Assembly: GCA_019456255.1 (NCBI GenBank)
Contig: VRUG01000001.1
Coordinates: 1-64,000 of the forward strand
DNA length: 64,000 nucleotides
From: Planctomycetota bacterium
Lineage (GTDB): Bacteria > Planctomycetota > Phycisphaerae > Sedimentisphaerales > Anaerobacaceae
Reading direction: 5' to 3'
In this document: positions 1 to 64,000 of the stretch, piece after piece
How the letters are laid out: each line of letters opens with the position of its first letter
How positions within the stretch are numbered: the stretch's first letter is position 1
Position numbers and translations under genes: made by a program
The notes under the pieces: model-generated
Seen by the model: only the letters and a program-made list of their open reading frames with translations
Databases searched by the model: none
What the model was told of the DNA's origin: nothing

Positions 1-102
1 CATCCTTTCCATAAAACCAACTCATTTTATCGGATACTCTCTAATTCGCAATGGTACAGTTTTAGGGGGTCAGGCCACCACCGGTGGAATAAAGTTTTTA
101 TA

Positions 103-417
103 TTAATCAAAATATGTCGCAAAAGAATCATGGTTCTTTCCTGCTAATATTGGCTCACCTCTTATACCTCCACGGTTTGGTGTACATATCTTATAAAGAT
201 TGCCGCAATCGAAAATAGCTAAGACTGGTTCGTTACCAGTTTGACAATTAGCAGGTATTGACTTTCCAACCTCACATTCCATATTTTCTTTATCGTGTCT
301 CCATCTTAATTTCCAAATCTTTTTATCGCTTATTGGAGCATTTACAAATTTTGCAAATCCTTGATATGCTTCTCCAGCTTCTTTTTCACTTTCAGCCATT
401 GGTACAAAAAATTTCAT
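103..417 (-). CDS. small hypothetical protein
   Basis: I do not recognise this family. The reading frame gives a compact soluble protein of about 104 residues that starts MKFFVPMAES and ends in YFD. It has a mixed charged/hydrophobic composition like a real protein and no signal peptide or membrane segment. I chose the ATG at 417 over the in-frame ATG at 432 because the latter lies within a GAGG ribosome-binding site placed about 9-10 nt upstream of 417. It stands alone, followed by repeat-rich non-coding DNA on its upstream side. Function unknown. Confidence 0.55.
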   Translation of the reverse strand: MKFFVPMAESEKEAGEAYQGFAKFVNAPISDKKIWKLRWRHDKENMECEVGKSIPANCQTGNEPVLAIFDCGNLYKICTPNRGGIRGEPILAGKNHDSFATYFD

Positions 418-502
418 ATATCTATGCCTCATTAAATTTCAAGCCATACAATACCGAATTTTTATATATCCGTCAAACAATCCGCCATGCCTGCCCTGTC
501 TA

Positions 503-521
503 CCCTGAGCCTGCCGAAGGG
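503..521. repeat. REP-like dispersed element
   Basis: CCCTGAGCCTGCCGAAGGG is an interrupted dyad with CCCT/AGGG-type ends. Very similar CCTGAG..GTCGAAGG elements are dispersed in many environmental bacterial genomes. A related half, TTATCGAAGGGTT, follows directly. Only one full copy is in this window, so its repeat nature is inferred from general knowledge. Confidence 0.45.
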
Positions 522-559
522 AGTTTATCGAAGGGTTAACTTAGGCAACTTTTCCTAGT

Positions 560-583
560 CCTCCATAGCCTTGGCGACGGAGG
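560..583. repeat. CCTCC/GGAGG hairpin element
   Basis: CCTCC, ATA, GCC, TT, GGC, GAC, GGAGG folds into a hairpin with two paired blocks separated by a 3-nt mismatch. It resembles other small dispersed palindromes found between genes in environmental genomes. No T-tract follows, so it is not a canonical terminator. Confidence 0.4.
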
Positions 584-892
584 ATCGTCTCACATTTTCT
601 TGTGTTAACTTAGGTAACTGATTTATTCTCAAAATGAGAATAAACTCCCCAAACCACCAAAAAATCAATCAAACGCGCAAGTCCCAATTTTGAGAATTTG
701 CAAATTGCGCTCATTTTGGTGCAAATCGCGCGTTTTTTTACGAAAAAATACGAAAAAATACGAAATTTCAACCACTTTTTGACCACTTTTTCCTCTCAAT
801 ATGAGAAACTTGCGCAAATTGTGCTACCTAATCTCTACATCTTAACCAACCTAAGGAAGTACCGGATACTTTAACTCCCATACTTCCCACCC

Positions 893-928
893 CCTGTCGC
901 GTCGAAGTATTACGAAGACGGATCCACC
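893..928 (+). repeat. 37-bp repeat, copy 1
   Basis: Begins CCTGTCGCGTCG and ends ACGAAGACGGATCCAC, with a variable centre. It shares both flanks with copy 2 at 985-1023. The ends CGTC and GACG are complementary, so each copy can form an imperfect hairpin. Confidence 0.55.
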
Positions 929-984
929 ATTCCTCGTTCCGGCTTCCTAAACCATGATTACCTCACCCCCCTCGTCCCCGCTTG

Positions 985-1023
985 CCTGTCGCGTCGTAGT
1001 TCAAAGAACGAAGACGGATCCAC
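985..1023 (+). repeat. 37-bp repeat, copy 2
   Basis: Same outer sequence as copy 1 (CCTGTCGCGTCG .. ACGAAGACGGATCCAC) but the centre is TAGTTCAAAGA, which itself is a GTTC-AAA-GAAC hairpin. Conserved stems with differing loops suggest a mobile or structured repeat family and not a simple duplication. Confidence 0.55.
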
Positions 1024-1416
1024 AATTACTTCTTTGTCAAACAGCGCAAACAAACGACTTACATCAATTTTTAATTACGACTCCTCCCAAACTTCCCAAT
1101 TTAAACCCCATTTTTACCCCAATACGGGTCGCCAGCGACGATTTTCCTTTGGCTTTTCACCTAAATTATGGTAGGATTAAGTTAGTTACCAGTAGGAAAG
1201 AAAGAGACGTATTACATTTTGTTTTAGTACACTGTAGAAGCACTTAGCAGAAGATGTTTACAGAAATTTTTCAAGCGGTGCCCGCTTTCACCCTATCCTA
1301 AAAACCCTCAAATACAGCTAAAATACAAACCATAAAGAACTATAGATAAAAGACTTACAACTTTTATATGGGATTAGACAATTTGTCATTTACTGCTAAA
1401 AAATGGGGATTTTCGC

Positions 1417-1445
1417 TTGACAAATGACATTTAATTGGTTACTAT
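1417..1445 (+). promoter_or_regulatory. sigma70-type promoter of the candidate small RNA
   Basis: A perfect -35 box TTGACA (1417-1422) is followed after exactly 17 nt by TACTAT (1440-1445). An inverted repeat TTTGTCATTT (1382-1391) / AAATGACA (1422-1429) straddles the -35 box and could be an operator. Expected start is near 1451. Confidence 0.6.
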
Positions 1446-1450
1446 TAACG

Positions 1451-1558
1451 GTCGAGGAGTGGTGGTTATTTCCGGTCTTCTGGAAGATCCTGTCCCTCGA
1501 TTAAATTTGAATCACCACAAAAGGCTGTGAGTCGACATATTACTTGCAGTCTTTTTTT
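1451..1558 (+). ncRNA. candidate structured small RNA with intrinsic terminator
   Basis: The unit runs from the expected start of the TTGACA-17-TACTAT promoter to a strong intrinsic terminator: a 14-bp stem (1519-1532 with 1542-1555, including G-U pairs) followed by a T-tract. Upstream of the terminator two helices can form that cross each other: TCGAGG (1452-1457) with CCTCGA (1495-1500), and TGGTGGTT (1460-1467) with AATCACCA (1510-1517). A small hairpin GTCTT-CTGG-AAGAT (1475-1488) sits inside. This is an H-type pseudoknot or two alternative folds. I do not recognise it as SRP RNA, 6S RNA, tmRNA or a known riboswitch. It could be a free small RNA or an attenuating leader. tRNA-Ser and nadE lie downstream, but tRNA-Ser has its own promoter. 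Confidence 0.5.
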
Positions 1559-1599
1559 ATATCCTAAATTCCCCTATCCTCTTACTCAAATTAAAGTTA

Positions 1600-1628
1600 T
1601 AGCCAATTCACCTAACCGCTGTTATAAT
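1600..1628 (+). promoter_or_regulatory. promoter of tRNA-Ser
   Basis: A perfect -10 TATAAT (1623-1628) lies 10 nt before the mature tRNA end. TAGCCA (1600-1605) with a 17-nt spacer matches the -35 consensus at 4 of 6 positions. Confidence 0.55.
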
Positions 1629-1638
1629 CAGCCGTTTT

Positions 1639-1726
1639 GGAGAGGTGTCCGAGTGGCTGAAGGAGCCGGTTTCGAAAACCGGTGTGCCCTTTACGGGTAC
1701 CGCGGGTTCGAATCCCGCTCTCTCCG
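1639..1726 (+). tRNA. tRNA-Ser(CGA)
   Basis: An 88-nt cloverleaf with acceptor GGAGAGG/TCTCTCC, anticodon stem CCGGT/ACCGG with loop TTCGAAA (anticodon CGA, decoding UCG), a long variable arm typical of class II tRNAs (GTGCCCTTTACGGGTAC), T-arm GCGGG-TTCGAAT-CCCGC, and discriminator G. CCA is not encoded. It sits directly upstream of nadE. Confidence 0.93.
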
Positions 1727-1761
1727 GTTGAAAATTAAGGTTTAGCGGGAGTCTAATTAGA

Positions 1762-3408
1762 ATGCGTATTGCCCTTGGACAATTTGATGCCCACGTCGGT
1801 GACTTAGCAGGCAACGTCGAAAAAATGCGCAGCATGTACGAACAGGCAGTAAAGCAAAATGTTGACCTGCTTGTTTTTCCGGAACTTGCAGTTTGCGGTT
1901 ATCCGCCCGAAGATTTGCTGATAAAAAGACATTTCATCGAAGACAACCTGTTAGCTGTTGAAAAACTCGCAAAATCCTGCCCTGACATAACTATCGTTGT
2001 CGGATATCCTGGTCTCTTAGACGGCAGGATTTACAATTGTGCAGCGGTACTTAAAAATGGCAAGATTGAAGACGTCTACCGAAAGGGACTTTTGCCGAAT
2101 TTCGGAGTCTTCGATGAGCAAAGATATTTTAAAGCAGGCGACGAACCTGTAATGATAAATATCAAAGGGGTTAATGTCGCTATCACCATCTGTCTTGATA
2201 TCTGGGACAGCAACTGGCTCAAAGATTTTTTAGCTGATTGTAATCCGATTCATATGATATTAAACATCTCTGCCTCGCCTTTCCACGTCGGAAAAATACA
2301 GAAAAGACTAAGCGCTATCACGCAATGTGCGCAAAAATTCAATGCAGCTCTTTGCTATTGCAATAACGTCGGCGGACAGGATGAACTAATTTTTGACGGC
2401 CGAAGCGCGATTGCTGACAGCACTGGTAAAATCAGATGTCTGGCTGGCGCCTTTGAAGAAGAGTTACTGATTGCTGACTTAAATCTTTCGGGCGAGAACA
2501 ATCTGGATATACAACAAGTGAGTCCGGTATCTTCTCAGCCTGCCGGCGACATTGAAGAAGTATACAAGGCACTTGTTCTTGGGACTCGCGACTATACCAG
2601 GAAGAACGGCTTTAAAAAAATATTACTCGGAGTTAGCGGAGGTATTGATTCTGCACTTGTCACTTCGATAGCAGTTGCTGCCTTAGGTCCAGAAAATGTG
2701 ATTGGTATCACAATGCCGACACGTTTTAACAGCGCCGAAACTATCTCCGATGCGACGAAACTTGCTGAGAATCTCGGAATTGAATTTTATAATATTGCAA
2801 TCGAAAAGATTGTTCAGCAGTTCCATTCATCGCTGAAAAGCATCCCCGGCTGGGACGATAAGGGAACCGCTTACGAAAACCTACAGGCAAGAATACGAGG
2901 TACGTTGCTAATGTCACTTAGCAATCAGTTCGGTGCTCTGGTGCTGACAAGCGGCAACAAAAGTGAAACTGCGGTCGGGTACGCTACACTATATGGTGAC
3001 ACGGCAGGAGGTTTCGCGGTTATAAAGGATATTCCCAAGACGCTCGTCTATAAATTAGCCGAGTTTGTTAACAGCACACGTGAAAAACCTGTTATACCAA
3101 AGGACATCTTGACAAGGCCTCCTACGGCTGAACTAAGAGAAGACCAGAAAGACACCGATTCACTGCCTGATTATGACATGCTTGATGAAATCCTCAAAGG
3201 ATATGTCGAGCAGGATAAATCGGCGAAACAACTCATCGAATCGTCTTTCCCAAAAGAGGTGGTTAGAAAAGTCATCACCCTGGTCGATAGAAACGAATAT
3301 AAGCGCAGACAGTCACCGCCTGGTATCAAGATCACTCCCAAAGCTTTCGGTAAAGACCGCCGGCTGCCCATTACTAATCGTTATTGTTCATTTAATAACG
3401 AACCTTAA
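1762..3408 (+). CDS. nadE: glutamine-dependent NAD+ synthetase
   Basis: Catalyses the last step of NAD+ synthesis, amidation of deamido-NAD+ with ATP, taking ammonia from glutamine. It has two domains. The N-terminal nitrilase-fold glutaminase (about residues 1-250) has the expected triad: Glu41 in VFPELAVCGY, Lys108 in YRKGLLPNFGVFDE, Cys144 in ITICLDIWDS. The C-terminal synthetase domain carries the ATP P-loop LGVSGGIDSALV (about residue 292) and the downstream TSGNKSE motif. At 548 residues it is full length for the glutamine-dependent type. A GGGAG site about 10 nt before the ATG supports the start. It follows tRNA-Ser by 35 nt and may be read from the tRNA promoter. Confidence 0.95.
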   Translation: MRIALGQFDAHVGDLAGNVEKMRSMYEQAVKQNVDLLVFPELAVCGYPPEDLLIKRHFIEDNLLAVEKLAKSCPDITIVVGYPGLLDGRIYNCAAVLKNGKIEDVYRKGLLPNFGVFDEQRYFKAGDEPVMINIKGVNVAITICLDIWDSNWLKDFLADCNPIHMILNISASPFHVGKIQKRLSAITQCAQKFNAALCYCNNVGGQDELIFDGRSAIADSTGKIRCLAGAFEEELLIADLNLSGENNLDIQQVSPVSSQPAGDIEEVYKALVLGTRDYTRKNGFKKILLGVSGGIDSALVTSIAVAALGPENVIGITMPTRFNSAETISDATKLAENLGIEFYNIAIEKIVQQFHSSLKSIPGWDDKGTAYENLQARIRGTLLMSLSNQFGALVLTSGNKSETAVGYATLYGDTAGGFAVIKDIPKTLVYKLAEFVNSTREKPVIPKDILTRPPTAELREDQKDTDSLPDYDMLDEILKGYVEQDKSAKQLIESSFPKEVVRKVITLVDRNEYKRRQSPPGIKITPKAFGKDRRLPITNRYCSFNNEP

Positions 3409-3428
3409 TCATTTCGCGAAGGTAACAA

Positions 3429-4166
3429 ATGTCGGTACTGCTTAGAAAAAAGCTAACAATAATAACTTTAATCATATACTGGGTTTTCCTGGCTATAATA
3501 TCACACATCCCAATACCTGAACTCGTCTATCAGGCACGTGTATCAGATAAAAACCTTCATTTGGTTGCCTATATGATACTGGTTTTTTTATTATGGTTTT
3601 CATTAAGGCCTGAGCAGAAAGTAAATTGGCGTAAAATAACTGTGTGGTGGGTCATACTAATTATAGGTGTATATGCTGTGATGGATGAAGTGATTCAGGG
3701 TGTTGTGGGAAGAAATTGCGATATGATGGATTTCATTGCTGATATGGCAGGGGTTCTTGCTGGCTTAATTCTTTTTTCGATATTTAGTTTTTGGTTTTCT
3801 TTTCTTTTCGTAACCGCAATCGTCATATTTTTAATTACAAATGTTGCCAGAGCCAATGTCGCAGAACTGATGCCTGCAATAAATCTGCTATTTCATTTCG
3901 CATCGTACGCACTTTTTACCGCGGTCTGGATGCGGTGCATGAATCTTTTCTGGGAATTAAAATCGAAATCGATAAGAAGATTTCTGGTTTCATTAGCTGC
4001 GCCTTTGGCCCTTTTAATGACTGTCAAATTTTATTCTGTGTTCTCAGGCAGGTTTTTTAGTAAGGGTGATATTATTGTTGCTGTTACCGCGATTTCAGTA
4101 GTCGTTTCAGTAAATTTTCTCTTTGCTTGTTTTTGTCGACGTTCGCCGGCACGAACTTTTTCGTAG
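3429..4166 (+). CDS. VanZ-like integral membrane protein
   Basis: A 245-residue membrane protein with about seven hydrophobic segments. The N-terminal half fits the VanZ-like family: an early DKNLHLVAYMILVF segment, then DEVIQGVVGR and MMDFIADMAGVLAGL, the conserved acidic/aromatic signature. VanZ relatives are often found beside cell-envelope and polysaccharide genes, but their biochemical role is poorly known. It starts 20 nt after nadE, so the two are probably co-transcribed. Its 3' end overlaps the oppositely oriented TIGR03790-family gene by about 83 nt, with no terminator between them. Confidence 0.75.
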   Translation: MSVLLRKKLTIITLIIYWVFLAIISHIPIPELVYQARVSDKNLHLVAYMILVFLLWFSLRPEQKVNWRKITVWWVILIIGVYAVMDEVIQGVVGRNCDMMDFIADMAGVLAGLILFSIFSFWFSFLFVTAIVIFLITNVARANVAELMPAINLLFHFASYALFTAVWMRCMNLFWELKSKSIRRFLVSLAAPLALLMTVKFYSVFSGRFFSKGDIIVAVTAISVVVSVNFLFACFCRRSPARTFS

Positions 4167-5403
4167 TCATTCCAAACGGTTTATACAATGGGTCCCCTAT
4201 AAGCATTAATTGCCATGAATTAAATGGATTGGTGTGATAGTATGCCTCGACGAGACAGTATCCCCTAAAGAGTTCAACGAAAAATTCTTTTGGCTTTGGA
4301 AAGGCATGAAGATATGGCTCAGCAACAGCTCCGATAGTGGCGGTTACTCCATCACGAAGCATGGCCGGACACCACTGAGTGGAGTTCGGGTCACGCAAAT
4401 TAATTGCTTCAAAGCTGGCAATATGATACCCTATAGCTCCATCCACAAAATCAAACGCGTCGATATAATTTTTCAGACTATACCATCCGCAATACAACGC
4501 AGTTGACTTGCATTGATCTGCTTGGAAAAGCGCTGTTGTACGCTCTTCGACCACCTTCATTCCAATCTCTACTCTAATAATCTCAGCAAGCTGTCGCATT
4601 GAGTTATCAAATTCGACAAACAAAGGCTTTCCTCCCCTTAGTGCCGAATAACCCGAATCGATATAAGCAGTTCCGTTCAAGCCGTATTTTTCCGCATTAA
4701 GTGACTTATCAATCAAACCTTTGGCAATCTCAACGGTAGGGCCATCAAGTCGGCAAACCATCTGCGTATTATACTGCATCTCAGGCCATCGATTACGTAA
4801 CTCGTTTGAAGTCCAGTGAAACAACTCATATTTCCCAAAAAGAACCATCGACAATTCACTGTCAACCGAAGCCCCTGTTCTACTTCCTTTGATAAATTCA
4901 ATCCTCAATTTCAACTTAGACAATTTAAGTTCAACTTGCTTTTTTTGGTTCTCTAAACTTTTATTTGTTCTGGAAACAGATTGAGCTTTTAACCTGTTTA
5001 ATTGGTCGGTTGTTATTTTGAGTAAATTATTGAGTTTCTTAAGGGTATCTTCCTGCCCTGGTATCACCCCCCGGCCTGCAACTTTAAACGGAATGCCGTA
5101 TGTAGTTACTAAGCATTTAATCTTACCAATAAATTCCGTACTGTTGAGACGATTATAAACAACCGAAGATATCTTCTTTTCGTAACCGGCCCTGCCGATC
5201 CAACTGTTAAGTTTTGGCCCCAAACTCAGAAGTAAAATATTCTCTTTTGGGATATTTCGCTTTGCGCAATAGTAGTTGGCTAATTCCACCGATTCTTTTA
5301 TATCGCCATTGGCGATTACCAGAATCTCTTCGGGCTCAAGTGCCATGCTGACATTAGCTAACACAAGAAGCAAAAATATAAGAGTAAGTGATAAAGTTCT
5401 CAT
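4084..5403 (-). CDS. TIGR03790-family secreted protein
   Basis: A 439-residue protein with a signal peptide (MRTLSLTLIFLLLVLANVSMA). The segment after it, EEILVIANGDIKESVELANYY, AKRNIPKENIL, and CLVTTYGIPFKVAGRG a little later, matches what I know of the TIGR03790 family of uncharacterised exported proteins, common in planctomycetes and some other environmental bacteria. The C-terminal part contains DGVTATIGAVAEPY and LIGDPLYKPFG, as in C25-peptidase-like folds. A lysine-rich coiled-coil-like stretch lies around residues 120-170. Function is unknown. It is the last gene of the minus-strand cluster and overlaps the VanZ-like gene tail to tail. Confidence 0.7.
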   Translation of the reverse strand: MRTLSLTLIFLLLVLANVSMALEPEEILVIANGDIKESVELANYYCAKRNIPKENILLLSLGPKLNSWIGRAGYEKKISSVVYNRLNSTEFIGKIKCLVTTYGIPFKVAGRGVIPGQEDTLKKLNNLLKITTDQLNRLKAQSVSRTNKSLENQKKQVELKLSKLKLRIEFIKGSRTGASVDSELSMVLFGKYELFHWTSNELRNRWPEMQYNTQMVCRLDGPTVEIAKGLIDKSLNAEKYGLNGTAYIDSGYSALRGGKPLFVEFDNSMRQLAEIIRVEIGMKVVEERTTALFQADQCKSTALYCGWYSLKNYIDAFDFVDGAIGYHIASFEAINLRDPNSTQWCPAMLRDGVTATIGAVAEPYLHAFPKPKEFFVELFRGYCLVEAYYHTNPFNSWQLMLIGDPLYKPFGMTTKKFVPANVDKNKQRENLLKRLLKSR

Positions 5404-5489
5404 TTGTAAAAAGGCCTGATAATTAGAAAGTCAGCCCCTAATTGATAAGGGCTTGTAAAAAAACTTATTGTTATTGTCATGGCATCAAA

Positions 5490-6179
5490 TCATTCTATAT
5501 TTTTATCGCCACTGAACCAGTATTGACGTACTGTCACAAAACACTCTGCATTATTCATACCAACGATACTGCCTCGCCAGTTGGATAAAGACTTTATCGC
5601 TTCAAGTGACCTGGCCGATGGTTCCGGCTGCAACTGCGATTTGTATTTACCCATTGCTTCAAGCTTGGCAGGTAAATGTTCAGAAATATCAACCCACAGG
5701 TCCGGTTCGAAACCGACTTCAAGATACGGTGCTGTCCAGTGTGTTTCTGAAACCGTCTCATAGCATAATATCCGTTTGACATATTGCCGGTCTGCCACGG
5801 GCCTAAGTGCTACCATAGAGGCTTGGAAAACCTGCCGATGGTCTTCGTGCAGATCCCCATGGAAAGGCAAAAAGACATAGTTGGGCTGCTCTTGCGTTAT
5901 TAAATCGTCAAATTTTTTGTTTAGTTCGTATTTTGGTAACTCATTAAGTTTGGTTACGGGTAAATCCATAAAGCGAAGATTTTTAATTCCTAATATTTTA
6001 GCGGCCTTTGCGCTCTCGCTGCGAACCTGCTCGACTTGTGAGTTTGGGAACAAAGGTTCCCACCCCTTTGTAACTATAACAGCGGTCACATCATGTCCTT
6101 GACAGGCCAACTTGGATATCGTACCGCCGACACCAAGAACCTCGTCATCCGGATGCGGCGCAATCACTAATATTTTCAT
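5490..6179 (-). CDS. PIG-L/LmbE-family N-acetylglucosaminyl deacetylase
   Basis: A zinc-dependent deacetylase of the PIG-L/LmbE family, 229 residues. The zinc motif PHPDDEVLG is at the N-terminus, and the second metal/catalytic motif HGDLHEDHR lies around residue 107. Family members remove acetyl groups from GlcNAc-containing lipids or conjugates. Inside a polysaccharide locus it probably deacetylates a lipid-linked or nucleotide-linked amino sugar. It follows the sugar transferase gene on the same strand. Confidence 0.85.
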   Translation of the reverse strand: MKILVIAPHPDDEVLGVGGTISKLACQGHDVTAVIVTKGWEPLFPNSQVEQVRSESAKAAKILGIKNLRFMDLPVTKLNELPKYELNKKFDDLITQEQPNYVFLPFHGDLHEDHRQVFQASMVALRPVADRQYVKRILCYETVSETHWTAPYLEVGFEPDLWVDISEHLPAKLEAMGKYKSQLQPEPSARSLEAIKSLSNWRGSIVGMNNAECFVTVRQYWFSGDKNIE

Positions 6180-6224
6180 TTACATACTCCCGTTTTTAAT
6201 ATTTAGCCCTTATAAAAACTCAAG

Positions 6225-6806
6225 TCAGGATTCTTCATAAACATCTTGTTTTTTTAATACGACTAATACTGTAGTAAAAAGTATCTTAATATCAAACCAG
6301 AAACTTTGTTTTTCAACATATTCGACTTCTAAATCTAAGCTTCTTTTGGTCATTAGCTCACTTCGGGCATATATCTGGGACATTCCTGTTATGCCAGGCC
6401 TAACTAAAAGACGTTTTTTGTGGTTTTCACTGCATTGGGCAATCTGAGAGAGGTACAAAGGTCTTGGCCCTACAAGGCTCATATCTGCCTTTAATACATT
6501 GAAAAACTGCGGCAATTCATCAAGTGAATATTCTCGGAGAAACTTACCTGCTTTAATTAAACGAGGGTCATCTCCGGTTTGTGGGCTTTGTCCGAAAGGG
6601 TCAACATCTACTTTCATGGTGCGGAACTTATATAACGTAAAGGGCTTACCGCTTTTTCCGGCTCGTTCCTGGCGAAAAAGCACGGGCCCTTTACTTCCGA
6701 GCTTGATAATAATTGATATAACAATAAGGACAGGCAATAGTAAAACGACCGCCAGAAATGAGGCTGATAAATCAAATAAGCGTTTAGAAAAATTTGCTAT
6801 TACCAC
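6225..6806 (-). CDS. initiating sugar phosphotransferase (monotopic PGT)
   Basis: A 193-residue bacterial sugar transferase of the PglC/WcaJ-core type that transfers a phospho-sugar from a UDP-sugar to undecaprenyl phosphate, the first step of glycan assembly. One N-terminal re-entrant/TM helix (about residues 12-35) is followed by GPVLFRQERAGKSGKPF, YKFRTM, LREYSLDELPQFFNVL and MSLVGPRPLY, all hallmark motifs. It lacks the extra transmembrane bundle of WcaJ, so it is the minimal form. The start is GTG and overlaps the end of the upstream formyltransferase gene by 7 nt, indicating translational coupling. Confidence 0.92.
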   Translation of the reverse strand: MVIANFSKRLFDLSASFLAVVLLLPVLIVISIIIKLGSKGPVLFRQERAGKSGKPFTLYKFRTMKVDVDPFGQSPQTGDDPRLIKAGKFLREYSLDELPQFFNVLKADMSLVGPRPLYLSQIAQCSENHKKRLLVRPGITGMSQIYARSELMTKRSLDLEVEYVEKQSFWFDIKILFTTVLVVLKKQDVYEES

Positions 6807-7576
6807 AATTTATATCCCTGCTTTTTAAACATTTTATATGATTCCGGTGTCGGCTGCGAAAAGTATGAGCCTTCTCCCTCGGGATAGATTGGCTTTGAAG
6901 TACCTTTTGCAATTTGGTCAACAGCCTCAAGCAAAAGTTCGGCTCCTCTTAATTTTGAAGCGGTAAGCATTTTGTCCATAGTCGTCCCTGCCGGTATAGG
7001 TATTTCGTCCTGAAGCAAAATCCCTCCCGTATCAATACCCTTCTCTATGTAATGTATACTGATTCCAAGCATTTTTTCTCCGTGTGCCATTGCCCAGTAT
7101 GTTGGATACAATCCTCTGTATTTTGGAAGTTTGGCAGTGTGGATGTTAATACAGCCATGCTTTGGAAGCTTTATCAACTCGTCTTTGAAAATCTGGCTTG
7201 GTGACACCGAGGCTATTAAATCGATATCTAGGTCCCTGCAATATTTTAGAAAACTCTCAGCGTTTACATTGGGACATATCATATAATCCATTTTATGCGA
7301 TTGGCAAACCCTCTTCACCGAGTAATAGCGAGATGAAAAATTCAGCCAAGGTAATGCATCGCAAATTTTGGCCTTAATAAGCCTTGATGCATGTGACAAT
7401 ATCGGGAAAAGCCCAAATGCCTTGTAAAACTTTCGTGCGGTTTGAAGCTTACTCGGCATTCGAGGATTGAGTACACAGACTACCCCCACAATTTCGTGAG
7501 GACAATTCTTTAAAACGTAGTCTATTGACAATGGCAGATAAAATTCATCTTCCTCTGTTACTATTAATACTCGCAT
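6800..7576 (-). CDS. formyltransferase-family enzyme (sugar or methionyl-tRNA formyltransferase-like)
   Basis: A 258-residue protein of the formyl-transferase fold. Motifs INIHTAKLPKYRG (catalytic Asn/His) and KGIDTGGILLQ (catalytic Asp) are intact. The N-terminal Rossmann start is MRVLIVTEEDEFYLP. It lacks the C-terminal tRNA-binding domain of Fmt and is too short for ArnA, so an amino-sugar N-formyltransferase acting on a nucleotide or lipid-linked sugar is the likely role, which fits the locus. The substrate cannot be told from sequence. Confidence 0.75.
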   Translation of the reverse strand: MRVLIVTEEDEFYLPLSIDYVLKNCPHEIVGVVCVLNPRMPSKLQTARKFYKAFGLFPILSHASRLIKAKICDALPWLNFSSRYYSVKRVCQSHKMDYMICPNVNAESFLKYCRDLDIDLIASVSPSQIFKDELIKLPKHGCINIHTAKLPKYRGLYPTYWAMAHGEKMLGISIHYIEKGIDTGGILLQDEIPIPAGTTMDKMLTASKLRGAELLLEAVDQIAKGTSKPIYPEGEGSYFSQPTPESYKMFKKQGYKLW

Positions 7577-7590
7577 TACTATTTTTCCCC

Positions 7591-8451
7591 TTAATTTACT
7601 TGCTGGTCAGAAAGAATCTGCTTTATTGATGTAAAATCATGTTCGGACAAAAGCCTCCTTAGCTTATCGGGATTAGAATTTCGACCAAGACGCTGCTGCA
7701 TCCAATACAATAATGTACCTGCGGACTTTATCTTATGTTTTAATTTCACATCACTCGGGTCAAGCTCGTATGGATGAAAATAAAATACTCGGCTCTTTTT
7801 ACCTGCTGAGCGGCGTATCGCTGAAGCTATTATCGGATAAGGAACCAATCGCAAATACCCGCCTCCAGCGATTGGCCAGTTCATACCAACCATACGCACT
7901 GTCGCGGGCGGAAATTCCCAAAAATCCTCTGATATCTCATGCGGGTCAGGATTTGCGTCAGGGATGCCATAAAGCCCTCGTTTTATCGGGAAAATACTTG
8001 AATCATACTTGAATCCTAAACGTTGCAGAATATCCAAGGCCCATAAGGACTTTTTGGTTATCGACCAATATGGTGCACGATAACCAAGCACATCACAGCA
8101 TCCCGCATTCGACAAGTGTTCCATAGCTATCTTGAGGTCGTCTTCAAACTGCTGAGGAGTTAACTTGTAAACTAAGTTATGAGCATAACCATGCGTTGCC
8201 ACCTCGTGGCCCTGAATCATCATTTCCTTAACCAAATCGGGGTAGTGCTCTGCGACGGTGCCGAGTACGAAAAAAGTCGCTTTGTTATTTGTCTTTGAAA
8301 GCAGTTCAAGCGTACAAAGTGTATTATCAACGACGCTGGGGTCGGGCTTGGCTCCATGAGCAACGTCACTATCTTCAAATAAATCGAGAGAAGAATTATA
8401 CCAGTCTTCTACATCGATTGTCATTGCATTAGTTGATGATAGCTCTTTCAA
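7591..8451 (-). CDS. polysaccharide deacetylase (NodB/CE4 fold, XrtA-type subfamily)
   Basis: A 286-residue CE4-type deacetylase. MTIDVEDWYNSS near the N-terminus supplies the catalytic Asp/metal site, NKATFFVLG and GHEVATHGYAHN give the HxxxH-like metal motif, and YRAPYWSIT is motif 3. A C-terminal FYFHPYELDP segment is typical of the subfamily linked to exosortase/polysaccharide loci (TIGR03006-like, DUF3473 tail). It probably removes N-acetyl groups from the growing or secreted polysaccharide. No exosortase or PEP-CTERM protein is seen in the window. Confidence 0.82.
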   Translation of the reverse strand: MKELSSTNAMTIDVEDWYNSSLDLFEDSDVAHGAKPDPSVVDNTLCTLELLSKTNNKATFFVLGTVAEHYPDLVKEMMIQGHEVATHGYAHNLVYKLTPQQFEDDLKIAMEHLSNAGCCDVLGYRAPYWSITKKSLWALDILQRLGFKYDSSIFPIKRGLYGIPDANPDPHEISEDFWEFPPATVRMVGMNWPIAGGGYLRLVPYPIIASAIRRSAGKKSRVFYFHPYELDPSDVKLKHKIKSAGTLLYWMQQRLGRNSNPDKLRRLLSEHDFTSIKQILSDQQVN

Positions 8452-8477
8452 GGTCTTCTCCCCTTTTTTATTATTGC

Positions 8478-9638
8478 TTAATCAGCCTGCGTGAAACGAG
8501 CAATAAATTCAACGCTTCTTTTAACAGTGGCGAAGTTAGCTCTTGGATGCAAAGGCAAGTTTACAACTTCTCTTGCAGCTTTTTCTGCATTAGGACACAT
8601 CCCAACTTCATAGTTATACGCATCGAGTGACGTCTCGACCTGATGAAGCACAGAATCGAACCAGCTGCCCAGTTCAATACCATCGCCAGCTGCCTGTGCC
8701 AAGGCTTTTTCTTTCTCTTTAATACGAATCGGATAGCGTACCATTACCGGGTCATATATGCTGCGGTCATAATCCCGTCCACGCCAGCCATTTTCCTCAA
8801 GGAGCTTGTCGTATAAGGCTGCTAATTTCTTCCGATGACTGATATTGCCATGAGCTTTCTTAAGCTGACGTTGCCCGGACAAAGCCTGGACAGAACTCAT
8901 CGCCTTGAAAAAATCTTCTTCGATAGAGGCTGCTGAATATTCATCGTATTTAGACGAGCCAACGACAACGCCCTTCTTTGTCAGGAATCTGAAAATGCTC
9001 TGTGCCAAAGCGGTTGTTCGCGGATAAATAAATGTACGATAAACCATCAACTGGCAAATGAGCATGATAATTTCTTTAGGTGAGGGCTGGCACAATTCTT
9101 GGCCACAAACCTCTGCAATTTTGCTGCTTAATTCTTCATCATTGACCAGTACCATTCCGCCTATACCAGTTGTGTAGAATTTGTTCCACTGCGAAGAGAA
9201 GTAAGCTGCCTTGCAAAATGTTCCTGTAACTTTGCCTTTATATGTCGAGCCGAAAGCAAGACAGGAATCTTCAATGACCGTGACGCCCCTGCGTGCAGCA
9301 ATATCGCCAATAGCATCCATGTCGCATGGATAGCCGTAGGTATGTTGAGCAATTATAACTTTCGTCTTATCCGTAATCTTTGCTTCGAGCAAACTGGCGT
9401 CAAGATTGTAGGTGTCGAGTGTAATATCAACATAAACCGGTTTTGCCCCAAGATATTTTATTGGATTTACGTCTACTACGCAGGTATAGCCAGGAAGAAT
9501 TACCTCATCGCCCTGGCCCACACCGAGAGCCTTTAAGATAGCGTATAATGCCACTCTGCCCTTCCATAGAGAAAAAGCGTTTTTGGCATTAAAAAATTCC
9601 GCAAATTCCTGCTCGTATTTGAGATTTATTTTAGACAT
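8478..9638 (-). CDS. DegT/DnrJ/EryC1/StrS-type sugar aminotransferase
   Basis: A PLP-dependent aminotransferase-fold protein, 386 residues. The VGQGDEVILPGYTCVVDVNPI segment, VIIAQHTYGYPCDMDAI and VIEDSCLAFGSTYKG follow the family pattern, with the PLP-binding lysine expected in FSSQWNKFYTTGIGG. Such enzymes transfer an amino group to keto-sugars bound to nucleotides. It is more divergent than the second DegT-family gene in this window (31659-32774), so the exact keto-sugar is uncertain. It sits between the SDR gene and the deacetylase gene on the same strand. Confidence 0.85.
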   Translation of the reverse strand: MSKINLKYEQEFAEFFNAKNAFSLWKGRVALYAILKALGVGQGDEVILPGYTCVVDVNPIKYLGAKPVYVDITLDTYNLDASLLEAKITDKTKVIIAQHTYGYPCDMDAIGDIAARRGVTVIEDSCLAFGSTYKGKVTGTFCKAAYFSSQWNKFYTTGIGGMVLVNDEELSSKIAEVCGQELCQPSPKEIIMLICQLMVYRTFIYPRTTALAQSIFRFLTKKGVVVGSSKYDEYSAASIEEDFFKAMSSVQALSGQRQLKKAHGNISHRKKLAALYDKLLEENGWRGRDYDRSIYDPVMVRYPIRIKEKEKALAQAAGDGIELGSWFDSVLHQVETSLDAYNYEVGMCPNAEKAAREVVNLPLHPRANFATVKRSVEFIARFTQAD

Positions 9639-9692
9639 GGCCTGCCTTGATATTATAGAGCAATCCCAGTATTGTACTATCGCTTATTAGTC

Positions 9693-10676
9693 TCAGGAGT
9701 CTGAATCATTTTTTGCTGCTTTAAGCTGTTCGCTAATCCAATTATAAGTCTTTGCGATACCATCTTTTAGTGGTATTGAAGGCGCCCAGCCAAACTCTTT
9801 TCTGATTAAGGCGTTATCTGAATTTCTTCCACGTACTCCGAGTGGGCCCTCAATGTGATTTAATGATAATTTTTTATCAGCTACTTCCATGGCAATCTCT
9901 GCAAGCTTATTGATAGTTACCATTTCATCTGAGCCTATATTTACGGGGCCCCTGAAAGTTGTGGAATCCATTAGTCTTCTTACCCCTTCGAGGCACTCAT
10001 CTATATAGAGAAATGACCTTGTCTGTTTTCCATCTCCCCATATTTCGATCTCTCCGCCTTCTTGTGCTTGGGCAACTTTTCTGCAAATAGCCGCTGGCGC
10101 TTTTTCTTTACCGCCGGTCCATGTACCCTCCGGTCCAAAGATGTTATGAAATCTTGCTATACGGACATCCAAATTGTGATTCCTGTGGTATGCAAGATAC
10201 ATTCTTTCGCTGAACAATTTTTCCCATCCATACTCACTGTCCGGGTCTGCTGGATAAGCGGATTCTTCTGAGCACTTTGGGTTATCCGGATCCATCTGGT
10301 TGTGTTCAGGATATATGCATGCCGAAGAGGAGTAAAATATCTTTTTTATTCCGGCTTTATGTCCATAATGCACCATATTAAGATTAATAGTTGCCGAGTT
10401 ATGCATCACATCAGCATCATGTTCGCCCGAAAAGATATAACCTGCGCCGCCCATATCCGCTGCGAGTTGATAAACCTCATCAAAAGGACAGTCTAAAATG
10501 TCTATACAAACTTTTTGTTCCCTAAGGTCACCGATAATAAATTCGTCAGCAGCAGTTTCACTGTACTCATTATGTTTTAGGTCCACGCCTCTGACCCAGA
10601 ATCCTTCCCGTTTAAGTTTTTTTATTAAGTGACCGCCTATAAAACCACCTGCCCCGCAAACTAGCGCCTTCTTCAT
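9693..10676 (-). CDS. NAD-dependent epimerase, GDP-mannose 3,5-epimerase-like
   Basis: An extended SDR of 327 residues with the NAD motif GAGGFIGGHL, the SSSACIYPEHNQ segment, and the catalytic YGWEK (YxxxK). The MGGAGYIFSGEHDADVMHNS region and RFHNIFGPEGTW closely recall GDP-mannose 3',5'-epimerases, which give GDP-L-galactose or GDP-gulose. The start is placed at 10676, because an AAGGGA site lies about 8 nt before this ATG. The longer frame adds 14 residues without such a site. Together with Gmd/Fcl it implies that GDP-mannose feeds this glycan. Confidence 0.82.
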   Translation of the reverse strand: MKKALVCGAGGFIGGHLIKKLKREGFWVRGVDLKHNEYSETAADEFIIGDLREQKVCIDILDCPFDEVYQLAADMGGAGYIFSGEHDADVMHNSATINLNMVHYGHKAGIKKIFYSSSACIYPEHNQMDPDNPKCSEESAYPADPDSEYGWEKLFSERMYLAYHRNHNLDVRIARFHNIFGPEGTWTGGKEKAPAAICRKVAQAQEGGEIEIWGDGKQTRSFLYIDECLEGVRRLMDSTTFRGPVNIGSDEMVTINKLAEIAMEVADKKLSLNHIEGPLGVRGRNSDNALIRKEFGWAPSIPLKDGIAKTYNWISEQLKAAKNDSDS

Positions 10677-10908
10677 TTTAAGTCCCTTTCTATTGCCTAA
10701 TAAACTATACTGAAACACAATTCTATATACAAAAAACGTGTAAATGTCAACAAAAAAAGCTGGTAAGGCTTCTCATCTTACCCCTTGTTTGGCTTGTTAT
10801 AAGCCCGATATCAATTTTATCGACCGGTCATTATTTATTGACCAACGAGGATATTTTTTTATAATAAAACCGGTATTAAGTGGACACATTAATAAAAGGA
10901 ATAGCCTA

Positions 10909-12162
10909 ATGAATATTATGTTTATAGTTGCTGTTTATCCTCCCGAAGGTGAGCCTACAGCAGTGATGGCAAAACAAATTGCAGAACATCTTGTTTCACA
11001 GGGGCACTCGGTTACCATTGTTTGCCCGTTCCCCAATCGCCCTCATGGAGAGATTTTTCCCGGATATAAACGTAAATGGACGTCAGTTACCGACGAAAAT
11101 GGGGTTCGTGTTATTCGCGTCCTGACTTGGTTTATTAATCGTAAGCGAAGTTTCATACATCGACTTTTGGAGAATATTTCATTTGGTATAACATCTTCCC
11201 TAAAGGTACTCAGCAATCGCCCGGACTTAATTTTTCTTGAGACCTAGCCAATTCTTGCACAGATACCCGTCATGCTTTATGCAAAGCTATTTAAGATTCC
11301 GGTCATTAATTATATCAAGGATATTTATCCTGAGTTAGCAATGTCGAGCGGTATTATATCGTCAGATAGCGCCATTTCAAAAATGCTGACATGTGTAGAC
11401 TCTGCTATTTGCAGAAATTCCTGGCAGAACCTGGTAATTTCAAACACGATGTACGACCATTATATTAAAAACCGAGGCTTAGACCCCTCAAAAGTGCGAA
11501 TATTGTGGGATTGGCTCGATTTAAGTTTTATACAACCGGTTCAAGTAGATGACAGCTGGAGAAGCGAAGTTGGCATCAATGCGTCTGATTTTGTTTGTAT
11601 GTTTTCCGGTACCATGGGACATGCCAGCGGCGCAGATATACTTGCAGATGTAGCTGATTTACTCAAGGAACATAAAAGAATAAAAATTGTTTGCATAGGA
11701 GAAGGTGTCCTTAAAGAACGCATTATTTCTGAAAAAACTAAACGAAACCTGGATAACTTAGTGGTGCTTCCTTTTCAACCGCGAGAGCGTGTCTGCGAAG
11801 TTCAATCGTCAAGTGATGTATTACTGCTGACGGCATCGGCTACAATGGGCACAGCTTCTGTCCCGTCAAAATTTATCACATATATTGCTATTGGAAAACC
11901 GGTAATATGCGGCGCTGGTGAAAATTCTGACCTCTCGCAAATAGTTAACAGTAACAAACTTGGAATTTCAGTATTACCCGGTTCTGCCGAACTTATGGCA
12001 AATGCTATACTTCAAATGATGAACATGAATACCCAGGAAAGATTGGAAATGGGTCAACGGTCGCGGGCTGTCGCGTTAGAAAAATATTCCATGGAAACGG
12101 CGGCGAAGGAATTAACTGCGCTTATTAATGAAGTCCTGGATTATATACATAATAAGAAGTAG
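10909..12162 (+). pseudogene. GT4 glycosyltransferase interrupted by in-frame amber codon
   Basis: The only plus-strand gene inside the locus. A good AAAGGA site precedes the ATG at 10909, and MNIMFIVAVYPPEGEP opens a WbuB/GT4-like N-terminal domain. After FLET an in-frame TAG (11245-11247) interrupts. The same frame resumes with PILAQIPVMLYAKLF and runs without further stops through the GT-B C-terminal domain (FSGTMGHASGADI, LPFQPRERV, SVPSKFITYIAIGKPVI) to 12162. CAG to TAG is the simplest change, since Gln would fit. It is 417 codons in total. It may be a recent nonsense mutation, an error, or suppressed; both halves otherwise look intact. Confidence 0.85.
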
Positions 12163-12202
12163 CTGTTCCTAACATAGCGGCCTGACCATTTTGGCAAAGA
12201 CC

Positions 12203-12814
12203 CTATTCTTTAAAGTCATACACATAACGATTCATTACTCTTCCTTCGGACGTCTTATAGGTAGATTCGATTTGCCAGCCAAGTTTTTGATAAAAACCGT
12301 TAATCGCATCATTATTTTCTGCGTCTGTTGTCAAAAAACATCCCAGGCCTTGACGTTGTTTTACCTGTTCTACCCAATTGTCAACAAGACTTTTTCCCAC
12401 ACCCATGCCCTGCGTCTCGGGCGATACAGCTATGCTGCTAAGCAGCGCCCTTTGAGAACCCGAAGGAGACTCACCTCGATAAAATACTGCTCTAAATAAT
12501 CGTTTTATTGCAGTAGGCTTCTTTAATACGGCACTAATACTTGCAATGCAAAATGCCCACCACCTTCTTTTAATCAATCTCTTAAAATAGCCATCTGGAA
12601 CCAATGGGCCTACGATGGCGCCAAGAACCTGTTTTGTTTCAACATCCTGAGCGACAAAGCCTATCCCCATGGGGTCATCGAGAAAAGATTTATAAAATTC
12701 CGATAGAAACTTTGGACCGAGGAACGTTAAAAAAAACTCAGGAAAGGCCCCGATGTGAACTTCAACAACATCTTTAATGTGTTCATTAGTGAGTTTAACT
12801 ATCTCAAAATTCAT
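12203..12814 (-). CDS. GNAT-family N-acetyltransferase
   Basis: A 203-residue acetyltransferase of the GNAT superfamily. The acetyl-CoA pyrophosphate loop is ETQGMGVGKSLVDNW, preceded by the beta strand LSSIAVSP, and the C-terminus has NDAINGFYQKLGWQ. The N-terminal region (IGAFPEFFLTFLGPKFLSEFY) resembles GNATs found in polysaccharide loci. It probably acetylates an amino sugar intermediate. It ends 40 nt from the convergent broken glycosyltransferase gene. Confidence 0.85.
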   Translation of the reverse strand: MNFEIVKLTNEHIKDVVEVHIGAFPEFFLTFLGPKFLSEFYKSFLDDPMGIGFVAQDVETKQVLGAIVGPLVPDGYFKRLIKRRWWAFCIASISAVLKKPTAIKRLFRAVFYRGESPSGSQRALLSSIAVSPETQGMGVGKSLVDNWVEQVKQRQGLGCFLTTDAENNDAINGFYQKLGWQIESTYKTSEGRVMNRYVYDFKE

Positions 12815-12832
12815 TTCTTCTTCCCGGCAAGG

Positions 12833-14035
12833 TTAGATATTGCAAACAGTTGATAATATATCTATGTACTGACTCGTATTATTCCTCGAATAAAATTTCT
12901 CAGCTGCATCACGGCTGTTGCGCCGATAGAGATTCAACCGCTGCTTATCTCCAAGCAATCCTTCAATTGCATTTACCATCCCATGAACATCTCCAGGGTC
13001 CACTAAAAGACCGCATTGATGTCTATTAATTGTAAGTGCCACCTCGCTGTTGCCTTGACACAAAGCAATTATTGCGGCACCAGATGCCATAGAATAGTAT
13101 GTCTTACTTGGCACACTAAGGCCTTCCGAACCTTTGCCAAGGGCGATAATGGCAATATCTGCTGTGGATAAAGACTGAGGCAAAATATCCTCAGGCTGAA
13201 AAGGTAAAACCGTCAAATTATCCAACTGGTCGCGAACCTTCGCCTCTTCAACAAGTTTCTTTTTTATTCCATCTCCTATTATCATGAAATGGATTGAATT
13301 ATTATTTTTGAGTTCTTTGGCAGCTGCAAGAATTGTTTCTATGTCATGCATCTGACCGAGATTGCCTGAGTACATCACGGTTAGATTATCAACCTGGTTA
13401 TGTTTTTTGGCAAATTCATTTTTCTCTTTTGGGATCGGACGAATCCACTCCGTATTTGCCCAATTCGGGATCATTATTACCTCGCCTGCAGAGGTCTTGC
13501 TGGAATCAAACATACTTTCCAGATTTTCTGCCATTTTGTATCCTATAGTAAATACCGCATCTGCATTTTCCCATGCCACTCGGTTTGTTTTTCGCCAAAT
13601 TTTTGTGATTAATCCAGATTCCTTTAATGGTCCAAAATTAATTAGTGCATCGGGATAAATATCATACACCAACACCGCATATCGTTGCCCACGTAATCGT
13701 TTAAACAAATACGCTATGAAATGCAGGAATGGCGGAAAAGGTACAAGGAAAACAAACGTATTCTTGCTCAGGAATAGATACCGAAAAAATGCTAAAAAAA
13801 GGTATTTAAACCATGACCATAGCCGCAAGATACAATTATTACATTCATAACCTGGGGCAGGTATGATTCTCAAGAAGTCTTTTTGCACCGTTTTGATGGT
13901 ATCTGGATGCCCGGTGAAAAGTGTTCCCGGTGGCCACTTTTTGGAAATGTCTTCTGCGAGTTCTCTGAATAGCGGTCCCGCCATTTGATTTAAAAATAGG
14001 ATACGAGGTGGTTTAGATTTGTCCATTTTATTCAT
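12833..14035 (-). CDS. GT4-family glycosyltransferase (WbuB-like)
   Basis: A 400-residue GT-B glycosyltransferase. The N-terminal acceptor domain starts after MNKMDKSKPP with RILFLNQMAGPLF. The C-terminal donor-binding domain has TVMYSGNLGQMHDIETIL, IGDGIKKKLVEEA, LPFQPEDILPQSLSTADIAI and SVPSKTYYSMASGAAII. It is weakly related to the broken GT4 gene at 10909-12162. It adds a sugar to the lipid-linked repeat unit in the cytoplasm; donor and linkage are not predictable. Confidence 0.9.
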   Translation of the reverse strand: MNKMDKSKPPRILFLNQMAGPLFRELAEDISKKWPPGTLFTGHPDTIKTVQKDFLRIIPAPGYECNNCILRLWSWFKYLFLAFFRYLFLSKNTFVFLVPFPPFLHFIAYLFKRLRGQRYAVLVYDIYPDALINFGPLKESGLITKIWRKTNRVAWENADAVFTIGYKMAENLESMFDSSKTSAGEVIMIPNWANTEWIRPIPKEKNEFAKKHNQVDNLTVMYSGNLGQMHDIETILAAAKELKNNNSIHFMIIGDGIKKKLVEEAKVRDQLDNLTVLPFQPEDILPQSLSTADIAIIALGKGSEGLSVPSKTYYSMASGAAIIALCQGNSEVALTINRHQCGLLVDPGDVHGMVNAIEGLLGDKQRLNLYRRNSRDAAEKFYSRNNTSQYIDILSTVCNI

Positions 14036-14072
14036 CTAACAAAAATTTTTCATCTTTATAAAAGCATTTGGA

Positions 14073-15248
14073 TTATATTTTGTCACCAGTAACCAGAAAC
14101 CTTAAATCCTGTATAATCTGTGCAGCAGGCTCTTCCCAATTTGAAGCAAATCTTTCACTATTTGCGATTTCCTCTTTTCCTTTGGCAATAAGCTTTTGCC
14201 TTAAAGACTCTTCTGTTCTTATTGAAATTACGCTATTAAACATAGAGTCTATATCCCATGGGTCATAGAAAAGAGCTGCCTCTCCGCAAACATAACGTGC
14301 AAAATCCAGATCAGGCGCCAATATCGGAACTCCCATAGTCATGGATTCTAAAAATGGCAACCCCAGAGTTTCCATAGTAGTTGGCATCCAAAAAGCCTGG
14401 CTATGTGAAAAGTATTGCACAACTTCCTGACGTGAAAGACTTCCAACGTTTGTAATAATATCTTCCAGGTGATATCTGGAAATATTTTTTAAAAACTTAT
14501 CAACAAGTATATCGTCCTCTCGTTCCACAGTTGTTATAAATTTAATCTTTTTGTCACGTAGCTGGTCAGCATATCGTTTACAAAGAGGTATAAGAATGCC
14601 TGGGTTTCGATGGGCCATATATCGTGTCATCATCAGGATATAAAAATTGTCCGCAGATTTATCAAATAAAGCAGGTGCTTCTATTCCTTCAACCGGTTTG
14701 ATTTCAGCAGGTGTTGGGAGGGGTAATACTTTGATTTGGTTTTCCGGATAATTGTATCTTTCCGCAAACCTGCGCTTAACTACAGGTATTTGAGCGTAAA
14801 TTATATCAGTGGAAGGTAGGAATTTTCTGGTCTGTATTTTTAATGCCTCAATTCGCAATTGTAATCTTAAGTGTATTTGAGGATAATGTTTTTTATCATA
14901 TAATAAATGTGGCTGTCCGATAAGAACAGCTTGAGGAACGGAAATCGATGGCAGCCCCACATTTGATGCACTGAAAATTGCATCTGGATTATAATTTTTT
15001 ATTAGTCTTGGTAACTTAAATTTTTCAAACAAATAGCGCGCTGGCGGCGAATGACTTCCTTTATAAAAAAAACTCTCACTGCCCGGAGATAATTTGATGT
15101 TCTCATAACCATATCCACTTGAATAAATCAATAGAAATTGCTCATCTTGAGCTATGTCGTTCATCGCTCTCAATAAGTTTAATGTCATAGATAATCCCCC
15201 TCCTGTTCGGCAGCAGTGAGCAATAATGGCAATCTTTAATTTCTTCAT
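14073..15248 (-). CDS. GT4-family glycosyltransferase
   Basis: A 391-residue GT-B glycosyltransferase beginning MKKLKIAIIAHCCRTGGGLSM, with a glycine-rich acceptor loop. The donor domain includes MTRYMAHRNPGILIPL, TNVGSLSRQEVVQYFSHSQ and MPTTMETLGLPFLESMTMG, carrying the family's E-x7-E-like motif. The frame extends 5 codons upstream to a TTG, but a GAGG site lies suitably placed for the ATG at 15248, so I start there. One of a run of GT4 genes in this part of the cluster. Confidence 0.9.
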   Translation of the reverse strand: MKKLKIAIIAHCCRTGGGLSMTLNLLRAMNDIAQDEQFLLIYSSGYGYENIKLSPGSESFFYKGSHSPPARYLFEKFKLPRLIKNYNPDAIFSASNVGLPSISVPQAVLIGQPHLLYDKKHYPQIHLRLQLRIEALKIQTRKFLPSTDIIYAQIPVVKRRFAERYNYPENQIKVLPLPTPAEIKPVEGIEAPALFDKSADNFYILMMTRYMAHRNPGILIPLCKRYADQLRDKKIKFITTVEREDDILVDKFLKNISRYHLEDIITNVGSLSRQEVVQYFSHSQAFWMPTTMETLGLPFLESMTMGVPILAPDLDFARYVCGEAALFYDPWDIDSMFNSVISIRTEESLRQKLIAKGKEEIANSERFASNWEEPAAQIIQDLRFLVTGDKI

Positions 15249-15398
15249 AGCATTATTCCTCAACTTATTTCCCCTCTATCTAAACTTTCCGCTTGTTATC
15301 TATTAAAATTGCTATATCAAAATTGTGTTCCACTCGATTTGATGCTTCTTTTGTTATTTGCATATCTTAAAAACACCCGATTCATCAGCGAGGCTGAT

Positions 15399-16568
15399 TT
15401 ACAGGACTGCTTCATAAATTCTTTCAACCTTTTTAAACCATATCGGCGTATCCAGATTCTCTAATACGTTTTTACGACCTTGAGATGATACCCTTGCATT
15501 GAGTTCTTTATCTTCTAAAATAAGCTGGATTATATTGGCAAGCTCTTGCGGACTGCTATGAGGCACCAAAAAACCTGTCTTATTGTCCTCTATTAATTCT
15601 GTCAAGCCTCCTATATTAGATGCTATCACGGTTGTTCCGCACGCCATCGCCTCAATAGCAGCTATTGACGTTGCTTCGATAACACCACAACTCGGTATCG
15701 AGGGGATAACAACAGCTAAAGCTTCGTTGGCTAATCGCAATACTTCGTCTCGGGCGATAGAACCTAAAAAGAAAACCTGCGAACCAAAACCTGATTTTTC
15801 CGTTAAAGATTCCAGGTCATCTCGCAAAGGACCATTGCCTGCTATCGCCAAATTAATCTTATCCGGCCCTTCAAACTCAGCCAATGATTCTATCGCAATT
15901 CGAACTCCATTTTTTTCTACTAATCTTCTTGGAACCAATAAATAAGGCTTCGGTATCTCTATCGAGGGCCTTTCTTTAATGATTTCATCTATCGCATTAC
16001 TCGATACACTGTTAAAAATAACACTTATCTTCTCCTTGTCGATACCAAAATCATTTATAGCAATATTCCCTTGACCGGTGTCTACTGCTATCAAATGGTC
16101 TGCTTTTTCAAAAGCTTCTTTTTCTATAGCAAACAACCTCTCCAAATACCTATAATCTTTAATTTCTTTACCAAGATCCATACTTGCCTCATAAGCTAAA
16201 GGGCCATGAATGGTTTCGATAACGGGTATTTGTTGTTTGGTTTTATATAACGCCAAATGTGTAGCGTAACCGGCAGCGGCGTCATGGCAGTGAATAATAT
16301 CAAATGAGTTATTTATCAATAACCGTTCTATATGTTTGGTTAATCGGCAAAGATGAATCTCAAGACGTCTGTGCAAGTAAGCATCCTTGCTGCCATATGA
16401 AAGAAGGAAGCTAAGCAGTTTATACCAGGAGGCAATCTCGGCTGAACTGCCCTCAAGAAGTTCGGTTTCATGACCAGCGTTAATTAAACATGACACTAAA
16501 TCTTCCACATGCGAAGACAGTCCTCCGCCATGTGGCACATGAAATTGTGTCGCTACTAATATCTTCAT
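15399..16568 (-). CDS. GT4-family glycosyltransferase
   Basis: A 389-residue GT-B enzyme. The N-terminus MKILVATQFHVPHGGGLSSH is the typical GT4 acceptor loop. The donor-binding domain has LLVPRRLVEKNGVRIAIESL, IAGNGPLRDDLESL, FLGSIARDEVLRLANEA and EATSIAAIEAMACGTTVIAS with the E-x7-E motif, then GGLTELIEDNKTGFLVP. It is a typical full-length member, probably cytoplasmic or peripherally membrane-bound. The 150-bp gaps on either side contain no recognisable gene. Confidence 0.92.
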   Translation of the reverse strand: MKILVATQFHVPHGGGLSSHVEDLVSCLINAGHETELLEGSSAEIASWYKLLSFLLSYGSKDAYLHRRLEIHLCRLTKHIERLLINNSFDIIHCHDAAAGYATHLALYKTKQQIPVIETIHGPLAYEASMDLGKEIKDYRYLERLFAIEKEAFEKADHLIAVDTGQGNIAINDFGIDKEKISVIFNSVSSNAIDEIIKERPSIEIPKPYLLVPRRLVEKNGVRIAIESLAEFEGPDKINLAIAGNGPLRDDLESLTEKSGFGSQVFFLGSIARDEVLRLANEALAVVIPSIPSCGVIEATSIAAIEAMACGTTVIASNIGGLTELIEDNKTGFLVPHSSPQELANIIQLILEDKELNARVSSQGRKNVLENLDTPIWFKKVERIYEAVL

Positions 16569-16716
16569 CGTGATTCCTTCTGTTTATATAAAATTTCACT
16601 TTTCTATAAAAAAATAAACGTCCTGCCTCGTGGCTATGATTGGTAATTAATTCCTGATTTTAAGACAGAACCATCACCAGAAAGAGTTCTTACAACCTCC
16701 AAACAGCATCCTCTGT

Positions 16717-17919
16717 TTACTCATTTAAGAGTTTTGAATAAACTTTTTGGATATTATCAATAAAAACCGAAATGTCAAACTTCTCACCAACGTCCTTATA
16801 TGCCTGCTTTTCAATTCTTTCCGCCAGACCGTCATCTTCTAATAATTCCAAAATCCTTGCTGATGCATTAGCGATATCGCCGTCTGGAACTAAAAAACCA
16901 TTTTTATTATCTTCAATAATTTCTGGAATAGCATCATTGGCAAAAGATACAACCGCAACTCCAGCCGCCATCGCCTCAAGAACCACTAAGCCGAATGTTT
17001 CAGTATATGGGACACTGCACATAAAAAATACATCCATATCACTTATGAAATTGCTCGCATTGTCAATGTCCCTAACCAAACAGAATTTGTCAGCTATGCC
17101 AAGTGCCTCTGCTTGGAGGGACAGGTCTGAAACAATTTTTTCGCTAAGCTCGTCAAGAATTCTGCCCATAATAACAAATTTTACATCACTGCGACTTTCC
17201 AAAACTTTTGCTGCCATCTCCACAAATCTGGGTAAACCCTTTCGGGCACATAGGATTGCAATTATGCCAACTATTCTTTCACCTTCACGGGCTTGTATTA
17301 ATTTCCTTAGTTCGCCAGAATGTTGACCAGAAGATATAGCTTGAACATCAACACCATTGGGAACTACCGTAACTTTGTTCTTCCATGAATGATGATATCT
17401 CCCGGCCTCAAAGGCACTGACTGTTACAATATGAGTAGCCAAAAAGGAACCTAAATATCCTTGCGCTAATAAAGTACCTCCTTTTGACCATGGAAATACC
17501 TGTGGATTATGGATATGCCAAAGAGAAGTTGTGCCAACGATTTTAGCAGATATACCCGCAATCAAATTAAAATGGTCACCATGAGAATGTATCAGATCGA
17601 TCTTGTTGGCTCGCAACCAAAAAGCTAATTTCCAACTTGATCTTATAAACCATAAAAATAATTTCATCCCGGCAAAAATGTCTATAACATGTTTTCCTTT
17701 TTTAAATTTATGCAGAGGAGGAAAGCTGCCGGTCTTCAAATTGTGATATTCATCCGCATAATCACCTATAATCTGACCATAAGGACCAGGTCCGCACGAC
17801 ACCACGATAACATGATATTTAGACCGGTCAATATACTCGGCTAATAACCTGCCTACTAATAAAAGACCGGCGGGGTTAGTATCACTGACAAAAAGAGCTA
17901 TCTTGTGTTTATTCTTCAT
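16717..17919 (-). CDS. GT4-family glycosyltransferase
   Basis: A 400-residue GT-B enzyme starting MKNKHKIALFVSDTNPAGLL. The donor domain includes VGIIAILCARKGLPRFVEMA, FVIMGRILDELSEKIV, FFMCSVPYTETFGLVVLEAM (the E-x7-E motif) and IPEIIEDNKNGFLVPDGD. Its N-terminus resembles the truncated reading frame at 19112-19183, suggesting that a second related gene once existed nearby. Donor and acceptor unknown. Confidence 0.92.
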   Translation of the reverse strand: MKNKHKIALFVSDTNPAGLLLVGRLLAEYIDRSKYHVIVVSCGPGPYGQIIGDYADEYHNLKTGSFPPLHKFKKGKHVIDIFAGMKLFLWFIRSSWKLAFWLRANKIDLIHSHGDHFNLIAGISAKIVGTTSLWHIHNPQVFPWSKGGTLLAQGYLGSFLATHIVTVSAFEAGRYHHSWKNKVTVVPNGVDVQAISSGQHSGELRKLIQAREGERIVGIIAILCARKGLPRFVEMAAKVLESRSDVKFVIMGRILDELSEKIVSDLSLQAEALGIADKFCLVRDIDNASNFISDMDVFFMCSVPYTETFGLVVLEAMAAGVAVVSFANDAIPEIIEDNKNGFLVPDGDIANASARILELLEDDGLAERIEKQAYKDVGEKFDISVFIDNIQKVYSKLLNE

Positions 17920-18006
17920 TGAGGTGAGTTAGTTACCTTCGTTAAATAATTAAATGTGGCTGGACTGTCACTAAAAACCCAATTCCATTTATTTCTCTGC
18001 AAATCC

Positions 18007-18030
18007 AAGTCTTAATGTAGATTAAGACTT
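18007..18030. other. 9-bp hairpin after methyltransferase gene
   Basis: AAGTCTTAA / TTAAGACTT with a 6-nt loop, directly downstream of the methyltransferase stop codon. The T-tract lies on the plus-strand side only, so for the minus-strand gene it may act as an mRNA 3' stem more than a classical terminator. Confidence 0.4.
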
Positions 18031-18031
18031 T

Positions 18032-19036
18032 TTACTTTTTTAGAATAATGCAGGCCTCGTTTCCTATCGGTTTTAAGAACAAGCCCACAAGTCTAACTAA
18101 CTTGTAAACAAGCCATCCAACGATAGGTATAGCATATATCTTTGGCCAATGTTCCTTTTTTGTGAATAGCACAGAATAGTTAACAAGTTCCAGCGAAAAC
18201 TTGTCCGCCCAGAACTCCATGAGGTTTTTCTTGAATCTGAAACTATAATTCCCCGCCGGCTCTACAGAGGTCGATAGCCCGATGGCCTCTAAGAACAGTG
18301 TGAAAGGTGAATCATTAGCTTCCAGTAATACCACGCCTTTCTTGGCCACTCTGGCTGCTTCACGTATTGCTATGGAAATTTCTTCTATTGGCACATGATG
18401 CAGTGAATCATGATAAATAACCAGATCAAAGGAATTGTCACGAAACGGCAACGTTACTGCCTCGCCGCGATAGAATAAACCGGGAAGGTCATTAAGCTTG
18501 AATCGAGTCGCAGATGCTTCGGCGCGTAATTGTGATATATCAAAGCCAACCACGGAGGCACCATTTTGAGCAAAAAACTGGGCCTCAAAACCTCCCCCAC
18601 AGCCACAGTTCAAAATGGTCGTATTTTTTAGTCCAATAGAAAGTTTTGACGGAAGTATTTTCTTGAAGTACTTGAGATGGTATAGCCAGGAATTAATGTG
18701 CGTTTTATTATTACCAGCATAAGGCCTGAATACGATTTCACTAAACTTCTCATTCTTTTCTTCATCGTCATGAAAATTTGATTGTGACATTTTTTCATCA
18801 ATGATATTTTCACTGAAAACAAAAAAATCAGGAGAACCATTTATAATTGGAACCTTATGACCATTTTCACAGATAAGATGTTCTTCCGAAGCTTCTAATT
18901 GTGTTTTACAAACCGGACAAATAAATAATCGCAAGAACTCTTTCGCAAAATCTGAGCCGAGGTTGCTGATCCTTGCTTTAGCTCTAATCTCAGATAGAGC
19001 AACTTCATCAACAATCCTGACATCTTCGGTAGACAT
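18032..19036 (-). CDS. SAM-dependent methyltransferase with N-terminal zinc ribbon
   Basis: A 334-residue protein. An N-terminal Trm112-like zinc ribbon (FICPVCKTQLEASEEHLICENGHKVP, quoted in part: CPVC .. CENGH) is followed by a class I methyltransferase domain with motif I ILNCGCGGGFEAQFFAQNG, the acidic ASVVGFDIS strand and FDLVIYHDSLHHVP. A C-terminal hydrophobic stretch (IYAIPIVGWLVYKLVRLVGLF, in part) may contact the membrane. A GGAG site precedes the ATG. It may methylate a glycan or lipid intermediate. The fused protein at 24259-26250 has a similar N-terminal arrangement. Confidence 0.82.
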   Translation of the reverse strand: MSTEDVRIVDEVALSEIRAKARISNLGSDFAKEFLRLFICPVCKTQLEASEEHLICENGHKVPIINGSPDFFVFSENIIDEKMSQSNFHDDEEKNEKFSEIVFRPYAGNNKTHINSWLYHLKYFKKILPSKLSIGLKNTTILNCGCGGGFEAQFFAQNGASVVGFDISQLRAEASATRFKLNDLPGLFYRGEAVTLPFRDNSFDLVIYHDSLHHVPIEEISIAIREAARVAKKGVVLLEANDSPFTLFLEAIGLSTSVEPAGNYSFRFKKNLMEFWADKFSLELVNYSVLFTKKEHWPKIYAIPIVGWLVYKLVRLVGLFLKPIGNEACIILKK

Positions 19037-19111
19037 AACTAGTTCTCCTTATAACCTAACGATCAAAACACAACTGCCAAGAATAGCTGCCATTGAGGTT
19101 TTTAATTAACA

Positions 19112-19183
19112 TTAGCGTACTGTAGTACCACCTGCATCAATATCATTTATCAGAAATGCTATCTTGAATTTATTTCTTGTCAC
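19112..19183 (-). pseudogene. remnant of a glycosyltransferase N-terminus
   Basis: A 23-codon frame from GTG at 19183 reads VTRNKFKIAFLINDIDAGG then TTVR and stops. KIAFLINDIDAGG is the opening beta strand and glycine-rich loop of GT4-type glycosyltransferases, and an AGGA site lies upstream. Nothing of the rest of the gene follows; after the stop comes the leader of the methyltransferase gene. I read it as the 5' stump of a deleted glycosyltransferase gene, though a leader peptide cannot be excluded. Confidence 0.5.
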
Positions 19184-19273
19184 CGTGCTATCCTATCATA
19201 ACTTTACTTTTTTCCAAGGATTTATCTGTGAAATCCCAAAGGCTAATAACAACTGTTCTAAAATTCTTTTGTG

Positions 19274-20650
19274 TTACCAGTCATAATATAATTGAGGCTC
19301 AGCCGGTATGTCTTGATATTCATATTCCTCTTCAAATTGGTCATCGTAGGAATACTCACTTTCTAACTCATCTTGATAGGAATATTGTTCTTCCACTTCT
19401 AATTGTTTGTAACGTACACATACCAGTGTCATAAGGAAAAAATCAATATATCTCACGTTGGGCCACTGTACTGGCGTAGATACCATACAATATACAAAGT
19501 AACCGATATACGACCAAAACACAGCATTGAACAATATTGCCATATTGGGAATTGTATCGTACTTTCTAATCCATAAACTCTTCTTAAACACCTTGACATA
19601 ATTCACTGTCCACAGCACTACACCCGCAAGCCCCATGCCCATTAGTATGCCTAAAAAATTATTGTGAACATGCAGTCCTTCCCATATTGCGAAACCTTCT
19701 CCACAAAACAGCCAGCTTATCTTCGGATGTGATAGATGTTCCATCCATATCACAAATCTACCGGAAGTTACATCTTGCACGTCACCGCCTGCCTGCCAGA
19801 CCATCCAGGCAACCCGCTCGGAAAAAACGCTAAAATATGTATAGGCGGCAGCAACAATTAGGGTAATACCTCCCAGCAAGAGAATTCCTAATGTCCTCTG
19901 TTTTGAAAACAAGGTACTAAAAACCACAGGAATCATAACGAATAACCAGCCTTTACGTGCGGTAGACAGTACCAGAGCGAAAACTAAGATACCCGTTACA
20001 ATTAGTATAACAGGACGCTTAAGCCTGTCTTTTGCAAGTCTAATGTAAAAATAGCCTATCAAAATAGCAAATCCGAGAACACCTGCTGCAAGAGCAGTAT
20101 CGCCAAATGCGCCGATGGTCTGTCTTAGATGCGCATCCTGGCCTAGTACCCAATACGGTATCTGAAAAGGATTATAGGTGTACGGAAAAAGAGTATAATA
20201 GATGATAGATATTGAACCTAAAATCGCGCCAAAAAGAAATGAATAAATCGCCCTCTGAATTTGCTTGGGCGTGGTCATCGTGACACAGAGAGAATATACG
20301 AAAAATATCGTACCGAGACTTTTGAGCCATTGTTGCCAGGCCAGGGCCATCTTAAGATGACCGGTTACTACCGAGGATACATCACCTAAAACAAATATCA
20401 CCCAAAACAAGAAAGCCATGATAAGTGGCCACTTAACCTGAATTTTATTCCCACCTTTGATCAAGCTACCCACGAACAAACATACAATAAAGACATCATC
20501 AAGTCCAATATTCATAGGAAGCTTACCAAATAGCAACCAATGGGGATAACAGTACAGTAAAGGCCAAAATAACAATATCGCAAACTTTGGAGACGATAGT
20601 GCTAAAAGAGCAGATATTAAGTATATTCCTATTACTACATTTGCAGCCAT
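19274..20650 (-). CDS. O-antigen polymerase/ligase-like membrane protein with Tyr-rich tail
   Basis: A 458-residue polytopic protein (about 10-11 hydrophobic segments) of the Wzy/WaaL type. The typical features are a periplasmic loop region with the LVLSTARKGWLFVMIPVVF segment, as in Wzy_C proteins, and HVHNNFLGILMGMGLAGVVL, where the conserved His-Asn lies. It would polymerise or ligate the glycan outside the inner membrane. After the last helix a cytoplasmic-looking tail of about 45 residues is packed with Glu/Asp and Tyr (YSYQDE, YSYDDQ, YEYQDI, LYYDW), an unusual extension for the family. Confidence 0.78.
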   Translation of the reverse strand: MAANVVIGIYLISALLALSSPKFAILLFWPLLYCYPHWLLFGKLPMNIGLDDVFIVCLFVGSLIKGGNKIQVKWPLIMAFLFWVIFVLGDVSSVVTGHLKMALAWQQWLKSLGTIFFVYSLCVTMTTPKQIQRAIYSFLFGAILGSISIIYYTLFPYTYNPFQIPYWVLGQDAHLRQTIGAFGDTALAAGVLGFAILIGYFYIRLAKDRLKRPVILIVTGILVFALVLSTARKGWLFVMIPVVFSTLFSKQRTLGILLLGGITLIVAAAYTYFSVFSERVAWMVWQAGGDVQDVTSGRFVIWMEHLSHPKISWLFCGEGFAIWEGLHVHNNFLGILMGMGLAGVVLWTVNYVKVFKKSLWIRKYDTIPNMAILFNAVFWSYIGYFVYCMVSTPVQWPNVRYIDFFLMTLVCVRYKQLEVEEQYSYQDELESEYSYDDQFEEEYEYQDIPAEPQLYYDW

Positions 20651-20775
20651 TTATTAAAACCTCTTAACTGAAATTTATAGAAGATTTCGCGCTATCCTAT
20701 CTATAATTTCGATGCTCTTAAGAATTAAGTATGTTTTTATTCTTTAGAGACTATTTATTAGAGTGCACGCAACGG

Positions 20776-22716
20776 TTAATCAATATATCCGAGGGAACGA
20801 AGTTTTTTTAGCATTTTCTCTGACATTGGTTCTTTTTTACGACTCATTTCCTGCACCTGCGAATGTGAATAATTATGGGTTTTAAGCCAGTTGTCCAACT
20901 CCATTTGGAGAGTTGCTGCAATTTCAGGCTTATTGGCAGAAATTTCTTGTGTGGAATGGTAGTCACGTTTTATATCATACAATTCGATTTTCTTCGTTTT
21001 TTCCGTGCGATGTAACGTATATTGTTCACCAAAAATTCCCGAGAAATTATCCGATTTCGTAGATTTTTCGTTGTGGAAATAAAACGAATAAACGTATGGC
21101 CTTAATGATGGAAGTTCTTCTCGGATTTGGAGGCTTCCCCAATCCCCTTCGAACAGGGCTTGGCCCTGAAGACTTTCAGGCTTATCCAGACCAAGCAAAG
21201 ACAGCACTGAAGGAAAAATGTCTATCGAACTTACAGGAAAGCTCACTTTCTGATTGGATAGCTCCTTGTCGGGGAACAAAAAGACTAAAGGAACGCATAC
21301 ACTACTTTCGTATAGCCAGTAACTGTGACCAAAGAAAGGGCCCTCTCCGGCAAATGCAAAACGTTCTCCTACATCTTCACCGTGGTCGGCGGTAAAGATA
21401 ACAATACTGTGGTCAAGATACCCGTTCTTTTCCAAGGCATCCATAATGGCACCTATTTGAATATCGGTGTAGTAGATATCTGAGTCGTATTGTCGTCGTC
21501 TCTCACGGATGGAATCCCTTGTAGCAGAAACAGAACTGGCAAAAGTCTCATAGTTTACCGGCTTACCGAAACCTTCCGGAGTATCCACCTTACGCTCTTC
21601 ATATTCTTGATGAGGCCAATGCCAAAAAATATGAGTATAAAAGGGTTCTTTCGGTTTGCTGCTAAGCCACTTTATGGCTCTAACCGTTTCAGGACCAAGA
21701 CGCCGATTGTCAGTCAAATGGTCTTGAACAGTAATAATACACGCGAGAATATTGCGAACTGTTGAATAGACATCATATCCAGATGAAGAGGTCATCTTGA
21801 CACCACGCTGGTATAATTCATCAATCCCCAAATCCAGATTATGCGTAGTGCCAGGAAATGGATTCGTCAGATGAGAAGAGCTGTAATAGCCGTTTTTGCC
21901 CAATTCCTGAGCTATGGTCGGAATGAAAGTCGAACCTTGCGAAAACTTGTACCCATTTAAGTATACTTTGTGCTTGAATGGATAAGTACCTGTATAGATT
22001 GAAGTGTAGCTTGGCCCGGTCTCCGGAATAGTAGCGATACAACGTTCAAAACGAATTCCATTACTAAAAAAGCGGTCCAGATTTGGTGTGGTCTCCCGTG
22101 CGTATCCATAAAGAGACAGGTGATCCTTACGCAGGGTATCTACACTAATTAAAATTACATTATAAGGGTTCTTTTTGTTTTTCTCAAAGAATGAAGGCAT
22201 GAAAAAGGTAACAAATATCGACTCGGCTAACATAATCCCGACCAATAAAAAAATTACCACCTTAGCCCTTTTCGAAAGGGAAAAAGTATCTACTCTTTTC
22301 TTTTCAAGTTTCTTCTCCACAAGAAAAATGATGAATGATATTATTATTATTATTGGTACTAAGAAAATGGCCAGGTTTTTAGCTAAATTTAATAGCCAAT
22401 CACGATAGCCAATGACTTCACCATTATCCGATAAAATAAAATTAGCATTTGAACTTATACTCACCCAGATGAAAAGTAAACATGTGTAGAACAAAGCAAG
22501 ACGTCCTTGGAAATACACGGAATGTTTTTTAGAGAAAAACCGTAATATGACCAAAAAAGATAGATAAGAAATAACGGCAGCTAAAGCGTATCCCAACCAA
22601 ACTCCAGGGTGCCAGAACCCAAACCACCTCATGGGTATGCCGATAAACAACACTTCAATTTGTCTGAACAACAAACCAATCAGTGCCGCATATACAAAAA
22701 ATTTAAGTTTCATCAA
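20776..22716 (-). CDS. membrane-anchored sulfatase-fold phosphotransferase
   Basis: A 646-residue protein. Four to five N-terminal transmembrane helices (residues 1-185) are followed by an alkaline-phosphatase/sulfatase catalytic domain: NVILISVDTLRKDHLSLYGY (metal Asp), ETGPSYTSIYTG (nucleophile region), HIFWHWPHQEY, VIFTADHGEDVGE. In true sulfatases the nucleophile position is Cys or Ser in C/S-x-P-S-R. Here it is TGPSY, so formylglycine cannot form, and a Thr nucleophile as in phosphoethanolamine or phosphoglycerol transferases is more likely. It probably decorates the glycan or lipid outside the membrane. A sulfatase role is not excluded. Confidence 0.78.
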   Translation of the reverse strand: MMKLKFFVYAALIGLLFRQIEVLFIGIPMRWFGFWHPGVWLGYALAAVISYLSFLVILRFFSKKHSVYFQGRLALFYTCLLFIWVSISSNANFILSDNGEVIGYRDWLLNLAKNLAIFLVPIIIIISFIIFLVEKKLEKKRVDTFSLSKRAKVVIFLLVGIMLAESIFVTFFMPSFFEKNKKNPYNVILISVDTLRKDHLSLYGYARETTPNLDRFFSNGIRFERCIATIPETGPSYTSIYTGTYPFKHKVYLNGYKFSQGSTFIPTIAQELGKNGYYSSSHLTNPFPGTTHNLDLGIDELYQRGVKMTSSSGYDVYSTVRNILACIITVQDHLTDNRRLGPETVRAIKWLSSKPKEPFYTHIFWHWPHQEYEERKVDTPEGFGKPVNYETFASSVSATRDSIRERRRQYDSDIYYTDIQIGAIMDALEKNGYLDHSIVIFTADHGEDVGERFAFAGEGPFFGHSYWLYESSVCVPLVFLFPDKELSNQKVSFPVSSIDIFPSVLSLLGLDKPESLQGQALFEGDWGSLQIREELPSLRPYVYSFYFHNEKSTKSDNFSGIFGEQYTLHRTEKTKKIELYDIKRDYHSTQEISANKPEIAATLQMELDNWLKTHNYSHSQVQEMSRKKEPMSEKMLKKLRSLGYID

Positions 22717-22773
22717 TATATCCCTTTCGTATTTTGCCTGGAGTTCTCAATCAGGCCATGATTATCTTTGGGG

Positions 22774-23910
22774 TTATTTTTCCTCACTAATACTCGATGA
22801 CACAATAGCATCTAAAATTTTCTCAGAAGCATGTCCATCACCATATGGGCTGGCCTCGGCGAGTTCCTTCGTATCTGTTTCCAAAAGCCGACAACAATGC
22901 TGGACGATATTTTCTCGTTCGTTTCCTACAAGTGTTACCACTCCAGCGTCAACCCCTTCAGGCCTCTCAGTAGTATTTCGCATAACCAAGACTGGCTTAC
23001 CTAAGCTTGGTGCTTCTTCCTGCACACCGCCGGAATCGGTTAAAATAAAACGGCTTCGATTCATCAGCCAAACAAACGGGGCATAAGATAACGGCTCAAG
23101 AAGATGTATATTGGCCTGGCTCCCTAAGATACGGTAGACAGGTTCCTGTACATTAGGATTCAAATGGACCGGATAAACCCAGCAAATATCAGGGTACTTA
23201 TCTGCTACTTCCGAAATCGCATGACAAATCCCCTCAAAAGTCGCCCCGAAACTTTCTCGCCGATGCCCGGTAACTAAAATTATTTCTTTTGAACCAATAT
23301 TCTTATCGACCCAATCCTTGATTGAAGCCACCTCTTGGTTCGGATTATTTTTATTTTGGTCCAACATCCAGTAAAGTGCATCAATTACAGTGTTACCAGT
23401 AACGACAACCTGTTTTGGGGGAATTCCTTCATCTAATAAATTATGTTGTGACCATTGAGTCGGGGCAAGGTGCAAATCAGCAATTTGTGAAGCTATTCTT
23501 CGGTTAACTTCCTCCGGAAAAGGCTGACGTTTATCATTCGTGCGCAATCCAGCTTCTACATGAGCGACGGGAATATTTAAGAAAAATGCCGCTATCGCCG
23601 CTGCCCACACTGTGGCCGTATCACCCTGTACTAATACCCAATCGGGACGGTTCTCTTCCAGGTAGCTGCTAACCGCCTGGATAGTTCGCGCGCTGATGTC
23701 AGCAAGAGTTTGATTGGGCCTCATCAATCCTAAATCAAAATTAGGGACAATGCCGAACAGTGAGAGCATCTGGTCAAGCATCTCTCTATGTTGACCAGTA
23801 ACACAAACATCAACCTCAAACCTATCAGGCTGTTCTTTGGCTAATAAGATTATCGGCGCTAATTTTATTGTTTCAGGACGTGTACCAAATATAAAACACA
23901 GCTTTTTCAT
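22774..23910 (-). CDS. wecB: UDP-N-acetylglucosamine 2-epimerase (non-hydrolysing), copy 1
   Basis: A 378-residue WecB-family enzyme interconverting UDP-GlcNAc and UDP-ManNAc, or a related substrate. Hallmarks are FIFGTRPETIKLAPI, VCVTGQHREMLDQMLS, VQGDTATVWAAAIAAF, HVEAGLRTNDKRQPFPEEVN, VTGHRRESFG and FILTDSGGVQEEAPSLGKP. A close paralogue lies at 27954-29105. With the WbpB/D/E-like trio in the same locus, one of the two copies could be a WbpI-type epimerase acting on the UDP-2,3-diacetamido-glucuronate intermediate. Confidence 0.93.
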   Translation of the reverse strand: MKKLCFIFGTRPETIKLAPIILLAKEQPDRFEVDVCVTGQHREMLDQMLSLFGIVPNFDLGLMRPNQTLADISARTIQAVSSYLEENRPDWVLVQGDTATVWAAAIAAFFLNIPVAHVEAGLRTNDKRQPFPEEVNRRIASQIADLHLAPTQWSQHNLLDEGIPPKQVVVTGNTVIDALYWMLDQNKNNPNQEVASIKDWVDKNIGSKEIILVTGHRRESFGATFEGICHAISEVADKYPDICWVYPVHLNPNVQEPVYRILGSQANIHLLEPLSYAPFVWLMNRSRFILTDSGGVQEEAPSLGKPVLVMRNTTERPEGVDAGVVTLVGNERENIVQHCCRLLETDTKELAEASPYGDGHASEKILDAIVSSSISEEK

Positions 23911-24016
23911 ATAATTATATCCACCAGGAAAGGTTATTAAAAAATCTTAGAACAAATATTACAAACAATGATTATGTAGTGATTACTTGTTAATTTTCAG
24001 CTCTAATCCATATGAA

Positions 24017-24178
24017 CTATTTCACAATTTCTTTCAAAAATTCAAGCGGTTTATAGGCATCGCGTTGCACATCCGGGATTCTCCCAGTCAGATAGGTCTG
24101 GATATCAAATTGAGAATTCCGCATCTTCTGTATAGTTGTCAGATATTGTTCGGAGCAGAAATCATTCCTCGGCACCAT
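24017..24178 (-). pseudogene. possible C-terminal gene fragment
   Basis: In the 348-bp gap between two intact genes the minus strand has a 53-codon frame from MVPRNDFCSEQY through IPDVQRDAYKPLEFLKEIVK to a stop. It has protein-like composition, but no ribosome-binding site. A neighbouring frame just upstream starts MNTPTVTIWLGHGAEE and stops at once, so the two may be pieces of one frameshifted gene. I do not recognise the family. The rest of the gap shows nothing. Confidence 0.3.
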
Positions 24179-24258
24179 GCCCAAGCCAGATTGTAACTGT
24201 TGGTGTGTTCATTACGAAGATTTAGCTATAAAATACTTGTTGTTCAAAAAATTGAAGA

Positions 24259-26250
24259 TTATAAGGCATCGATCACTTGTTCGCAGACCTCGATGAAATC
24301 ATCTCTCTCTTTTTGGTCTGTCAATCGGTTTTCAAGGTGAAGCATGATCTCGTTTAAAGCAAAAAAGGCGAACATCTCGGATGTATAGCCTAACTGACTT
24401 ATTTTGTTCAAGATTGCTTTTGGATTAGCATAGCTGTTGGTAGATATTTGATTTTTCATAATATCAATAACAAATTTAGTCCAGCTAACTCTCTGTTTTA
24501 CTGTTATCAACTGAACCATGAATTTAATGCCGTCAAAGAAAGTAAAATTGCTCTCGTCAATAAGATCCCAGTCGATAATACCAAACTCATTTAAATCTGA
24601 AGAGCATAAAATATTGGAAGGGTGTAAGTCACCATGAATCAGGCCGATTTGAATTTGGCAGGCCGGGCATGATTCAGATAGTTTGTCGGTAGCAGATTGC
24701 TGCCAAGAGTCCGACATTTGCAATTTCGATTTAATGTTTTCAATAATCTCCGAACACTTTTGTTGCCAATCGGCTTGGCTGGCAATCTTGTGTTCAAATT
24801 GTGAACTTAATTGCGACATCACATCAAGGACTTTGTCCATCACAGTGAGGCATCTTTCTTGACTTTCTTTCATCAGGATGCTGCCCCGAAGCAGTGTTTC
24901 TGAAGTTAATGACATATCCTTAAAATTCGTCTTTAAAATAGGCGTAGGAACTACCGAGGGCATGGTCTTTGAAATTGGATCTAAAAGTTTCAACCCATCC
25001 CAGTTTGCTTGTATTCTTTTGTTGCCTAAATCATCATCCAGCCCTACTCTTACAATGATGTTCTCTGCCTGATTGTTATAAAGCCCCACAAAGGCTCCCG
25101 AAGAAGTGACGCGCCCCCACTCTAAAGCCCAATCTTTGCCTGAATTTTCTTTGAGTATATTTAAAATCAGGTTGTCAGCAGAACCATTTCGTTTGCTCAA
25201 GGCCATGAAGGATGGTACAGCTTCGCGTGTTATTCCAAAGTATGATGCCAGCTTAAGAATCATCTTTGTCAGCCATCCCAAATTATAACGTGAATATAAC
25301 TCCTTGATTCCCACCTTAGAATCAACACGTGCCAAAACCTGGGGATGTCGATAATCTGGCGAACAGCCATATACTTGGGTGGAAGGTAAATCCGCTTGCT
25401 TGAAAAGCTTCCGAATGTTCTTTTCGTTATGAGTGTATGTGCGATAAGGTTTTTTTCTGACAAGCAAAGAATAAATATTTGCTATTGGCCTTGGTAGGAT
25501 TGCTCCAAATCTGAGACCTGTATGATCATCAGGGTGTCCTAAAAAATAATTGTAGTTATGTCTGTTTTCTATGCCAATTGCAATCTGTCCATCTTGATTT
25601 AACAGAAGGGCAAGTTTTTTAAGATAATCAAGCTGAATAGCCCTGGGATTTCCCTTCAGGCTTTCCGGCACCCATTCCAGAACTCCGTTGAGAATGATAA
25701 GGTCAAAGCTTTCTAACTTGAATGGTAAGCATTTATCATCTCCTCCAACAACACAATGTAAGTTAGTTAGTGACTGTTGTTCGCATACCCTTTTTACAAA
25801 TGCTGCTCTAAGATATGAAAGATCCATTGCAACAACTTCAGCACCTAAACGAGCTGCAAACAATGACAAGGTACCCCATCCGCATCCAAGATCCAGAACT
25901 TTCATATTAGGTTTAGACTGAGCCAGCAGTAACATTATTGCCCGCAAATGATCCAAAGCATAATGCACAGGCATGTCGTCCCCTAATTCTTCACAGACCT
26001 GCCTTAATGACTCCTGTACGGATTGCCCATGAATACTTAACACTTTTTCCATAGCATGTTTTGGAATTTCGCCATAGTAGAATTCAGTGTCAACGGCAAA
26101 ATCCGGTATTCCATTTTTGCAGGAGAAAATTTTGCCGCATTCGCTGCAAACAAGGTTACTTTCTAATATTGTTAGTTCTGCAGTACAGGCAGTGCATGCA
26201 AGAAATTTCAATAAATTCTCATCTATTTTGCTATTATTTTCTTTCACCAA
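24259..26250 (-). CDS. zinc ribbon-methyltransferase-APH-like kinase fusion
   Basis: A 663-residue three-part protein. Residues about 14-50 form a Trm112-like zinc ribbon (CTAC .. CSEC followed by GIPDFAVD). Residues about 110-260 are a class I SAM methyltransferase with VLDLGCGWGTLSLFAARLG, VVAMDLSYLRAAF and FDLIILNGVLEWVPES. The C-terminal part has the aminoglycoside/choline-kinase signature: IHGDLHPSNIL (catalytic Asp around residue 541) and FGIIDWDLID (metal Asp). A typical glycine-rich loop is weak (SSGAFVGLYNN). It may both phosphorylate and methylate a glycan terminus, as the WbdD-type chain terminators do. That comparison is inference. Confidence 0.78.
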   Translation of the reverse strand: MVKENNSKIDENLLKFLACTACTAELTILESNLVCSECGKIFSCKNGIPDFAVDTEFYYGEIPKHAMEKVLSIHGQSVQESLRQVCEELGDDMPVHYALDHLRAIMLLLAQSKPNMKVLDLGCGWGTLSLFAARLGAEVVAMDLSYLRAAFVKRVCEQQSLTNLHCVVGGDDKCLPFKLESFDLIILNGVLEWVPESLKGNPRAIQLDYLKKLALLLNQDGQIAIGIENRHNYNYFLGHPDDHTGLRFGAILPRPIANIYSLLVRKKPYRTYTHNEKNIRKLFKQADLPSTQVYGCSPDYRHPQVLARVDSKVGIKELYSRYNLGWLTKMILKLASYFGITREAVPSFMALSKRNGSADNLILNILKENSGKDWALEWGRVTSSGAFVGLYNNQAENIIVRVGLDDDLGNKRIQANWDGLKLLDPISKTMPSVVPTPILKTNFKDMSLTSETLLRGSILMKESQERCLTVMDKVLDVMSQLSSQFEHKIASQADWQQKCSEIIENIKSKLQMSDSWQQSATDKLSESCPACQIQIGLIHGDLHPSNILCSSDLNEFGIIDWDLIDESNFTFFDGIKFMVQLITVKQRVSWTKFVIDIMKNQISTNSYANPKAILNKISQLGYTSEMFAFFALNEIMLHLENRLTDQKERDDFIEVCEQVIDAL

Positions 26251-26342
26251 AATTTCCTTTTAAATAAATGCCTAAGTTTCCCCAGCTATGCCGCTATGCC
26301 TCTTTTTTAACAGATTAGCAAATATGTCTCTAAAATTCAAGC

Positions 26343-27872
26343 TTAAAGAAGAGGCACAGTTGTTTTAGCAGGACGCAGTATTTTCATCATGCAATAAGAT
26401 ATTATTATCGCCGCTAAGACAAAACAAATTGCTTTGTAGGCCATTGGCACATCCCAATATGATAAACCCAGAAGGCTAAATATAGTTAACCACGTAACGA
26501 TAGTTTGCCATGAAATCATCGTGCTTGGTGGAATCAAGTTTTTCCGATAGTAAACAGGTATCACAATAAGAGTATTGACTATATATGCAATTAGATAACT
26601 CAATGCCAAACCTGCAGCGCCCCAGCGTGTTAGAGTCCAGGCAGAAGCAACTAATACTATTGCCCATATAGTGTTACTGAAAAAGCCCCACCACATTAGA
26701 TTATTCACCGCTAATACGCGTGCGAGCCCCTGCTTATACATAAGTATGCAAGTATAGAGCATTATTAAAGAAAATGTTATTCGGAATTGTCTGCCACTGT
26801 ACTCTTTACCAAAGAGTAGTTCTACAATTTCAGGAAAACATAGCAATGGAACAACTATCATCATCGCAACCATCCATGAAGAGAGAATATTAATTCGCCC
26901 AAATTGGTCACTGACCTTGCGTCCCGTATGTGATAGCATAGATAAGAGGGGCCCATTAAGCGTTGTTCCGACAAAAAGTATAATGGAGTGAAAGGTCAAA
27001 GCCGCGGTAAACAATCCCATCTGACCATATCCGTCTGGTCGATTGACGAGAATTGCATTACATGCCCACATGACCGGCCCCATCATAATTCCGCCGAGAG
27101 TTACCGGCAGGCTAAATTTCCAAAGTATTGGCCATTCCCTGAAACAATCCCTAAAGTTAGTAAGTGGGATATTAAATCTTTCAACTTCTTTGCGCAATGC
27201 GATATGATTTAGCAACCAGTTAATAGCCATATTGAGTCCAAGGGCCCAAACCGCACCTTCCAAACCTCCAAAATACGCACCGCTTACCAATAGAGGAAAT
27301 GATGCCAAGCCTACACCAAGATTGACATAAGCAATTGTTTTGAAGGCCTCAAAGCCTGCCAGAGCACCGGTCTGGGCGCCGTTGAGAGCATTGATAAACA
27401 GGATAATTGCTCCAATTCGCAGAACCCCTGCCAGATGCGGTGCGTTTAAACTTTTTTCAGCCAATAGCGGAGCAAAGATTAGCAACCCGGCCGCTACCAA
27501 CAAACCGGCGATCATAGCAAAATATCCAGAGATGGCAACGATGCGACCAGCTCGGGCCGGGTCATGGTCACGAAATTCGGCCACATGCTTAGTTGCTGTC
27601 ATGCCAAGACCAAAACCGGCAAAGACCACGAACATATTGACGGTCGAACGAATAATGCCGTACTCACCGAAGACTTCCTTACCCATAATTCTGGCCACCA
27701 GAATTGAAGCTGCCAGTATCAGACCGCGTGAGAGGACAATACCAAAAATCGACCAGAAAGTTCCCCTGACCAAACGATAACCAATATTTGATGCTTCTAT
27801 CCTATCAAGCATCGGGTGCAATCTTGCTGGGCAGCAGGCGTATGCAATTTTTTTTGGTGATAGCGTGAACAT
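26343..27872 (-). CDS. Wzx-type polysaccharide flippase (MOP superfamily)
   Basis: A 509-residue protein with about 12-14 hydrophobic segments. The N-terminal YRLVRGTFWSIFGIVLSRGL followed by LVARIMGKEVFGEYGIIRS is typical of polysaccharide-biosynthesis flippases, which move undecaprenyl-linked oligosaccharides across the inner membrane. The start is uncertain: the first 20 residues of the long frame are unlike a flippase and MLDRIEASNIGYRLVRG (residue 21) may be the true beginning, but neither ATG has a clear ribosome-binding site. It lies between the two WecB paralogues, with the fusion protein gene. Confidence 0.9.
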   Translation of the reverse strand: MFTLSPKKIAYACCPARLHPMLDRIEASNIGYRLVRGTFWSIFGIVLSRGLILAASILVARIMGKEVFGEYGIIRSTVNMFVVFAGFGLGMTATKHVAEFRDHDPARAGRIVAISGYFAMIAGLLVAAGLLIFAPLLAEKSLNAPHLAGVLRIGAIILFINALNGAQTGALAGFEAFKTIAYVNLGVGLASFPLLVSGAYFGGLEGAVWALGLNMAINWLLNHIALRKEVERFNIPLTNFRDCFREWPILWKFSLPVTLGGIMMGPVMWACNAILVNRPDGYGQMGLFTAALTFHSIILFVGTTLNGPLLSMLSHTGRKVSDQFGRINILSSWMVAMMIVVPLLCFPEIVELLFGKEYSGRQFRITFSLIMLYTCILMYKQGLARVLAVNNLMWWGFFSNTIWAIVLVASAWTLTRWGAAGLALSYLIAYIVNTLIVIPVYYRKNLIPPSTMISWQTIVTWLTIFSLLGLSYWDVPMAYKAICFVLAAIIISYCMMKILRPAKTTVPLL

Positions 27873-27953
27873 CAGTTTATTAAAACCTTAAGAATTTCCC
27901 CACCAGCTTTTTTATAAGCACTACTTGTTCATCACGCAGCAGATACCGTACAG

Positions 27954-29105
27954 TTAAACCTCTTTCTTTAGTAGTGGTGAACTGTGATAATTTATTAAAG
28001 CATCTAAAATTCGCTCTGAAGCTTTTCCGTCTCCATAGGGATTAACCTTTGTGCTTTTTATCTCATCATCAGAGGTTAAAAGGCGTTTGCAATTTTCGAT
28101 AATACTTTTTTTCTTGTTGCCAATCAGTTTAACGACTCCTGCCTTTAACCCTTCTGCCCTTTCTGTGGTATTTCGCATAACCAAAACAGGTTTTCCCAAA
28201 CTCGGAGCTTCTTCCTGAACACCACCTGAGTCAGTTAAAATAAATCGGCTTCGATTCATCAACCAGACAAAAGGCGCGTATGAAAGCGGGGAGAGCAGAA
28301 AGACATTGGGACAATCACCCAGGATTCGGTAAACCGGTTCCTGGACATTGGGATTCAAATGAACCGGATAGACCCAGCAAGTGTCGGGAAATTCTCTGGC
28401 AAGTTCAGCTATTGCCTGACAGATACCATCAAACAAAGGTCCAAAACTTTCTCTGCGATGGCCTGTTATCAATATCATCTCACGTGAACCAATATTCTCT
28501 TGAGACCACTTCTTAATAGAAACCACATCTTCACAGGGATAATTTTCATTTTGCGACAATATCCAGTAAAGCGCATCGATTACGGTATTACCGGTAACCA
28601 CTATAAGCTCCGGAGATATACCTTCATCCAGCAAATTCTGCTGTGTCCATTCTGTTGGTGTAAGATGCAAGTCGGCAATTTGCGAAGCTATGCGTCGGTT
28701 GACTTCTTCCGGGAAAGGCTGACGTTTATCATTGGTACGAAGGCCTGCTTCTACATGGGCGACCGGAATGTTTAAATAAAATGCCGCTATTGCCGCTGAC
28801 CATACAGTTGTCGTGTCGCCCTGAACCAGCACCCAGTCGGGCCTTAATTCTTCCAGATATTTACTTACACCCTGCATAGTTCTTGCACTTATGTCAACAA
28901 GGTTCTGATTGGGGCGCATCAAACCTAAGTCAAAATCAGGTACTAAGCTAAACATCGAAAGCATCTGGTCAAGCATCTCTCTATGCTGACCTGTCACGCA
29001 AACATTAACCTCGAACCGTTCTATCTGTTCTTTGGCCATCATGATTACGGGAGATAATTTTATTGCCTCTGGTCGTGTACCAAAAATAAAACTTAGTTTT
29101 TGCAT
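27954..29105 (-). CDS. wecB: UDP-N-acetylglucosamine 2-epimerase (non-hydrolysing), copy 2
   Basis: Paralogue of the gene at 22774-23910, sharing long identical motifs: GQHREMLDQMLS, HVEAGLRTNDKRQPFPEEVN, VTGNTVIDALYW, YPVHLNPNVQEPVYRILG and FILTDSGGVQEEAPSLGKP. From the ATG at 29105 (MQKLSFIFGTRPEAIKLSPV) it is 383 residues. The longer frame adds 8 residues that have no counterpart in copy 1. The duplicates bracket a flippase gene and the fusion protein gene, so either a duplication inserted them or two modules were joined. Confidence 0.93.
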   Translation of the reverse strand: MQKLSFIFGTRPEAIKLSPVIMMAKEQIERFEVNVCVTGQHREMLDQMLSMFSLVPDFDLGLMRPNQNLVDISARTMQGVSKYLEELRPDWVLVQGDTTTVWSAAIAAFYLNIPVAHVEAGLRTNDKRQPFPEEVNRRIASQIADLHLTPTEWTQQNLLDEGISPELIVVTGNTVIDALYWILSQNENYPCEDVVSIKKWSQENIGSREMILITGHRRESFGPLFDGICQAIAELAREFPDTCWVYPVHLNPNVQEPVYRILGDCPNVFLLSPLSYAPFVWLMNRSRFILTDSGGVQEEAPSLGKPVLVMRNTTERAEGLKAGVVKLIGNKKKSIIENCKRLLTSDDEIKSTKVNPYGDGKASERILDALINYHSSPLLKKEV

Positions 29106-29145
29106 GCAATCCAACCCAAAAAAATACATTTCAAATTCTTATAAG

Positions 29146-30093
29146 TTATGAAGATTTGCGAAACCACTTCACGAATTCTGATAAACCTTCCTTTATTCCT
29201 ACTTTCGGACTATATCCAAGTTTCGATATTGCCTTGCTAACGTCGGCGTAAGTCTGTCTAACATCTCCAGGTTGAACTGGCAATCGGTTTATTGTTGCCT
29301 TTTTCCCAAGAGCTTGTTCAATCGCTTTTATTAATTCATCAAGTCTTACCGGCTGCGACTCGCCAAGATTGTATATTTCATAGCCTTTGCAATTATCTAT
29401 CGCTGCGAGAACGCCGTCAATAATATCATCAATATAGGTAAAGTCACGACGCATTGAACCGTCACCGAAAACCGGTATCGCCTCGCCGGATTCTATTAAC
29501 TTTGAAAACTTATGTATCGCCAGGTCGGGACGCTGACGAGGCCCGTAAACTGTAAAAAACCGTAAACAGGTCATGTCAATATCGTAAAGATGGCTATATG
29601 TATGACACAATAACTCGTCGGCCTTCTTTGTCGCAGCGTAAGGTGATATCGGAAAGTCAACGTTATCACTCTCAGAAAACGGAACCTTCTCATTGTTGCC
29701 GTAAACGCTTGAACTGGAACCGAAGATGAATTTCTTTATCCGGTGCTTCCGAGCAGCCTCAAGCATTACCAGCGTACCCTTGATGTTGACATCCTGATAA
29801 CCAACCGGGTCCTCTATCGAAGGTCTCACACCTGCTTTTGCCGCTAAATGAATTATAAAATCAAAGTTTTCCTTGCCGCATAACTCGTCAACACATTCGG
29901 CATCACGAATGTCACCCTCTACCAAATTGAATTGCTTGCTGGACCGACAAACCGAAAGGTTTTCCTCTTTGGTTTCCCTGCTATAAAAACTGTCAAAGTT
30001 GTCAAGGCCAACTATCTCCCATCCTTTGCTTAAAAGACGTTCAGATAGATGTGAACCTATAAAGCCTGCTGCTCCAGTGAGTAATGCTTTCAA
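29146..30093 (-). CDS. NAD-dependent epimerase, UDP-glucuronate 4-epimerase-like
   Basis: An extended SDR of 315 residues: NAD motif TGAAGFIGSHLSERLL, the FGSSSSVYGNNEKVPF serine region, and the catalytic YAATKK. FTVYGPRQRPDLAI and GDGSMRRDFTYIDDI are typical for UDP-hexuronate/UDP-hexose 4-epimerases. It lies 24 nt downstream of the UDP-glucose 6-dehydrogenase gene, so conversion of UDP-GlcA to UDP-GalA is a sensible reading. UDP-glucose 4-epimerase activity is the alternative. Confidence 0.87.
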   Translation of the reverse strand: MKALLTGAAGFIGSHLSERLLSKGWEIVGLDNFDSFYSRETKEENLSVCRSSKQFNLVEGDIRDAECVDELCGKENFDFIIHLAAKAGVRPSIEDPVGYQDVNIKGTLVMLEAARKHRIKKFIFGSSSSVYGNNEKVPFSESDNVDFPISPYAATKKADELLCHTYSHLYDIDMTCLRFFTVYGPRQRPDLAIHKFSKLIESGEAIPVFGDGSMRRDFTYIDDIIDGVLAAIDNCKGYEIYNLGESQPVRLDELIKAIEQALGKKATINRLPVQPGDVRQTYADVSKAISKLGYSPKVGIKEGLSEFVKWFRKSS

Positions 30094-30117
30094 TGTATCC
30101 CTCGTTAAACTAATTCA

Positions 30118-31416
30118 TCATCGCCCTATACTGTGATACTCTATCCCCTGCTTTTTGATATAGGCAGGGTCATAAAGATTTCTGCCATCAAAGATAATGG
30201 CATTTTTAAGGTTGGTTGAGATTGCTTCAAAATCAGGATTACGAAATTCCTGCCAGTCTGTTAATATGACTAAGCCGTCGCAGTTTTCCAAAGCCTTGTA
30301 ACTGTCTTTTGAATATTCTATTTGGTCTGCCAATAATGCTCTGGCCGATCCCATCGCTTCCGGGTCATAAGCCTTAACAGCTATGCCGGCTTCTATAAAT
30401 TTCTCAATACAGTATATCGCCGGGGACTCGCGAACGTCATCGGTTCGTGCCTTGAAAGACAAACCCCACACGGCAAGAGTTATTTTCTCGCCGCTGGTAC
30501 TGTAATAATCTATTACTTTCTGGGCAAACCGTTCCTGCTGTCTGATGTTAGCCTTTTGAACCGAGTCTACTATAGTCATCGGGCTGTCATTTTCATTACC
30601 TGTATGTATTAATGCGCGAACATCCTTAGGGAAACAACTGCCTCCAAAGCCAACACCTGGAAATAAAAACGCATTACCTATCCTGCTGTCGCTGCCTATC
30701 CCGGTACGGACAGATTCTATGTCAGCGCCAACCTGTTCGCACAATCCGCTAAGCTCGTTCATAAATGATATGCGAGTTGCCAACATACAGTTTGCTGCAT
30801 ATTTTGTTAACTCGGCGCTGGCAGCATCCATAAAAATGACCTTACTTTTCTTACGCATAAAAGGTGAGTAAAGAAAATTCATTTGCTCGCGAGCTTCGGC
30901 ATTGTCGGTACCGATTATAATGCGGTCGGGCTTCATGAAATCCTCTACGGCAGAACCTTCTTTAAGAAATTCCGGATTGCTTACATATCCGAATGACTCA
31001 GTAGTGTTGGAGGAGATTATTTCATGGACCTTTTTATGTGTTCCGACTGGAACGGTGCTTTTCGTTACTATGATTTTATAACTGTCCATCAAATCAGCTA
31101 TCTCTTTGCAAACTGCAAGAACAGCTGATATGTCAGCAGAACCATCGGCAGAGCTTGGCGTGCCGACTGCAAGAAAGATAATGGTTGAGTTTGCTATGCC
31201 CTCCTTCAAATTGGTTGTAAAGCTAAGCCGCCCTGCTGCTTCATTGCGTTTTATTATCTCTGTTAGGCCTGGCTCATAAATCGGGATTATGCCCTTTTTA
31301 AGGTCTGCGATTTTCTTTTTGTCCTTGTCAATACATATTACCTCGTTGCCAACATCAGCCAAACAGCCTGCGGCGACAAGACCTACATAACCTACACCTA
31401 CAACAGATAAACGCAT
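30118..31416 (-). CDS. ugd: UDP-glucose 6-dehydrogenase family
   Basis: A 432-residue nucleotide-sugar dehydrogenase oxidising the C6 hydroxyl twice with NAD+. The NAD-binding start MRLSVVGVGYVGLVAAGCLAD, VGTPSSADGSADIS, TKSTVPVGT, NPEFLKEGSAVEDF and the catalytic cysteine in GFGGSCFPKD are all present. It fits the UDP-glucose branch best. The locus also needs a UDP-GlcNAc 6-dehydrogenase for the WbpB/D/E-like route and no second one is seen here, so a broader substrate range is possible. Confidence 0.92.
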   Translation of the reverse strand: MRLSVVGVGYVGLVAAGCLADVGNEVICIDKDKKKIADLKKGIIPIYEPGLTEIIKRNEAAGRLSFTTNLKEGIANSTIIFLAVGTPSSADGSADISAVLAVCKEIADLMDSYKIIVTKSTVPVGTHKKVHEIISSNTTESFGYVSNPEFLKEGSAVEDFMKPDRIIIGTDNAEAREQMNFLYSPFMRKKSKVIFMDAASAELTKYAANCMLATRISFMNELSGLCEQVGADIESVRTGIGSDSRIGNAFLFPGVGFGGSCFPKDVRALIHTGNENDSPMTIVDSVQKANIRQQERFAQKVIDYYSTSGEKITLAVWGLSFKARTDDVRESPAIYCIEKFIEAGIAVKAYDPEAMGSARALLADQIEYSKDSYKALENCDGLVILTDWQEFRNPDFEAISTNLKNAIIFDGRNLYDPAYIKKQGIEYHSIGR

Positions 31417-31658
31417 CCTAAATTACCCTTCCATTCTTGAGCTAAACCGACAATGTTACTGAATATGAAGAAATAGTAAAATGAAAATACTGAACTTAAG
31501 CTAGACTCCGTCCCCGTCAGGCGCAAAAAACCCCTGTTAGTCAGCATGATATCTTGACAATCCTCGATAGCCTAAATTGCCATAAGCTAAAAACATAGCT
31601 CTATTTACGACATATTTCGGCATATTGTTCTGAGGAGTTTGGTGTTTTTTGAGTCAAA
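31417..31658. other. 242-bp gap inside the locus
   Basis: Separates the aminotransferase gene from the dehydrogenase gene on the minus strand. I see no gene. The length suggests a secondary promoter for the downstream genes, but no clear -35/-10 pair stands out. Confidence 0.3.
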
Positions 31659-32774
31659 TCAGGATTTTTGGGTTTGTTTAGAAAAAGAAAGCGCGGTTTC
31701 GACCACAAAATCCTTCATTTCGTCCGATAATTCGGGGTATATCGGTAGTGCTAAGACCTCGCTGGAAGCTTGTTCTGAGACTGGAAAATCTCCTGGTTTG
31801 TAACCTAAGCTGCTAAAGCATTCCTGTAGATGAAGGCTCAGGGGATAATACACCGCACAGCCTATTTCATGCGATTTTAGATGCTCTAAAAGCGCATCAC
31901 GCCCGGCAACACGAATTGTATATTGGTTGTAAATACTTACACAATCTGGGGTTATATAAGGAGTAGTGACAGATGTGCCGGAAAATCGCTCGTTGTAGTA
32001 ATCTGCATTTGCCCTTCGGGCTGCGGACCATTGGTCAAGATGTGGAACCTTTACCAATAACGCTGCCGCCTGAATGGCGTCGAGGCGGAAATTGCCGCCA
32101 ACAAGTTTATTATGATACTTGTCCTGGCCCCCATGATTTCTCATCACAAAAAGGCGTTCATAGAGCTGCTGGTCATTACAAACCGCCATACCGCCGTCGC
32201 CGATACCACCTAAGTTCTTACTGGGAAAGAAGCTAAAGCAACCCACATCGCCGATACTTCCGGCTTTTCTGCCTTTGTAAGTGCTGCTAATGGATTGCGC
32301 GGCGTCCTCAATCACAAAAAGGTCATGTTTTTTGGCAATTTCCATAATCGGATCCATATCTGCCATCTGCCCGAATAAATGTACCGGCATGATAGCCTTA
32401 GTCTTGTCGGTAATAACAGCTTCAATCAGGGACGGATTAATATTGAAAGTTTTGGTATCAATATCGACAAAAACAGGCTTTGCGCCAACACGAACGATAC
32501 TGCCTACGGTTGCGAAAAAGGTAAAAGGCGTCGTGATTACCTCGTCACCCGGCCCTATTTCAAGACTCATCAAAGCGCTGAGTATCGCATCGGTACCGCT
32601 GGATACGCCTACTGCGTATTTGCAGTCGCTAATCGAGGCTATCTTTTCCTCTAACTTTGCAACTTTCGGGCCATGTATGCAAATCTGAGAATCCAATACA
32701 TCCTTTACTGCTGCCAACATCTCATCTTTAATCGTCGCGTATTGCGCCTTCAAATCAAGTAATGGTACCTGCAT
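31659..32774 (-). CDS. DegT-family aminotransferase, WbpE-like
   Basis: A 371-residue PLP-dependent sugar aminotransferase: VPLLDLKAQYATIKDEM, VGVSSGTDAILSALMSL, GDEVITTPFTFFATVGSI, PVHLFGQMADMDPI, VIEDAAQSISSTYKGRKAG, and the PLP lysine in FSFFPSKNLGGIGDGG. It follows the acetyltransferase and Gfo/Idh/MocA genes, the arrangement known from WbpB/WbpD/WbpE, which makes UDP-2,3-diacetamido-2,3-dideoxy-glucuronate. WbpE would aminate C3. The ATG at 32774 is preferred to an upstream TTG because a GGAG site lies 8 nt before it. Confidence 0.92.
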   Translation of the reverse strand: MQVPLLDLKAQYATIKDEMLAAVKDVLDSQICIHGPKVAKLEEKIASISDCKYAVGVSSGTDAILSALMSLEIGPGDEVITTPFTFFATVGSIVRVGAKPVFVDIDTKTFNINPSLIEAVITDKTKAIMPVHLFGQMADMDPIMEIAKKHDLFVIEDAAQSISSTYKGRKAGSIGDVGCFSFFPSKNLGGIGDGGMAVCNDQQLYERLFVMRNHGGQDKYHNKLVGGNFRLDAIQAAALLVKVPHLDQWSAARRANADYYNERFSGTSVTTPYITPDCVSIYNQYTIRVAGRDALLEHLKSHEIGCAVYYPLSLHLQECFSSLGYKPGDFPVSEQASSEVLALPIYPELSDEMKDFVVETALSFSKQTQKS

Positions 32775-32791
32775 CAAAGTTTCTCCGTTGC

Positions 32792-33451
32792 TTAAAGCTT
32801 AAAATCTTTATAAAACTTTTTTCCTACTCTGTGTTCCTCGGGCAATTGGGCCTGTTCATCCAAGTCAAGGCACCTCAAAACGCCTGCCTCAATTTCCTTA
32901 TATCTAAACCCGCTCTCGGGGCATAGCATTATTCCTTCTGAGTCTGGGTGAGGTAATTTTACCCCATGCCGACTCATCCAACCAATTTGTTTACCCGGCG
33001 AGCCCACCATCAAAGCATAATCGGCAACATCATGGGTTATTACCGAACCGGCACCGATAAAGCAATAACGTCCCAACTCAACTCCGCAAACTATCGTCGC
33101 GTTAGCGCCAACAGTGGCACCGCGGCGAAAAACTGTTTTTTCATATAGCCCGTGCCGAGTTATCTCTGAACGCGGATTCATCACGTTCGTCAGTACACAA
33201 CTCGGTCCTAAAAATACATAGTCTTCTATTACGGTACCGGCGTAAATCGAAACGTTATTTTGAATTTTAACAAAATTTCCGACTTCAACGCCGCTGGCTA
33301 TAAAAACATTTTGACCGATATTGCACGCATCTCCAATACGGACATCTTTCATTATATGCGAAAAATGCCAAACACTTGTCGCTTTACCTATCTGGCAAGG
33401 CTCATCGACGCGGGCAGTTTCGTGAACAAAATAATTTTTAGTTTCACTCAT
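32792..33451 (-). CDS. left-handed beta-helix N-acetyltransferase, WbpD-like
   Basis: A 219-residue hexapeptide-repeat acetyltransferase with the imperfect [LIV]GxxxN repeats [76 protein letters not shown]. This matches WbpD-type UDP-3-amino-glucuronate N-acetyltransferases, which trimerise. A C-terminal extension ([17 protein letters not shown]) is also seen in this subfamily. Its ATG overlaps the stop of the dehydrogenase gene by 4 nt, so it is translationally coupled. Confidence 0.92.
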
Positions 33452-34476
33452 TTAAGGGTCCCCGGATCAATCGGTTGTCCGTTGTTTTTAAGTGACATTT
33501 CACCAGCCTCTAAAACCTGAACAACACGAAGACCATCGGCTCCGTCAGTCCGTATAGGCTTATCATCCAATATGCAATCTATAAAATGACGGCATTCCAT
33601 CGAGAGAGGTTCGCCGCCTTTAATACGCGGGATTACTATATCGCCAAATCGCAGCGATATTATCTGCTCGTATGTATTCATGTCCTGCGTCACCGCAGCG
33701 CCTTTGTCGCAGACGCGAACCTTTTCTGTCACTTCCATATCATCAAATGTCACCATCTTCTCTGAACCAACTACGGTCATCTTCCGTATTTTATGCGGGT
33801 CGAGCCAGCTGCAGTGAATATTGGCGACCTTGCCATCCGCAAACTTCAACGTCGCAAAGACAACATCTTCTATATCTTTTTGGATATAACATTGACCGTG
33901 AGCAGCTACTGATACAGGCTCGGCATCAAAGAGATAACATATCACCGATATGTCGTGCGGCGAGAGAGACCGCCATACATTTTCACTTTGCCGGACGATA
34001 CCAAGATTGACGCGTTGAGTATACATATAGTAAAGCTCGCCAAGCTCGCCTTTATCTATCATCTGCTTTATATAATTAACAGCGGGATGATATTCAAGCA
34101 GATGCCCAACCATCAATTTGACGCCTTTAGTCTCCGCTGTCGCTATCAACTCCTTGGCCTCTGAGGTTTTCAAAGTCAACGGCTTCTCAACATAGGTGTG
34201 CTTTCCAGCTTCGAGTGACTTTTGAGCCAACTTAAAATGGGAAAGAACATCCGTAGCGATAACAACTGCGTCAATCTCACTGTCACCGAGAACCTTATCT
34301 AATTTGGTTGTCGTCTCAACAAAAGGAAAGCTGCTCTTTTGAATTGCTAATAACTCCGGGTTTAAATCGCAAACATATTTCAACTGGCAACGCGATGCTG
34401 TAGCAAAATTCCTCACAAGGTTCTTGCCCCAGTAACCAGCACCTACTATAGCAACATTTAAGATTTCCTTACCCAT
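33448..34476 (-). CDS. Gfo/Idh/MocA oxidoreductase, WbpB-like
   Basis: A 342-residue NAD-dependent oxidoreductase: [18 protein letters not shown] (Rossmann), [26 protein letters not shown] with the conserved EKP, then [16 protein letters not shown]. WbpB oxidises C3 of UDP-GlcNAcA to the 3-keto sugar, the substrate of the WbpE-like aminotransferase two genes on. Gene order oxidoreductase, acetyltransferase, aminotransferase on one strand with tight spacing strongly supports this pathway. Confidence 0.92.
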
Positions 34477-34481
34477 ATCTT

Positions 34482-36011
34482 CTAATGCTTCTCGACAACT
34501 CGGTGAAGCACTCCTGCCTTAACAAAATCATAACGCTCAAGTAAAAATTCCGGACAATAACCCGGCCGCGGCGATACAACATAGACCGCACGCTCCGAGA
34601 TAAGATTAGCTATAGCTTCGCTGCCATATTCACCTATATTATTTATCGTCGCATGATTGCTCACAACAGATACATCTGTTCGTTTATTTTCTATCTCCCG
34701 TGTTAGTAAAAGAGCGTAAGCTGTCGTACCGTCTGCATATATCACCGCATTTTTTTCCACCGATTCCAACGCCTCAGTAGAGAATCTGTCAGCTCCATGG
34801 TAACCGTCCTTCCATGGCTGAAGAAAAAAATTGTATTCATCACGGTATGGAATTGTACGGCTTATGCCAAGGCTAATTCCTCTTGATTTCACAACCGACG
34901 GCAAAAACCAGTATATCAATACGGGCAGTACCGAAAAAGCCAAAATTAAATATGCTAATATCCTTCTCTTTGCTGCCGATTGCAAAAAACCAACGCCATA
35001 TCCTATAAATATCGAGACCATACAGTAAAAAGGTATAAAAAATGCATACCGGTCAGCTATTGTATAACGAAAGGCAAATATAAAGAACAGTAAAGTCAAA
35101 GCCAATAAAATATTTCTAATCGCCTTGGCCCTGGAATCTCTAAACAAAACCCAAACCCCTGCGAAAAACAATAAGATATTTGGTGTCGGAAAGTTCAATC
35201 CTATAAATAAAATATTTTCCTTAATGATGCGAGCCGACAATGCAGTGTTAAGAACATCTCCCTGCCAACCGTTTCCAAACGCCGCTGACGCAAGTGTGCC
35301 CAAAAAGTCACCACTAGCCGCTATATTTTTAATTATTAGAAACTCGTAAGGCAGTGCGCCTAAAATCCAAACCAAAACTATTATTAAAAAGTCTTTAACA
35401 AATATCTTTTTCTTAGCCAATAGATAAACAAAAAATATACCGTAACACAAAAGTGCAAGCGAACCCAACATATGAGTAGCAATGGATAGGCCACTTATAA
35501 AGCCAAGCCAGTAAAGATACTTAACCCGACTGCTCTTTATATATAACAATAGCAAAATTAACTCGGTAGTAAATAAAGCTGTATATAAAGTATAGGTCTC
35601 AATTATCGAACCGTGACGCCAGAAAGTGTGGGATACTGCAAGGGTTATCGCAGCGATTACCGCTGCAAAGTTCCTGGCGGTAAGGAGCCGTACAAACAAA
35701 AATATGTTGCCAACTGCTAACGCGGCGGCTATCGCAGAAACTAAATTAACGCGATATAAAAAATTCCCCAACGGAACGTATTTAACAGCTATCGCAATAA
35801 TATAAAAAAGTGGATGAGATAATGCCAGCCCCATACCCCCTTCAATATCATTATGCAATACGCGGTACTGTATCACACCGCTGTCTTGCCACAACGCACC
35901 CGGCGCACAGCTAAAAACATAAAACAAAAGTGCAAGGGCGAGAACCGCAAAATACATACGATTTGGATTTGCACTTGCTATTGACGTGTGTTTGTTTCCA
36001 AACTCTATCAC
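34482..36011 (-). CDS. DUF2723-type polytopic membrane protein
   Basis: A 509-residue membrane protein with about 10-12 hydrophobic segments. The first loop APGALWQDSGVIQYRVLHND, then SHPLFYIIAIAVKYVPLGN, is the DUF2723 / protein O-mannosyltransferase-like (GT-C) signature, where the conserved Asp of the first loop is expected to be catalytic. The C-terminal soluble part (about residues 375-509) faces outward, as is usual in GT-C enzymes. It may transfer a sugar from a polyprenyl donor onto the glycan or a protein. Its substrate is unknown. Confidence 0.75.
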   Translation of the reverse strand: MIEFGNKHTSIASANPNRMYFAVLALALLFYVFSCAPGALWQDSGVIQYRVLHNDIEGGMGLALSHPLFYIIAIAVKYVPLGNFLYRVNLVSAIAAALAVGNIFLFVRLLTARNFAAVIAAITLAVSHTFWRHGSIIETYTLYTALFTTELILLLLYIKSSRVKYLYWLGFISGLSIATHMLGSLALLCYGIFFVYLLAKKKIFVKDFLIIVLVWILGALPYEFLIIKNIAASGDFLGTLASAAFGNGWQGDVLNTALSARIIKENILFIGLNFPTPNILLFFAGVWVLFRDSRAKAIRNILLALTLLFFIFAFRYTIADRYAFFIPFYCMVSIFIGYGVGFLQSAAKRRILAYLILAFSVLPVLIYWFLPSVVKSRGISLGISRTIPYRDEYNFFLQPWKDGYHGADRFSTEALESVEKNAVIYADGTTAYALLLTREIENKRTDVSVVSNHATINNIGEYGSEAIANLISERAVYVVSPRPGYCPEFLLERYDFVKAGVLHRVVEKH

Positions 36012-36028
36012 CGTTTCTCCCGGCCGGA

Positions 36029-37992
<1,964 letters not shown>

Positions 37993-38011
37993 ATAGACCG
38001 CCTTCTTAATA

Positions 38012-38971
38012 TTATTTCTTGAAACTTTCTATAATTATCTCAAGCGATTTTTCCAACCCCGTCACAGGTGCCCATCCAATCGCTTCTTTGATTTTATCTA
38101 TGGCCGGAATGCGGCGCATCATATCCTCAATTTCCCTGCCATACGCCTGCTCATAGGTCAAAAACTTCTTTCCACTTGAGCTTCCTGTCATCGCGATAAT
38201 CTTGTCAGCCAGCGCCTCGATAGTTATCTCTTCGGCTGACCCGATATTATAAACATTACCGCAAGCTTTGGGGCAATTCATCAAGCCTATTACAGCCTCA
38301 ATAACGTCATCAACATAGCAAAAACATCTCTGCTGTCTGCCGTCACCATATATCTCAATAACTTCATTGTTTAAGGCTTTGTCAACAAAGCGGGGAACTA
38401 CCATTCCGTATTGGCCGCTTTGCCTGGGGCCTATTGTATTAAAAAACCTCCCGATTACCACCTCTAAACCGTATTGCTGATAAAATGCCAAGCCTAAAAA
38501 CTCATCTATGGCCTTGCTGCACGCATATGACCAGCGGGAAAAACGCGTACTGCCCAAAACTATATTATCATCTTCGTCAAACGGTACCGACTCACTCTTA
38601 CCGTAAATTTCGCTCGTCGATGCCAGAAAAACTTTCGTGGCGAATTTATTGCACGAATCAAGAACTACCTCGGTTCCCGCAATATTTGTCTCTATCGTAT
38701 GAACCGGGTCATCTGCTATGAGCTGAACACCGACCGCCGCAGCTAAATGATAAACAATGTCACTACCAGCGACCAGAGTTTCTATAAGAGATGCGTCAAG
38801 AATACTGCCCTGAATAAACTTAAAATTAGTATCACCTTCAATCGCGGAGATATTCTCGCGAAAACCTGTACTTAGATTATCTATTACTGTCACCTCGTCA
38901 CCGGCGCGCAAAAGACGCTCAGTAAGATATGAACCTATAAAACCTGCTCCGCCAGTTACAAGTGCTTTCAT
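38012..38971 (-). CDS. NAD-dependent epimerase/dehydratase (UDP-glucuronate decarboxylase-like)
   Basis: A 319-residue extended [60 protein letters not shown] and the catalytic [26 protein letters not shown] and [15 protein letters not shown] resemble UDP-glucuronate decarboxylases and related nucleotide-sugar dehydratases. If it decarboxylates UDP-GlcA the product is UDP-xylose. It is the first gene of the minus-strand locus, so its upstream gap should hold the main promoter. Confidence 0.83.
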
Positions 38972-39271
38972 CTAAATCCTTAAGCAAAATTCATTTACAA
39001 AAGTTATCACAACTTGCCACATTCCAGCTTGTATAGCTGTGCCAGGTTCTTGTTGGTTGCGCCGAAAAATGCAAATTTCATATGCGCTCTGACCTGACTT
39101 TTTCCGATAATACCAAAATAATATTGAAAGCACTACAGAAAAGCGATTTACAGCCCCTTGCGATGGCATAAAAGCACCAAAATTCAAAAAAACATGGAAT
39201 TTCCACATTAAATAAGCTATACTATAGTGAATACTTTGGGGGGGGGCTGAAATCCTTAGGAGGGTTTTAAA
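38972..39271. promoter_or_regulatory. divergent intergenic region with candidate promoter and G9 tract
   Basis: This 300-bp gap separates the start of the minus-strand polysaccharide locus from the plus-strand dockerin protein gene. On the plus strand a -10-like TATACT (39218-39223) with a weak -35 is followed by a run of nine G residues (39238-39246) in the expected 5' leader, then GGAGGG and the ATG at 39272. The minus strand has a short 24-codon frame (39007-39081) that I do not trust as a gene. Confidence 0.45.
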
Positions 39272-41527
39272 ATGCTTTTTTGGCGAAGTAAAGCTACGCT
39301 TTTGGCCATATTACTGATAACCACCATAATCACGCTCACAAATCTCAAAGCAGCAAATACGATCTCTACGAAAACCCTTGAAGATAAACTTCACGGAATG
39401 TGGCTTGGGCAATTAATCGGAAATGCTGCAGGGAGACCATATGAGGGTGGGTATCAATGGGGTCCAATTCCAGACCCCTGTGTTCCATGGGTAATAAAAC
39501 TGGAATGGGACGCAGATGACGATACAGATATCGAGTATATCGCCATGCACATAATTGAAGCTAACGGCCTCGATTGCAATTATGTTGATATCGCAAATCA
39601 ATGGCAAGAGCACATAACCACATCAGGGATATATGTCTCGAATAAGCAAGCATGGCATCTGATGGGCGACGGCTTTTTGCCGCCCCAAACAGGCTCGAGA
39701 GCCTATAACGAACACTGGTACTCTATAGATTCCCAGATAACGACCGAATTTTTGGGTGCTATTTCACCCGGCATGCCCCAAACCGCTATCAACCTTGCCG
39801 GAAAATTTGCACATGTAAGCAATGACGGTTTCCCAGTCCATGCCGCCCAGCTATATGCTTCGATGTACGCTTATGCTTTTTTCGAACCCAATGTTGTAAA
39901 TCTGGTCAATGCAGGTCTAAAGACAATACCGCTTAGCAGTCGAACGCACGAGGTTGCAAAAGATGTTCTCGACTGGTACACAGAAGATGCAAATGATGGA
40001 ACGCTGGACTGGAGAGGCACTCGACTAAAACTCCGCGACAAATATTTTGGCACAGACAGCTTTGGGCGTTATTATTTCTGGATTGAATCCACAGTAAACA
40101 CCGGAGCAACAATACTTGCCATTCTTTATGGACAGGGTGATTTCAAACAAACTGCCCAAATTGGTGTATTGGCTGGCTGGGACAATGATTGCAACCCTGC
40201 ACATGCTGCTGGACTCATCGGAATAATAAACGGCTATAGCGGACTGCCTCCAGACTTAACAGACCCTAATATTTGCGGTGATGTTTACAAAAATGTCTAC
40301 AGACCATATCTGCCAGACCACGATATATATTTACCTCAATACGATACTATTACAAACATCGCATCGCGACTAACCGATATCGCAAAACAAAACATAATTA
40401 ATAACAGCGGATGGCAGGATGCTAACGATCCCAATTTTTATTACATACCAGATCAAAACAGTATTATAACCGAGCCAGAAAAACCGGACCCTAACGGCCC
40501 CGGTGGGCTTGTCGCCGACGCCATAAATGCTTCTATTGCAGTAACTGCATCTGCCGCTGTAGAAACACATGACCCTGATAATGACAGATACAATCTGGAC
40601 GCTATTATCGATGGAATTAAAGACAATTCTTATAATGGACATAGGCCTTATTGGAGCTTTTCAGCTACTCCGCCGGTAAAAGATTGGTATCAGTTAAACT
40701 TTGCAAAACCGGTAAAATTCTCCGGCATAACTTTCTATGAGGGCGACAGAGTATGGGGCAACGGTTATATCTATTATAAAAACGATATAGGAAGAGGGGG
40801 CTTCTTCGAAGACTTGAGCGTGCAAATCCTGAAAGACGGGAAGTACGTCACTCCTGCGAATCTGCAGATGCTAACGCCCCTTGACCAGTACATTATGTAT
40901 CAGCAGATTGATTTTACTTTTGCACCAACTGTCGGGGATGCTATTAGAATTATAGGTAGGCCAGGCGGCACTTTGAATTATACAACCATAATGGAACTTG
41001 AAGCTCAGGGTGATATTAGTACCGGACTATATGTTGAATCGGTAAATATCAATGATGGACAGCCCTATAGGTCAAAAGTTGATAAGGTACAATTCAAATT
41101 CAACAGATTTGCAAATATTGTTAAAGAAAATATCGACATCAGTGGAATTGATAGCGGCATTATAGATATGAATGAAGTTTCATTTGAGTATAATAGTTCT
41201 ACGCATTGGACAACTTTGACGTTTACTCAGCCATTACAAGATGACAGGTATGAATTAAAATTAGATTGTGCTGATATAACCGATGCAAATGGTTTGGGGT
41301 TGCTGGATGATGACGCGATAGACCTCGATGGTTTATACTCAATAGAGTTTCACCAATTGTTTGGCGATTCTGACGGGTCCATGTTAATCGATTTTGGAGA
41401 TATTTCTGCTTTTGCCTTTCTGTGGCTTGATGTGCCGCAGGACAGCGGTTTAGATAAGAATAATGATAATATTATAAATCTTTACGATTTATCAGCAGTG
41501 GTTAAAAATTGGCTAAGGGGTTTTTAA
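39272..41527 (+). CDS. secreted ADP-ribosylglycohydrolase-like protein with dockerin
   Basis: A 751-residue exported protein. A signal peptide (about residues 1-30, ending LTNLKAANT) leads to an ADP-ribosylglycohydrolase-fold domain: KLHGMWLGQLIGNAAGRP, WDADDDTDIEYIAMH (metal Asp cluster) and GWDNDCNPAHAAGLIGIING. A linker and a beta-rich module (residues about 430-590) with PYWSFSATPPVKDWYQLNF, resembling a discoidin/F5-8 type domain, follow. The C-terminus is a dockerin-like pair of Ca-binding repeats: GDSDGSMLIDFGDISAF and DKNNDNIINLYDLSAVVKNW. A strong GGAGGG site precedes the ATG. Outside the cell, substrates other than protein ADP-ribose are likely, for example glycosides. It ends only 2 bp from the convergent queD-like gene. 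Confidence 0.85.
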   Translation: MLFWRSKATLLAILLITTIITLTNLKAANTISTKTLEDKLHGMWLGQLIGNAAGRPYEGGYQWGPIPDPCVPWVIKLEWDADDDTDIEYIAMHIIEANGLDCNYVDIANQWQEHITTSGIYVSNKQAWHLMGDGFLPPQTGSRAYNEHWYSIDSQITTEFLGAISPGMPQTAINLAGKFAHVSNDGFPVHAAQLYASMYAYAFFEPNVVNLVNAGLKTIPLSSRTHEVAKDVLDWYTEDANDGTLDWRGTRLKLRDKYFGTDSFGRYYFWIESTVNTGATILAILYGQGDFKQTAQIGVLAGWDNDCNPAHAAGLIGIINGYSGLPPDLTDPNICGDVYKNVYRPYLPDHDIYLPQYDTITNIASRLTDIAKQNIINNSGWQDANDPNFYYIPDQNSIITEPEKPDPNGPGGLVADAINASIAVTASAAVETHDPDNDRYNLDAIIDGIKDNSYNGHRPYWSFSATPPVKDWYQLNFAKPVKFSGITFYEGDRVWGNGYIYYKNDIGRGGFFEDLSVQILKDGKYVTPANLQMLTPLDQYIMYQQIDFTFAPTVGDAIRIIGRPGGTLNYTTIMELEAQGDISTGLYVESVNINDGQPYRSKVDKVQFKFNRFANIVKENIDISGIDSGIIDMNEVSFEYNSSTHWTTLTFTQPLQDDRYELKLDCADITDANGLGLLDDDAIDLDGLYSIEFHQLFGDSDGSMLIDFGDISAFAFLWLDVPQDSGLDKNNDNIINLYDLSAVVKNWLRGF

Positions 41528-41529
41528 AT

Positions 41530-42324
41530 TTATCCGTAATAAGTACAATAGGTTTTGTCGGTTTCCCAGATAGTGACGCTGTGAAGTTTAACCTGTGGGA
41601 ATTTCTCTGCGAGTCGGCCCCATGCAAAAACCGCCAGGTTCTCCACCGTTGGATTGTTCTTGCTGAAATATTCCACGTCGGCGTTAAGATTTTTATGGTC
41701 AACCTGCTCAACAAAATTATCATCAACAACTCTCTCGAATTCACTTACCTTAAACTCGGTTTCGACGTCCATCTTAACTGTCACTTCAATTGAATAATTA
41801 TGACCGTGCCCGGTGGGATTAGCGCACTTGCCGAACACCTCGAAGTTTTTCTCCTCGCTAAAATCGGTGTTCCAGAGTTTATGCATCGAGGCGAATTCAA
41901 ATTTCTCACTAAAATAAATCATTTTCAAATCCTCACAGTCAACCGCAAGTTTGCGATACGGATTAAGCTTCAAACTAAGCTCACCGACTATCGCGTCTCC
42001 GAATTTACCTTTCAGACGCCCATTCGTTTCTTCCAGAAGATTCGCCAACACGGAAAATCCAACGTGTTTACCCTTTCGATAATACTCTCGAATTTTCTGG
42101 CTAAAAATTTCGACCACATGCTCACGCACCTGCTTATCGACATCAACAACATTAACAACAAAACCGGTATCGGCATTTGCCTGGCCTATCAAGCCAACGC
42201 CAAGCTCAAAAAATATCGCCAACCCGTTTCCGCACGGCTTTGAGGCGTAGGAATTAAAACCTTCGCCGTCGCCATCCAAAAATGGATTTATCGAAAACCG
42301 CACCTGCCTGACAAGCTTATGCAT
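41530..42324 (-). CDS. queD: tandem 6-pyruvoyl-tetrahydropterin synthase / QueD-like protein
   Basis: A 264-residue protein made of two PTPS-like halves. The C-terminal half (from about residue 137) has the full active site: FEFASMHKLW (zinc His), FGKCANPTGHGHNYSIEV (catalytic Cys and zinc HGH), DHKNLN, and PTVENLAVFAW with a C-terminal Glu in SVTIWET. The N-terminal half (VRQVRFSINPF .. VVDVDKQVRE) looks like a degenerate copy without these residues. It converts dihydroneopterin triphosphate to 6-carboxy- or 6-pyruvoyl-tetrahydropterin. folE, which makes the substrate, is directly upstream, pointing to preQ0/queuosine or a pterin pathway. Confidence 0.85.
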   Translation of the reverse strand: MHKLVRQVRFSINPFLDGDGEGFNSYASKPCGNGLAIFFELGVGLIGQANADTGFVVNVVDVDKQVREHVVEIFSQKIREYYRKGKHVGFSVLANLLEETNGRLKGKFGDAIVGELSLKLNPYRKLAVDCEDLKMIYFSEKFEFASMHKLWNTDFSEEKNFEVFGKCANPTGHGHNYSIEVTVKMDVETEFKVSEFERVVDDNFVEQVDHKNLNADVEYFSKNNPTVENLAVFAWGRLAEKFPQVKLHSVTIWETDKTYCTYYG

Positions 42325-42337
42325 TTATCATCACTCC

Positions 42338-42937
42338 TTAGCTGTTATTTCCGTGATGCATCAGGCCAAGAACCTCTGCTCGGCTTCGTGAATCCTTGAT
42401 AAATATTCCGCGCAAGGCACTTGTCACCATCGCTGAACCGGGTTTCTTAATTCCGCGAATCGTCATACAACTGTGCGACGCCTCCAAGACAACGGCAACG
42501 CCCTTTGGCTTTAGGCTGTCCATGATGAAACCAGCTATCTGGTCGGTAAGTCGTTCCTGAACCTGCAGGCGGCGTGCAAAGCAATCGACTATGCGGGCCA
42601 ACTTACTAACACCGAGAACCTTGCCGTCCGGAAGATAAGCTACATGCGCAGAGCCTATAAAAGGCATCATGTGATGTTCGCAAATGCTGTAAAAAGGAAT
42701 GTCACGCAGCAAAACTATCTCGTTATAATCCTCAGTAAAAACACTTTTGATATGCTCCTTCGGGTTCTGCTCCATACCCGCGGTCAACTCGCCGTACATC
42801 CGAGCAACCCGTGCAGGCGTACCCTTGATTCCCTCTCTGCTGGTGTCCTCGCCTATCGCTTCCAATATCTCTGTTACAGCTTTTTCGATACGCTCGGTAT
42901 CTATATTTGTCCTTTTTTCTTCACTCATTTTATCCAC
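42338..42937 (-). CDS. folE: GTP cyclohydrolase I
   Basis: A 199-residue enzyme converting GTP to dihydroneopterin triphosphate. Zinc ligands and catalytic residues are visible in [20 protein letters not shown] (Cys, His, His) and [11 protein letters not shown] (Cys), with [20 protein letters not shown] between. Two starts are possible, [10 protein letters not shown] or MSEEKRT three codons on. It probably shares a transcript with the QueD-like gene 13 nt downstream, and follows pepA and prfB on the same strand. Confidence 0.96.
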
Positions 42938-42949
42938 CCATTTAAAGTA

Positions 42950-44476
42950 TTACTTTTTCTTTATATTCTGCACCAGGCTGGTCAAAAGCCTTACTCCATA
43001 TCCGCTGGAACCGACGCCGCCCTGCTTTGACTCTACAAACATTTCTACGCCAGCCATGTCAATATGTGCCCATTTAGTTTTGCCTACAAACTCGCCCAAA
43101 AAGGACGCCGCTGTACATGCTCCACCCCACCTGCTGCCGATATTCTTCAAATCCGCTATCTTGCTCTTCATTTCCTCGAGATAATCGCCGCCGCTTGGCA
43201 GGTGCCATACCTTCTCACCGCTGTCCTTTGCTGCTTGTTCGATTTTGCTTATCAAGCCGTCGTTATTACCCATCACGCCAGCACTATATTTACCAAGAGC
43301 AACAACGCAGGAACCGGTCAACGTCGCGATATCAATTATCATATCACACTTCTGCTTGACGGCGTAATGAAGGGCGTCGCAAAGTATCATCCTGCCCTCG
43401 GCATCGGTATTTTGTATCTCGACGGTCTTGCCGCTATAAGTTGTCACGATATCCCCGGGACGATAGCTCGTACCGCTCGGCATATTCTCCGCAGCTGGTA
43501 TGATACCGTAAACACGAACCTTCAAACCCAGTTCCGCGATAGCTTTCATCGCGCCGAGTACCGCTATGCCGCCGCTCTTATCAAATTTCATCTGGTCCAT
43601 ATTAGCTGAGGGCTTAATACTTATTCCGCCTGAATCAAATGTCACCGCCTTGCCCACCAGCCCGACAACTGGCCCCTTAGCTGCGCCGTTCGGAGAGTAT
43701 TTCAAAACTATCAATCGAGGCTCGTTCTTTGAACCGCTTCCGACTGCTAATATTCCACCCATGCCTTTTGCTGTTAATTTCTTTTTATCAAATACGCTGC
43801 AGCTTAGACCTTTTGTTCTGCTCGCAAGTTTCCTCGCCTCTGCTGCCAGCGAAGCAGGTGTTATCACATTGCCCGGTCGGTTCGCTATCGTGCGGGCATA
43901 ACTTTGCGCTTTGCCGACAACCGAGCCGTTTTTGATTCCCTTACTTAATTTTTCAAGTTTAGCCAAATTGCTATCTATCAATTCAACTTTCAAAGAACCG
44001 AGACGCCCGTTTTCACTTTCTGTTATATATTCATCGTAACGATATCCGCCGATACAAACGCCCTCTGCTATCGCCTGGGCGAGAGCTTCGTTATCAAACT
44101 TGTCGCCGACAGCACTATGCAATGCCAGACTAAGTGTCGCGGCCTTTAAAGCAACAGCCTTACTCGCCGCTTTCGACGCAGCGCTTCTTAGGGTATCTAA
44201 TGTCACCTTCTTCTTCTCACCGAGGCCTACGAGCATTACCCGCTTAGCGCTTATTTTATTATTACCGTATAAAACCGCAATTTCACCTTCGCTGCCCTTG
44301 AAGTCACCCAGCTTTATGAGCTTAGCGATTGCGCCGCCTAATTTTTTATCGAGCCTTTCACATGTTTTTTCCAAAGTCTTGGCCTTGGAAAAAAGCGCGA
44401 CACAAAGCAAATCGGTTTTGCATTTATCAGCATGGACATTGCGGCACTTCAACGACACATCGATTATCTTCTTCAT
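42950..44476 (-). CDS. pepA: leucyl aminopeptidase (M17)
   Basis: A 508-residue cytosolic metallo-aminopeptidase removing N-terminal residues from peptides. The M17 catalytic core is in the C-terminal half: GLVGKAVTFDSGGISIKP (metal Asp, Lys), MKFDKSGGIAVLGAM, and the signature NTDAEGRMILCDAL with the second metal residues. The N-terminal domain (about residues 1-180) is the regular regulatory/oligomerisation domain. Its ATG overlaps the last base of the prfB stop (TAATG), so translation is coupled to prfB. Confidence 0.95.
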   Translation of the reverse strand: MKKIIDVSLKCRNVHADKCKTDLLCVALFSKAKTLEKTCERLDKKLGGAIAKLIKLGDFKGSEGEIAVLYGNNKISAKRVMLVGLGEKKKVTLDTLRSAASKAASKAVALKAATLSLALHSAVGDKFDNEALAQAIAEGVCIGGYRYDEYITESENGRLGSLKVELIDSNLAKLEKLSKGIKNGSVVGKAQSYARTIANRPGNVITPASLAAEARKLASRTKGLSCSVFDKKKLTAKGMGGILAVGSGSKNEPRLIVLKYSPNGAAKGPVVGLVGKAVTFDSGGISIKPSANMDQMKFDKSGGIAVLGAMKAIAELGLKVRVYGIIPAAENMPSGTSYRPGDIVTTYSGKTVEIQNTDAEGRMILCDALHYAVKQKCDMIIDIATLTGSCVVALGKYSAGVMGNNDGLISKIEQAAKDSGEKVWHLPSGGDYLEEMKSKIADLKNIGSRWGGACTAASFLGEFVGKTKWAHIDMAGVEMFVESKQGGVGSSGYGVRLLTSLVQNIKKK

Positions 44477-45589
44477 TACTTATTCCTTTCCTTGGTTCGA
44501 TACCTTAGGTAGCTTTCAATAAATCCTTTTATGTCACCATCTAAAACAGCTGTCACATTGCCGACCTGAAAATCGGTGCGATGGTCCTTCACCATCTGGT
44601 AAGGCTGCATCACATAGCTGCGTATCTGAGAGCCCCAGGCGATTTCACCTTTGTCGCCATACAGCTTTGCTATTTTATCATCTCGTTTTTGTTTTTCCAG
44701 CATATACAGTCGGCCCTTCAAAACCTTCATGGCCTGGGCCTTGTTCTTATGCTGACTGCGGTCGTTTTGGCACTGCACCACAATATTGGTCGGCAAGTGC
44801 GTTATGCGAACCGCCGAGCTTACCTTATTAACGTGCTGTCCGCCCGCTCCGCTGGCACGATAAAAATCGATCCGCAAATCCTCGTCCTTAATTTCAATAT
44901 CAAGGTCATCTTCAAATTCGGGTATGCAGTCAACCGCGGCGAAACTCGTATGCCTTCGCTTTGCAGAATCGAAAGGACTTATCCGCACCAGCCGATGCAC
45001 TCCCGTCTCGCAGCTTAATTTTCCAAACGCGAACGCCCCGCTGACTTTCAAAGTAATTGACCTTATCCCGGCCTCTTCGCCGGGGGTTATCTCAAGCTCT
45101 TTGTACTTCATCTTGTTCTGCTCAAAATAACGGGTGTACATGCGAAGAAGCATATGCGCCCAGTCGCAGCTTTCTGTTCCGCCGGCGCCAGCGTGAATAC
45201 TAAAAAAACAGTTCTTTCCGTCTTCGGCTTCACTAAGCAGTCCAGCCAGTTCCATCTCATCGCACTGTTTTTCGATGTCACGCAAATCATCTTCCAGCGC
45301 GAGCATCTCCTGCTCATCCGATTCGGCGATTGCCATCTCGAAAAGCTCGGCAAGGTCCTTAACGCTGGTGACCATCTGCTCAGCCGGTTCGACTATTGAT
45401 TTCAACGCGCTTAGCTGGGCGACGACTTTTTGAGCTGTTTCAGGACTGTCCCAAAAATCAGGCTTGGCAACCTGTTCTTCAAGCTTGGTTAGTTCGGCTT
45501 TCTTGGTAGATAAGTCAAAGCCAGTCCCGGATAGTTGATATCCGAGCCGACAATTCTTGTATGCTGTTCTTTAGTTCTGCTGTTTCCAT
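44476..45589 (-). CDS. prfB: peptide chain release factor 2 with programmed +1 frameshift
   Basis: RF2 terminates translation at UGA and UAA. The gene is in two frames. From ATG 45589 a 24-codon frame (METAELKNSIQELSARISTI then RDWL) ends at CTT-TGA-C. A +1 shift on CTT skips one T and joins the main frame at GAC (45516), which runs to 44476 as DLSTKKAELTKLEEQVAKPD and onwards. The total is 370 residues, normal for RF2. The GGQ catalytic loop is ASGAGGQHVNKVSSAVR, and the anticodon-like tripeptide region is SPFDSAKRRHTSF. An ATG within the main frame at 45405 would remove the N-terminal domain and is not the real start. AAAAGG precedes the true ATG. Confidence 0.96.
45514..45520 (-). promoter_or_regulatory. 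prfB +1 recoding site CTTTGAC
   Basis: The minus strand reads CTT TGA C at the end of the short N-terminal frame, identical to the classical RF2 autoregulatory slip site. When RF2 is scarce the ribosome pauses at UGA and slips forward to continue as GAC. The upstream sequence GGGACTGG may act as a weak internal Shine-Dalgarno stimulator; the E. coli type AGGGGG is not present. Confidence 0.92.
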
Positions 45590-45623
45590 CTGCCTTTTGC
45601 CCTGTAATGCGATAATAATAATC

Positions 45624-45652
45624 CTTATACCACATCACATCAACCCTTGCAA
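45624..45652 (-). promoter_or_regulatory. candidate prfB promoter
   Basis: On the minus strand TTGCAA (45652-45647), a 17-nt spacer and TATAAG (45629-45624) lie about 35 nt before the prfB ATG. An overlapping alternative, TTGATG-17-TATTAT, also exists. Confidence 0.45.
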
Positions 45653-45930
45653 CAACAGGATTAGCGGTACTGCAGAATGTGCAAAGAGTCCTAGGTAGGA
45701 AACATAACACCTCCACATACTCTATATATAGCAAACTTCAAAACAATGGCAGTAACTCTGCTGCAGTGTTGGTCTTGCGAAGCCAACGGCTTGGCGTTAA
45801 GGCTGATATTATAGGACCTGTCAAAGAAAAAGTAATTAATCTTAACTCGTTGACCAGCAATTAGTTACAGCCCCCCTGTCGTCCGGGTTTTGTTACAGAG
45901 CTTTCTTGCAATAGTAAATAGCAAATTCAA

Positions 45931-45946
45931 TGTTCCACGTGAAACA
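45931..45946. promoter_or_regulatory. parS-like site (15/16)
   Basis: TGTTCCACGTGAAACA differs at one position from the canonical bacterial parS palindrome TGTTTCACGTGAAACA, to which ParB binds. It lies 400 bp upstream of parB. Confidence 0.85.
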
Positions 45947-46176
45947 TCCCGCATATATTTTGCTCCCGCATACACAAAACCGGTAACGCCCTGCCCTTCG
46001 AGTTTTCTTTAATCGCTAATAGTGTGTCAAAGCTGAATCCAGGAAGTTGTCATTGCGAGCATCACAAAGTGATGCGCGGCAATCTCAAACTATCGAGTAC
46101 CCCGGTTGCTTCGTTGTTTTACCCTCCGCAATGACTCAGCAATAATCATTAATCACTCATCATTGATCAATTGTTC

Positions 46177-46192
46177 TGTTTCACGTGAAACA
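46177..46192. promoter_or_regulatory. parS site (perfect)
   Basis: TGTTTCACGTGAAACA, a perfect 16-bp parS palindrome, 140 bp before the parB start. ParB loads here and spreads; the site may also give autoregulation of parB. Confidence 0.93.
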
Positions 46193-46331
46193 TTTTTAAA
46201 AAACTGTGAATTTTAAGCTGGCAAAGGTCACAGCTTTCAGGTAGAAAGGCGGCAGCAGATACAAGGTTAATCTTCCTCGGTCTCGATGAGGACGGAGCCA
46301 AAACAACTACCTTTATGAAGGAGCGTAAAAT

Positions 46332-47282
46332 ATGGCAGGTAAGAAGAAAGAAAAACCAAAACATCTCGGCAGGGGGCTTCAGTCCCTTTTAAGTCCGATA
46401 ACTTCAGCGCAAACAGAGATAAATGGAGCATTCTCAATCGCACCAGCTACTCCTAACTTCCCACCGGATAAGGAGTTACGCAATTCCCTAAGGGAAATTT
46501 CGCTCGACTCGATAACGCCGAATCCCTATCAGCCAAGAACTGTCTGGAACGATGAGGACCTCAACGACTTGGCAGAATCTATAAAGGTAAGCGGGGTGAT
46601 TCAGCCGATTATCGTCAGGCCTGCAGGGACCGGCTTCGAGATTATCGCTGGCGAAAGAAGATTCAGGGCGTCGGCGCTGGCAATGCTGAAAACCATACCA
46701 GCTCTGGTTAGAAAAGCTACGGATGAGCAAATGCTTGAGTTGGCACTGGTAGAAAACATCCACCGCACGAATCTAAACCCAATCGAGAGGGCCAAGGCAT
46801 ACCGAAACTATCTAAACTCATTCGCAATCACCCAGGAAGCTGCCGCCCAAAGGCTCGGCGAGAATCGTTCGGTCATCTCTAACTATATGCGGCTACTGGA
46901 CTTACCCCGCGAGATAAAGCAGATGTTGGCCGATGGTTCGCTGTCGATGGGCCACGCACGGGCAATTCTCGCGCTGCCTACCGATGAGCTAAAGAGAAAG
47001 CTCGCTAACAAAGCAATGGCAGGGCGGTTAAGTGTCAGAGAAGTTGAAAGGTTAGTTAGGAAATATGTCACCGGCTCGGCGCAATCACAGAGGCAGCCAA
47101 AGACAAAGGCACCTAACATCATTGACCTTGAAAACAAACTCACCGACCAGCTTAAAACAAGAGTCTCTATCGATACAAGAAAGAACGGCCAAAGAGGAAA
47201 GATCGTTATTGAGTTTTATTCGCTCGATGATTTCGACAGAATAGCTGAGTCAATCGGGTTGCAGGATATTGAAAAAGTTTAA
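46332..47282 (+). CDS. parB: chromosome partitioning protein ParB
   Basis: A 316-residue ParB/Spo0J CTPase clamp that binds parS and organises the origin region. An N-terminal region (HLGRGLQSLL) that normally contacts ParA is present. The CTP-binding domain has NPYQPRTVWNDEDLNDLAES, GVIQPIIVRP and GERRFRA (residues 107-113), followed by ENIHRTNLNPIERAKAY. The HTH domain is ITQEAAAQRLGENRSVISNY, and the C-terminus a dimerisation domain. Two parS sites lie upstream. The usual upstream parA is missing here. An AAGGAG site precedes the ATG. Confidence 0.95.
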   Translation: MAGKKKEKPKHLGRGLQSLLSPITSAQTEINGAFSIAPATPNFPPDKELRNSLREISLDSITPNPYQPRTVWNDEDLNDLAESIKVSGVIQPIIVRPAGTGFEIIAGERRFRASALAMLKTIPALVRKATDEQMLELALVENIHRTNLNPIERAKAYRNYLNSFAITQEAAAQRLGENRSVISNYMRLLDLPREIKQMLADGSLSMGHARAILALPTDELKRKLANKAMAGRLSVREVERLVRKYVTGSAQSQRQPKTKAPNIIDLENKLTDQLKTRVSIDTRKNGQRGKIVIEFYSLDDFDRIAESIGLQDIEKV

Positions 47283-47296
47283 CAAAGGGCTATAAT
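47269..47296 (+). promoter_or_regulatory. candidate promoter before dtd remnant
   Basis: TTGAAA (47269-47274), 16-nt spacer, perfect TATAAT (47291-47296), overlapping the end of parB. It would drive the dtd-derived frame and the downstream parvulin-acpS-mnmG genes. Confidence 0.5.
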
Positions 47297-47322
47297 ATCC
47301 CAAATGCCACGGAAGGGCACCT

Positions 47323-47619
47323 ATGCGTATCGTTGTTCAAAGGGTCTGCGGCGCTAAAGTTGAAGTAGATAGTAAAGTCACCGGCCAAATAGATAAAGGC
47401 CTGCTGGTCTACCTAAGCGTCACTCACAACGACACAGAGACGGACGCTAAGTTCATCGCTGACAAAATCACAAACCTGCGTATCTTCGGCGATGATGGGG
47501 GCAAGATGAATCTTAGCCTAACTGACGTCCGGACGGGAATCTTCGCCGCTAACATGCAGGTAACAAGTACGAATGACGGCCCCGTAACTTTCATCCTCGA
47601 CACCGAAAAAACTTCTTAG
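47323..47619 (+). pseudogene. dtd: D-aminoacyl-tRNA deacylase with internal deletion
   Basis: Dtd normally has about 145 residues; this frame has 98. The N-terminus is intact (MRIVVQRVCGAKVEVDSKVT to NLRIFGDDGGKMNLSL), then TDV is joined directly to RTGIFAANMQVTSTNDGPVT, the family's C-terminal motif. The roughly 47 residues between, including the SQFTLY catalytic segment, are missing, while the reading frame is preserved. Without that segment deacylase activity on D-Tyr/D-aminoacyl-tRNA is not expected, so I call it a pseudogene. A GGAAGGG site precedes the ATG. Confidence 0.82.
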
Positions 47620-47733
47620 TTCCCAAATTCGAAATTCTTGCTCTAAATTTTACTTCACAAATGCGGCTTATCCTCTTATTATTAACAGCCTTAAAGCTAA
47701 ACAGACTTGGTAATTGCTAATGGAGTTCGTTTT

Positions 47734-48840
47734 ATGAGAAAAATCGCGTATGTACTGGTAGTAACCTTGCTTATCATCGCCGGCTGTGGGGGCGGGGAAA
47801 AACCTGAGTTTTCCGAAGAACAGATGGATTATATCCCGCCGCCTCAAAGAACCAACCTGCCCCCGGCCTCTGGTGGTTTCGTCATAGCCGTTGGAGAAGA
47901 GACAATAACAGCTGACCAGATTATTGAGCCGCTGCTGCCCGCCTTCGCCGAAGTTGCGAGGCAAAACGATTTCGAAACTTTCATCGCCCAGACCGCTCCG
48001 AAAATTAACGATTACCTCACGACGCAAATCTCGAACATCCTGCTATACCAGATGGCGAAAAAAGATGCCGCTGAAAGCATAGATGAGATACTCGAAGCCG
48101 AAGCGGAAAAAAGAGTCAGAGAATTCATCGTCAGTTTCAAGGGCGACTACGCAAAAGCTGAACAGGAACTAAAAAGGATGGGCATGGACTGGGAGAAATT
48201 CAAAGAATACCAGAAAAGGGTCATGATGAGTCAGTCATATATTTCTTCCCAACTGCCGGAGGACATTTCCCCGACACATTCGGAACTGCTTGAATATTAC
48301 GACGATGTAAAAGATACCGAATACATCACACCGGCGTCGCTTCGCTTTTGGCTCATAGACATCATGCCGGAAAAATTTGAAGGCACCAAGGACGAGAAAT
48401 ACGAAAAAGCAAAAGAGCTTGCTATGAAAGTGTTCAAAGAGATAGAAAACGGTGCCGACTTTGCCGAAATGGCAAAAAAATATTCTCACGGCCACAAAAG
48501 TCAGGCCGGAGGAAAGTGGAAAGCTATCAGTCCAGATTCATTAGCGTCGCCTTATGACATACTTGCCGTTGCCGCTGAAAGAACAGAACATGGCAATGTT
48601 GTCGGGCCAATAGATGTGAAAAATCATTTCTTCATCATGAAGCTAATCGAAAAAAAGGGCAAAAACGTACAAACCTTCGAGCAGGTCCAAAACCAGATAG
48701 AAGCTAAAATGTCCTTTGCAAAAAGAAGAAAGGCTATAGACGATCTCGGCTTAAAACTCGTCCAGCAGGCAGCTATCGGAAACAAAGGACCATTCATTGC
48801 GTACTGCGCAAGACGAATTTACGAAATCGCAAACGAATAA
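47734..48840 (+). CDS. parvulin-type peptidyl-prolyl isomerase lipoprotein (SurA/PrsA-like)
   Basis: A 368-residue lipoprotein. MRKIAYVLVVTLLIIAGCGG is a signal peptide with lipobox IAGC. A SurA_N-like chaperone region (residues about 45-190, TADQIIEPLLPAF) is followed by a rotamase domain (about 200-315): SLRFWLIDIMP, FAEMAKKYSHGHKSQAGGKW, NVVGPIDVKNHFFIMKLIEK. It likely assists folding of exported or outer-membrane proteins. The start at 47734 is chosen for the signal peptide and a GGAG site 9 nt before it; the longer frame adds 9 residues that would spoil the signal sequence. Confidence 0.85.
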   Translation: MRKIAYVLVVTLLIIAGCGGGEKPEFSEEQMDYIPPPQRTNLPPASGGFVIAVGEETITADQIIEPLLPAFAEVARQNDFETFIAQTAPKINDYLTTQISNILLYQMAKKDAAESIDEILEAEAEKRVREFIVSFKGDYAKAEQELKRMGMDWEKFKEYQKRVMMSQSYISSQLPEDISPTHSELLEYYDDVKDTEYITPASLRFWLIDIMPEKFEGTKDEKYEKAKELAMKVFKEIENGADFAEMAKKYSHGHKSQAGGKWKAISPDSLASPYDILAVAAERTEHGNVVGPIDVKNHFFIMKLIEKKGKNVQTFEQVQNQIEAKMSFAKRRKAIDDLGLKLVQQAAIGNKGPFIAYCARRIYEIANE

Positions 48841-48861
48841 AACTTTCGGACTAAAACAGAT

Positions 48862-49263
48862 ATGGAAATTATTGCACACGGTATTGACCTGGTCGATTTT
48901 CCAAGAATAGACGAGATGATAAAGCGTCACGGCGCGAAGTTCCTCGACAGAATCTTCACCGAAAGCGAACAGGAATACGCCGGGAAGAACAGGGACAAAA
49001 CCGAAAAATTCGCTGGAAGGTTCGCGGCAAAAGAAGCGATACTAAAACTAATGGGCACCGGATGGAGAGGCAAGATCGCCTGGACGGATATCGAGGTCAT
49101 AAACAACAAGCTTGGCCAGCCTCTCGTCACCATCACCGGAGAAGTAAAAAAAATCGCCGAGAGTCTCGATATTAAACACATTACCGTCAGCATCACACAC
49201 ACCGCCAATTTCGCAATCGCTTCTGCGGTTGCAATCTCAAAACCAAATGAAAAACAACAGTAA
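48862..49263 (+). CDS. acpS: holo-[acyl-carrier-protein] synthase
   Basis: A 133-residue enzyme transferring 4'-phosphopantetheine from CoA to the serine of acyl carrier protein. The magnesium-binding aspartate is in HGIDLVDFPRI, the second acidic residue and lysine in FAGRFAAKEAILKLMG, and the C-terminal HITVSITHTANFAIASAVA strand is typical. It lies 21 nt after the parvulin gene and overlaps mnmG by 17 nt. Confidence 0.95.
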   Translation: MEIIAHGIDLVDFPRIDEMIKRHGAKFLDRIFTESEQEYAGKNRDKTEKFAGRFAAKEAILKLMGTGWRGKIAWTDIEVINNKLGQPLVTITGEVKKIAESLDIKHITVSITHTANFAIASAVAISKPNEKQQ

Positions 49264-51082
49264 CTTCGACTGTATAGTTATTGGTGCCGGACACGCCGGC
49301 GCCGAAGCCGCTCACGCCGCTGCCAAAATCGGCGCAAAGACGGCTCTGATAACCATCGATAAAAACAGTATCGCAAAAATGAGCTGCAACCCAGCGATAG
49401 GGGGGCTGGCAAAGGGACAAATCGCAAGAGAAATAGATGCGCTCGGTGGCCTAATGTCACTTGCTATCGACGCGACTGGTATTCAATTTAGAATCCTGAA
49501 TCGTTCCAAGGGCCCTGCGGTTCAGTCGCCGCGCGCACAGGCTGACAAAGATAAATACGCTAAACACGTCAGGGGCTTACTTGAAGATACGCCGAATTTG
49601 ACCATCATAGAAGCTCTCGTCTCCGACATCATCACAGAAAACGGAAAAGTAAAAGCTGTCAAATGCGCCGACGGTTCAATGTACTTTGCCCCGACGTGTA
49701 TCGTGACGACTGGCACCTTCCTGAAAGGACTGATGCATATCGGCACCGAACAGTTTCCCGGCGGCAGGCTCGACGAACCTGCGAGCAATGAACTTTCCGA
49801 TTCATTAAGAAGTTTAGGCCTGCAATTAGGTCGCTTGAAAACCGGCACTCCGCCAAGACTCGACGCAAAAACCGTCGACCTCGATAAACTACAGGTTCAG
49901 CTCGGCGACGAAAACCCAAAACCGTTCTCATTCCTAAACGACAAAATCACAACGCCGCAACTGCCCTGCTGGATTACGTATACAAACGAAGAAATTCACA
50001 AACTCCTGCGTGACAACCTCGACCGCGCACCGCTTTACACAGGCCAGATAAAATCTGCGGGCCCGCGATACTGCCCAAGCATCGAATCGAAAATCGTCCG
50101 CTTCGCCGACAAAACGCGCCACCAGGTCTACCTCGAACCCGAGGACTCCGATGTCACCACCATCTATTGCAACGGTATCAGCACTTCTGTTCCCAGAGAC
50201 ATCCAGCGTCAAATGATTAAGCTGCTGCCCGGCACCGAAAACGCAAAAATAATCCACTACGCATACGCTATCGAATACGATTACTGCCCGCCTGCCCAGC
50301 TGACCCAAAGCCTGGAGACCAAGAAAATCGGAGGGCTCTTTCTCGCAGGACAGATCAACGGCACCAGCGGATACGAAGAAGCTGCCGCACAGGGAATCAT
50401 CGCTGGTATAAACGCGGCACTAAAACTCCAAAGCACCGAGCCGCTAATCCTAAATCGTGACCAGGCATATATCGGCGTGTTAATAGATGACCTGCTGACG
50501 AGACCGATAATAGAACCGTATAGAATGTTTACGTCGCGCGCAGAATTTAGATTGTCACTAAGGGCCGATAACGCGGATAGAAGATTAACGCAAATCGGAA
50601 AATCCGTCGGCCTCGTCGACGATACCAGATGGAAAAAGTATCAGCAAAAGCTAAACACGATCGAAAAACTAAAAACGCATCTGAAAAACACACGCACCGA
50701 TGGTATAACATTATGGGACCAGCTTCGCCAACCCACAAGCAAACTCGCCGGTAAGCTCACAGATTTGCCTGAAATAAAAACCCAAAACTTCCCCGCCGAC
50801 ACTATCGAAGCTGTAACTATAGATGCTAAGTATCAAGGCTATCTGAAAAAACAGGACCGCCTCGCTGCTCAGCTGCAAAACCTCCAGAAAAAGAAAATAC
50901 CCGGCCTGCTCGATTATAATTCGATCGAACACCTTCGGCTCGAAGCGAAAGAAAAGCTAACTGTTTTCAAACCGGCTACACTTGCCCAGGCCTCGCGTAT
51001 CGCAGGCGTGACACCAGCTGATATTACGGTAATACAGATCCATCTTAAAAAACATTTCCCGCAGCAGGGGGGCGGCAAATAA
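49247..51082 (+). CDS. mnmG: tRNA uridine 5-carboxymethylaminomethyl modification enzyme MnmG
   Basis: A 611-residue FAD enzyme that with MnmE modifies wobble U34 of several tRNAs. The FAD motif is [19 protein letters not shown], followed by [55 protein letters not shown] and the C-terminal [20 protein letters not shown] and [16 protein letters not shown]. The ATG at 49247 is preferred over an upstream in-frame start because [15 protein letters not shown] gives the usual short leader. mnmE is not present in the window. Confidence 0.97.
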
Positions 51083-51083
51083 A

Positions 51084-52100
51084 ATGACCGAACTGTCAGA
51101 AAACATCTTCAACGAAAATCTAAGCCGTGACGAACGCAAGTTCAAACTCTGGCGGTCAGCTGGACTAATGCTGACATACAAATGCAATTGTGCATGCCAG
51201 TTTTGCTATTATAATTGCTCACCTGAAAAAAATTCCATCATGCCAAAAGAAACTTTTTTAGGCGCATGGCAGTCGCTAAAGGACCTTGCATCTGCTGATG
51301 CGAAAATCCATATTACAGGCGGTGAGCCGTTTCTTTATTACGACCACATGATAGAGATTCTCGAAGATGCGAAGAAACAAAACCTAGGGGCCATTGACCT
51401 TATCGAGACAAACGCTTTCTGGGCCACCGATAATGCTCTTATAGAAAAACGAATCAAAACCCTCGATGCTCTCGGGATGCAAAGATTCAAAATCAGCTGC
51501 GATCCGTTTCATCAGCAGTTCGTCGATATCGAACTCGTAAAAAGATGCGCCGAAGTTGCTGAACAAATCTTAGGTACTGACCGCTTACTAATTCGCTGGC
51601 AAAAGTATCTCGATAATCCGGCGCCGATGAAAGATATTTCGGTCGAAGAGCTAAACAAAAATTATGTCCTCGCAACCGTTGACTATCCTTGCCGATTTAC
51701 CGGCAGGGCGGCTACTGATATTGCGCCGCTTGTGGCGGACAAACCGCTCGAAGCTTTTAAGGATAGGAAATGCTCGGCGATTCTTTCGGGTAAAGGTGTT
51801 CATATCGACCCGTATGGTAATGTCTTTAGCGGGACATGCAGCGGAATTATTGTTGGTAATGTCAATGATGAGCCGCTTGATGAAATTTGGAAAAATTTCC
51901 ATCCTAAAAATAATCCTGTAATCAGTGCTATTTATGAGCAGGGGCCGATAGGGCTTTTGAACTTGGTTGAAAATAAGGTCTATGAGCCTTTGAAACTTTA
52001 TGCTTCTAAATGTCATCTCTGCTGGCATATCCGGCAGTTCCTTTTCGATAATGGTCTCCAAGCTGATACTATTAATCCCGCCCAATGTTACAGTCCTTAA
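51084..52100 (+). CDS. radical SAM protein with SPASM-like C-terminus
   Basis: A 338-residue radical SAM enzyme. The [4Fe-4S] motif CNCACQFC (CxxxCxxC) is in [18 protein letters not shown], followed by [15 protein letters not shown] (the GGE motif). The C-terminal part has cysteines in [21 protein letters not shown] and [10 protein letters not shown], which may bind an auxiliary cluster as in SPASM/twitch proteins. It begins 1 nt after the mnmG stop, so it is translationally coupled to mnmG. The substrate is unknown; no small precursor peptide is obvious nearby. Confidence 0.82.
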
Positions 52101-52124
52101 AACTCTTGCCGGCTGACACATCTT

Positions 52125-52655
52125 TTACGCAGGCTTCTTCCTGCTGCTAAACCATAAAATACCCGTTACCGACAATACGATTACCAGCACAAAGACCCCT
52201 CGCCCGATACCTGTGACATCCATCAATGTCACTTTGCCGTAGTTCCCTATAGCGTCAAGAGGTTCGAGCACGTAAGGATAAATCAGTATATACGCCAAAG
52301 CCCCCACGAACATTCCCAAAACCGTCACTAAGGCATCGATCCGCCCAGCCGCCGCACACGCAAGACCTGTTCCTGGACAATAACCCGTTATCCCGAAACC
52401 AATCCCCAATACCGCACCGCCTACCAAACCGGAAACTATATGCGCAGGCTTAACACCAAGATGAACCACGCCGGCAGCCTCAAGAAACCATACTCCCGCC
52501 ATACCTGCTATTATAAAAACCGCAATTGTTTTCATCGCGTGAAGGTCTTTCAATCTAAGCGTCCCAACTATCTTGTCAGGATCTGCGAGACCTGCCAAAA
52601 ACAATCCCGCGCCGAATAATCCGCCTATAAAAAAACCGAGTATATTTGTTTCCAT
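52125..52655 (-). CDS. YeeE/YedE-family sulfur transport protein, second half
   Basis: A 176-residue membrane protein with four to five hydrophobic segments and the conserved ITGYCPGTGLACAAAGRIDA motif, whose cysteine lines the path for reduced sulfur in the TsuA/PmpA-B type permeases. It pairs with the next gene; each is half the size of a one-chain YeeE/YedE permease. A thiosulfate or sulfide uptake role is inferred from the family. Confidence 0.82.
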   Translation of the reverse strand: METNILGFFIGGLFGAGLFLAGLADPDKIVGTLRLKDLHAMKTIAVFIIAGMAGVWFLEAAGVVHLGVKPAHIVSGLVGGAVLGIGFGITGYCPGTGLACAAAGRIDALVTVLGMFVGALAYILIYPYVLEPLDAIGNYGKVTLMDVTGIGRGVFVLVIVLSVTGILWFSSRKKPA

Positions 52656-52666
52656 AATTCGCTCCT

Positions 52667-53206
52667 TTATTTTTCGATTTCAGGCTTACTTCCGCGATAA
52701 ACCAGATACGCCGTCAGCATTCCAAACCCGAACAATGCCACCGTAAATGGTATTGCCGATAGCGATAGCTGTGCCCAGCCGCTCATAAACTGTCCGCTCG
52801 TACAGCCGTGCCCTATCCGCGAGCCAAGCAGTATCAAAAACCCGCCAAAAAAGCCCGCAAGCATTCGCCGCCCAATCGCATTGCCGTATTTCGCCTCCCA
52901 CCAGCAACTGCTGAAACGAATCTTAAATCTACCGCTAAGCACCGCCGCTAAAAATGCTCCTGCGACTATACCAACGTCAAGCCAGAATCCGTAACCAAGC
53001 TTTTGATATTTGCTTTTGCTTATCACGGGATGGCTTTCAACATACTCGCTCGCTACTTGCTTGATAGCTATCGTGTCAAGAACTACGAACTGCGTCGAAA
53101 CCCCCAAAGGCTTCTTAAGGCCGATAGCAAATATCTGCACCAGACCAAGAAAAAGCCCACCTGCCCACCATACTAAAAGTGAACGCCTTACTGTTTTTCC
53201 TGCCAT
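52667..53206 (-). CDS. YeeE/YedE-family sulfur transport protein, first half
   Basis: A 179-residue membrane protein carrying GSRIGHGCTSGQFMSGWAQL, the cysteine motif of the YeeE/YedE family. The N-terminus RRSLLVWWAGGLFLGLVQI is the first helix, and a periplasmic-type loop (residues 30-65) follows. It starts the two-gene operon, with the second half 11 nt downstream. Together the pair resembles PmpA-PmpB. Confidence 0.82.
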   Translation of the reverse strand: MAGKTVRRSLLVWWAGGLFLGLVQIFAIGLKKPLGVSTQFVVLDTIAIKQVASEYVESHPVISKSKYQKLGYGFWLDVGIVAGAFLAAVLSGRFKIRFSSCWWEAKYGNAIGRRMLAGFFGGFLILLGSRIGHGCTSGQFMSGWAQLSLSAIPFTVALFGFGMLTAYLVYRGSKPEIEK

Positions 53207-53475
53207 AAGAAATCTCCCTTCTATTTCTTAATTCCCGCCATTCTCTAATCGATATTACACCCCATATCCTAAAACCTATTTAGCATGATTCTCAGCTTTT
53301 GCAACACCTTTTTTCCCCCGCAGAATGCTACAGCCCTTAAATTCTCCCCACCAATTTGGGTTCCCCATAGATTCATTTATGAATCTAAACATCCCCATAG
53401 ATTTATAGCTAAATCTGGCGATGGGGACGAGTGGGGACAGGTTGAAATGGGTTTGGTTGGCTTTGATTGGGTTTG

Positions 53476-53580
53476 AAATGGGTTTGTTTTTCATAATTTG
53501 CGTATGGTGTAAATTTCCGTAATTGTTTGTTGAGTAATGGTTTAAGTTCATTTTGGCACTTTTCAAATTGGGTTTGTTTT
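53476..53580 (-). repeat. planctomycete-type dispersed repeat, copy A
   Basis: On the minus strand this copy translates with motifs NKPNLK, KMNLNHYSTNNYGNLHH. It aligns over its length with copy B at an offset of about 158 bp, roughly three quarters identical by eye. From memory, closely similar KNKPN/KMNL strings are scattered through Phycisphaerae-type genomes as false ORFs. I treat it as a DNA repeat, not a gene. Confidence 0.6.
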
Positions 53581-53633
53581 GCATAAAAAGTATTTTCCGT
53601 TTCATAATAAAATCCGGTAAGACGCCGGGAACC

Positions 53634-53735
53634 AAATGGGTTTGTTTTTGTTGTATTGCATATGGTGTAAATTGTTGTAATTGTTTGTTTGGTAGTAGGT
53701 TAGGTTCATTTTTAGGTCCCAGAAATTGGGTTCGT
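53634..53735 (-). repeat. planctomycete-type dispersed repeat, copy B
   Basis: Second copy, with minus-strand translation LNEPNFWDLKMNLTYYQ and TNNYNNLHHMQYNKNKP. The conserved core is AATGGGTTTGTTTTT and CATATGGTGTAAATT on the plus strand. No ribosome-binding site or stable start belongs to it. Confidence 0.6.
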
Positions 53736-53979
53736 TTAGTCCGGGACGACGTCGGAAATTTAGAATTAAGAAGCCCGAATGAGGAATTAATGCCAAAGCC
53801 CGAATAAAGAAAATATTAAAACTTAGAATAGCCATAAAGTGAAACCCCCACTCTGGTGTCAAACAATTACATATTATAACAATTTTCGGCAGAAAATCAA
53901 GACAAAAGCGGTTTTTTTGCTGCATCAGGGCCGATTTTATTAAAACTACTTGCGCGTTTGATTGAAAAAGGGAGGTGGC

Positions 53980-54348
53980 TTAACAGGGTGGAATAATCCA
54001 AGAAGAAGCAGTAGCAAGTTGCCTTGCCTTGCTTTTGGTTATTTTGCCTTTAATTAAAGCATGAGCTGGATTTCCTTCAATTGGATCTTCTACAACAGGA
54101 CAACCAAGACTTTTTGGCAATCCAGCTATCAACCCAACTAAAGCAAAAGCTTCCTTAATTGATTCTTCAGGAGTTGTTTTAGAAGCAATATCAACAGATA
54201 TAGGATCAAATCTAGATATAAAGACAGCTGAAGATGGTCGAATTGCCCCATCGCCTTTTTTTACTATCCAACCCCTAACAGTTAGCTTACGAAATAACAT
54301 CTCACCATCATCAACCTGTGGAATATCATCAGTTAAACTGTCATCCAT
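53980..54348 (-). CDS. hypothetical protein of TIGR04255-associated cassette
   Basis: A 122-residue soluble protein. LTVRGWIVKKGDGAIRPSSA, then VFISRFDPISVDIASK, and a C-terminal DPIEGNPAHALIKGKITKSK, then ARQLATASSW, look like a conserved small family that I have no name for. It is the third gene of a minus-strand set, 25 nt after the 175-residue protein gene. No signal peptide or membrane segment, and no catalytic motif is evident. The base composition is visibly more AT-rich than the mnmG region, consistent with transfer. Confidence 0.65.
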   Translation of the reverse strand: MDDSLTDDIPQVDDGEMLFRKLTVRGWIVKKGDGAIRPSSAVFISRFDPISVDIASKTTPEESIKEAFALVGLIAGLPKSLGCPVVEDPIEGNPAHALIKGKITKSKARQLATASSWIIPPC

Positions 54349-54373
54349 AAAAAAGATCCCAAAGCCTTTAAAC

Positions 54374-54901
54374 CTAAAAGCCCTTTAGCCATTGAATTAC
54401 ATTTCGGCTAGCATTGAAATCATTACGATTAAATTGATTTTCTTCAATTGGCTCATCATTACGTACTTTGAGAAAACTAATGGTAACAGAGTCGATGAAT
54501 TCTAATTCAAGTTCACGGTCACCCACTTGCCATTCAAATTGTATGCCACCCCCAGAAATAGGAATAATGTGAGGAACTTCAACATATTCATATTCCAATT
54601 GACCCAAAAAGTTTTTAGCCGCATCAATTATATCATCGGAGATTCTAGGGCTTCCATAAGAATCCCAACCAACAGGTAATCTTGAAAGCTCCTCTAAAGT
54701 ATCAATTGCTTTTTCAATCAATGAAGAAGCAGTATATCGCCTGTTCGTTGTCGAATCTTCCGCATATTCAACTTGATAGCTATATTGCTCACTATTTACA
54801 GAGTAATCACTTAATATAGCTTCGTTGGTAAGCGCACCAGAGCTGAGCGCAGCAACACAATTACTTAGCAAAATTGTATTGTCTATAACGTTCGGTGCCA
54901 T
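54374..54901 (-). CDS. hypothetical protein of TIGR04255-associated cassette
   Basis: A 175-residue soluble protein with the characteristic core LEELSRLPVGWDSYGSPRIS, then an alpha helix (IIDAAKNFLGQLE), and a beta-rich part VPHIIPISGGGIQFEWQVGD and RELELEF. I have seen GWDSYG/GGxQxEW patterns in small uncharacterised proteins of mobile cassettes, but know no function. It overlaps the upstream TIGR04255 gene by 19 nt, so the two are translationally coupled. Confidence 0.7.
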   Translation of the reverse strand: MAPNVIDNTILLSNCVAALSSGALTNEAILSDYSVNSEQYSYQVEYAEDSTTNRRYTASSLIEKAIDTLEELSRLPVGWDSYGSPRISDDIIDAAKNFLGQLEYEYVEVPHIIPISGGGIQFEWQVGDRELELEFIDSVTISFLKVRNDEPIEENQFNRNDFNASRNVIQWLKGF

Positions 54902-55707
54902 AATTTATGAGCCTCAAGGCTAGTTAAGTCAGTAAAATTTTTGACTATTGTTTCACGCCCAAAATCTAAACATTTGTATAAATTCTCATTATCATTTGAA
55001 GCAAGTTGACCTCTTGCAGTAAGTTTAAGCTGAATCAGTGGTGTACCATCTGATCGCCTGTAGGCTGTAGCAAGTTCAACATATAACCTGGCAAGCTTGT
55101 CTGGATAAGCATAAGCCAATGTCAGACGAATCTTTTCTGGTGATTTCAAATGTTCTGGTAAAGCATTATTTGATAAAAACGGGAATACCTTATACAGATC
55201 TCCAAGATCATTCCACGCCTCGCCTTGATAAAGATTGTTGACATATGTAACTTCCCAAAGATTGAGATTGATGTCGCCAAGTTCTTCTGTCTTAATAAAA
55301 TCAAGAAAGACTAGCCATTGTTTTTTAAACTCTGGCAAAATATTACTGTAATGTGGATAATCTTCTTCTCCTGTCATTTTTCTCCAGTTATGTAAAAACC
55401 GATTAGATTGCAACTGGATTAGTTGATTTTCAGAGTCATCAAGAAACCAATATCTTGGCGATGGTGGAGTACTTGAAATTACAGTCTTCACTCCTAGCTC
55501 AGCCATCACGGGACCCTCGAAGGTTTCGGCACTGGGAGCTATTTGAGGGTGTACAGAATTCTTAGGATAATCGCCTTTAATCTTTTGCCAAAAAAGACCT
55601 GAATGAATTGCTGAAAAATTGGCAAGAGTGCCAAACTGAACACCAAGGACTACTTCGTTTACTGGTGGTTTGTCATAATCCGGTAAAGTTCTTTCTTGTG
55701 AATCCAT
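54883..55707 (-). CDS. TIGR04255-family protein
   Basis: A 274-residue soluble protein. The N-terminal LPDYDKPPVNEVVLGVQFGT and SAIHSGLFWQKIKGDYPKNS match the sporadically distributed TIGR04255 family as I know it, as do the central LIQLQSNRFLHNWRKM and the C-terminal FTDLTSLEAHKLW. The family has no established function and is found patchily across bacteria, usually in accessory regions. It leads a three-gene set, with AAGGATGGG before the ATG. Confidence 0.78.
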   Translation of the reverse strand: MDSQERTLPDYDKPPVNEVVLGVQFGTLANFSAIHSGLFWQKIKGDYPKNSVHPQIAPSAETFEGPVMAELGVKTVISSTPPSPRYWFLDDSENQLIQLQSNRFLHNWRKMTGEEDYPHYSNILPEFKKQWLVFLDFIKTEELGDINLNLWEVTYVNNLYQGEAWNDLGDLYKVFPFLSNNALPEHLKSPEKIRLTLAYAYPDKLARLYVELATAYRRSDGTPLIQLKLTARGQLASNDNENLYKCLDFGRETIVKNFTDLTSLEAHKLWHRTL

Positions 55708-55726
55708 TACGCAAACCCATCCTTAT

Positions 55727-55755
55727 AAAAAACGGTTCTATTTTTGTAGAGAACC
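55727..55755 (-). terminator. hairpin with T-tract just upstream of the TIGR04255 gene
   Basis: On the minus strand GGTTCT (55755-55750), a 10-nt loop, AGAACC (55739-55734), then a T-run to 55727. It can terminate transcripts from tRNA-Ala/nitroreductase. A -10-like TATAAG (55727-55722) directly follows it, so promoter and terminator for the TIGR04255 gene are interleaved. Confidence 0.5.
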
Positions 55756-56025
55756 AACGCTAAACATATGTGAATTTCGTTCTCCGATACACCTACGCTT
55801 ACAAAGTTTAGTATGTTCGATATTGTTGTTAAGTATTTAAGTTATAAAGTGTTATCGACAGGATGCGAACACGGCGTGAATTAAATTAGCCGATAAAACT
55901 CCTTTTTTCTCGACACCACAATGGTAAATATTATTACAAATCTCACAAAAAACAACAAAAAAACCAATATTTATATGCATATCCTGCTCAAAAATGAAAA
56001 ACGAACCCCATTTGCGAGAGTTTAT
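55756..56025. other. intergenic stretch between TIGR04255 cassette and tRNA-Ala
   Basis: About 270 AT-rich bases. I see no gene and no direct repeat of the tRNA-Ala 3' end. Confidence 0.4.
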
Positions 56026-56096
56026 TGGAGATGGAGGGAATCGAACCCTCATTCCTGCGATGCGACCGCAGTGTGCTCCCGTTACACCACATCCCC
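56026..56096 (-). tRNA. tRNA-Ala(CGC)
   Basis: A 71-nt cloverleaf: acceptor GGGGATG/CATCTCC including the G3-U70 pair that specifies alanine, anticodon stem CTGCG/CGCAG with loop GTCGCAT (anticodon CGC, decoding GCG), T-arm GAGGG-TTCGATT-CCCTC, discriminator A. Its 3' end faces the TIGR04255 cassette. It is only 6 nt from the nitroreductase stop and probably lies on that transcript. Confidence 0.9.
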
Positions 56097-56102
56097 TAAG
56101 GA

Positions 56103-56621
56103 CTATTTCTTAAACTCCCACTTATTTATATTAAAGATATTTTTGACCAGCTCTCTTGGCGGATTCATCTGCTTGTCAGCAGGATAGCCGACGGCCATGA
56201 GCTCTATTATATTGACATCCTGTGGAATTGAAACAGCCTTTCTGACGACATCAGGTTTAAATGAGCCAATCCAGCAGCTTGCGAGGTCCAAATGGGCAGC
56301 TTGGAGTGCGATATGTTCGAGGGCAATTGCGATGTCTATAGGGCTGATGGCTTGGCCGCAAGTCATTACGTAGTCGCTGACACTGCATGCGGCGATTATA
56401 ACGGCTGCTTTTTCAAAGACTTCGGGCCTATTGGTTGATGCGGCGATTTGGCTTTTGATGTTTTTGTCTGTTACTACGACGAATCGCCAGTCCTGTAGGT
56501 TTTTAGCTGACGGTGCCAATCTTGCGGCTTCGAAAATCTCGTCTAACTTCTCTTGTTCTATAGGCTTATCGATATAGTCCCTGCAGGAATATCGTTTTTT
56601 TATCGCTTCTATTATGGCCAT
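56103..56621 (-). CDS. nitroreductase-family protein
   Basis: A 172-residue FMN-dependent nitroreductase-fold protein. AIIEAIKKRYSCRDYIDKPI is the conserved R-S/Y-x-R flavin-binding start, FEAARLAPSAKNLQDWRFVV follows, and IDIAIALEHIALQAAHLDLA, SCWIGSF and ELMAVGYPADK are in the C-terminal half. Electron acceptor unknown; many relatives reduce quinones or nitro-compounds. The ATG at 56621 with an AAAGGAA site is preferred over an upstream start. Confidence 0.88.
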   Translation of the reverse strand: MAIIEAIKKRYSCRDYIDKPIEQEKLDEIFEAARLAPSAKNLQDWRFVVVTDKNIKSQIAASTNRPEVFEKAAVIIAACSVSDYVMTCGQAISPIDIAIALEHIALQAAHLDLASCWIGSFKPDVVRKAVSIPQDVNIIELMAVGYPADKQMNPPRELVKNIFNINKWEFKK

Positions 56622-56750
56622 ATCAAAGTTTCCTTTCTGAGAAGACATCAGGCTCCGATACGACGTCGGGCTCTGTCGTGTCTCTGCTTTGCTCCGTGTT
56701 ATTAAAGTTTCGATTCGTTTCTGACAGATAAATATAAAACATAGGTACTA

Positions 56751-56779
56751 TTGACGCAAGAGTTAAAAAACGATATGAT
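56751..56779 (+). promoter_or_regulatory. promoter of tRNA-Val
   Basis: TTGACG (56751-56756), 17-nt spacer, TATGAT (56774-56779), 9 nt before the tRNA-Val 5' end. A strong sigma70-type match. Confidence 0.7.
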
Positions 56780-56788
56780 GGCGTTTTC

Positions 56789-56862
56789 GGGCGATTAGCT
56801 CAGTTGGCTAGAGCGCCTGCCTTACAAGCAGGAAGTCACAGGTTCAAGTCCTGTATCGCCCA
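56789..56862 (+). tRNA. tRNA-Val(UAC)
   Basis: A 74-nt cloverleaf: acceptor GGGCGAT/ATCGCCC, D-arm with AGCTCAGTTGGCTAGAGC, anticodon stem CCTGC/GCAGG with loop CTTACAA (anticodon TAC), T-arm CACAG-GTTCAAG-TCCTGT region, discriminator A. CCA is not encoded. It has its own promoter and terminator. Confidence 0.94.
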
Positions 56863-56867
56863 TTAAT

Positions 56868-56902
56868 AAAGCCTTGTTTCTAATTCAGAAATGAGGCTTT
56901 TT
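56868..56902 (+). terminator. intrinsic terminator of tRNA-Val
   Basis: AAAGCCT-TGTTTCT / AGAAATG-AGGCTTT forms a long hairpin with the loop AATTC, followed by T-residues. It lies directly after the tRNA. Confidence 0.8.
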
Positions 56903-57089
56903 GTATTTCTACGCTTTACGATTAGTTCTCAAATAGTCCCCAGCGTCATTTTAGCGTCCTGGGCAAATCTACTTTGAGTATACTTTGAGTGGTTTCTGAG
57001 TGGACTAGTACATTGTCCGTGGAATAAAGCCTGCTGAGTCTTTTTGCCGATAGGATTTGTATAACCCTTAATCTGGCAAGGAGACCATT

Positions 57090-57191
57090 ATGAAGAAATA
57101 TATTGTAGAATTGACAAGTGAAGAACATAAGGAATTAAAAACTATAATTCAAACCGAGCGGATGGCAGCACACAAGCGGCGACATGCCTGA
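57090..57191 (+). pseudogene. N-terminal stub of an IS630-type transposase
   Basis: After an AAGGAG site, ATG 57090 opens MKKYIVELTSEEHKELKTII, continuing QTERMAAHKRRHA and stopping. This is the N-terminal helix-turn-helix start of IS630/Tc1-like transposases, in which KxxxRRHA is normally followed by (R/Q)ILL. Here the sequence runs straight into the truncated YgjP-like gene and stops in its own frame at 57191. No inverted repeats or further transposase sequence are seen, so it is a stump left by deletion or recombination. Confidence 0.68.
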
Positions 57192-57525
57192 TTTAGATAT
57201 TGATCTCAAAGAAGCACAGATAAACTTATTTCATCAGCTTGATTACTTTTCTAAAAAACACAACTTTTCTTACAATAGAGCAGGCTTCCGCTGCCAGAAA
57301 ACAAGATGGGGAAGCTGTTCAGGCAAGAATGATATCAGCCTGAATGTAAATATTGCTTTTTTGCCGGAAGAACTGCAGGACTATGTTCTTCTGCACGAGT
57401 TAGTTCATACAAAGGTCAAAAATCATAGTAGAAATTTCTGGGCTGAATTGGATAAATACACAGATAACAGAGCCAAAGAATTGTCAAAGGAACTGAAGAA
57501 ATATAGGATGAAACTAAAGACTTAA
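57184..57525 (+). CDS. truncated YgjP/SprT-like zinc metallopeptidase
   Basis: A 113-residue protein corresponding to the C-terminal half of a YgjP-type (DUF45) metallopeptidase, which is usually near 230 residues. It keeps RWGSCSGKNDISLNVNIAFL and the HExxH-like zinc motif LHELVHTKVKNHSRNFWAEL. The N-terminal half is gone: its first residues, MPDLDIDL, lie at the junction with the transposase stub, and the ATG at 57184 overlaps the stub's end. It may be translated using the stub's ribosome-binding site but is probably not a working enzyme. Confidence 0.72.
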   Translation: MPDLDIDLKEAQINLFHQLDYFSKKHNFSYNRAGFRCQKTRWGSCSGKNDISLNVNIAFLPEELQDYVLLHELVHTKVKNHSRNFWAELDKYTDNRAKELSKELKKYRMKLKT

Positions 57526-57530
57526 AATTC

Positions 57531-57809
57531 ATGAAAGACAAACAACTCTTAAAACTCACACCTGTCCAACGGCAACTTTTGCTGGAAGAAGTTAGAGATT
57601 ACATCCTTGATATGGATATTCAAAGGGCAATCTCTGCCGCTATTTCCAAAAACGGCAAATATCATATTTATCTTACTCATGGTGAATTGGAAGATATGAT
57701 TGGTAACATATGCTTTGTTGCCAATCATGAAGAGAAGAATAAGAACTTGATCCTGGAATTAGATGAATTGATAGATTACTTGGAGTGTATTTTGGACGAG
57801 TGCAAATGA
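57531..57809 (+). CDS. conserved-looking hypothetical protein
   Basis: A 92-residue soluble, largely helical protein: LTPVQRQLLLEEVRDYIL, YHIYLTHGELEDMIGNICFV, ANHEEKNKNLILELDELI. I do not know a function. It starts 5 nt after the YgjP-like gene and its stop overlaps the next ATG (ATGA), so it belongs to a tight set of small genes. Confidence 0.6.
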   Translation: MKDKQLLKLTPVQRQLLLEEVRDYILDMDIQRAISAAISKNGKYHIYLTHGELEDMIGNICFVANHEEKNKNLILELDELIDYLECILDECK

Positions 57810-58003
57810 ACGATAACCAACCTAAATATTTTGATGACGATGGAACTGAAATTTATCCAGACCTTGTTCCCAAGCCGGATTTATGCATATCATGCAAAAA
57901 AGATGGACAATCAGGAGGAGAAGAAATTCTATGCAATCTGACAAGGGCTGACCAGCAAGGCGAAGAGGAGTTTCATTGCGAGGCCTACGAACCCAAAGAG
58001 TGA
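57806..58003 (+). CDS. small cysteine-containing hypothetical protein
   Basis: A 65-residue protein beginning MNDNQPKYFDDDGTEIYPDL, with PKPDLCISCKKDG, LCNLTRADQQGEEEF and HCEAYEPKE. The CxxC plus two further cysteines (and His) suggest a small zinc ribbon. Very similar DGTEI..DL..KP.LC..C proteins occur in other environmental genomes. It overlaps the preceding gene by 4 nt. The longer frame from 57785 is within that gene and is not used. Confidence 0.62.
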   Translation: MNDNQPKYFDDDGTEIYPDLVPKPDLCISCKKDGQSGGEEILCNLTRADQQGEEEFHCEAYEPKE

Positions 58004-58034
58004 ACTAAAAAAGATATGGCGAAACATAAATGAA

Positions 58035-58342
58035 CATTCAAATCGCGATTCCGAAGAGAAACCTATAGCTGGAATGGGACTGCTCTTGCTTCTAAGCGAA
58101 TGAAGGAAGCGGTCAGTGAGATTAAAAAAGTGGCAAAAAATGATTCCGCTCTGGCGGGAGAAGGTGTCATTGAATTATTTATTCGTCTTTATCCTGCCTT
58201 GATGCATATAGACAGTTCCTCAGGAGCATTAGGAACCGCTATGAACAAAACTATCGATTCCATTATGCCAATTCTTATAAAAGCTGATAAAACCAGCGAA
58301 TCCTCACTTTTTGTTCATTTACGGCTTGCCTTGCTCAACTGA
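58035..58342 (+). pseudogene. fragment of a conserved hypothetical gene
   Basis: The open frame (first ATG 58100) can be read upstream without a start: FKSRFRRETYSWNGTALASK, then RMKEAVSEIKKVAKNDSALA, and GEGVIELFIRLYPALMHIDS, ending at 58342. I recognise this as the N-terminal part of a larger uncharacterised family with the W.GTALA..RMKEAVSEIKKVA and VDSSSGA.G.A signatures, but without a name. The C-terminal portion is absent, with many stops after 58342. So it is a broken remnant. Confidence 0.5.
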
Positions 58343-58407
58343 CCCCAAAAACAAAAAACTTGTATAACCGCCGTTTTTATGCTATAAATGCATATAATGG
58401 AGATGGG

Positions 58408-58638
58408 ATGAATAAGTTTACATTACTCAGAGCAGCTATTTTGATAATCCCACGGGGTGTATTAGAAATGCGAGAATTTAATAAACATTTCTGGGCCGAA
58501 ATGGCAGTCAGAATACACCAACTCATAAAAGAAGTTTTTCCCGATTTTGGAAAAAAGCTTGATAAACTTCTTTACTACCTCACCCCCAAGAGCTACTTTT
58601 TCGAAATGAAGCGTAATTCTAAAATCATTCCAGCATGA
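58408..58638 (+). CDS. possible small hypothetical protein
   Basis: A 76-residue frame from ATG 58408 with a GGAG site 5 nt before it: MNKFTLLRAAILIIPRGVLE, then helical stretches with AEMAVRIHQLIKEVFPDFGK. I do not recognise it. It lies in the decayed region, so it may be a remnant or chance frame. Confidence 0.3.
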   Translation: MNKFTLLRAAILIIPRGVLEMREFNKHFWAEMAVRIHQLIKEVFPDFGKKLDKLLYYLTPKSYFFEMKRNSKIIPA

Positions 58639-58790
58639 AAAGGGTTAATCCAAGTCTTGAATCTGCAACAGAATTTGCAACAGTTTGGCGCCTTTAGGCT
58701 ACTGTTGCGGTACGGTTGCGATCCGGTCACCATCATAAGTCGTTATTTAACAGTTATTAACCCTTTATTGACAAGCACTTACAAAACCTG

Positions 58791-59066
58791 CTAACGGACT
58801 GAAAATCCGTGTGTCGGTGGTTCAGGGTGTGCACCAAAATGCACCAACTTTTGGCGCAGGCCTTGGGCAGTTGCGACCCTTGCACGGTGCACTAAATCAT
58901 CTGCCACAGCCAGGTAAAATTTGTGTGTTGCGGCAAAACTTGAATGTCCTGCAAGTGTCATTACATCATATTCACTCATGTTGTTGGCAAACCACATACT
59001 TATAGCTGTCCTCCGGATATCATGGAAAGTCCCTGTTTTGACACCGGTTTTTCTGAAGATTTTGTC
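58791..59066 (-). pseudogene. C-terminal fragment of a tyrosine recombinase (integrase)
   Basis: The minus-strand frame 59066-58791 reads DKIFRKTGVKTGTFHDIRRT, then AISMWFANNMSEYDVMTLAG, HSSFAATHKFYLAVADDLVH to the stop. It contains the integrase catalytic HxxR (HDIRR), the LAGH histidine and the tyrosine nucleophile in THKFYL. Upstream of 59067 is an in-frame TGA, and no N-terminal or core-binding domain can be found. The last codons overlap the tRNA-Phe fragment. Confidence 0.82.
58794..58823 (+). other. tRNA-Phe 3' fragment, putative attachment site
   Basis: Thirty bases covering the anticodon arm (ACGGA-CTGAAAA-TCCGT, anticodon GAA), the variable loop and the first half of the T-arm match the common bacterial tRNA-Phe sequence. 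The 5' half of a tRNA and its acceptor stem are absent, so it is not a gene. Because it abuts the integrase C-terminus, it is best read as an att core. Confidence 0.68.
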
Positions 59067-59074
59067 TCATTTTT

Positions 59075-59547
59075 GCTGAAGACGTACAGTCATTAGCCTC
59101 ATGGCTGGTATATGTTGGCTATTTTCATTTCAGATATATGTTTGGCAAAAAGCATCCTCCTATTAACAGTATCTGGGTCATCTTTGGCCTATCAGTCATT
59201 TTAATAACGCTTCTATGGGTGAATCTATCCAAACTGTTTCCGGGATTGCATAGTTACGCAAATAGGCCGAGAGTTTGTGTCTCAACGGACACATTGCTGA
59301 ACCGCTACCACAAAGTGATGGTGAATTATATGCTATGAGCGTTTGGTCAGGTGGAGGCCGAAAAGACATCAATATGCTCTTTTTGAGTTAAAAATAGCTT
59401 TTTTCAAAAGAGTTAAGGCCGCACCCTTGTCTTACTGTAAAAGTTTTGCAACTGAAATTTTATGCAATGGCCAATTTTTGGGGACTACAAATGCGTTTTT
59501 TTTCGTTATTATAATAGTAACACAGGAAAGCTCAGGAAAGCTATGCT
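59075..59547. other. non-coding stretch upstream of the ECF operon
   Basis: About 470 bases with no convincing gene; the longest plus frame (59138-59338) lacks a ribosome-binding site. The end of the stretch should hold the promoter of the sigma factor gene, but I cannot pick an ECF-type -35/-10 pair with confidence. A direct repeat, CAGGAAAGCT twice (from about 59523), includes the ribosome-binding site. Confidence 0.4.
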
Positions 59548-60126
59548 ATGAAAAATCAAACAGACCTATTCATGCAGTATATCCGAAGACACTGGAAAGT
59601 GCTGCATATTGTCGCATGTCAGTATGCCGTTTCTCGAGCAGATGCCAGTGATCTGGTTCAGGAAACACTTCTGAAGGCATGGAAGAGTTTTTCGTCTACA
59701 GAAGAAAGAGAATATCGTCGGGCGTGGTTGTTTGTAATTATGAGAAATATAGCGATAGATTGGCAGAAAAGAGATAAACACAGGATAAAACTTTCCCTTG
59801 TTGCACATTCCGAACTGACAGAGATTGCTGCATCCGATTTGAATGAACCGCTTTGCCAAATGCCTATGATGGATGAAGAGCGGTTTTTGCAGTTTGTTGA
59901 TGACCGTATCATAGCAGCATTAGATGCGATTGATCCTGCTTTTCGTGAAGTGATTGTCTTATCAGCAGTGGGAGGTTTAAAATACAGTGAAATTGCCCAG
60001 GTACTCGATTGCCCTCTGGGCACTGTTATGTCGCGAATGGCTCGGGCCAGGAAGAAGCTGCGAGAATGCTTAGCTGATTTTGCTTCCAAACCTAAAAAAA
60101 GAGCTGGAAAGGTGGAACGAAAATGA
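59548..60126 (+). CDS. ECF-type RNA polymerase sigma factor
   Basis: A 192-residue sigma70-family protein of the extracytoplasmic-function type. Region 2: QYAVSRADASDLVQETLLKA, WKSFSS, and RAWLFVIMRNIAIDWQKRDK. Region 4: FREVIVLSAVGGLKYSEIAQ and VLDCPLGTVMSRMARARKKL. An AGGAAAG site precedes the ATG, and the stop overlaps the anti-sigma start by 4 nt. The partner and downstream genes suggest that it responds to envelope or redox state, which is inference. Confidence 0.92.
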   Translation: MKNQTDLFMQYIRRHWKVLHIVACQYAVSRADASDLVQETLLKAWKSFSSTEEREYRRAWLFVIMRNIAIDWQKRDKHRIKLSLVAHSELTEIAASDLNEPLCQMPMMDEERFLQFVDDRIIAALDAIDPAFREVIVLSAVGGLKYSEIAQVLDCPLGTVMSRMARARKKLRECLADFASKPKKRAGKVERK

Positions 60127-60923
60127 TATGTAGTGAAACAAGTGAATATTTATTTGCGTTTCTTGACAATGAACTGGATGCGTCGTTGAGTATGGACTTC
60201 CAGCATCATATCGATCATTGTGCCGTATGTGCACGCGAGATTGAAATTGAGCGGGCTATTCATGGACAATTAGCTTGTGCATTAAAAACACTGGGCTCGG
60301 AAATACCATTCAACAAGCATGCTATTAAGCAAATCCTTAGACAAAGCAAAGCATCAATATTTCATTACCGCTTGACATCACGACGTACTTTTTTAGCGGC
60401 ATGTGCAGCTGTCATCGTTACAGTTGGTATAACATCTTATTTTACGATACAATATTTAAATGTTATCAATGAGCACAGTAGATTTATTAATCTGGTCGTT
60501 AGTGACTTTAAGCAATTTCTAAGAGAAGGCCAGCCCATTCATTTTGCATCATCCAATGCTAATGCAGTTTCTGATTGGCTAATGCGACAGACAGATATCG
60601 AGGTAATTTTACCAAGTGTTAAAGGCACATACTGCAAGTTGATTGGGGCTCGTAAATGTGAAATACAAGGAGAACCCGCAGCATTTGTCGTATATGAAAT
60701 GAAGGGAACACCAATATCGCTATTGGCTGTCACTGGCAGGAGTGATGCGCTCAAACAGCTGGATCAGATTGAGCATAACGGCCGAATCCATTGGGTAGAT
60801 AGTTTAAAGGATATATCAGTTGTGGCATACCGCCAAAACAACCTTGTCTATACAATGGTTTCGAAACTAAACAAGCATGAACTTATTCACTTCCTTTCCG
60901 GAGCATCTAATGAAAACAATTGA
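60123..60923 (+). CDS. zinc-finger anti-sigma factor
   Basis: A 266-residue membrane protein. The N-terminal ZAS domain has DNELDASLSMDFQHHIDHCA and VCARE with the H-x3-C-x2-C zinc site. One transmembrane helix (about residues 96-116, FLAACAAVIVTVGITSYFTI) follows. The C-terminal domain (residues about 120-266) faces the periplasm and contains SDWLMRQTDIEVILPSVKGT, CKLIGARKCEIQGEPAAFVV and ISLLAVTGRSDALKQL, as in DUF3379-like anti-sigma C-termini. It would hold the sigma factor inactive until a signal is received. Confidence 0.87.
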   Translation: MICSETSEYLFAFLDNELDASLSMDFQHHIDHCAVCAREIEIERAIHGQLACALKTLGSEIPFNKHAIKQILRQSKASIFHYRLTSRRTFLAACAAVIVTVGITSYFTIQYLNVINEHSRFINLVVSDFKQFLREGQPIHFASSNANAVSDWLMRQTDIEVILPSVKGTYCKLIGARKCEIQGEPAAFVVYEMKGTPISLLAVTGRSDALKQLDQIEHNGRIHWVDSLKDISVVAYRQNNLVYTMVSKLNKHELIHFLSGASNENN

Positions 60924-61061
60924 AGTTGGTTTTAAAATTCATATCTTGATGAGCAGGTGCTATGGAGGAAAAATGAGACCAATCAGGACATGTTAAGCGT
61001 TTTGTTCCCCCGGAGAATTTTATTCTTCGGGGCCGGGATTCTGTGACAAGAAAGTTTATTT

Positions 61062-62102
61062 ATGAGTATAACGAAGCACCAAAAACCGAAAGTGCTTTTT
61101 TTGCTGTTTTTGGCATTTGCAATGGGAGCTACAGATGCGTTTTTGCGATGGCGAAGGAGCTACCAAAGCCCATCATCTGTCATGGCACGTTGCCTGTGCC
61201 TCTGGCAGTCAGACGAAACAGCCAAAGCCGATGGCTTGCCTGCCCTGATTGATCAATTGGATTCTCAGTATCCTGCCGATCGCTGGACTGCTGCTGCGAC
61301 CCTTTCTCGTGCTGGCTACCAGCAAGCTGTTCCGTTTTTGATCCAGGCAATGGCTGATGATTACGGTACTGGACGGACATGTGTAATGGCACAAAGTCTT
61401 GGTATACTCTCGGACAGGCGGGCTGTACCGGCCCTGATCAAAGCCTTGGGCCATCCATCAAATGAAGATCTCCGTGTCTGTGCTTCAGAAGCATTGGGAC
61501 GTATAGGGGATACACGGGCAATAGGACCTTTGATCAAAGCCTTTCGATCAAATCATGTCAGCTTTCCAGCGTTGAAGGCTCTTGGTCAAATTGGTACCCC
61601 AGATGCCGAGTTGTTTCTGAAAAGTATTATGCAAAACTCACCTCGTTCAAGTGATGTTGTCATAGCACAGGATGCTCTTAAAGATATCGACATCGTTAAG
61701 AGGCGCAATGACGGCCCTTATCTACAGACTTTGTTAAGCACCGCCCGAGGCCAGAGACGCCGGTGGATTGTTGAGCTACTGGCCCAAAACGTTCAGATAG
61801 AAGCAATCAATATACTGGCAAAGTTGCTTGCTGATGATAACGAAAGTGTCGAAATTCGAGGCACTGCTGCCGCTGGACTTGTGTTAAGAGGACATGACTC
61901 ATTTGCCGCTTTGCATAAACTGGTCGGAAGCCAAAGCAGTCAAACGCACAGTCTTGCCCAATCTGCTATTCTTCATATCGAAACGAATACGAGCAGAACA
62001 AAAAAATCTGGCCAAAATTATTTCAACTCTTTTGCTGAATTGTCAGCATCCGACAATCTAAATTATTCAATTATCAACGCAATAGGTTCAACGAATGAAT
62101 AA
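61062..62102 (+). CDS. exported or membrane-anchored HEAT-repeat protein
   Basis: A 346-residue protein. An N-terminal hydrophobic helix (KVLFLLFLAFAMGATDAFL) is followed by armadillo/HEAT repeats of about 31 residues: DRWTAAATLSRAGYQQAVPF, AVPALIKALGHPSNEDLRVC, ASEALGRIGDTRAIGPLIKA, and later SVEIRGTAAAGLVLRGHD. These usually mediate protein binding. It lies about 140 nt after the anti-sigma gene and overlaps the next gene by 8 nt. A binding partner in the same pathway is likely; no enzyme activity is visible. Confidence 0.8.
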   Translation: MSITKHQKPKVLFLLFLAFAMGATDAFLRWRRSYQSPSSVMARCLCLWQSDETAKADGLPALIDQLDSQYPADRWTAAATLSRAGYQQAVPFLIQAMADDYGTGRTCVMAQSLGILSDRRAVPALIKALGHPSNEDLRVCASEALGRIGDTRAIGPLIKAFRSNHVSFPALKALGQIGTPDAELFLKSIMQNSPRSSDVVIAQDALKDIDIVKRRNDGPYLQTLLSTARGQRRRWIVELLAQNVQIEAINILAKLLADDNESVEIRGTAAAGLVLRGHDSFAALHKLVGSQSSQTHSLAQSAILHIETNTSRTKKSGQNYFNSFAELSASDNLNYSIINAIGSTNE

Positions 62103-63441
62103 GCCCTTTATACGTGCAACATTTGTAATAATTATGACAGGGATGTTTTCATCTCTTTTATTAGCAGGACAAAGAGAAAAATTGCAGCAAAAGAATCCAT
62201 ATCTTTTCTCATCGGACCAGATTACATGGCTCAAGAATATGGATGCTGCGCTACAACAAGCTGGCAAAGCAGATAAACTCGTACTTGTGAATTTTTACGC
62301 CAATTGGTGTGGCTTCTGTCGGCGGATGGATCAGACTACATTTACAGATAAAACTGTGATACAGAAGATGAATGCTTTTGTTTCTGTAAAGATCAATACT
62401 GACTTAGAAAAAAAGATTGCGGAAGAATATGCAGTCAACGGCTTACCTACTACTGTTATCCTGGATTCGAAAGGCAGGATTATTTCAGGCAGCGAAGGTT
62501 ATATGCGTTCGAACGATCTTATCGAAATGATGGATTCAACTGTAAAGACGATAACTGATCTTAAACAAAATCGTAAAGAGCTTGAGTCAGATCCCAATAA
62601 CTGGAATCGAGCACTGGAATTTGCTCAAAAAAATCTTGAACTTCAACGTTTCCATGATGCTTTACCATGGCTTGAGCGAATTATTGAACATGCACCAAAG
62701 GACCAGGTTGATCTTCACGCCTGGGCAAACTTTGATTTAGCCATAGTCAAGGCTTCAACGGATAATCCAATTGCATCAGTTGATTATGCAGAAACGGTTA
62801 TGAGCATCTATTCTAATCATGAGGCTGCTGATCAGACTCGGAAGATTTTTCCGGATATTCTCTATCTTGCTGGCGAAAAGGCTCAGGAACAGGGCGATCT
62901 AAAAGCGGCACGTGCGTATTATCAGCGTATAGTCATGGAATTTCCAAATTCTCATCTATCCAAAACTGCCCAGGAAAAATTGGATCAGAAAACACATACA
63001 AATGATTCTGCTCCCGAACTTGAAATATCAGAATGGCTACGAGGCCAGGCAACATCGCTGCAAAAACTGCGAGGCAAGGTCGTCCTGCTTGACTTTTTTC
63101 AGATTATCTGCCCGGGTTGTCACCAGGTGCATCCTCATATTGTCCAGATGCAGGAAAAATACGGCAAAGATGGTCTGCAGGTCATTGGTATCGCAGTGGC
63201 GTTTGAGCTGCAGCATATCCAGAAGCGACAGGATATTCGCAATTTTGTCGAACGGACAGAGTTTAACTATCCGGTAGGAATCGACAAGAATTTTACTAAA
63301 ACTTTTCGTGCTTACAAGGCTCGCGGAACACCTTATACTGCAATAATCGATCAGGCCGGCAATTTAAAATATCTCGATTTTTACAACCCTAGCGAAGTTG
63401 AAAGTATTATTCGCAAGCTTTTGTTCAAGGGGGTTCGATGA
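62095..63441 (+). CDS. double-thioredoxin protein with TPR-like middle
   Basis: A 448-residue exported protein. A signal peptide (MNKPFIRATFVIIMTGMFSS) leads to an N-terminal thioredoxin domain with active site ANWCGFCRRM (CxxC) and GLPTTVILDSKGRI. The central part (about residues 170-300) is TPR-like: FAQKNLELQRFHDALPWLER and LKAARAYYQRIVMEFPNSHL. The C-terminal TlpA/AhpC-like domain has a second CxxC, FFQIICPGCHQVHPH, and RGTPYTAIIDQAGN. It probably handles thiol-disulfide exchange in the periplasm. It shares the operon with the sigma pair and overlaps the next gene (ATGA). Confidence 0.87.
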   Translation: MNKPFIRATFVIIMTGMFSSLLLAGQREKLQQKNPYLFSSDQITWLKNMDAALQQAGKADKLVLVNFYANWCGFCRRMDQTTFTDKTVIQKMNAFVSVKINTDLEKKIAEEYAVNGLPTTVILDSKGRIISGSEGYMRSNDLIEMMDSTVKTITDLKQNRKELESDPNNWNRALEFAQKNLELQRFHDALPWLERIIEHAPKDQVDLHAWANFDLAIVKASTDNPIASVDYAETVMSIYSNHEAADQTRKIFPDILYLAGEKAQEQGDLKAARAYYQRIVMEFPNSHLSKTAQEKLDQKTHTNDSAPELEISEWLRGQATSLQKLRGKVVLLDFFQIICPGCHQVHPHIVQMQEKYGKDGLQVIGIAVAFELQHIQKRQDIRNFVERTEFNYPVGIDKNFTKTFRAYKARGTPYTAIIDQAGNLKYLDFYNPSEVESIIRKLLFKGVR

Positions 63442-64000
63442 ACACCTTTGTCCCCCGAGCATTAATATCCCCGTTCATCCTTTGTCCGGTCGCTCTGTTT
63501 ATAATTTACTTTATTTGCCGTTTGTTGCTTGGCCAGCCGTTAAAAAAACGCAGCTTAAATATCGGGTTCTCTTTATTACTGTTGGTATATTTTTTAGGCA
63601 CCGCTGGCTTTGGTATATTCTGGGTGGCTCAACACGAGCTTCCAGTTTTCGACCTCCATTATCTGTTCGGATATATAACACTAGCGCTGGTTGTAATTCA
63701 TCTTGCCTTCAACTGGAAATCGTTGATAGCCTTTTTCACAAGGCATCCAGTAAGACAAAACTCTGCACAAGAGAAAACAGCATCTAAGTACCAGGCAAAA
63801 GTTTTTTTTATAGTCATTGGATTAATATTTTATGGCAGTTTGATATTCTTTATTGGGCGTAACTATGGTACTAAGAACATCCATATTACAATGGCCAAAC
63901 AACCTAACATTGTATCACAACCTGCGGGCACTGCTCAGTCTGCACAAGCTAGGGCTGTTACAGTGCAGCATCAGATGATTAAGGACACGGGCAGAGAATT
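63438..64000 (+). CDS. membrane protein, DUF4405/cytochrome b-like start (partial at window end)
   Basis: A frame from ATG 63438 stays open to the end of the window (187 codons). There are about four hydrophobic segments: LISPFILCPVALFIIYFICR, NIGFSLLLLVYFLGTAGFGI, LHYLFGYITLALVVIHLAFN and VFFIVIGLIFYGSLIFFIGR. FDLHYLFG and VVIHLAFNWK have spaced histidines as in DUF4405/cytochrome-b-like membrane proteins that can bind haem. Its start overlaps the thioredoxin gene stop by 4 nt. Since the gene is cut by the window, its C-terminal domain is unknown. Confidence 0.72.
   Translation, partial: MNTFVPRALISPFILCPVALFIIYFICRLLLGQPLKKRSLNIGFSLLLLVYFLGTAGFGIFWVAQHELPVFDLHYLFGYITLALVVIHLAFNWKSLIAFFTRHPVRQNSAQEKTASKYQAKVFFIVIGLIFYGSLIFFIGRNYGTKNIHITMAKQPNIVSQPAGTAQSAQARAVTVQHQMIKDTGRE

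Follow-up and report, generated by a model that had tools for sequence, protein, structure and literature searches.

A short intergenic segment ahead of a tRNA-Ser gene and a nadE-like gene raises the question of whether it encodes a free small RNA, a leader that controls the genes behind it, or only the remains of something else. The segment lies at positions 1417-1558 of the 64,000-nucleotide stretch of planctomycetal DNA that was analysed as a whole (the window). Table 1 lists the features of the locus and the basis on which each was called.

Table 1. Features of the candidate RNA locus, numbered as in the window
Feature	Position	Strand	Basis
Inverted repeat over the -35 box, 8 bp in each of two registers; may bind a regulator	1381-1429	.	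Shuffling (chance 2-5%)
Predicted sigma-70-type promoter, TTGACA-17-TACTAT	1417-1445	+	Consensus scan, 10 of 12 matches
Predicted small RNA, about 108 nt	1450-1558	+	Promoter-terminator pair; fold z of -3.5
Helix P1, 8 bp, 1450-1457 with 1495-1502	1450-1502	+	Fold and helix search
Helix P2, 9 bp, 1459-1467 with 1510-1518, crossing P1	1459-1518	+	Crossing-helix search; outside the nested minimum-energy fold
Inner hairpin, 1469-1475 with 1480-1486, loop UCUU	1469-1486	+	Fold
AAAUUUGAAUCACCAC, unpaired in the nested fold; putative seed for target pairing	1503-1518	+	Fold; function inferred
Predicted intrinsic terminator, 14-bp stem 1519-1532/1542-1555 and U7	1519-1558	+	Fold, promoter-terminator scan, order-wide pattern
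Promoter-like site TAGCCA-17-TATAAT, its -10 box preceded by TG, directly before tRNA-Ser	1600-1628	+	Consensus scan
tRNA-Ser (CGA), neighbour outside the RNA	1638-1727	+	tRNA call
nadE-like gene (NAD synthetase by reading), neighbour outside the RNA	1762-3408	+	Open frame; relatives

The sequence-only reading had described a small RNA that stands by itself, with a promoter and a terminator of its own, and both elements were found where it had placed them. The promoter predicts a transcript start at about 1450-1453, and the 14-bp stem, which includes several G-U pairs, is followed by the expected run of T. Promoter-like matches alone are not rare, as shuffled versions of the 801-base region scanned contained 1.5 of them on average. 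The combination is much less common: on both strands of the window, a promoter with 10 of 12 matches followed 60-200 nt further on by a strong terminator occurred at two places, the segment under study and a tRNA-Val gene (56789-56862), which thus served as an internal positive control for the scan. The intergenic region 433-1640, shuffled 400 times, never produced such a pair. In addition, none of 200 shuffled versions of the transcript reached the stability of its complete nested fold, and the predicted RNA is filled by structure, since the start falls on P1 (5' strand) and no gap separates P2 from the terminator. Because the promoter-terminator pair is rare in the window and absent from the shuffles, we regard the segment as probably a free-standing, lineage-specific small-RNA gene (rough probability 0.55).

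The predicted RNA resembles intrinsically terminated intergenic small RNAs of bacteria in its putative sigma-70-type promoter, its length of about 100 nt, its structured 5' domain, the single-stranded linker and the terminator hairpin with a U tract. It differs from them in that neither conservation nor a target was found and in that a 9-bp crossing helix is possible. A literature search turned up no dedicated small-RNA map for this bacterial group. If real, the gene would represent one more lineage-specific small RNA and by itself no new principle.

The inverted repeat at the -35 box had been taken as a sign of regulation. It pairs ATTTGTCA (1381-1388) with TGACAAAT (1418-1425) in a first register and TGTCATTT with AAATGACA in a second. 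The repeat itself is present, but shuffles of the promoter region contained at least one 8-bp inverted repeat in 5% and two in 1.7% of cases, so that it can at most hint at a regulatory role.

The two helices read in crossing order, with a small hairpin inside, were likewise all present. TCGAGG/CCTCGA forms part of P1, and TGGTGGTT/AATCACCA forms part of P2, which contains one G-U pair. Among 1000 dinucleotide shuffles, 5 contained a crossing pair as strong as P1 and P2 together, and tiling of the 64 kb gave 2 such cases in 1826 stretches, which makes the crossing a modest feature once a reader has scanned the whole window; the promoter-terminator arrangement is the stronger point. When pseudoknots are not scored, the preferred nested fold (-20.7 kcal/mol) extends P1 by pairing 1459-1467 with bases after the inner hairpin and excludes P2, for which a probability of 0.011 was obtained and which, if forced, gives -16.5 kcal/mol. 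Pseudoknots usually carry a penalty of about 9-10 kcal/mol. With this general figure included, the stacking energies of both helices and the inner hairpin sum to roughly -25 kcal/mol, so that the pseudoknot could compete with the nested fold, although energies of this kind cannot decide between the two, and the one-base linker that would have to span the 9-bp P2 appears tight. Thus, of the proposed pseudoknot-like fold, the crossing helices stand, whereas the pseudoknot they might form is possible but not established, given the low probability of P2, the preference for the nested fold and the lack of homologues. The small-RNA gene is the better-supported part of the proposal, and any choice between the folds goes further than the sequence itself.

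Relatives of the candidate RNA were sought in several collections. The RNA occurs as a single copy in its own genome, and DNA searches yielded no homologue, either in 60 relatives or in 392 genomes sampled from the phylum. A single-sequence covariance model with P1 found none among genomes of the family (89), the order (161) or the class (397), and the better matches read were all coding sequence, for example inside a dnaN-like gene. A second model, containing P2 and the terminator, found no homologue in the 161 order genomes either, its matches sharing only the terminator hairpin. In GTDB contigs, a strict pattern scan gave no match and a looser one, among the listed matches that were read, none with the rest of the RNA; the same was true of the matches read from two pattern scans of viral contigs, and plasmids and phages contained no homologue. 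The best outside match (76% over 63 nt, E of 1.8e-4 for one genome) was rejected as chance: it overlaps the beginning of a reading frame for an unrelated membrane protein, and none of P1, P2 and the terminator stem is preserved in it. The 89 family genomes included no further member of the genus. The RNA is an orphan at the sensitivity of single-sequence searches, which miss distant homologues. As no homologue was found in any collection searched, there is no sign of selection, and the crossing helices are seen in a single sequence. The sequence-only reading had made its structural claim depend on homologues with compensatory changes in both helices, and by that rule the claim stays unproven.

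The terminator is of a kind that is not restricted to this locus. The pattern GGCTGTGAG-n(3-14)-CTTGCAG, with the G-U wobbles kept, was found at 84 sites in 38 of the 161 order genomes, up to 14 of them in one genome, compared to 3 in all for a reversed control. A T-rich tail followed at 33 of 35 sites read, and at most sites a long open frame ends 23-95 nt upstream. Judged by this pattern, the 3' end of the candidate RNA is an ordinary terminator type of the lineage that recurs in the order, and this hairpin type may be more general than the RNA itself. Several proteins ahead of such terminators have ends that, named by eye, are PEP-CTERM- or dockerin-like.

The recurrence behind protein genes supports termination at the locus and at the same time lends substance to another explanation, namely that promoter, leader and terminator once framed a protein gene that was lost, leaving a non-functional RNA whose helices arose by chance. 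The position that such terminators normally take, the resemblance of GAGGAG at 1454-1459 to a ribosome-binding site, the lack of conservation and the richness of the intergenic region in repeats all fit this explanation. However, no trace of a protein family was found with Pfam, and both the fold stability and the crossing helices exceed what a random leftover would usually show. We therefore rate a remnant as rather unlikely, though worth keeping in view. The same GAGGAG bears on a further explanation, in which the transcript would be a short peptide gene, starting at a GTG at 1459 or 1462 (VVISGLLEDPVPRLNLNHHKRL) and ending at a TGA inside the terminator stem. Here, a frame of 20-odd codons does run from GTG to TGA, and a portion of it shows weak similarity to segments of coding matches in relatives, but those matches come from unrelated proteins, GAGGAG overlaps the GTG codons or lies 2 nt from them and so is too close for a ribosome site, and the stop falls within the terminator. 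An open frame with a usable start was not found in the transcript, and Pfam returned no match to the transcript frame. A peptide gene is hence highly improbable.

The locus had also been read as a possible leader, and a riboswitch-like version of this idea would have the pseudoknot sense a ligand and control whether transcription continues past the terminator into tRNA-Ser and nadE. The position of the crossing helices directly before the terminator and the shared strand with nadE would suit such a function. However, the tRNA gene lies in between and has a separate promoter-like site. Furthermore, tRNA-Ser stands directly before nadE in 12 of 29 family nadE loci read, and in these 12 relatives neither inspection by eye nor the second covariance model detected this RNA or a similar unit ahead of the pair. 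The terminator is also predicted to form in either fold (P of 0.997), with P2 lying clear of its stem. Given the separate promoter-like site of tRNA-Ser and the relatives that keep the arrangement without the RNA, a leader function for nadE appears unlikely, and the ligand-sensing version very unlikely.

The view that the RNA belongs to no known class held up, as Rfam covariance models gave no match in 1449-1560 up to E 10, which also speaks against a riboswitch. Resemblances to two kinds of RNA were nevertheless considered. The H-type crossing of two helices is common to pseudoknot riboswitches of the preQ1-II and SAM-II type, and the preQ1-II riboswitch, like the candidate RNA, has a hairpin within its pseudoknot. 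In contrast to these riboswitches, the candidate is unmatched in Rfam and is followed by its own terminator and a tRNA with a predicted independent promoter rather than by the start of a target gene. HDV-like self-cleaving ribozymes share the strand order (5' strand of P1, 5' strand of P2, hairpin, 3' strand of P1, 3' strand of P2) and a 5' end that coincides with the beginning of P1. The candidate differs in having AAAUUUG between the 3' strands of P1 and P2, in place of the strand with the catalytic C, and in lacking P4 and P1.1. Membership in this class was rejected for this reason and for want of an Rfam match.

If the locus is a free-standing small-RNA gene, its RNA may work by base pairing. 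Transcription would start from the predicted promoter and end at the terminator hairpin. In the nested state, a 5' hairpin domain of P1 and the inner hairpin and the terminator hairpin would leave AAAUUUGAAUCACCAC single-stranded between them; in an alternative state, this strand would fold back on GUGGUGGUU and close the pseudoknot. We infer that the C-rich part of the single strand (AAUCACCAC) could pair in trans with a G-rich mRNA leader, and that P2 may act as an intramolecular mask of the pairing strand when no target is bound. This mechanism is tentative and, on present evidence, unlikely to be right. Still less probable is the broader idea of a small-RNA class confined to the lineage, in which an H-type pseudoknot toggles with the nested hairpin and so exposes or hides the pairing strand. 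When up to 3 mismatches were allowed, sequences complementary to the single strand turned up at 6 other places in its own genome, compared to 4 matches for the control, and none of the places read was clearly at a start codon. Since seed complements show no excess over the control, no target is proposed.

The region upstream of the promoter contains an interspersed non-coding element (window positions of about 594-819 and 1031-1126) with eight copies in the genome, one of which lies shortly before a tRNA-Val gene. The element spans some 500-650 bp and consists of two conserved blocks, the first of them 77-86% identical between copies, around a variable middle. It is rich in short palindromes (TTCTCAnnnTGAGAA and GCGC words) whose A/T centres vary from copy to copy. 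In a consensus fold of the minus strand, a GCGCGC hairpin is enclosed by a long-range stem that is about 12 bp long and invariant, and some two-sided changes were seen in the short helices; the copy in the window gave no Rfam match. The element may be mobile, or it may represent a structured RNA. It was rejected as a source of the candidate RNA, as all eight copies end near 1126, with different sequence beyond that point. This palindromic intergenic element may be more general than the candidate RNA, and may deserve more attention. Finally, another contig of the assembly opens with exactly the same 77 bases as the window (1-77), indicating that the contig of the window ends in a repeat, and short dispersed repeats, such as CTGTCGCGTCGTAGTTC...GAAGACGGATCCAC (window 967-1022), recur on many contigs.
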